The notes beneath the pieces are model-generated. The model had not been told where the DNA came from and did not search any database. It saw nothing but the letters and a program-made list of their open reading frames with translations. Shown here one piece after another: positions 1-13,229 of a stretch of 13,229 bases of DNA. Position numbers and translations under genes: made by a program. Each line of letters begins with the position of its first letter. Position 1 is the stretch's first letter. The stretch comes from Actinomycetota bacterium (GTDB taxonomy: Bacteria > Actinomycetota > Acidimicrobiia > Actinomarinales > Actinomarinaceae), in NCBI GenBank assembly GCA_002724835.1, contig PBPX01000028.1, positions 47,072 through 60,300 of the forward strand, read 5' to 3'.

Positions 1-680
1 TCATTAACTGCTCTTCTACCAACTAATCCAGAACCGTCAGTTGTTACAATGTCGCACTCACCTGCGATGAACTTATCGATAGCTTCTGAGAAAGCTTCAA
101 CAGTTACAAGTTCAATTGTTGCACCTACAAGTCCAGCACCTTCTGTAATATTCTTTTCAGTTGTGGTACCAGCATTAGTACATACTCTCAAACCATCAAT
201 GTCAGCAAGAGTAGAGCTTTCTGACAATCCGTCAGCTTTTCTACCCATTAATTGTTGACCATCATAGTAAGTGGTTGGACCGAAGTCGTTACCTAATTCT
301 GTGTCACGGCTTTGAGTCCAAGTTGTGTTTCTAATCAATACGTCGATCTCACCAGCGCTAAGTGCTGTAAATCTTTCAGCAGCAGTAAGTTGCTTAAATT
401 CAACTTTACTGTAATCACCGAAAACAGCAGCAGCAACTGCATAACAATAGTCAACGTCAAATCCTGAATAGGATCCATCGTCAGCTACTTCTGTAAATCC
501 AGTCGCACCGGTACTAACGCCGCACTTAAGGAATCCTCTTTCTTGAACTTGTTCAAGAGTGGATTCATGATCGTGCTCATCTTCGACTGCTACTTCTTCA
601 ACGACCTCTTCTGTTGAACCTCCACAGGCAACAGCGACCATTGAAAGCATTAGCAAAAAGATGATTGCTTTTTTACTCAA
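1..680 (-). CDS. aapJ: Amino-acid ABC transporter substrate-binding lipoprotein, AapJ-like (3' end beyond window)
   Basis: Binding component of a polar amino-acid ABC importer; it should be a lipoprotein on the outer face of the cytoplasmic membrane. The 226 residues visible start at a TTG (678-680) with a strong GGAG ribosome site six bases upstream. A lipoprotein signal is clear: Lys-Lys, a hydrophobic stretch, then VAVAC with the lipidated cysteine at 19. An acidic linker containing EDEHDHE follows. The mature domain shows SBP_bac_3/AapJ-type blocks: KCGVSTGATGF (52-62), GFDVDYCYAVAAAVFGD (73-89), LTAAERFTALSAGEIDVLIRN (98-118, the sugar/amino-acid binding-fold core) and DFGPTTYYDGQ (132-142). 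The reading frame runs off the left edge, so roughly the last third is missing. G+C is higher than in neighbours (25 of the first 60 bases, against 17 of 60 in a purA sample), which fits a highly expressed gene. Family assignment is firm; the exact ligand is not known. Confidence 0.9.
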   Translation of the reverse strand, partial: MSKKAIIFLLMLSMVAVACGGSTEEVVEEVAVEDEHDHESTLEQVQERGFLKCGVSTGATGFTEVADDGSYSGFDVDYCYAVAAAVFGDYSKVEFKQLTAAERFTALSAGEIDVLIRNTTWTQSRDTELGNDFGPTTYYDGQQLMGRKADGLSESSTLADIDGLRVCTNAGTTTEKNITEGAGLVGATIELVTVEAFSEAIDKFIAGECDIVTTDGSGLVGRRAVN

Positions 681-686
681 TGTTTT

Positions 687-746
687 CTCCTTTTATATAA
701 AAGTTGACAAGCTCAGCATACCGCCCTGTTAAGTCGGCTTGAACCG
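687..746 (-). promoter_or_regulatory. Structured 5' leader of the binding-protein gene, with Shine-Dalgarno
   Basis: Read on the minus strand, this leader is richer in G+C than the surrounding intergenic DNA and contains two mutually exclusive short hairpins that share the GCCG at 738-735. Hairpin 1 pairs CGGT (746-743) with GCCG; hairpin 2 pairs GCCG with CGGT (723-720) across an 11-base loop. A 14-bp palindrome CTTTTATATAAAAG (703-690) then overlaps the first part of the Shine-Dalgarno AAAAGGAG (694-687). The arrangement could modulate translation, but I match it to no known riboswitch class. Confidence 0.35.
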
Positions 747-757
747 TCATATGTATA

Positions 758-792
758 ATTTAATGTTATTTGAGTATAGTTCAACATTAAAT
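758..792. repeat. 10-bp perfect inverted repeat in the divergent promoter region
   Basis: ATTTAATGTT (758-767) and AACATTAAAT (783-792) are perfect reverse complements separated by 15 bases. A smaller pair, TTGA and TCAA (770-773 and 781-784), is nested inside. The element lies between the divergently transcribed binding-protein gene and purA, with no ORF across it, so an operator for a dimeric regulator is the likeliest role. A transcript hairpin is the alternative. Confidence 0.45.
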
Positions 793-813
793 GATGTATT
801 CTTTTTAAATTTA

Positions 814-843
814 TTGCAAATACCCCATAAAACCATGTATTAT
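814..843 (+). promoter_or_regulatory. Predicted purA promoter
   Basis: TTGCAA (814-819) and TATTAT (838-843) are separated by 18 bases, each close to the sigma-70 consensus. Initiation near 850 would give a short leader ending in the purA ribosome site AAGGAG (859-864). A second TATAAT lies at 754-759 but lacks a good -35 partner. Confidence 0.5.
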
Positions 844-868
844 CCAATGTTGTAATCCAAGGAGAAAC

Positions 869-2146
869 GTGTCTACTACCGTTGTTTTAGGAGCCCAGTG
901 GGGTGATGAGGGCAAAGGTAAAGTCACAGATTTTTTTGCTTCAAACGCCGATATGGTAGTCCGATTTCAAGGTGGCAATAACGCAGGTCATACTATTGTT
1001 GTCAAAGATAAAACAGTAAAGCTTTCCCTCACACCATCTGGTGTCTTGTATCCAAACTGTATACCTGTTATTGCTTCCGGGTGTGTTGTAGATATTGGTT
1101 TTCTCATTGATGAGCTTAAAATGTTAGAAGAAAATAATATTGATACTTCAAAATTAAAACTCTCATCAAATGCTCATCTAATTATGCCTTATCACAAACT
1201 CCTTGATGAACTAATAGAAAACAAGCTTGGTAAAAACATGATTGGAACAACAAAGAAAGGTATTGGTCCTTGTTATGGAGATAAAATTCAAAGACAAGGT
1301 ATAAGAGTTCAAGATTTATATGATGAAAATATTTTTAGAGAAAAAGTATCCACTATTTTAGAAGATAAAAATGAAATTATTACAAAAATATATGATGGAG
1401 AACCTTTTGACCTTGAACAAGTATTAGATCAATTTAATGAATATAGAGACACTGTTAAAAAAATCATGACAGATACTTCTTTATTGATTTCTAATGCAGC
1501 TAAGGAAGGTAAAAATATTCTCTTTGAAGGCGCTCAGGGAACATTGCTAGATATTGATCATGGAACATACCCTTTTGTAACAAGTTCAAACACCACCTCG
1601 GCCAATGCAGCAATTGGATCTGGAATAGGTCCTCGTGATATTGAAAAAATTGTAGGAGTTACTAAAGCATATATCTCAAGAGTTGGAACAGGGCCTTTCT
1701 TGACTGAACAAGAAAACGAAATTGGTGATTATTTAATAGATAAAGGAGCGGAGTACGGAGTAGTTACTGGCAGAAGAAGACGATGTGGTTGGTTAGATCT
1801 TGTCTCACTTAAGTATTCTGTAAGAGTGAACTCCTTAACTGAATTATTTATTACCAAACTTGATGTTCTTTCAGGTTTAGATGAATTAAATCTGAACATA
1901 GCATATGAAGTAGATGGTTCTGAAGAAATAGATTTTCCGAGAGAACAGAGAATTCTTGAAAGCGCAAAACCTATTTATAAAACTTTCAAAGGCTGGAGTG
2001 AGGACATATCTAATGTAACTTCGTTTGATAATCTTCCAGATGAAGCTAAAGAGTATATAAAGTTTATTGAAGATTTTATACAAGTACCGATTACATTTAT
2101 ATCTGTTGGACCAGAGCGAAACCAAAATATAATAATAGAACAATGA
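869..2146 (+). CDS. purA: Adenylosuccinate synthetase
   Basis: Cytoplasmic enzyme that joins IMP and aspartate using GTP to give adenylosuccinate, the committed step to AMP. The GTG start is set by AAGGAG four bases upstream. At 425 residues the length is normal for the family. The N-terminal GTP-binding loop GAQWGDEGKGK covers 8-18, with the catalytic Asp13 and, in NNAGHT, His41, at the same numbers as in the E. coli enzyme. GTTKKGIGPCYGDK follows, and near the C-terminal third VTGRRRRCGWLDL is the base/IMP-binding segment (usually TGRPRRCGW; here Arg replaces Pro). The stop overlaps the purB start as ATGA, so the two consecutive AMP-pathway genes are translationally coupled. No truncation or frameshift. 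Confidence 0.97.
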   Translation: MSTTVVLGAQWGDEGKGKVTDFFASNADMVVRFQGGNNAGHTIVVKDKTVKLSLTPSGVLYPNCIPVIASGCVVDIGFLIDELKMLEENNIDTSKLKLSSNAHLIMPYHKLLDELIENKLGKNMIGTTKKGIGPCYGDKIQRQGIRVQDLYDENIFREKVSTILEDKNEIITKIYDGEPFDLEQVLDQFNEYRDTVKKIMTDTSLLISNAAKEGKNILFEGAQGTLLDIDHGTYPFVTSSNTTSANAAIGSGIGPRDIEKIVGVTKAYISRVGTGPFLTEQENEIGDYLIDKGAEYGVVTGRRRRCGWLDLVSLKYSVRVNSLTELFITKLDVLSGLDELNLNIAYEVDGSEEIDFPREQRILESAKPIYKTFKGWSEDISNVTSFDNLPDEAKEYIKFIEDFIQVPITFISVGPERNQNIIIEQ

Positions 2147-3420
2147 TAGAAAGATACTCCTCAGATGAAATGTCTTCAATTTGGAGCGAAGATAATAAAG
2201 TAGCTAAATGGCTAGATGTTGAAAGAGCTGTAATTGAAATTCTTGAAAAAGAGGAAATTACACCTAAAGGACTGTCAAAACAACTTAAAGAAGTTTCGAT
2301 TACTCATAATGAAGTACTAGAAAGAGAAGCTGTTACAAATCATGATTTAGCTGCTTTTGTTGATGTTTTACAAAGCAAAATTGAGAAAGACTCTAATTGG
2401 ATACATTACGGATTAACAAGTTCTGATGTTGTTGATACAGCAAATGCCCTTTTAATTAAAGAATCATTAAATATTGTTGTTGAAAAAATAGCTGAGCTCG
2501 TAAATTCACTAAAAAATAAAGCAATAAGTGAGTCTGAAACATTAATTATAGGAAGAACTCATGGAGTATATGCTGAACCAACAACATTGGGAAATATATT
2601 TGGAAATTGGTGTCTTGAAGTATCGAGAGGTCTAGATAGGTTAAATTCTAGCTTAGAAATAATCAGTTATGGAAAAATTAGTGGTGCTGTTGGTAACCAT
2701 TCTCTAATTTCTGAAGATATAGAAAATAAAATCCTTGAACAACTTTCCTTAAAACCAGAACCTCTTGCTTCACAAATAGTAAGTAGAGACAGATACGCAG
2801 ATTTGTTTTCTAGCTTTTCAATAATTGCTGGAACTTATGAAAGAATTGCAACAAATATCAGACATTACCAAAGATCGGAAGTTGGTGAAATGTATGAAGC
2901 CTTTAAACAAGGGCAGAAAGGCTCGTCTGCAATGCCGCATAAAAAAAATCCAATTGGTTCTGAAAGAATATGTGGATTAGCAAGAGTAGTTAGGGGAAAT
3001 ACACAAGCAAGTTATGAGACCATGGCGCTTTGGCATGAAAGAGATATATCAAATTCATCAGTTGAAAGAATTATTCTTCCAGATACATTTAAATTGATTG
3101 ATTTCATGACAAGAGACTTGATTAGTATTATTAATGACCTTGTTATTAATCATGAGAATATTGAATCAAACTTAAATTCTGCAAAAACAAAACTTGGATC
3201 TCAAAAACTTCTTTCATTAATTGTGAGTAAGGGTAATTCACGTGATGAAGGTTATAAGTTTGTTCAAAATATTACACAAAATAATTTTTCTATAGACGCA
3301 ATTATTGAATCTACTTTGTCAGAATTTGATGATATATCAAAAGATGAAATTGAAAACTGTTTTAATTTAACAACGAATATTGATTCTAAAATAATCGAGA
3401 AGAAGCTTAAAGAACTTTAA
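2143..3420 (+). CDS. purB: Adenylosuccinate lyase
   Basis: Fumarase/aspartase-superfamily lyase that releases fumarate from adenylosuccinate (to AMP) and from SAICAR (to AICAR). The 425-residue product is typical of the bacterial B. subtilis/Thermotoga-type enzyme. Visible signatures are HYGLTSSDVVDTANAL, RTHGVYAEPTT with His140 as the expected general acid, and the superfamily signature GSSAMPHKKNPI (260-271) on the flexible loop, with Ser262 as the likely catalytic base. The ATG lies inside the end of purA, and a TTG-started membrane-protein gene begins one base after its stop, so it sits mid-operon. This clustering of purA with purB places the two last AMP-forming steps under common control. 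Confidence 0.97.
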   Translation: MIERYSSDEMSSIWSEDNKVAKWLDVERAVIEILEKEEITPKGLSKQLKEVSITHNEVLEREAVTNHDLAAFVDVLQSKIEKDSNWIHYGLTSSDVVDTANALLIKESLNIVVEKIAELVNSLKNKAISESETLIIGRTHGVYAEPTTLGNIFGNWCLEVSRGLDRLNSSLEIISYGKISGAVGNHSLISEDIENKILEQLSLKPEPLASQIVSRDRYADLFSSFSIIAGTYERIATNIRHYQRSEVGEMYEAFKQGQKGSSAMPHKKNPIGSERICGLARVVRGNTQASYETMALWHERDISNSSVERIILPDTFKLIDFMTRDLISIINDLVINHENIESNLNSAKTKLGSQKLLSLIVSKGNSRDEGYKFVQNITQNNFSIDAIIESTLSEFDDISKDEIENCFNLTTNIDSKIIEKKLKEL

Positions 3421-3421
3421 A

Positions 3422-4105
3422 TTGTTTAACTCTTTCAAAAAAAAATTTCAGTCTATAAAGAAAGACTACCAAGACTTACCCATCGCAAATGAAAATTTTA
3501 TTGATGCTATTCTTGCGCCTGTTTTTTTTGTAACAATTTCAAGATTTCAAGAACTACAAACTTCAATTCTATTAACTGGAGCGCTTATAGTAATTACTCT
3601 TTCATATAGAATCTTTAGAAAAGAATCACTAAAAAACTCTTTAATTGGTGTCGCTGGTACATCTATTGCACTTTTGATTGCTCAAATTCAAGGCTCTGCG
3701 TCGGGATTTTTTCTTCCGGGAATAATTAGAGACTTAAGCATTGCGGCAATTGGTTTTCTCTCTATTTTGTTTGGAAGACCTTTTACAATATACACATCAA
3801 AATCAATAAGAGGTTGGCCTTTAGATTGGTTTTTACACAAAAATGTAAAACCAGCGTATAGAGAGGTTGCTGTTATATGGGTTCTTTTTCTAGGTATTAA
3901 AGGTTTGCTACAGCTATATTTCTTTAATTCGCCTGAAATACTTGCAGTTATTAAGTTAGCAACATCTAATCAAACAACTATATTTCTTCTTGTTATGACA
4001 TATATTTATGGACAGAGAAGGTTATTAAAACTTGGCGGTCCTAGCGTAGATGAGTTCTTAAATAGAACACCTCCTCCTTGGTCAAGCCAACAATCAGGAT
4101 TCTAA
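3422..4105 (+). CDS. DUF3159 family integral membrane protein
   Basis: A 227-residue protein of unknown function with five or six predicted membrane helices (roughly residues 26-42, 47-64, 74-92, 101-118, 147-168 and 185-198). The block FFLPGIIRD, followed by ILFGRPF and RGWPLDWF, then AYREVAVIWVLFLGIKGLLQ, matches the DUF3159 pattern, a family known essentially from Actinomycetota. A basic, Lys-rich N-terminus (FKKKFQSIKK) should stay in the cytoplasm. The start is TTG one base after the purB stop; no better start exists upstream, no clear ribosome site is visible, and the first in-frame ATG lies far into the protein, so coupling to purB is likely. The C-terminus is Pro-rich and soluble. Function cannot be deduced from the sequence. 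Confidence 0.8.
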   Translation: MFNSFKKKFQSIKKDYQDLPIANENFIDAILAPVFFVTISRFQELQTSILLTGALIVITLSYRIFRKESLKNSLIGVAGTSIALLIAQIQGSASGFFLPGIIRDLSIAAIGFLSILFGRPFTIYTSKSIRGWPLDWFLHKNVKPAYREVAVIWVLFLGIKGLLQLYFFNSPEILAVIKLATSNQTTIFLLVMTYIYGQRRLLKLGGPSVDEFLNRTPPPWSSQQSGF

Positions 4106-4124
4106 AAGTAGTAAAATTAAAATT

Positions 4125-5318
4125 ATGAATGAAGAACTAATAACAACATTATATTTTTTTGGTATAGGTTTTGGAGTATACGTTCTCTGCAGATATGCAT
4201 TATTCCCAGGTATAAAGTTTTTAGCAAAAAAAACAGCCACTATTCTAGATGATATTCTATTAGACAAAAAGTTTTTGAATAGATTTTCTCTTGTAATAGT
4301 ATTTTCTTCATTAAAAGTGTATATGGAGACAAGTGTTGGTTTGCCATATTTCGATAGTTTTTCAGATAGAATAATTAATATACTTTTAGCTATTTTTATA
4401 GGTCTTAGTATCTCGGAATTTCTAACTTTAATAACCAAGATTTCTATACACTATGAAGCATTTAAAGATAAACCAATTAAAGGATACATACAAATAGTTA
4501 AGATTGTCCTAAACGCTTTTGTTGTAATAATAATATTTGCTATCGGGACTGGTCAGTCAGTAGCTTATTACATAAGTGGGCTTGGAGCTATAACTGCCAT
4601 ACTTTTATTAGTTTTTCAAGATACAATACTTTCATTCGTTGCCTCAGTTCAAATTGGTCAAAATGACATTATAAATTTAGATGATTGGATTGAAGTTCCT
4701 GAATATGGAGCTGATGGAGATGTAATAGATATATCACTCCATACTGTAAAGGTTCAAAATTGGGATAAAACAATAACAACTATACCTACTTCAAAAATAG
4801 TAACTAGTTCTGTAAAGAACTGGAGAGGCATGTCAGATTATGGAGGTAGAAGAATAAAAAGATCTATCTTAATTGATATATCTAGTGTTAGATTTATGGA
4901 AGAAAAAGATATCGAAAAATTAAAACAGCTTCCATCAATAAATAAATATTTGTCTGAAAAAATAAATGATATTGAAAAATATAATAATTCAGTCGACGAA
5001 GCAAAAGAAAAAAGAAAACTTACTAACTTAGGAACTTTAAGAGCCTATCTTGTAAATTATCTAAAAAATCATGATGATCTTAACACTGAGAGCATGACTT
5101 TAATCGTCCGACAGCTTTCACCAACTTCGGAGGGCGTTCCTTTAGAAATATATACTTTTACAAATACTATTGATTGGGTTGAATATGAGGGAATTCAATC
5201 TGATATTTTTGATCATATTTTTGCTGTTTTACCTAAATTTGGACTTAGAGCTTTCCAAGGTGGTACTGTGGAAGCAGCGGCTTCAAGGGGTTTATCTATT
5301 AACGAACCTGAAATATAA
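4125..5318 (+). CDS. ybdG: MscS-family mechanosensitive channel, YbdG (MscM)-like
   Basis: Predicted small-conductance mechanosensitive channel that would open on hypo-osmotic shock to release solutes. The 397 residues are close to E. coli YbdG (415). About five helices precede the conserved pore region at roughly 147-177 (ISGLGAITAILLLVFQDTILS), where the Gly/Ala packing of MscS TM3 is seen. The beta domain begins with DDWIEVPEYGADGDVIDIS (186-204) and continues TVKVQNWDKTITTIPTSKI, and the YbdG-type NWRGMSDYGGRRIKRSI (232-248) follows. The C-terminal domain has the subfamily blocks TNLGTLRAYLVNYLKNH and YEGIQSDIFDHIFAVLPKFGLRAFQGG. It starts 19 bases after the DUF3159 stop with no obvious Shine-Dalgarno. 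Its last 27 bases overlap the convergent Lnt-like gene. Confidence 0.9.
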   Translation: MNEELITTLYFFGIGFGVYVLCRYALFPGIKFLAKKTATILDDILLDKKFLNRFSLVIVFSSLKVYMETSVGLPYFDSFSDRIINILLAIFIGLSISEFLTLITKISIHYEAFKDKPIKGYIQIVKIVLNAFVVIIIFAIGTGQSVAYYISGLGAITAILLLVFQDTILSFVASVQIGQNDIINLDDWIEVPEYGADGDVIDISLHTVKVQNWDKTITTIPTSKIVTSSVKNWRGMSDYGGRRIKRSILIDISSVRFMEEKDIEKLKQLPSINKYLSEKINDIEKYNNSVDEAKEKRKLTNLGTLRAYLVNYLKNHDDLNTESMTLIVRQLSPTSEGVPLEIYTFTNTIDWVEYEGIQSDIFDHIFAVLPKFGLRAFQGGTVEAAASRGLSINEPEI

Positions 5319-6809
5319 AAAAGAAAATAATCCTAAAATAATTATTAAATAATTGAAATAATTACCTAACTCCGAATAAGTAGTTTTACCACTATAAGGA
5401 GTTAAGAGCCTGGTAGATATGTCCTCTGTAAATAATTCAGTAGAAGAATAAACTTTTCCTTCAACGCCACTAATAAATGCGGATTTACCGGTTATTGCTG
5501 CGTGGACAACATCTCTATGGTTTGAGACAGCGTTTGCTCTTGACATAAGTATAAATTGGTCAGACATACCGCTTTCTCCATAACTTGCTTGATTGGTTAA
5601 GATAAAAATAAGCTCTGCACCACCCTGAACACTTCTTCTGATGTATCTTTCGAAAGAGCCTTCAAAAGAAATTACCGATGAAATTTTAATATTCTTTTGA
5701 CCTAATTCAAAAATTTCCTGCCCTTCTCCGCGGATCATATCCCTTGGCACTAAAGATAGTGGTGGTATCCAATCTAAATATCTTCTAAAAGGAATATATT
5801 CTCCAAATGGGACCGGATGCTGTTTTAAGTACTCTCCTGCAATTTCTCCATTTTCATTAATAAAAATTCCATAATTTTCAAAATAGTTTAAATCTACAGG
5901 TCTATCTCCTCCAATTAAAAAAGAAGCATTAAGTCTTTCAGCTTCATAAGATATCTCTTCTAGTGTTTTTTGATTTATGCCTGGATCATTGCCAAAACCG
6001 CTTGAACTTTCTGGCCATACAATTATGCGGGGTGTTAATTCTTCTTTAGATATTCTGTTTTCACTTAATGACTTAGTTAAATTTAAATGGCTTTCATAAA
6101 TTCTTTGTCTCTCATTTTCACATTTATTCTTTGCTCCAGGACAGGGGCTGTTTCCTTGAATTATTGAAATTTCTATATCTCTATAAATCTCTTTAACTGG
6201 AATTTCTTGGAAAAATGTAAATCCAAAGACTATAAAGAAAACTATAAAATATCTCAAGTAAGAAGAGTTAGAGAAATTAGTGTCTCTACTCTTAGTAAAT
6301 AAAAACAGTACTAAAAGTAAGATTAGAGATTCAATAACTAAGGAAAAACCTATTGGGCCATAAGCTCTATAAAAATTTTTTGTAAGACTATCTACTAAGA
6401 CCGTTGAAGGATACCCCCATGGAAAACCACCAAATGGAAAATATGCTCGTAATAAATCAAATATGCTAATTAATCCAATTAATACAAAAAAATTATTCTT
6501 AGTTTTGGATCCAAAATATGAAAATACTTTAGCAAAAAGACTGTACATTAATCCCATTAGTATTGTTAATGGAATCCATGCTTCTAGGCCAATTGACTGA
6601 ATCCCAAACAATAGAACCCCATAAGCAACACTCCCGAATATAAATCCGTGGATTTCCGGACTAATAGCACTATTTAAATTTTTTACTTTTTCAATTGGCA
6701 AAATTGATATGTAGAAAATGCCTAAAGATGGAAATATTAAAAACCATAAATCAAAAGGAGGGAAGCTTAAGAAGTAAAGCACTCCAGACAATAAGGATGA
6801 AAGTAACAT
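5292..6809 (-). CDS. lnt: Apolipoprotein N-acyltransferase-like protein with Ser at the nucleophile position
   Basis: Lnt adds the third acyl chain to the N-terminal cysteine of lipoproteins at the outer face of the cytoplasmic membrane. The 505-residue length fits. About six to seven N-terminal helices (1-200) carry Lnt landmarks such as SFPPFDLWFL and FPFGGFPWGYP. A nitrilase-type periplasmic domain (210-450) follows, and a last helix lies at 485-500. Glu267 in VWPES and Lys329 in LKQHPVPFGEY occupy the catalytic Glu and Lys positions. The position of the nucleophilic Cys (usual motif ICYE or ICFE) reads ISFEG, with Ser381 encoded at 5667-5669. It may therefore be an inactive or altered paralogue, or a lineage variant using serine. 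It lies 37 bases downstream of the TauE-like gene on the same strand and ends inside the convergent channel gene. Confidence 0.88.
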   Translation of the reverse strand: MLLSSLLSGVLYFLSFPPFDLWFLIFPSLGIFYISILPIEKVKNLNSAISPEIHGFIFGSVAYGVLLFGIQSIGLEAWIPLTILMGLMYSLFAKVFSYFGSKTKNNFFVLIGLISIFDLLRAYFPFGGFPWGYPSTVLVDSLTKNFYRAYGPIGFSLVIESLILLLVLFLFTKSRDTNFSNSSYLRYFIVFFIVFGFTFFQEIPVKEIYRDIEISIIQGNSPCPGAKNKCENERQRIYESHLNLTKSLSENRISKEELTPRIIVWPESSSGFGNDPGINQKTLEEISYEAERLNASFLIGGDRPVDLNYFENYGIFINENGEIAGEYLKQHPVPFGEYIPFRRYLDWIPPLSLVPRDMIRGEGQEIFELGQKNIKISSVISFEGSFERYIRRSVQGGAELIFILTNQASYGESGMSDQFILMSRANAVSNHRDVVHAAITGKSAFISGVEGKVYSSTELFTEDISTRLLTPYSGKTTYSELGNYFNYLIIILGLFSFLYFRFVNR

Positions 6810-6846
6810 ATGCTTATATCTTAGTAATTACAAAAGATGAAATAAA

Positions 6847-7581
6847 TTAATAAATATTCCTAGATATAACAACTAGCCCTGAAATAATTGAGAACCAAAT
6901 AACTCCATTCGAAATTACCTTATCCGAAACCTTAGTAAATAACTTAGATGAAAGGCTTATACCAAGCAGCGAGGGAAGAATCATGTATGCAAACATATAC
7001 AAGTGGTCTTGATATATTCGTCCATCAATTAACAAAAGAGTCAGTGTAATAAGTATTCCGAATGTAAAGACTGCATTAAGAGATGGTCTAAATTCTTTTC
7101 CTTTTGTATCTCTGTATAAAATTGCCACAGGTGGTCCACCAACGCCTGCGATCATCGCAAAAACTCCAGAAAACATTCCAGCATTAAATGAATTAATTGA
7201 ATTTCTACCTAGAGTCCATCCAAAATATGAAGCAAGACCTGCAAATAATACTATTGAACCAATAGTGGTTGATAGAATTCTTTGTTCTAAGTACATTAAG
7301 CAAAGTAATCCTAAAGGTCCTCCAACAACCCTTCCAATTAATAAATATTTCATTGGAGACCAAGTAACCTCTACTCTTTCTCTTACAAATATTCTTATTG
7401 TTAATGGGAGCGCTAACAAGCTAAGTAGGGCTGGTACAAGAGCTGGATCTATTTGAACAAGAATCGGAGAGGAGATTACAGCAAAGCCGTATCCAAGAAG
7501 TCCTTGAATGGAAGCGGCAACAAATAATAGGAGTCCAATAAAAACTAATTCATAGATTGTTAAGTCGAATGGTGTGTTCAA
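6847..7581 (-). CDS. TauE/SafE-family membrane permease
   Basis: A 244-residue integral membrane protein with about eight helices, typical in size for the TauE/SafE family of exporters and importers of sulfur-containing or organic anions (sulfite, sulfoacetate and others). The two pseudo-repeat signatures are visible: QGLLGYGFAVISSPIL near residues 26-41 and AGVGGPPVAILY near 145-156. The start is TTG (7579-7581), overlapping the UGA stop of the upstream SelW-like gene as TTGA; no separate ribosome site is apparent, so translation is probably coupled. The Lnt-like gene follows on the same strand. The substrate cannot be told from sequence; the link with a thioredoxin-like selenoprotein leans towards sulfur or selenium compounds, but that is inference. 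Confidence 0.85.
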   Translation of the reverse strand: MNTPFDLTIYELVFIGLLLFVAASIQGLLGYGFAVISSPILVQIDPALVPALLSLLALPLTIRIFVRERVEVTWSPMKYLLIGRVVGGPLGLLCLMYLEQRILSTTIGSIVLFAGLASYFGWTLGRNSINSFNAGMFSGVFAMIAGVGGPPVAILYRDTKGKEFRPSLNAVFTFGILITLTLLLIDGRIYQDHLYMFAYMILPSLLGISLSSKLFTKVSDKVISNGVIWFSIISGLVVISRNIY

Positions 7582-7814
7582 CTAAGAGCTTTTTCTATTA
7601 AACCTAGTATTTCTCCATCTTCAGTATGTCTATCAGTTTCTATTTTTGAGTAAAGTAATTCACCATTTAAGTAAAACTCAAATTTTCCACCTGATGTAGG
7701 TATTAAGTCTATAGATTCAACTTCTTGACCGTATTTTTCTAAAATGTCTTCAACCGTACTAACTGCACGGGGTGTGTAATTTCAGACTACGCAGAATTCT
7801 AGTTTGATTTCCAT
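7578..7814 (-). CDS. SelW-like (Rdx family) selenoprotein with in-frame UGA
   Basis: Read through one internal UGA, this frame gives a 78-residue protein whose N-terminus is MEIKLEFCVVUNYTPRA, with the redox pair Cys8-x-x-Sec11 in a thioredoxin-like beta-alpha turn. The conserved Rdx/SelW (SelT/SelW/SelH) landmarks follow: PRA, a helix, then LIPTSGGKFEFYLNGELLYSK, as in the usual GxGGxFEVxxxGxLIxSK pattern, and a C-terminal helix. SelW-type proteins are thiol or selenol oxidoreductases. UGA is at 7782-7784; the gene's own stop is also UGA (7578-7580), overlapping the next gene's TTG start. No Shine-Dalgarno precedes the ATG, but TAGTAT lies exactly six bases upstream. A hairpin just past the UGA fits a bacterial SECIS. 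Standard gene calling would miss or truncate this gene. The alternatives are a Cys-codon sequencing error or a decayed gene; the intact frame past UGA argues against decay. Confidence 0.82.
7754..7784 (-). promoter_or_regulatory. Candidate bacterial SECIS hairpin after the SelW UGA
   Basis: In the transcript, eleven bases after the UGA, CCGUGC (7770-7765) pairs fully with GUACGG (7759-7754), including one G-U, around the five-base loop AGUUA. The loop begins 18 bases after the UGA and has G as its second base, followed by U. This agrees with the described bSECIS model (a stem-loop within about 16-37 bases of UGA, with G in the first two loop positions) that recruits SelB. Confidence 0.7.
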
Positions 7815-7820
7815 AAAGGA

Positions 7821-7826
7821 ATACTA
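7821..7826 (-). promoter_or_regulatory. Predicted -10 box for a leaderless SelW-like transcript
   Basis: TAGTAT on the minus strand ends six bases before the ATG, so transcription would begin at or next to the start codon. No ribosome site is visible. No clear -35 is seen. Confidence 0.4.
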
Positions 7827-7861
7827 TCACAAGGTCAGAAAATATAAAGTTATCTAAATAC

Positions 7862-7890
7862 TTGCATGGTGATAATAAAGTTGTTAATCT
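7862..7890 (+). promoter_or_regulatory. Predicted promoter of the zinc-ribbon gene
   Basis: TTGCAT (7862-7867) and TAATCT (7885-7890) are 17 bases apart. Initiation is expected near 7897, placing the start site in the middle of the palindrome at 7890-7907. A rival -10, GATAAT (7871-7876), lacks a good -35. Confidence 0.5.
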
Positions 7891-7907
7891 TGTGAATATA
7901 TTCACAA
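7890..7907. promoter_or_regulatory. Perfect 18-bp palindrome of CRP/GlxR type
   Basis: TTGTGAATATATTCACAA is its own reverse complement and contains TGTGA-N6-TCACA, the consensus of CRP-family regulators (E. coli CRP; GlxR and Mtb CRP in actinobacteria). It is centred almost on the predicted start site and ends just before the ribosome site, a position expected to repress rather than activate. It is the only such site I found in the window. Confidence 0.65.
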
Positions 7908-7921
7908 AGTAGAGGAAAGAA

Positions 7922-8116
7922 ATGACTGACGGACTAAAAGCTAGTCAAATAAAAGGTGGTATTAGGCCATCAAAAAGTTTTGAACAGGGTCGTGTTTGCA
8001 ATGATGAGTCTTGCGAAACAAAACTAAGCATTTACAACAAGAGAGATCATTGTTTTAACCATGCTCCAGTTAAATATCCAAGAGTTAGAGGAAGAATTCT
8101 TCAGGAAACTGCCTAA
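7922..8116 (+). CDS. Small zinc-ribbon protein, putative nucleic-acid binder
   Basis: A 64-residue protein I can describe but not name. A basic N-terminal tail (KASQIKGGIRPSKS) is followed by a metal-site pattern C26-x4-C31-x12-C44-x2-H47 in RVCNDESCETKLSIYNKRDHCFNH, which resembles the C..C.T.LS.YN....C..H zinc-ribbon seen in small actinobacterial and phage DNA-binding proteins. A basic tail (KYPRVRGR) closes it. The start is firm: AGAGGAAAG sits just upstream of the ATG. Its own promoter and a perfect CRP-like palindrome lie in front, so it appears to be individually regulated. The CopZ-like gene begins 65 bases downstream, with its own possible -10. A role in copper control is conceivable, but the sequence gives no direct support. 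Confidence 0.75.
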   Translation: MTDGLKASQIKGGIRPSKSFEQGRVCNDESCETKLSIYNKRDHCFNHAPVKYPRVRGRILQETA

Positions 8117-8139
8117 GAAACTTAAACTACCTAACTAAA

Positions 8140-8164
8140 TAAAGATTATCTATATAAGTCTTTA
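8140..8164. repeat. Imperfect inverted repeat before copZ
   Basis: TAAAGATT (8140-8147) pairs with AGTCTTTA (8157-8164), with one G-U, around nine bases, and is followed by an A/T-rich run. It could be a weak terminator for the zinc-ribbon gene or an operator for the copper genes, since the predicted copZ -10 begins five bases further on. The A/T-rich stem makes a terminator marginal. Confidence 0.3.
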
Positions 8165-8169
8165 ATTAT

Positions 8170-8175
8170 TATTAT
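8170..8175 (+). promoter_or_regulatory. Predicted -10 box for leaderless copZ
   Basis: TATTAT ends exactly six bases before the copZ ATG, which has no Shine-Dalgarno. Initiation at the A of the start codon is therefore expected. The -35 region is weak. Confidence 0.4.
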
Positions 8176-8181
8176 TCGAAT

Positions 8182-8385
8182 ATGGAAATAAAATTTACAG
8201 TACCTGAAATAAGTTGTGATCATTGTAAGGAAACAATTGAAGGAATTCTTAATAGTGAAGAGAATATAAATTCAGCTTCTGTAGATATAGAAAAAAAAGA
8301 AGTTTCGATAAGTTCAGATACTAAAGTCTCAATCGGTGATCTAGGGGCATTGCTTGATGATCATGGTTACACCGTTGTCGAATGA
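8182..8385 (+). CDS. copZ: Heavy-metal-associated (HMA) domain metallochaperone, CopZ-like
   Basis: A 67-residue single HMA domain: a cytosolic carrier that would bind Cu(I) and hand it to the P-type ATPase encoded immediately downstream. The metal site is the Cys12-x-x-Cys15 of ISCDHCK on the first loop, and the rest follows the ferredoxin-like pattern (NINSASVDIEKKEVSI, then a second helix and DDHGYTVVE, the family's GY motif before the last strand). The usual MxCxxC Met is replaced by Ile. Length is exactly that of CopZ/Atx1 proteins. The coding end overlaps the ATPase start by 29 bases, so the two are co-translated. No ribosome site is seen; a -10 six bases upstream suggests a leaderless message. 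Confidence 0.88.
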   Translation: MEIKFTVPEISCDHCKETIEGILNSEENINSASVDIEKKEVSISSDTKVSIGDLGALLDDHGYTVVE

Positions 8386-10420
8386 ACAAAAACCTTTAAC
8401 TCTCTCAGTAGAGGGAATGACCTGTGCTGCTTGTGCAGCAAGAATTGAAAGGGTTTTAGAAAAAGAAGACTCAATAAAAAATGCTGTTGTTAATTTTCCT
8501 CTTAAAAAAGCTATTGTAGAATTCAACGAATCTATTGATACAGATAAGATTATTGAAAAAATTAAATCAATTGGTTATTCAGCAGTTGTCTTTGAGGAAA
8601 ATGTTGTTAGTAAAACAAAAACAACAAAATTTATTACACCAATCATCTCTTTGTTGTTGACAATTACTTTAAAACCATTTTTTATTGAGAATGGATTCAC
8701 TCTGCAAGCAATTGGTATTGGTTTTCTTATAGTTTTTGTATTTGGTTATAAATTTCATGTATCAGCTATAAAAAATTTAATTGAATTCAACTTTAATATG
8801 GATACATTGATTTCAATTGGAAGCCTCTCCTCTTTTATTTTTGCCATATTATCAACAGATCAACCATTGATGTTTCTTGAAACGGGCGGATATATTATTT
8901 CATTTATTCTGATTGGAAAAACTATTGAAGAAGCCTCGATTAAGTCCTCTGTAGAAATATCTGAGGCCTTGTTAGATCTAATACCAAAAGATGTAAGGGT
9001 TTACAAAGAAAATTATGTAATGAAAAATATAGAAGATATATCAAGAGATGAAGAAATTATTGTTTTACCAGGAGAAGTAATTCCACTTGATGGAGATATT
9101 CAGTCTGGAGTATCAACTGTTGATGAAAGTATTATTACAGGTGAGTCAATACCAGTAGATAAAGATATTGGAAGCCAGGTTATAGCAGGAACAGTCAATC
9201 TTACTGGAGAAATAAGAATTAAAGTTTCAAAAATAAGCGGGGAAACAACTTTTAATGTAATCGAAGATATGATATTTAAAGCTCAAACAACTAAACCATC
9301 TGTTCAAAAAAGTATAGATAAAATAACTCAATTTTTTGTACCCACTGTTCTTATCATTAGTTTGATTACTTTTTTGATTAGATTAATTATTTTTAATCAA
9401 GAAGCTTTTCTAGCATTAAAAGTAGCTATAGCAATTTTGGTTATTGCTTGCCCTTGTGCTTTGGGACTGGCAATTCCAATAGTACTTTTTAGATCAGCTT
9501 CAATATCAAATGAAAAAGGCTTTATATTTAAAAATTTTGATTACTTACAAAAACTTACAAAGATAAATTCAATTATTTTTGATAAAACTGGAACTATTAC
9601 AACTGGTATTTTCAAAATCAAAAGTATAACCTCTGACAATGAGGTGGAGATTGATTCTGTGCTTCAATACATGGCTAGCTTAGAACAAAAATCTAACCAT
9701 CCAATTGCAAAAAGCATCTTGCTTGAAGCAGAAAGTAAAAATATATCACTATTTGATGTAAAAAACTTTAAAGAAAAACAAGGTATAGGTGTTGAGGGCG
9801 AGGTAGATAATAAGAAGGTATCTGTAGAAAAGTCTTCAAAAGAAGATGGTTCACTAACTTTCTTAGATGTAAAGATAGATGAAAAATTATTTTTAGTAGA
9901 ACTTCATGAGGAAATAAGTATCGATTCAGGATTTATAAAGCATCTTTCTAATAATTACAACATCTCTATATTGTCAGGAGACAATAATAGAAAAGTTCAG
10001 GATTTTGGAAAGGCTATTGGTGTTTCCGAATCTCTTGGCAACCAAACTCCTGAAGATAAACTTTTATACATAAAAAATACTCAAAAAAATAATATTGTTG
10101 CATTTGTTGGTGACGGAATTAATGATTCCCCTGCTTTAAAACAAGCTGATGTTGGAATAGCAAGCGCACATAGTACCCAAATAGCTCAAAGCGCAGGAGA
10201 TATAGTTATACATAAAGGAGGGATATCAAAGATTGTTGAGATAATTGAATTAGCTAAGAAATCTCAAAGTAGAATAAATCAAAATCTTTTTTTGGCCTTC
10301 ATTTACAACACGTTAATGATACCTATCGCCATAACTGGTAATATATCCCCTAATATGGCTGCATTAGCAATGGCTGCATCTAGTATTTCAGTTGTTCTTA
10401 ACTCTTCTAGAAATCTATAA
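8357..10420 (+). CDS. copA: P1B-type copper-translocating ATPase
   Basis: Membrane pump expected to export Cu(I) with ATP. On the chosen ATG (AGGGG nine bases upstream; ATG 8363 or TTG 8372 remain possible) the protein has 687 residues. One N-terminal HMA domain carries GMTCAAC (Cys23, Cys26). Four helices follow; the actuator loop has TGES (261-264), the sixth-helix metal site is CPC (365-367), and the ATP domain has DKTGT with phospho-Asp409, the P1B-specific SNHP (His448) and GDGIND (585-590). The last helices carry YN (650-651) and MAASS (672-676), the pattern that marks Cu(I) pumps of subgroup P1B-1. It is somewhat short, with a single HMA domain, and GLAIP replaces the usual GLATP after CPC. 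The CopZ partner gene overlaps upstream. Confidence 0.94.
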   Translation: MIMVTPLSNEQKPLTLSVEGMTCAACAARIERVLEKEDSIKNAVVNFPLKKAIVEFNESIDTDKIIEKIKSIGYSAVVFEENVVSKTKTTKFITPIISLLLTITLKPFFIENGFTLQAIGIGFLIVFVFGYKFHVSAIKNLIEFNFNMDTLISIGSLSSFIFAILSTDQPLMFLETGGYIISFILIGKTIEEASIKSSVEISEALLDLIPKDVRVYKENYVMKNIEDISRDEEIIVLPGEVIPLDGDIQSGVSTVDESIITGESIPVDKDIGSQVIAGTVNLTGEIRIKVSKISGETTFNVIEDMIFKAQTTKPSVQKSIDKITQFFVPTVLIISLITFLIRLIIFNQEAFLALKVAIAILVIACPCALGLAIPIVLFRSASISNEKGFIFKNFDYLQKLTKINSIIFDKTGTITTGIFKIKSITSDNEVEIDSVLQYMASLEQKSNHPIAKSILLEAESKNISLFDVKNFKEKQGIGVEGEVDNKKVSVEKSSKEDGSLTFLDVKIDEKLFLVELHEEISIDSGFIKHLSNNYNISILSGDNNRKVQDFGKAIGVSESLGNQTPEDKLLYIKNTQKNNIVAFVGDGINDSPALKQADVGIASAHSTQIAQSAGDIVIHKGGISKIVEIIELAKKSQSRINQNLFLAFIYNTLMIPIAITGNISPNMAALAMAASSISVVLNSSRNL

Positions 10421-10457
10421 TAATTTTTTCTTACTAAATTCTTACAAAGGTTAATCT

Positions 10458-11315
10458 TTGAATATGGAAGATGTACTTTGGTATAGAAAACCTTTACTAT
10501 CAGAACCAGTGGCTGTTTTAGCTTTTGAAGGCTGGAGTGATGCCGGTAATACAGCTAGTGGATGCGTAGAAAATTTATCTGGGACTTTTGATATTGAACC
10601 ATTTGCTGAATTAAACTCTGAGGGATTTTATAACTACCAAATGAGAAGACCCTTAGTAGAAGTAAAAGATATAGGACAAAGAGAATTTCATTGGCCACAA
10701 ACTTCGTTCTATTCAATTGAAGATTACAAATTAAAAAATGATTTAATTTTAGTGTTTGGTGAAGAGCCTTCAATGAAGTGGAAAACCTATTCTGAAAATA
10801 TTTCAAATACTTTATTAGATCTAGGTGTTAAGAAAGCTGTTACATTAGGTGCATTTTTTGGTCAAGTTGCTCACACACTTCCTGTTCCTATCTTTGGAGT
10901 GAGTGATGACCCAACTTTTCATGCAAGATATAACGTTTTATCAACAAACTATTCAGGTCCAACAGGGATAACAAGTGTTGTTGGTCATGATTTGAGAAAA
11001 AATGGTATTGAGACTTCTGGGTTGTGGGCTGCTGTTCCTCATTACTTAAGTTCTGGAGGGTACCCTAAAGGGATTAGTGCTCTGTTAAATAAAACAGCTG
11101 AAATATTAGACATAGATGTTGATGACACCGGAATACAAAGTGAAGGTCAACAGTTTGAATTGCGAATCAACAAGGCTATGGAAAATTCACGAGATCTTGC
11201 AGAATATGTTTCTAAATTAGAAGAAGCAGAAGTAAACATAGAAGACAATTTTTCAGAAGATAATTTAGTTGAACAAATTGAAGATTTTTTAAATAACGAA
11301 GGTAAAGATATTTAA
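10458..11315 (+). CDS. PAC2 family protein (proteasome-assembly-chaperone-like)
   Basis: A 285-residue cytosolic protein of the PAC2 family, named after a eukaryotic proteasome assembly chaperone and widespread in actinobacteria and archaea. Characteristic blocks are AFEGWSDAGNTASG (residues 23-36), REFHWPQ (73-79), TLGAFFGQVAHTLPVPI, YSGPTGITSVVGHDLRKNGI and LWAAVPHYLSS. The acidic C-terminal tail (225-285) looks helical. The biochemical role in bacteria is unsettled. The TTG start is seven bases after AAAGG (10446-10450); an ATG at 10464 is the alternative and loses two residues. The ATPase gene ends 37 bases upstream without a terminator, so they may share a transcript. Its last four bases overlap the end of the convergent bS22-like gene. 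Confidence 0.85.
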   Translation: MNMEDVLWYRKPLLSEPVAVLAFEGWSDAGNTASGCVENLSGTFDIEPFAELNSEGFYNYQMRRPLVEVKDIGQREFHWPQTSFYSIEDYKLKNDLILVFGEEPSMKWKTYSENISNTLLDLGVKKAVTLGAFFGQVAHTLPVPIFGVSDDPTFHARYNVLSTNYSGPTGITSVVGHDLRKNGIETSGLWAAVPHYLSSGGYPKGISALLNKTAEILDIDVDDTGIQSEGQQFELRINKAMENSRDLAEYVSKLEEAEVNIEDNFSEDNLVEQIEDFLNNEGKDI

Positions 11316-11407
11316 GAACTCTTCTTCTTATGCCTATTTGACTTACGACGTTTTCTGTACTTATGTTTCGACATTTTCTTACGTCGTTTTTTTATCAAAG
11401 ATCCCAT
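11312..11407 (-). CDS. bS22-like tiny basic ribosomal protein (AURKAIP1/COX24 domain)
   Basis: A 31-residue protein, MGSLIKKRRKKMSKHKYRKR at its start, with more than half of its residues Lys, Arg or His. This is the pattern of the AURKAIP1/COX24 (bS22-type) peptide that is bound to the small ribosomal subunit in actinobacteria (consensus MGSVxKKRRKRMxKKKHRK). It would be too short for usual gene calling. It sits on the minus strand in the gap between the PAC2 gene and the kinase-like gene, overlapping the PAC2 end by four bases. The nearest ribosome-site-like string, AAAGGA, is about 14 bases upstream, so initiation is poorly defined. It is one of the clearer taxonomic markers in the window. 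Confidence 0.85.
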   Translation of the reverse strand: MGSLIKKRRKKMSKHKYRKRRKSNRHKKKSS

Positions 11408-11457
11408 AAATTATTTTTTATTCCTTTTTTTCCGGACTGAAGAAGTGTAGTCGATTT

Positions 11458-12345
11458 TTAATATTTAAGTGAAAGTTGTTTTTCAAAATTTTCAGTATTT
11501 ACAGCTTCATATACGTATTTAATCTTGGTTTTTCCAAGATTTAAATAATCTTTATCAGTTTCCTTGTCTAAAACTCCTTTTCGTGTCGCCCATAAACCCC
11601 ATGTTAGAGAGCTTAAATATCTGTACAGATTCCATAAAACTTGATCATCTCCCCCTTCTTCAAGTTCTAGTGCAGAAAATAATTCTTTTCTTTCATTTTC
11701 TTCAATATTTTGTTGTAAGCATAAATCTCCAAAATCAAAAAATTTACTTTCCATTCCTGAATATTCCCAATCAATTAAATACATATCGCCATCTAAAAGA
11801 ATAAAGTTTGGACCATAGATATCTTTATGGCATGGAACTAATTTCTGATTAATCTCTTTTATTTTTTGAAGTAAATAATGTCCTACTTTTGCCATTTCTT
11901 TTTCTTCTTCTTCTTTATGAATTTCATTAAAGAATTTATTGTGATCAAAACATTGTTCAAATGTAATATCGCTTTGGTGTAGGGCTTTAAGCGTAGTAAA
12001 AGCTTTACTCAGATATTGTTTACTTTTTAATTCCTCAGGTTGAAGAGCAATTAAATCATTTTCAAAATGTGAAATTTTTATTCCAGTGTTTTCATCAAAA
12101 TATAAGAAAGGTAATGTTAGTCCTGCTTCTGCTGCTGTAGCTTGATTATTTTTTTCTGCTTTCCTATTTATCAAATCTGGGTTTTTACCCGGAAGCCTTA
12201 GTACAAAAAATTTATCAGCTACTCCCACTTTAAAACTATTATTTGTTATTCCTCCTAATTCTGATATTGAATAACTTTCTGGGTCAGAAATATTAGTTAT
12301 TTTAGAATTTAAAAATATATCTACTACTTCTTTTGTGTTTGTCAT
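11458..12345 (-). CDS. Choline/ethanolamine kinase-like phosphotransferase (APH superfamily)
   Basis: A 295-residue cytosolic kinase of the aminoglycoside-phosphotransferase/choline-kinase superfamily. The N-lobe has the nucleotide-loop equivalent LGGITNNSFKV (30-40) followed by FFVLRLPGK; the catalytic loop is CHKDIYGPN (Asp175 and Asn180) and the metal-binding segment is YLIDWEYSGM (Asp192). IDWEYxG is the form typical of LicA/choline-kinase-type enzymes, so a small amino-alcohol or related polar substrate is likely. The start is taken at ATG 12345, with TATGTT exactly six bases before it; a TTG-free upstream ATG at 12363 would add six residues but leave almost no room for a promoter beside the divergent gene. 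Substrate unproven. Confidence 0.82.
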   Translation of the reverse strand: MTNTKEVVDIFLNSKITNISDPESYSISELGGITNNSFKVGVADKFFVLRLPGKNPDLINRKAEKNNQATAAEAGLTLPFLYFDENTGIKISHFENDLIALQPEELKSKQYLSKAFTTLKALHQSDITFEQCFDHNKFFNEIHKEEEEKEMAKVGHYLLQKIKEINQKLVPCHKDIYGPNFILLDGDMYLIDWEYSGMESKFFDFGDLCLQQNIEENERKELFSALELEEGGDDQVLWNLYRYLSSLTWGLWATRKGVLDKETDKDYLNLGKTKIKYVYEAVNTENFEKQLSLKY

Positions 12346-12351
12346 CTTATT

Positions 12352-12357
12352 AACATA
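12352..12357 (-). promoter_or_regulatory. Predicted -10 box for the leaderless kinase-like gene
   Basis: TATGTT on the minus strand ends six bases before the ATG at 12345, with no Shine-Dalgarno between. On the plus strand TAACAT (12351-12356) covers the same bases and could serve the divergent small gene. Confidence 0.35.
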
Positions 12358-12369
12358 ACACATGAAGCT

Positions 12370-12570
12370 ATGAATGACCCATTTGCCTTAAATTTAACAA
12401 TAAATTTACTCCTTCTCGGAGTAGGTTCTGCAATGTTTTTTGGAAACCTTTTTGCTTATCTCAATAAAAATAAAGAAGGTAAAGAAATCTACTTAGCAAG
12501 AACTATTTTTCTTGGAATTATTGGTTTTGTAATAACCTTGTGGGCTGTTCTCTCTATTGTAAATGGATAA
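12370..12570 (+). CDS. Small two-helix membrane protein, unknown
   Basis: A 66-residue protein I do not recognise. Two hydrophobic helices (about 9-30 and 43-63: [20 protein letters not shown] and [20 protein letters not shown]) are joined by a short charged loop NKNKEGKE, so it should be an integral membrane hairpin. No metal or catalytic motif is evident. It sits between the divergent kinase-like gene and dcd, both clearly real genes, and the frame fits the space, which supports it as a genuine gene. No ribosome site is seen; a possible TAACAT -10 lies at 12351-12356. Function not assigned. Confidence 0.6.
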
Positions 12571-12616
12571 AAAAAATGAGAATCTTGACTATTATATTCA
12601 AAGGACAGAAGGAATT

Positions 12617-13180
12617 ATGCTTTCAGATGTAGATATAAAAATGGCTCTTGATGAAAAATTAATTGAGGTTAGCCCATTAGATGATACTTACATTCAGCCC
12701 TCAAGTATAGACTTAAGAGTAGGGTCTGAATTTAGAGTTTTTGAAAATCATAAATATAGCCATATAGATCCCAAAGCAGACCAAGATGATTTAACTACTT
12801 TAGTTACAGCTACAATTGAGGAGCCCTTTGTTTTGCATCCTGGTGAGTTTGTTCTTGGTACTACTTTTGAAAGAGTCACTTTGTCAAACAAGGTTGTTGC
12901 AAGACTCGAGGGAAAATCTTCCTTAGGAAGAATTGGCTTATTAATACATTCTACTGCAGGGTTTGTTGATCCTGGTTTTGCTGGTTATTTAACTTTGGAG
13001 CTTTCTAATGTTGCAAATCTACCAATAAAAATTTATCCCGAAATGAAAATAGGTCAAATCTCTTTCTATTATTTAAATTCTCCATCAGAATCTGAGTATG
13101 GTTCTGAAGCCTACGGAAGCAAATATCAAGGACAAGAAGGGCCTACTCCAAGTAAAAGCCATTCAGATTTTAATAAATAA
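12617..13180 (+). CDS. dcd: dCTP deaminase, bifunctional (dUMP-forming) type
   Basis: Converts dCTP to dUTP and, in this subgroup, hydrolyses it to dUMP for dTMP synthesis. The ATG at 12617 is preceded by GAAGGA, and its product, MLSDVDIK onward, has the family's N-terminus; the frame's earlier ATG at 12563 adds 18 residues unlike the family. The 187-residue product matches the mycobacterial bifunctional enzyme closely: LEGKSSLGR (97-105), [15 protein letters not shown], and [15 protein letters not shown] with catalytic Glu128, then KIGQISF and [13 protein letters not shown] at the C-terminus, which closes over the active site. The HSTAGF turn is shared with the dUTPase-active subgroup. It is a homotrimer in known family members. 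The stop overlaps the next ATG by one base. Confidence 0.93.
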
Positions 13181-13229
13181 TGATTCCTGGAATTGGAACA
13201 ATTGTTAATGGGGTGGGTGTATTATTTGT
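13180..13229 (+). CDS. Start of a possible DUF554-family membrane protein (partial)
   Basis: Sixteen codons are visible after an ATG that shares one base with the dcd stop (TAATG): [16 protein letters not shown]. The GTIVN-x-hydrophobic opening resembles the N-terminus of DUF554 (YqgA-like) membrane proteins. Too little is present to be sure. Confidence 0.45.
   Translation, partial: MIPGIGTIVNGVGVLF

Follow-up and report, generated by a model that had tools for sequence, protein, structure and literature searches.

A probable SelW-like selenoprotein with an in-frame UGA in the marine actinobacterial genus Candidatus Actinomarina

SelW-like proteins were the most abundant family in a survey of the Sargasso Sea, according to its main text (PMC1088965), and together with SelD they were the most widespread in the main text of the GOS survey (PMC2398784). 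The published mark of the bacterial SECIS element, as given in the former text, is a G in a small apical loop (PMC1088965). The string "actinobacteri" has no match in the main texts of three ocean-selenoprotein papers, these two included. For actinobacteria more generally, a 2016 paper counts the single-cell actinobacterium SCGC AAA015-D07 among the organisms with an orphan SelD (PMC5029168), and another text reports selenate reduction in the sister order (PMC12008989). We found no selenoprotein report for Actinomarina, Actinomarinales or OCS155 in a search of open-access journal papers. As SelW-like proteins have long been known and are abundant in ocean metagenomes, only their assignment to the Actinomarina lineage may be new.

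We analysed a stretch of 13,229 nucleotides of an Actinomycetota genome, G000:C10:47072-60300 (hereafter "the window"), in which an earlier note had placed a SelW-like selenoprotein gene at 7578..7814. Those coordinates are correct, and the strand, which the note did not give, is minus (Table 1). The gene at 7814-7578 is almost certainly selW of Candidatus Actinomarina, with its UGA decoded as selenocysteine (Sec) via SelD, SelA, SelB and a hairpin. What the sequences themselves show is the gene, its Sec machinery, the conservation of the UGA, the hairpin and the predicted fold. SelD would provide selenophosphate, with which SelA would convert Ser-tRNA-Sec to Sec-tRNA-Sec. SelB, bound to the hairpin just past the UGA, would deliver the Sec-tRNA to the codon at 7784-7782, and the resulting protein of 78 residues would be thioredoxin-like (Rdx fold), with Cys-x-x-Sec as its active site. 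That Sec is inserted at this codon is probable from the families to which these components belong.

Table 1. Positions of selW, its UGA and hairpin, and related genes (window coordinates unless a contig is given)
Feature	Position	Strand	Basis or remark
selW, predicted 78-residue Rdx/SelW selenoprotein gene	7814-7578	minus	ATG 7814-7812, terminal TGA 7580-7578; translation, PF10262, TIGR02174
In-frame UGA, codon 11, last position of CxxU	7784-7782	minus	TGA in relatives; aligns with Cys of PDB 2fa8, 2p0g
Putative bacterial SECIS hairpin	7754..7770	minus	arms 7770-7765 and 7759-7754, loop 7764-7760 (AGTTA); fold and covariation
TauE/SafE family permease gene	6847..7581	minus	TTG start; PF01925 80.2 bits
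Divergent 64-aa ORF, neighbour upstream of selW	7922..8116	plus	genus-conserved by tblastn
selD, predicted UGA-bearing selenoprotein gene with hairpin	G000:C10:24700-25620 (the window's contig)		about 29 kb from selW

The selW gene and its in-frame UGA

Translated on the minus strand, the gene reads MEIKLEFCVV-U-NYTPRAVSTVEDILEKYGQEVESIDLIPTSGGKFEFYLNGELLYSKIETDRHTEDGEILGLIEKALS-stop, with codon 11 as the only internal TGA and a further TGA closing the frame. On the plus strand, the frame that begins at 7578 is interrupted by several stops. The read-through product scored 62.2 bits against the Pfam Rdx family (PF10262, cut-off 22.6) and 55.5 bits against NCBIfam TIGR02174 (cut-off 34.2), and a narrower model, NF041051, gave 73.4 bits, under its cut-off of 88. 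The Pfam alignment runs across the UGA, from residue 3 to residue 74 of 78, and there is no other internal stop. Codons 8-11 (CVV-TGA) form the active-site motif, and in the alignment the solved relatives 2fa8 and 2p0g have Cys at the position of the UGA. Among 36 SelW sequences nine columns are invariant, including C8 and position 11 (UGA read as C). An AF2 model with Cys substituted for Sec reached a pLDDT of 96.8, and in a Foldseek search of the PDB its top matches were SelW-family proteins, the best being 2fa8 (E 6.7e-7, TM 0.90). The model points to a thioredoxin-like Rdx fold. By analogy with its family, the protein is most likely a thiol/selenol redox protein with a Cys-x-x-Sec site. 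The description of the gene in the earlier note as SelW-like, with UGA at the CxxU position, agrees with the Rdx scores above curated cut-offs, the conserved TGA and the Cys of 2fa8 and 2p0g.

In the genome collection this one genus, with 42 species genomes, makes up the whole of its family and order. We found selW in 37 of them, with exactly one TGA in each and no Cys form among the 37 matches. Thirty of these loci were read base by base, and codon 11 is TGA in all 30. It is also TGA in all 31 SelW-encoding loci from named genomes (the closest, at 99%, from OCS155 cluster bacterium AG-333-G23), a set that has species in common with the other. Given one TGA in 37 of 37 matches and TGA in 30 of 30 and 31 of 31 loci, sequencing error is very unlikely. 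TGC or TGT in other copies had been named beforehand as evidence against Sec; every copy examined has TGA. The five genus genomes without selW are 66-83% complete.

Trp occupies the Sec site in 106 of 109 database relatives (P0002-P0110); the remaining three (P0105-P0107) are without the N-terminal stretch. At face value this is what reassignment of UGA to Trp (genetic code 4) would give, with Trp at codon 11, since the proteins look as if called with table 4. However, 12 entries were inspected, and all ten of those bearing the Trp read the terminal TGA as Trp too and run on. In the window (G+C 32%), UGA serves as a stop: of 13 neighbouring ORFs, two (purA and an HMA/copZ-like gene) have a TGA stop and the other 11 a TAA stop, and the same 13 ORFs use 34 TGG codons. 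The two solved relatives have Cys rather than Trp at the site, and the genome carries Sec machinery. A reassigned code is thus extremely improbable, as the earlier note had judged from the ordinary UGA stops of purA and the copZ-like gene and from the use of TGG. The Trp in the protein set is instead what a systematic table-4 miscall would produce, and the locus exposes such a miscall of the selW UGA in a public resource. With 892 contigs behind one database entry, the gene is both common and mistranslated in that set. The same set already recognises the family, as one other entry is named selenoprotein W-related; with a single one of the 109 relatives bearing the source name "selenoprotein W-related protein", the gene had been called unannotated almost rightly. 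We also observed that P0105 is a 103-residue predicted protein that fuses the start of a copper ATPase to the end of SelW. The copper ATPase and SelW lie on opposite strands in the window, and P0105 resembles the product of an inverted amplification or of a chimeric assembly.

Selenocysteine machinery and SECIS hairpins

The window's assembly comprises 1.14 Mb in 68 contigs and is 80% complete. Its selC scored 77.7 bits as tRNA-Sec (cut-off 47, which one tRNA-Ser also passed with 49.4 bits) and was called tRNA-SeC(tca) by ARAGORN. The selA product scored 365 bits (cut-off 267.9). A selB candidate directly adjoins selA. Its product spans residues 3-545 of 561 in the alignment with TIGR00475, which is its best NCBIfam model, and scores 202 bits where the cut-off is 242; its winged-helix domain (SelB-wing_3) reaches 45.4 bits (cut-off 23.2). 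When the genome was searched with TIGR00475, EF-Tu (C13) scored 205 and the SelB candidate 198, and EF-Tu scored far better on its own model (704 bits). The putative SelB, judged by these scores, is divergent. The selD product scored 371 bits, above its cut-off, and the gene has one in-frame TGA, reading HGSGUACK. A second, partial selD-like stretch (98.6 bits) lies at a contig end (G000:C66:4946-5221). The earlier note had proposed a search for selA, selB, selC and selD and had held that a lack of Sec machinery would speak against a selenoprotein. selA, selC and selD were all found; for selB there is the candidate beside selA, with a wing domain that passes its cut-off and a TIGR00475 score (202 bits) that falls below 242.

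The machinery is similarly widespread in the genus. tRNA-Sec was detected in 40 of the 42 genomes with a cut-off of E <= 1e-12, which 2 of 14 control genomes also passed, selA in 34, and selD in 40, each main selD match having one TGA. In the genomes at least 90% complete, selW, tRNA-Sec, selA and selD were each present in 8 of 8. Genomes without a match (5 of 42 for Rdx, 8 for selA, 2 for tRNA-Sec and 2 for selD) are mostly less complete assemblies; one of them (G017, 83% complete) has selA and gave no Rdx. selB adjoins selA in all 30 of the relatives' selA loci examined, from 34 selA matches. In two genomes (G006 and G030), selA, selW, selD and selC are on a single contig, which argues strongly against a mixture of organisms. 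We infer that this small-genome marine actinobacterial genus is a genus-wide Sec user.

We surveyed part of the genus for further selenoproteins by comparing 343 kb of contig 1 of G006 with 381 kb of contig 1 of G018, then adding 279 kb of contig 1 of G021. This covered about one third of the G006 genome, and 254 of the 326 ORFs that reach 100 aa in the G006 contig could be compared. The first filters were swamped by antisense frames; the final filter demanded that, on both sides, the UGA frame be better conserved than the other five. Among the 749 TGAs that aligned to a TGA or Cys codon, five passed, including those of SelW and SelD. The three other candidates were set aside by eye: two were low-complexity or antisense, and one was near-identical in all frames, like a structural RNA. 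No selenoprotein besides SelW and SelD emerged in these 343 kb of G006. If this partial survey is representative, a compact genome keeps selA, selB, selC and selD for one client besides SelD, which makes maintenance of the Sec trait testable.

Starting 11 nt past the UGA of selW, a hairpin with a 6-bp stem and a 5-nt loop was predicted in 30 of 30 loci (22 distinct sequences). In the window 17 nt separate the UGA from the loop, whose second and third positions are G (7763) and T (7762), and the G in a small apical loop is that of the published mark. We aligned 51 sequences, 34 of them distinct: that of the window, those of 31 named loci and those of 19 loci from the class. In the stem 92.2% of cells are paired and 13 cells are doubly changed, and none of 500 shuffles reached either value. 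Pairing falls to 19-48% when the partner is slid by 1-3 columns. Loop positions 2-3 are GU in all 34 distinct sequences. Compensatory changes occur at two of the six pairs. Within the genus the first pair occurs as C-G, U-A or G-C, the third base of the Pro codon covarying with the first base of a Val, Ile or Leu codon; the pair is non-standard in 7 of the 34 distinct rows, all from outside the genus. The number of pairs changed on both sides was matched by 343 of 500 shuffles and the number of further pair types by 490, and the covariation is to be read with the relatedness of the sequences in mind and with the conserved RAV residues, which constrain the stem too.

The hairpin of selD is farther from its UGA, with 95.1% of cells paired (1 of 500 shuffles as high) and a loop that starts with GU in 18 of 18 distinct sequences. 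Its 8-pair stem is changed on both sides at one pair, the loop-closing one (A-U to G-C); 473 of 500 shuffles matched the both-side-changed pairs and all 500 the further pair types. It is the weaker of the two hairpins, as it was picked by eye after the first fold had suggested others. An Rfam scan of the window at gathering scores gave no match.

Distribution in the class and gene neighbourhood

The class in the genome collection, which we take to be GTDB Acidimicrobiia (NCBI assigns the genus to the class Actinomycetes), was represented by 395 genomes from 184 genera, an even sample of a larger group. selA was detected in 259 of the 395 genomes (120 of 184 genera) and Rdx in 154. Exactly one TGA is present in 149 of the 150 Rdx matches listed (112 of 113 outside the genus), six weaker matches standing outside this list. 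The single listed match without TGA (G045) has Cys, in the motif CTQC, and its genome gave no selA. Outside the genus, selA is present in 110 of 117 genomes with Rdx, versus 115 of 236 without it (Fisher p 4e-19, uncorrected for kinship or completeness). Both selA and a UGA-bearing SelW are therefore common in the class, and the premise of the earlier note that Sec decoding is uncommon fails there. A 2006 survey had already put Actinobacteria among three phyla rich in selenoprotein families (PMC1794560).

These counts also bear on whether selW is simply a gene broken by a stop, or one in which the UGA merely allows readthrough at a low rate. Read with table 11, the frame does end after 10 codons, as that of a pseudogene would. 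However, all 37 genus matches and 149 of the 150 class matches listed retain a single TGA, the Pfam alignment of residues 3-74 of 78 crosses the UGA and meets no other stop, and the hairpin is conserved. We regard a broken or leaky gene as very improbable and the Sec-decoded selW as the preferred reading.

In all 31 named loci the TTG start of the TauE/SafE gene overlaps the stop of selW as TTGA, and the permease ORF is intact in 30; in the remaining assembly (L142) the ORF after selW is out of frame. A tblastn search of about 1.5 kb on each side of selW in 20 class loci outside the genus gave no TauE (best E 1.3), so the pairing appears to be genus-specific, though distant relatives could be missed. 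selW might act as a selenium-gated leader for the permease, whose translation would then depend on ribosomes finishing selW and would occur only when Sec is available. We consider this unlikely, because such overlaps occur without gating; within the window, purA and the next ORF overlap as ATGA. Were it true, the supply of selenium would, in a genome of about 1.1 Mb, be tied to the export of an anion that resembles sulfite and perhaps contains selenium.

On the other side of selW, the divergent ORF has a tblastn match in 31 of 31 named loci at 87.5% identity or more, and in 15 of the 31 it is about 1.9 kb further from selW. Searches of this ORF against Pfam and NCBIfam gave no match, and neither did a tblastn search of phage records in the selW follow-up.

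An origin of the gene from another Sec-decoding bacterium through contamination, for which the estimated 4.09% contamination of the assembly would leave room, is scarcely credible, given that in each of the 31 named loci the orthologue has the same TauE gene as its neighbour, that 27 of these loci are titled Candidatus Actinomarina, Actinomarinales or OCS155, and that in both G006 and G030 a single contig carries selA, selC, selD and selW. Two more of the 31 loci are titled only Actinomycetota. The last two are titled Euryarchaeota ARS96 and Marinoscillum MED1001 (L146, L154) and are probably mis-binned contigs.

Comparison with known selenoproteins

In combination, the genomic evidence suggests that the Actinomarina SelW is most likely a genuine selenoprotein that belongs to a known kind; for its lineage we found no published report of one. 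Its predicted fold is that of the solved bacterial SelW/Rdx proteins 2fa8, 2p0g, 2obk, 3dex, 2ojl and 2oka (E 6.7e-7 to 3.1e-5, TM 0.82-0.90), with 17-24% identity in the structural alignments; in 2fa8 and 2p0g, Cys is aligned with the predicted Sec. The family fold is also common to mouse selenoprotein W (2npb; TM 0.76, E 6.7e-3), which has the CxxU motif as well. The SECIS element of eukaryotes is in the 3' UTR; here, unlike in eukaryotes, the predicted element is a coding-region hairpin right after the UGA. As in Sec-containing SelD proteins, the Actinomarina selD, a separate gene outside the window, also bears a UGA, within an N-terminal GSGUACK stretch that we take to be the usual Sec site of SelD. 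Surface-ocean metagenomes are dominated by SelW-like and SelD selenoproteins, some of which may come from Candidatus Actinomarina. The SelW-like selenoproteins of the Sargasso Sea and GOS surveys, as their main texts describe them, belong to the same family as the protein reported here and have the same CxxU motif and a SECIS element with a loop G (PMC1088965, PMC2398784).
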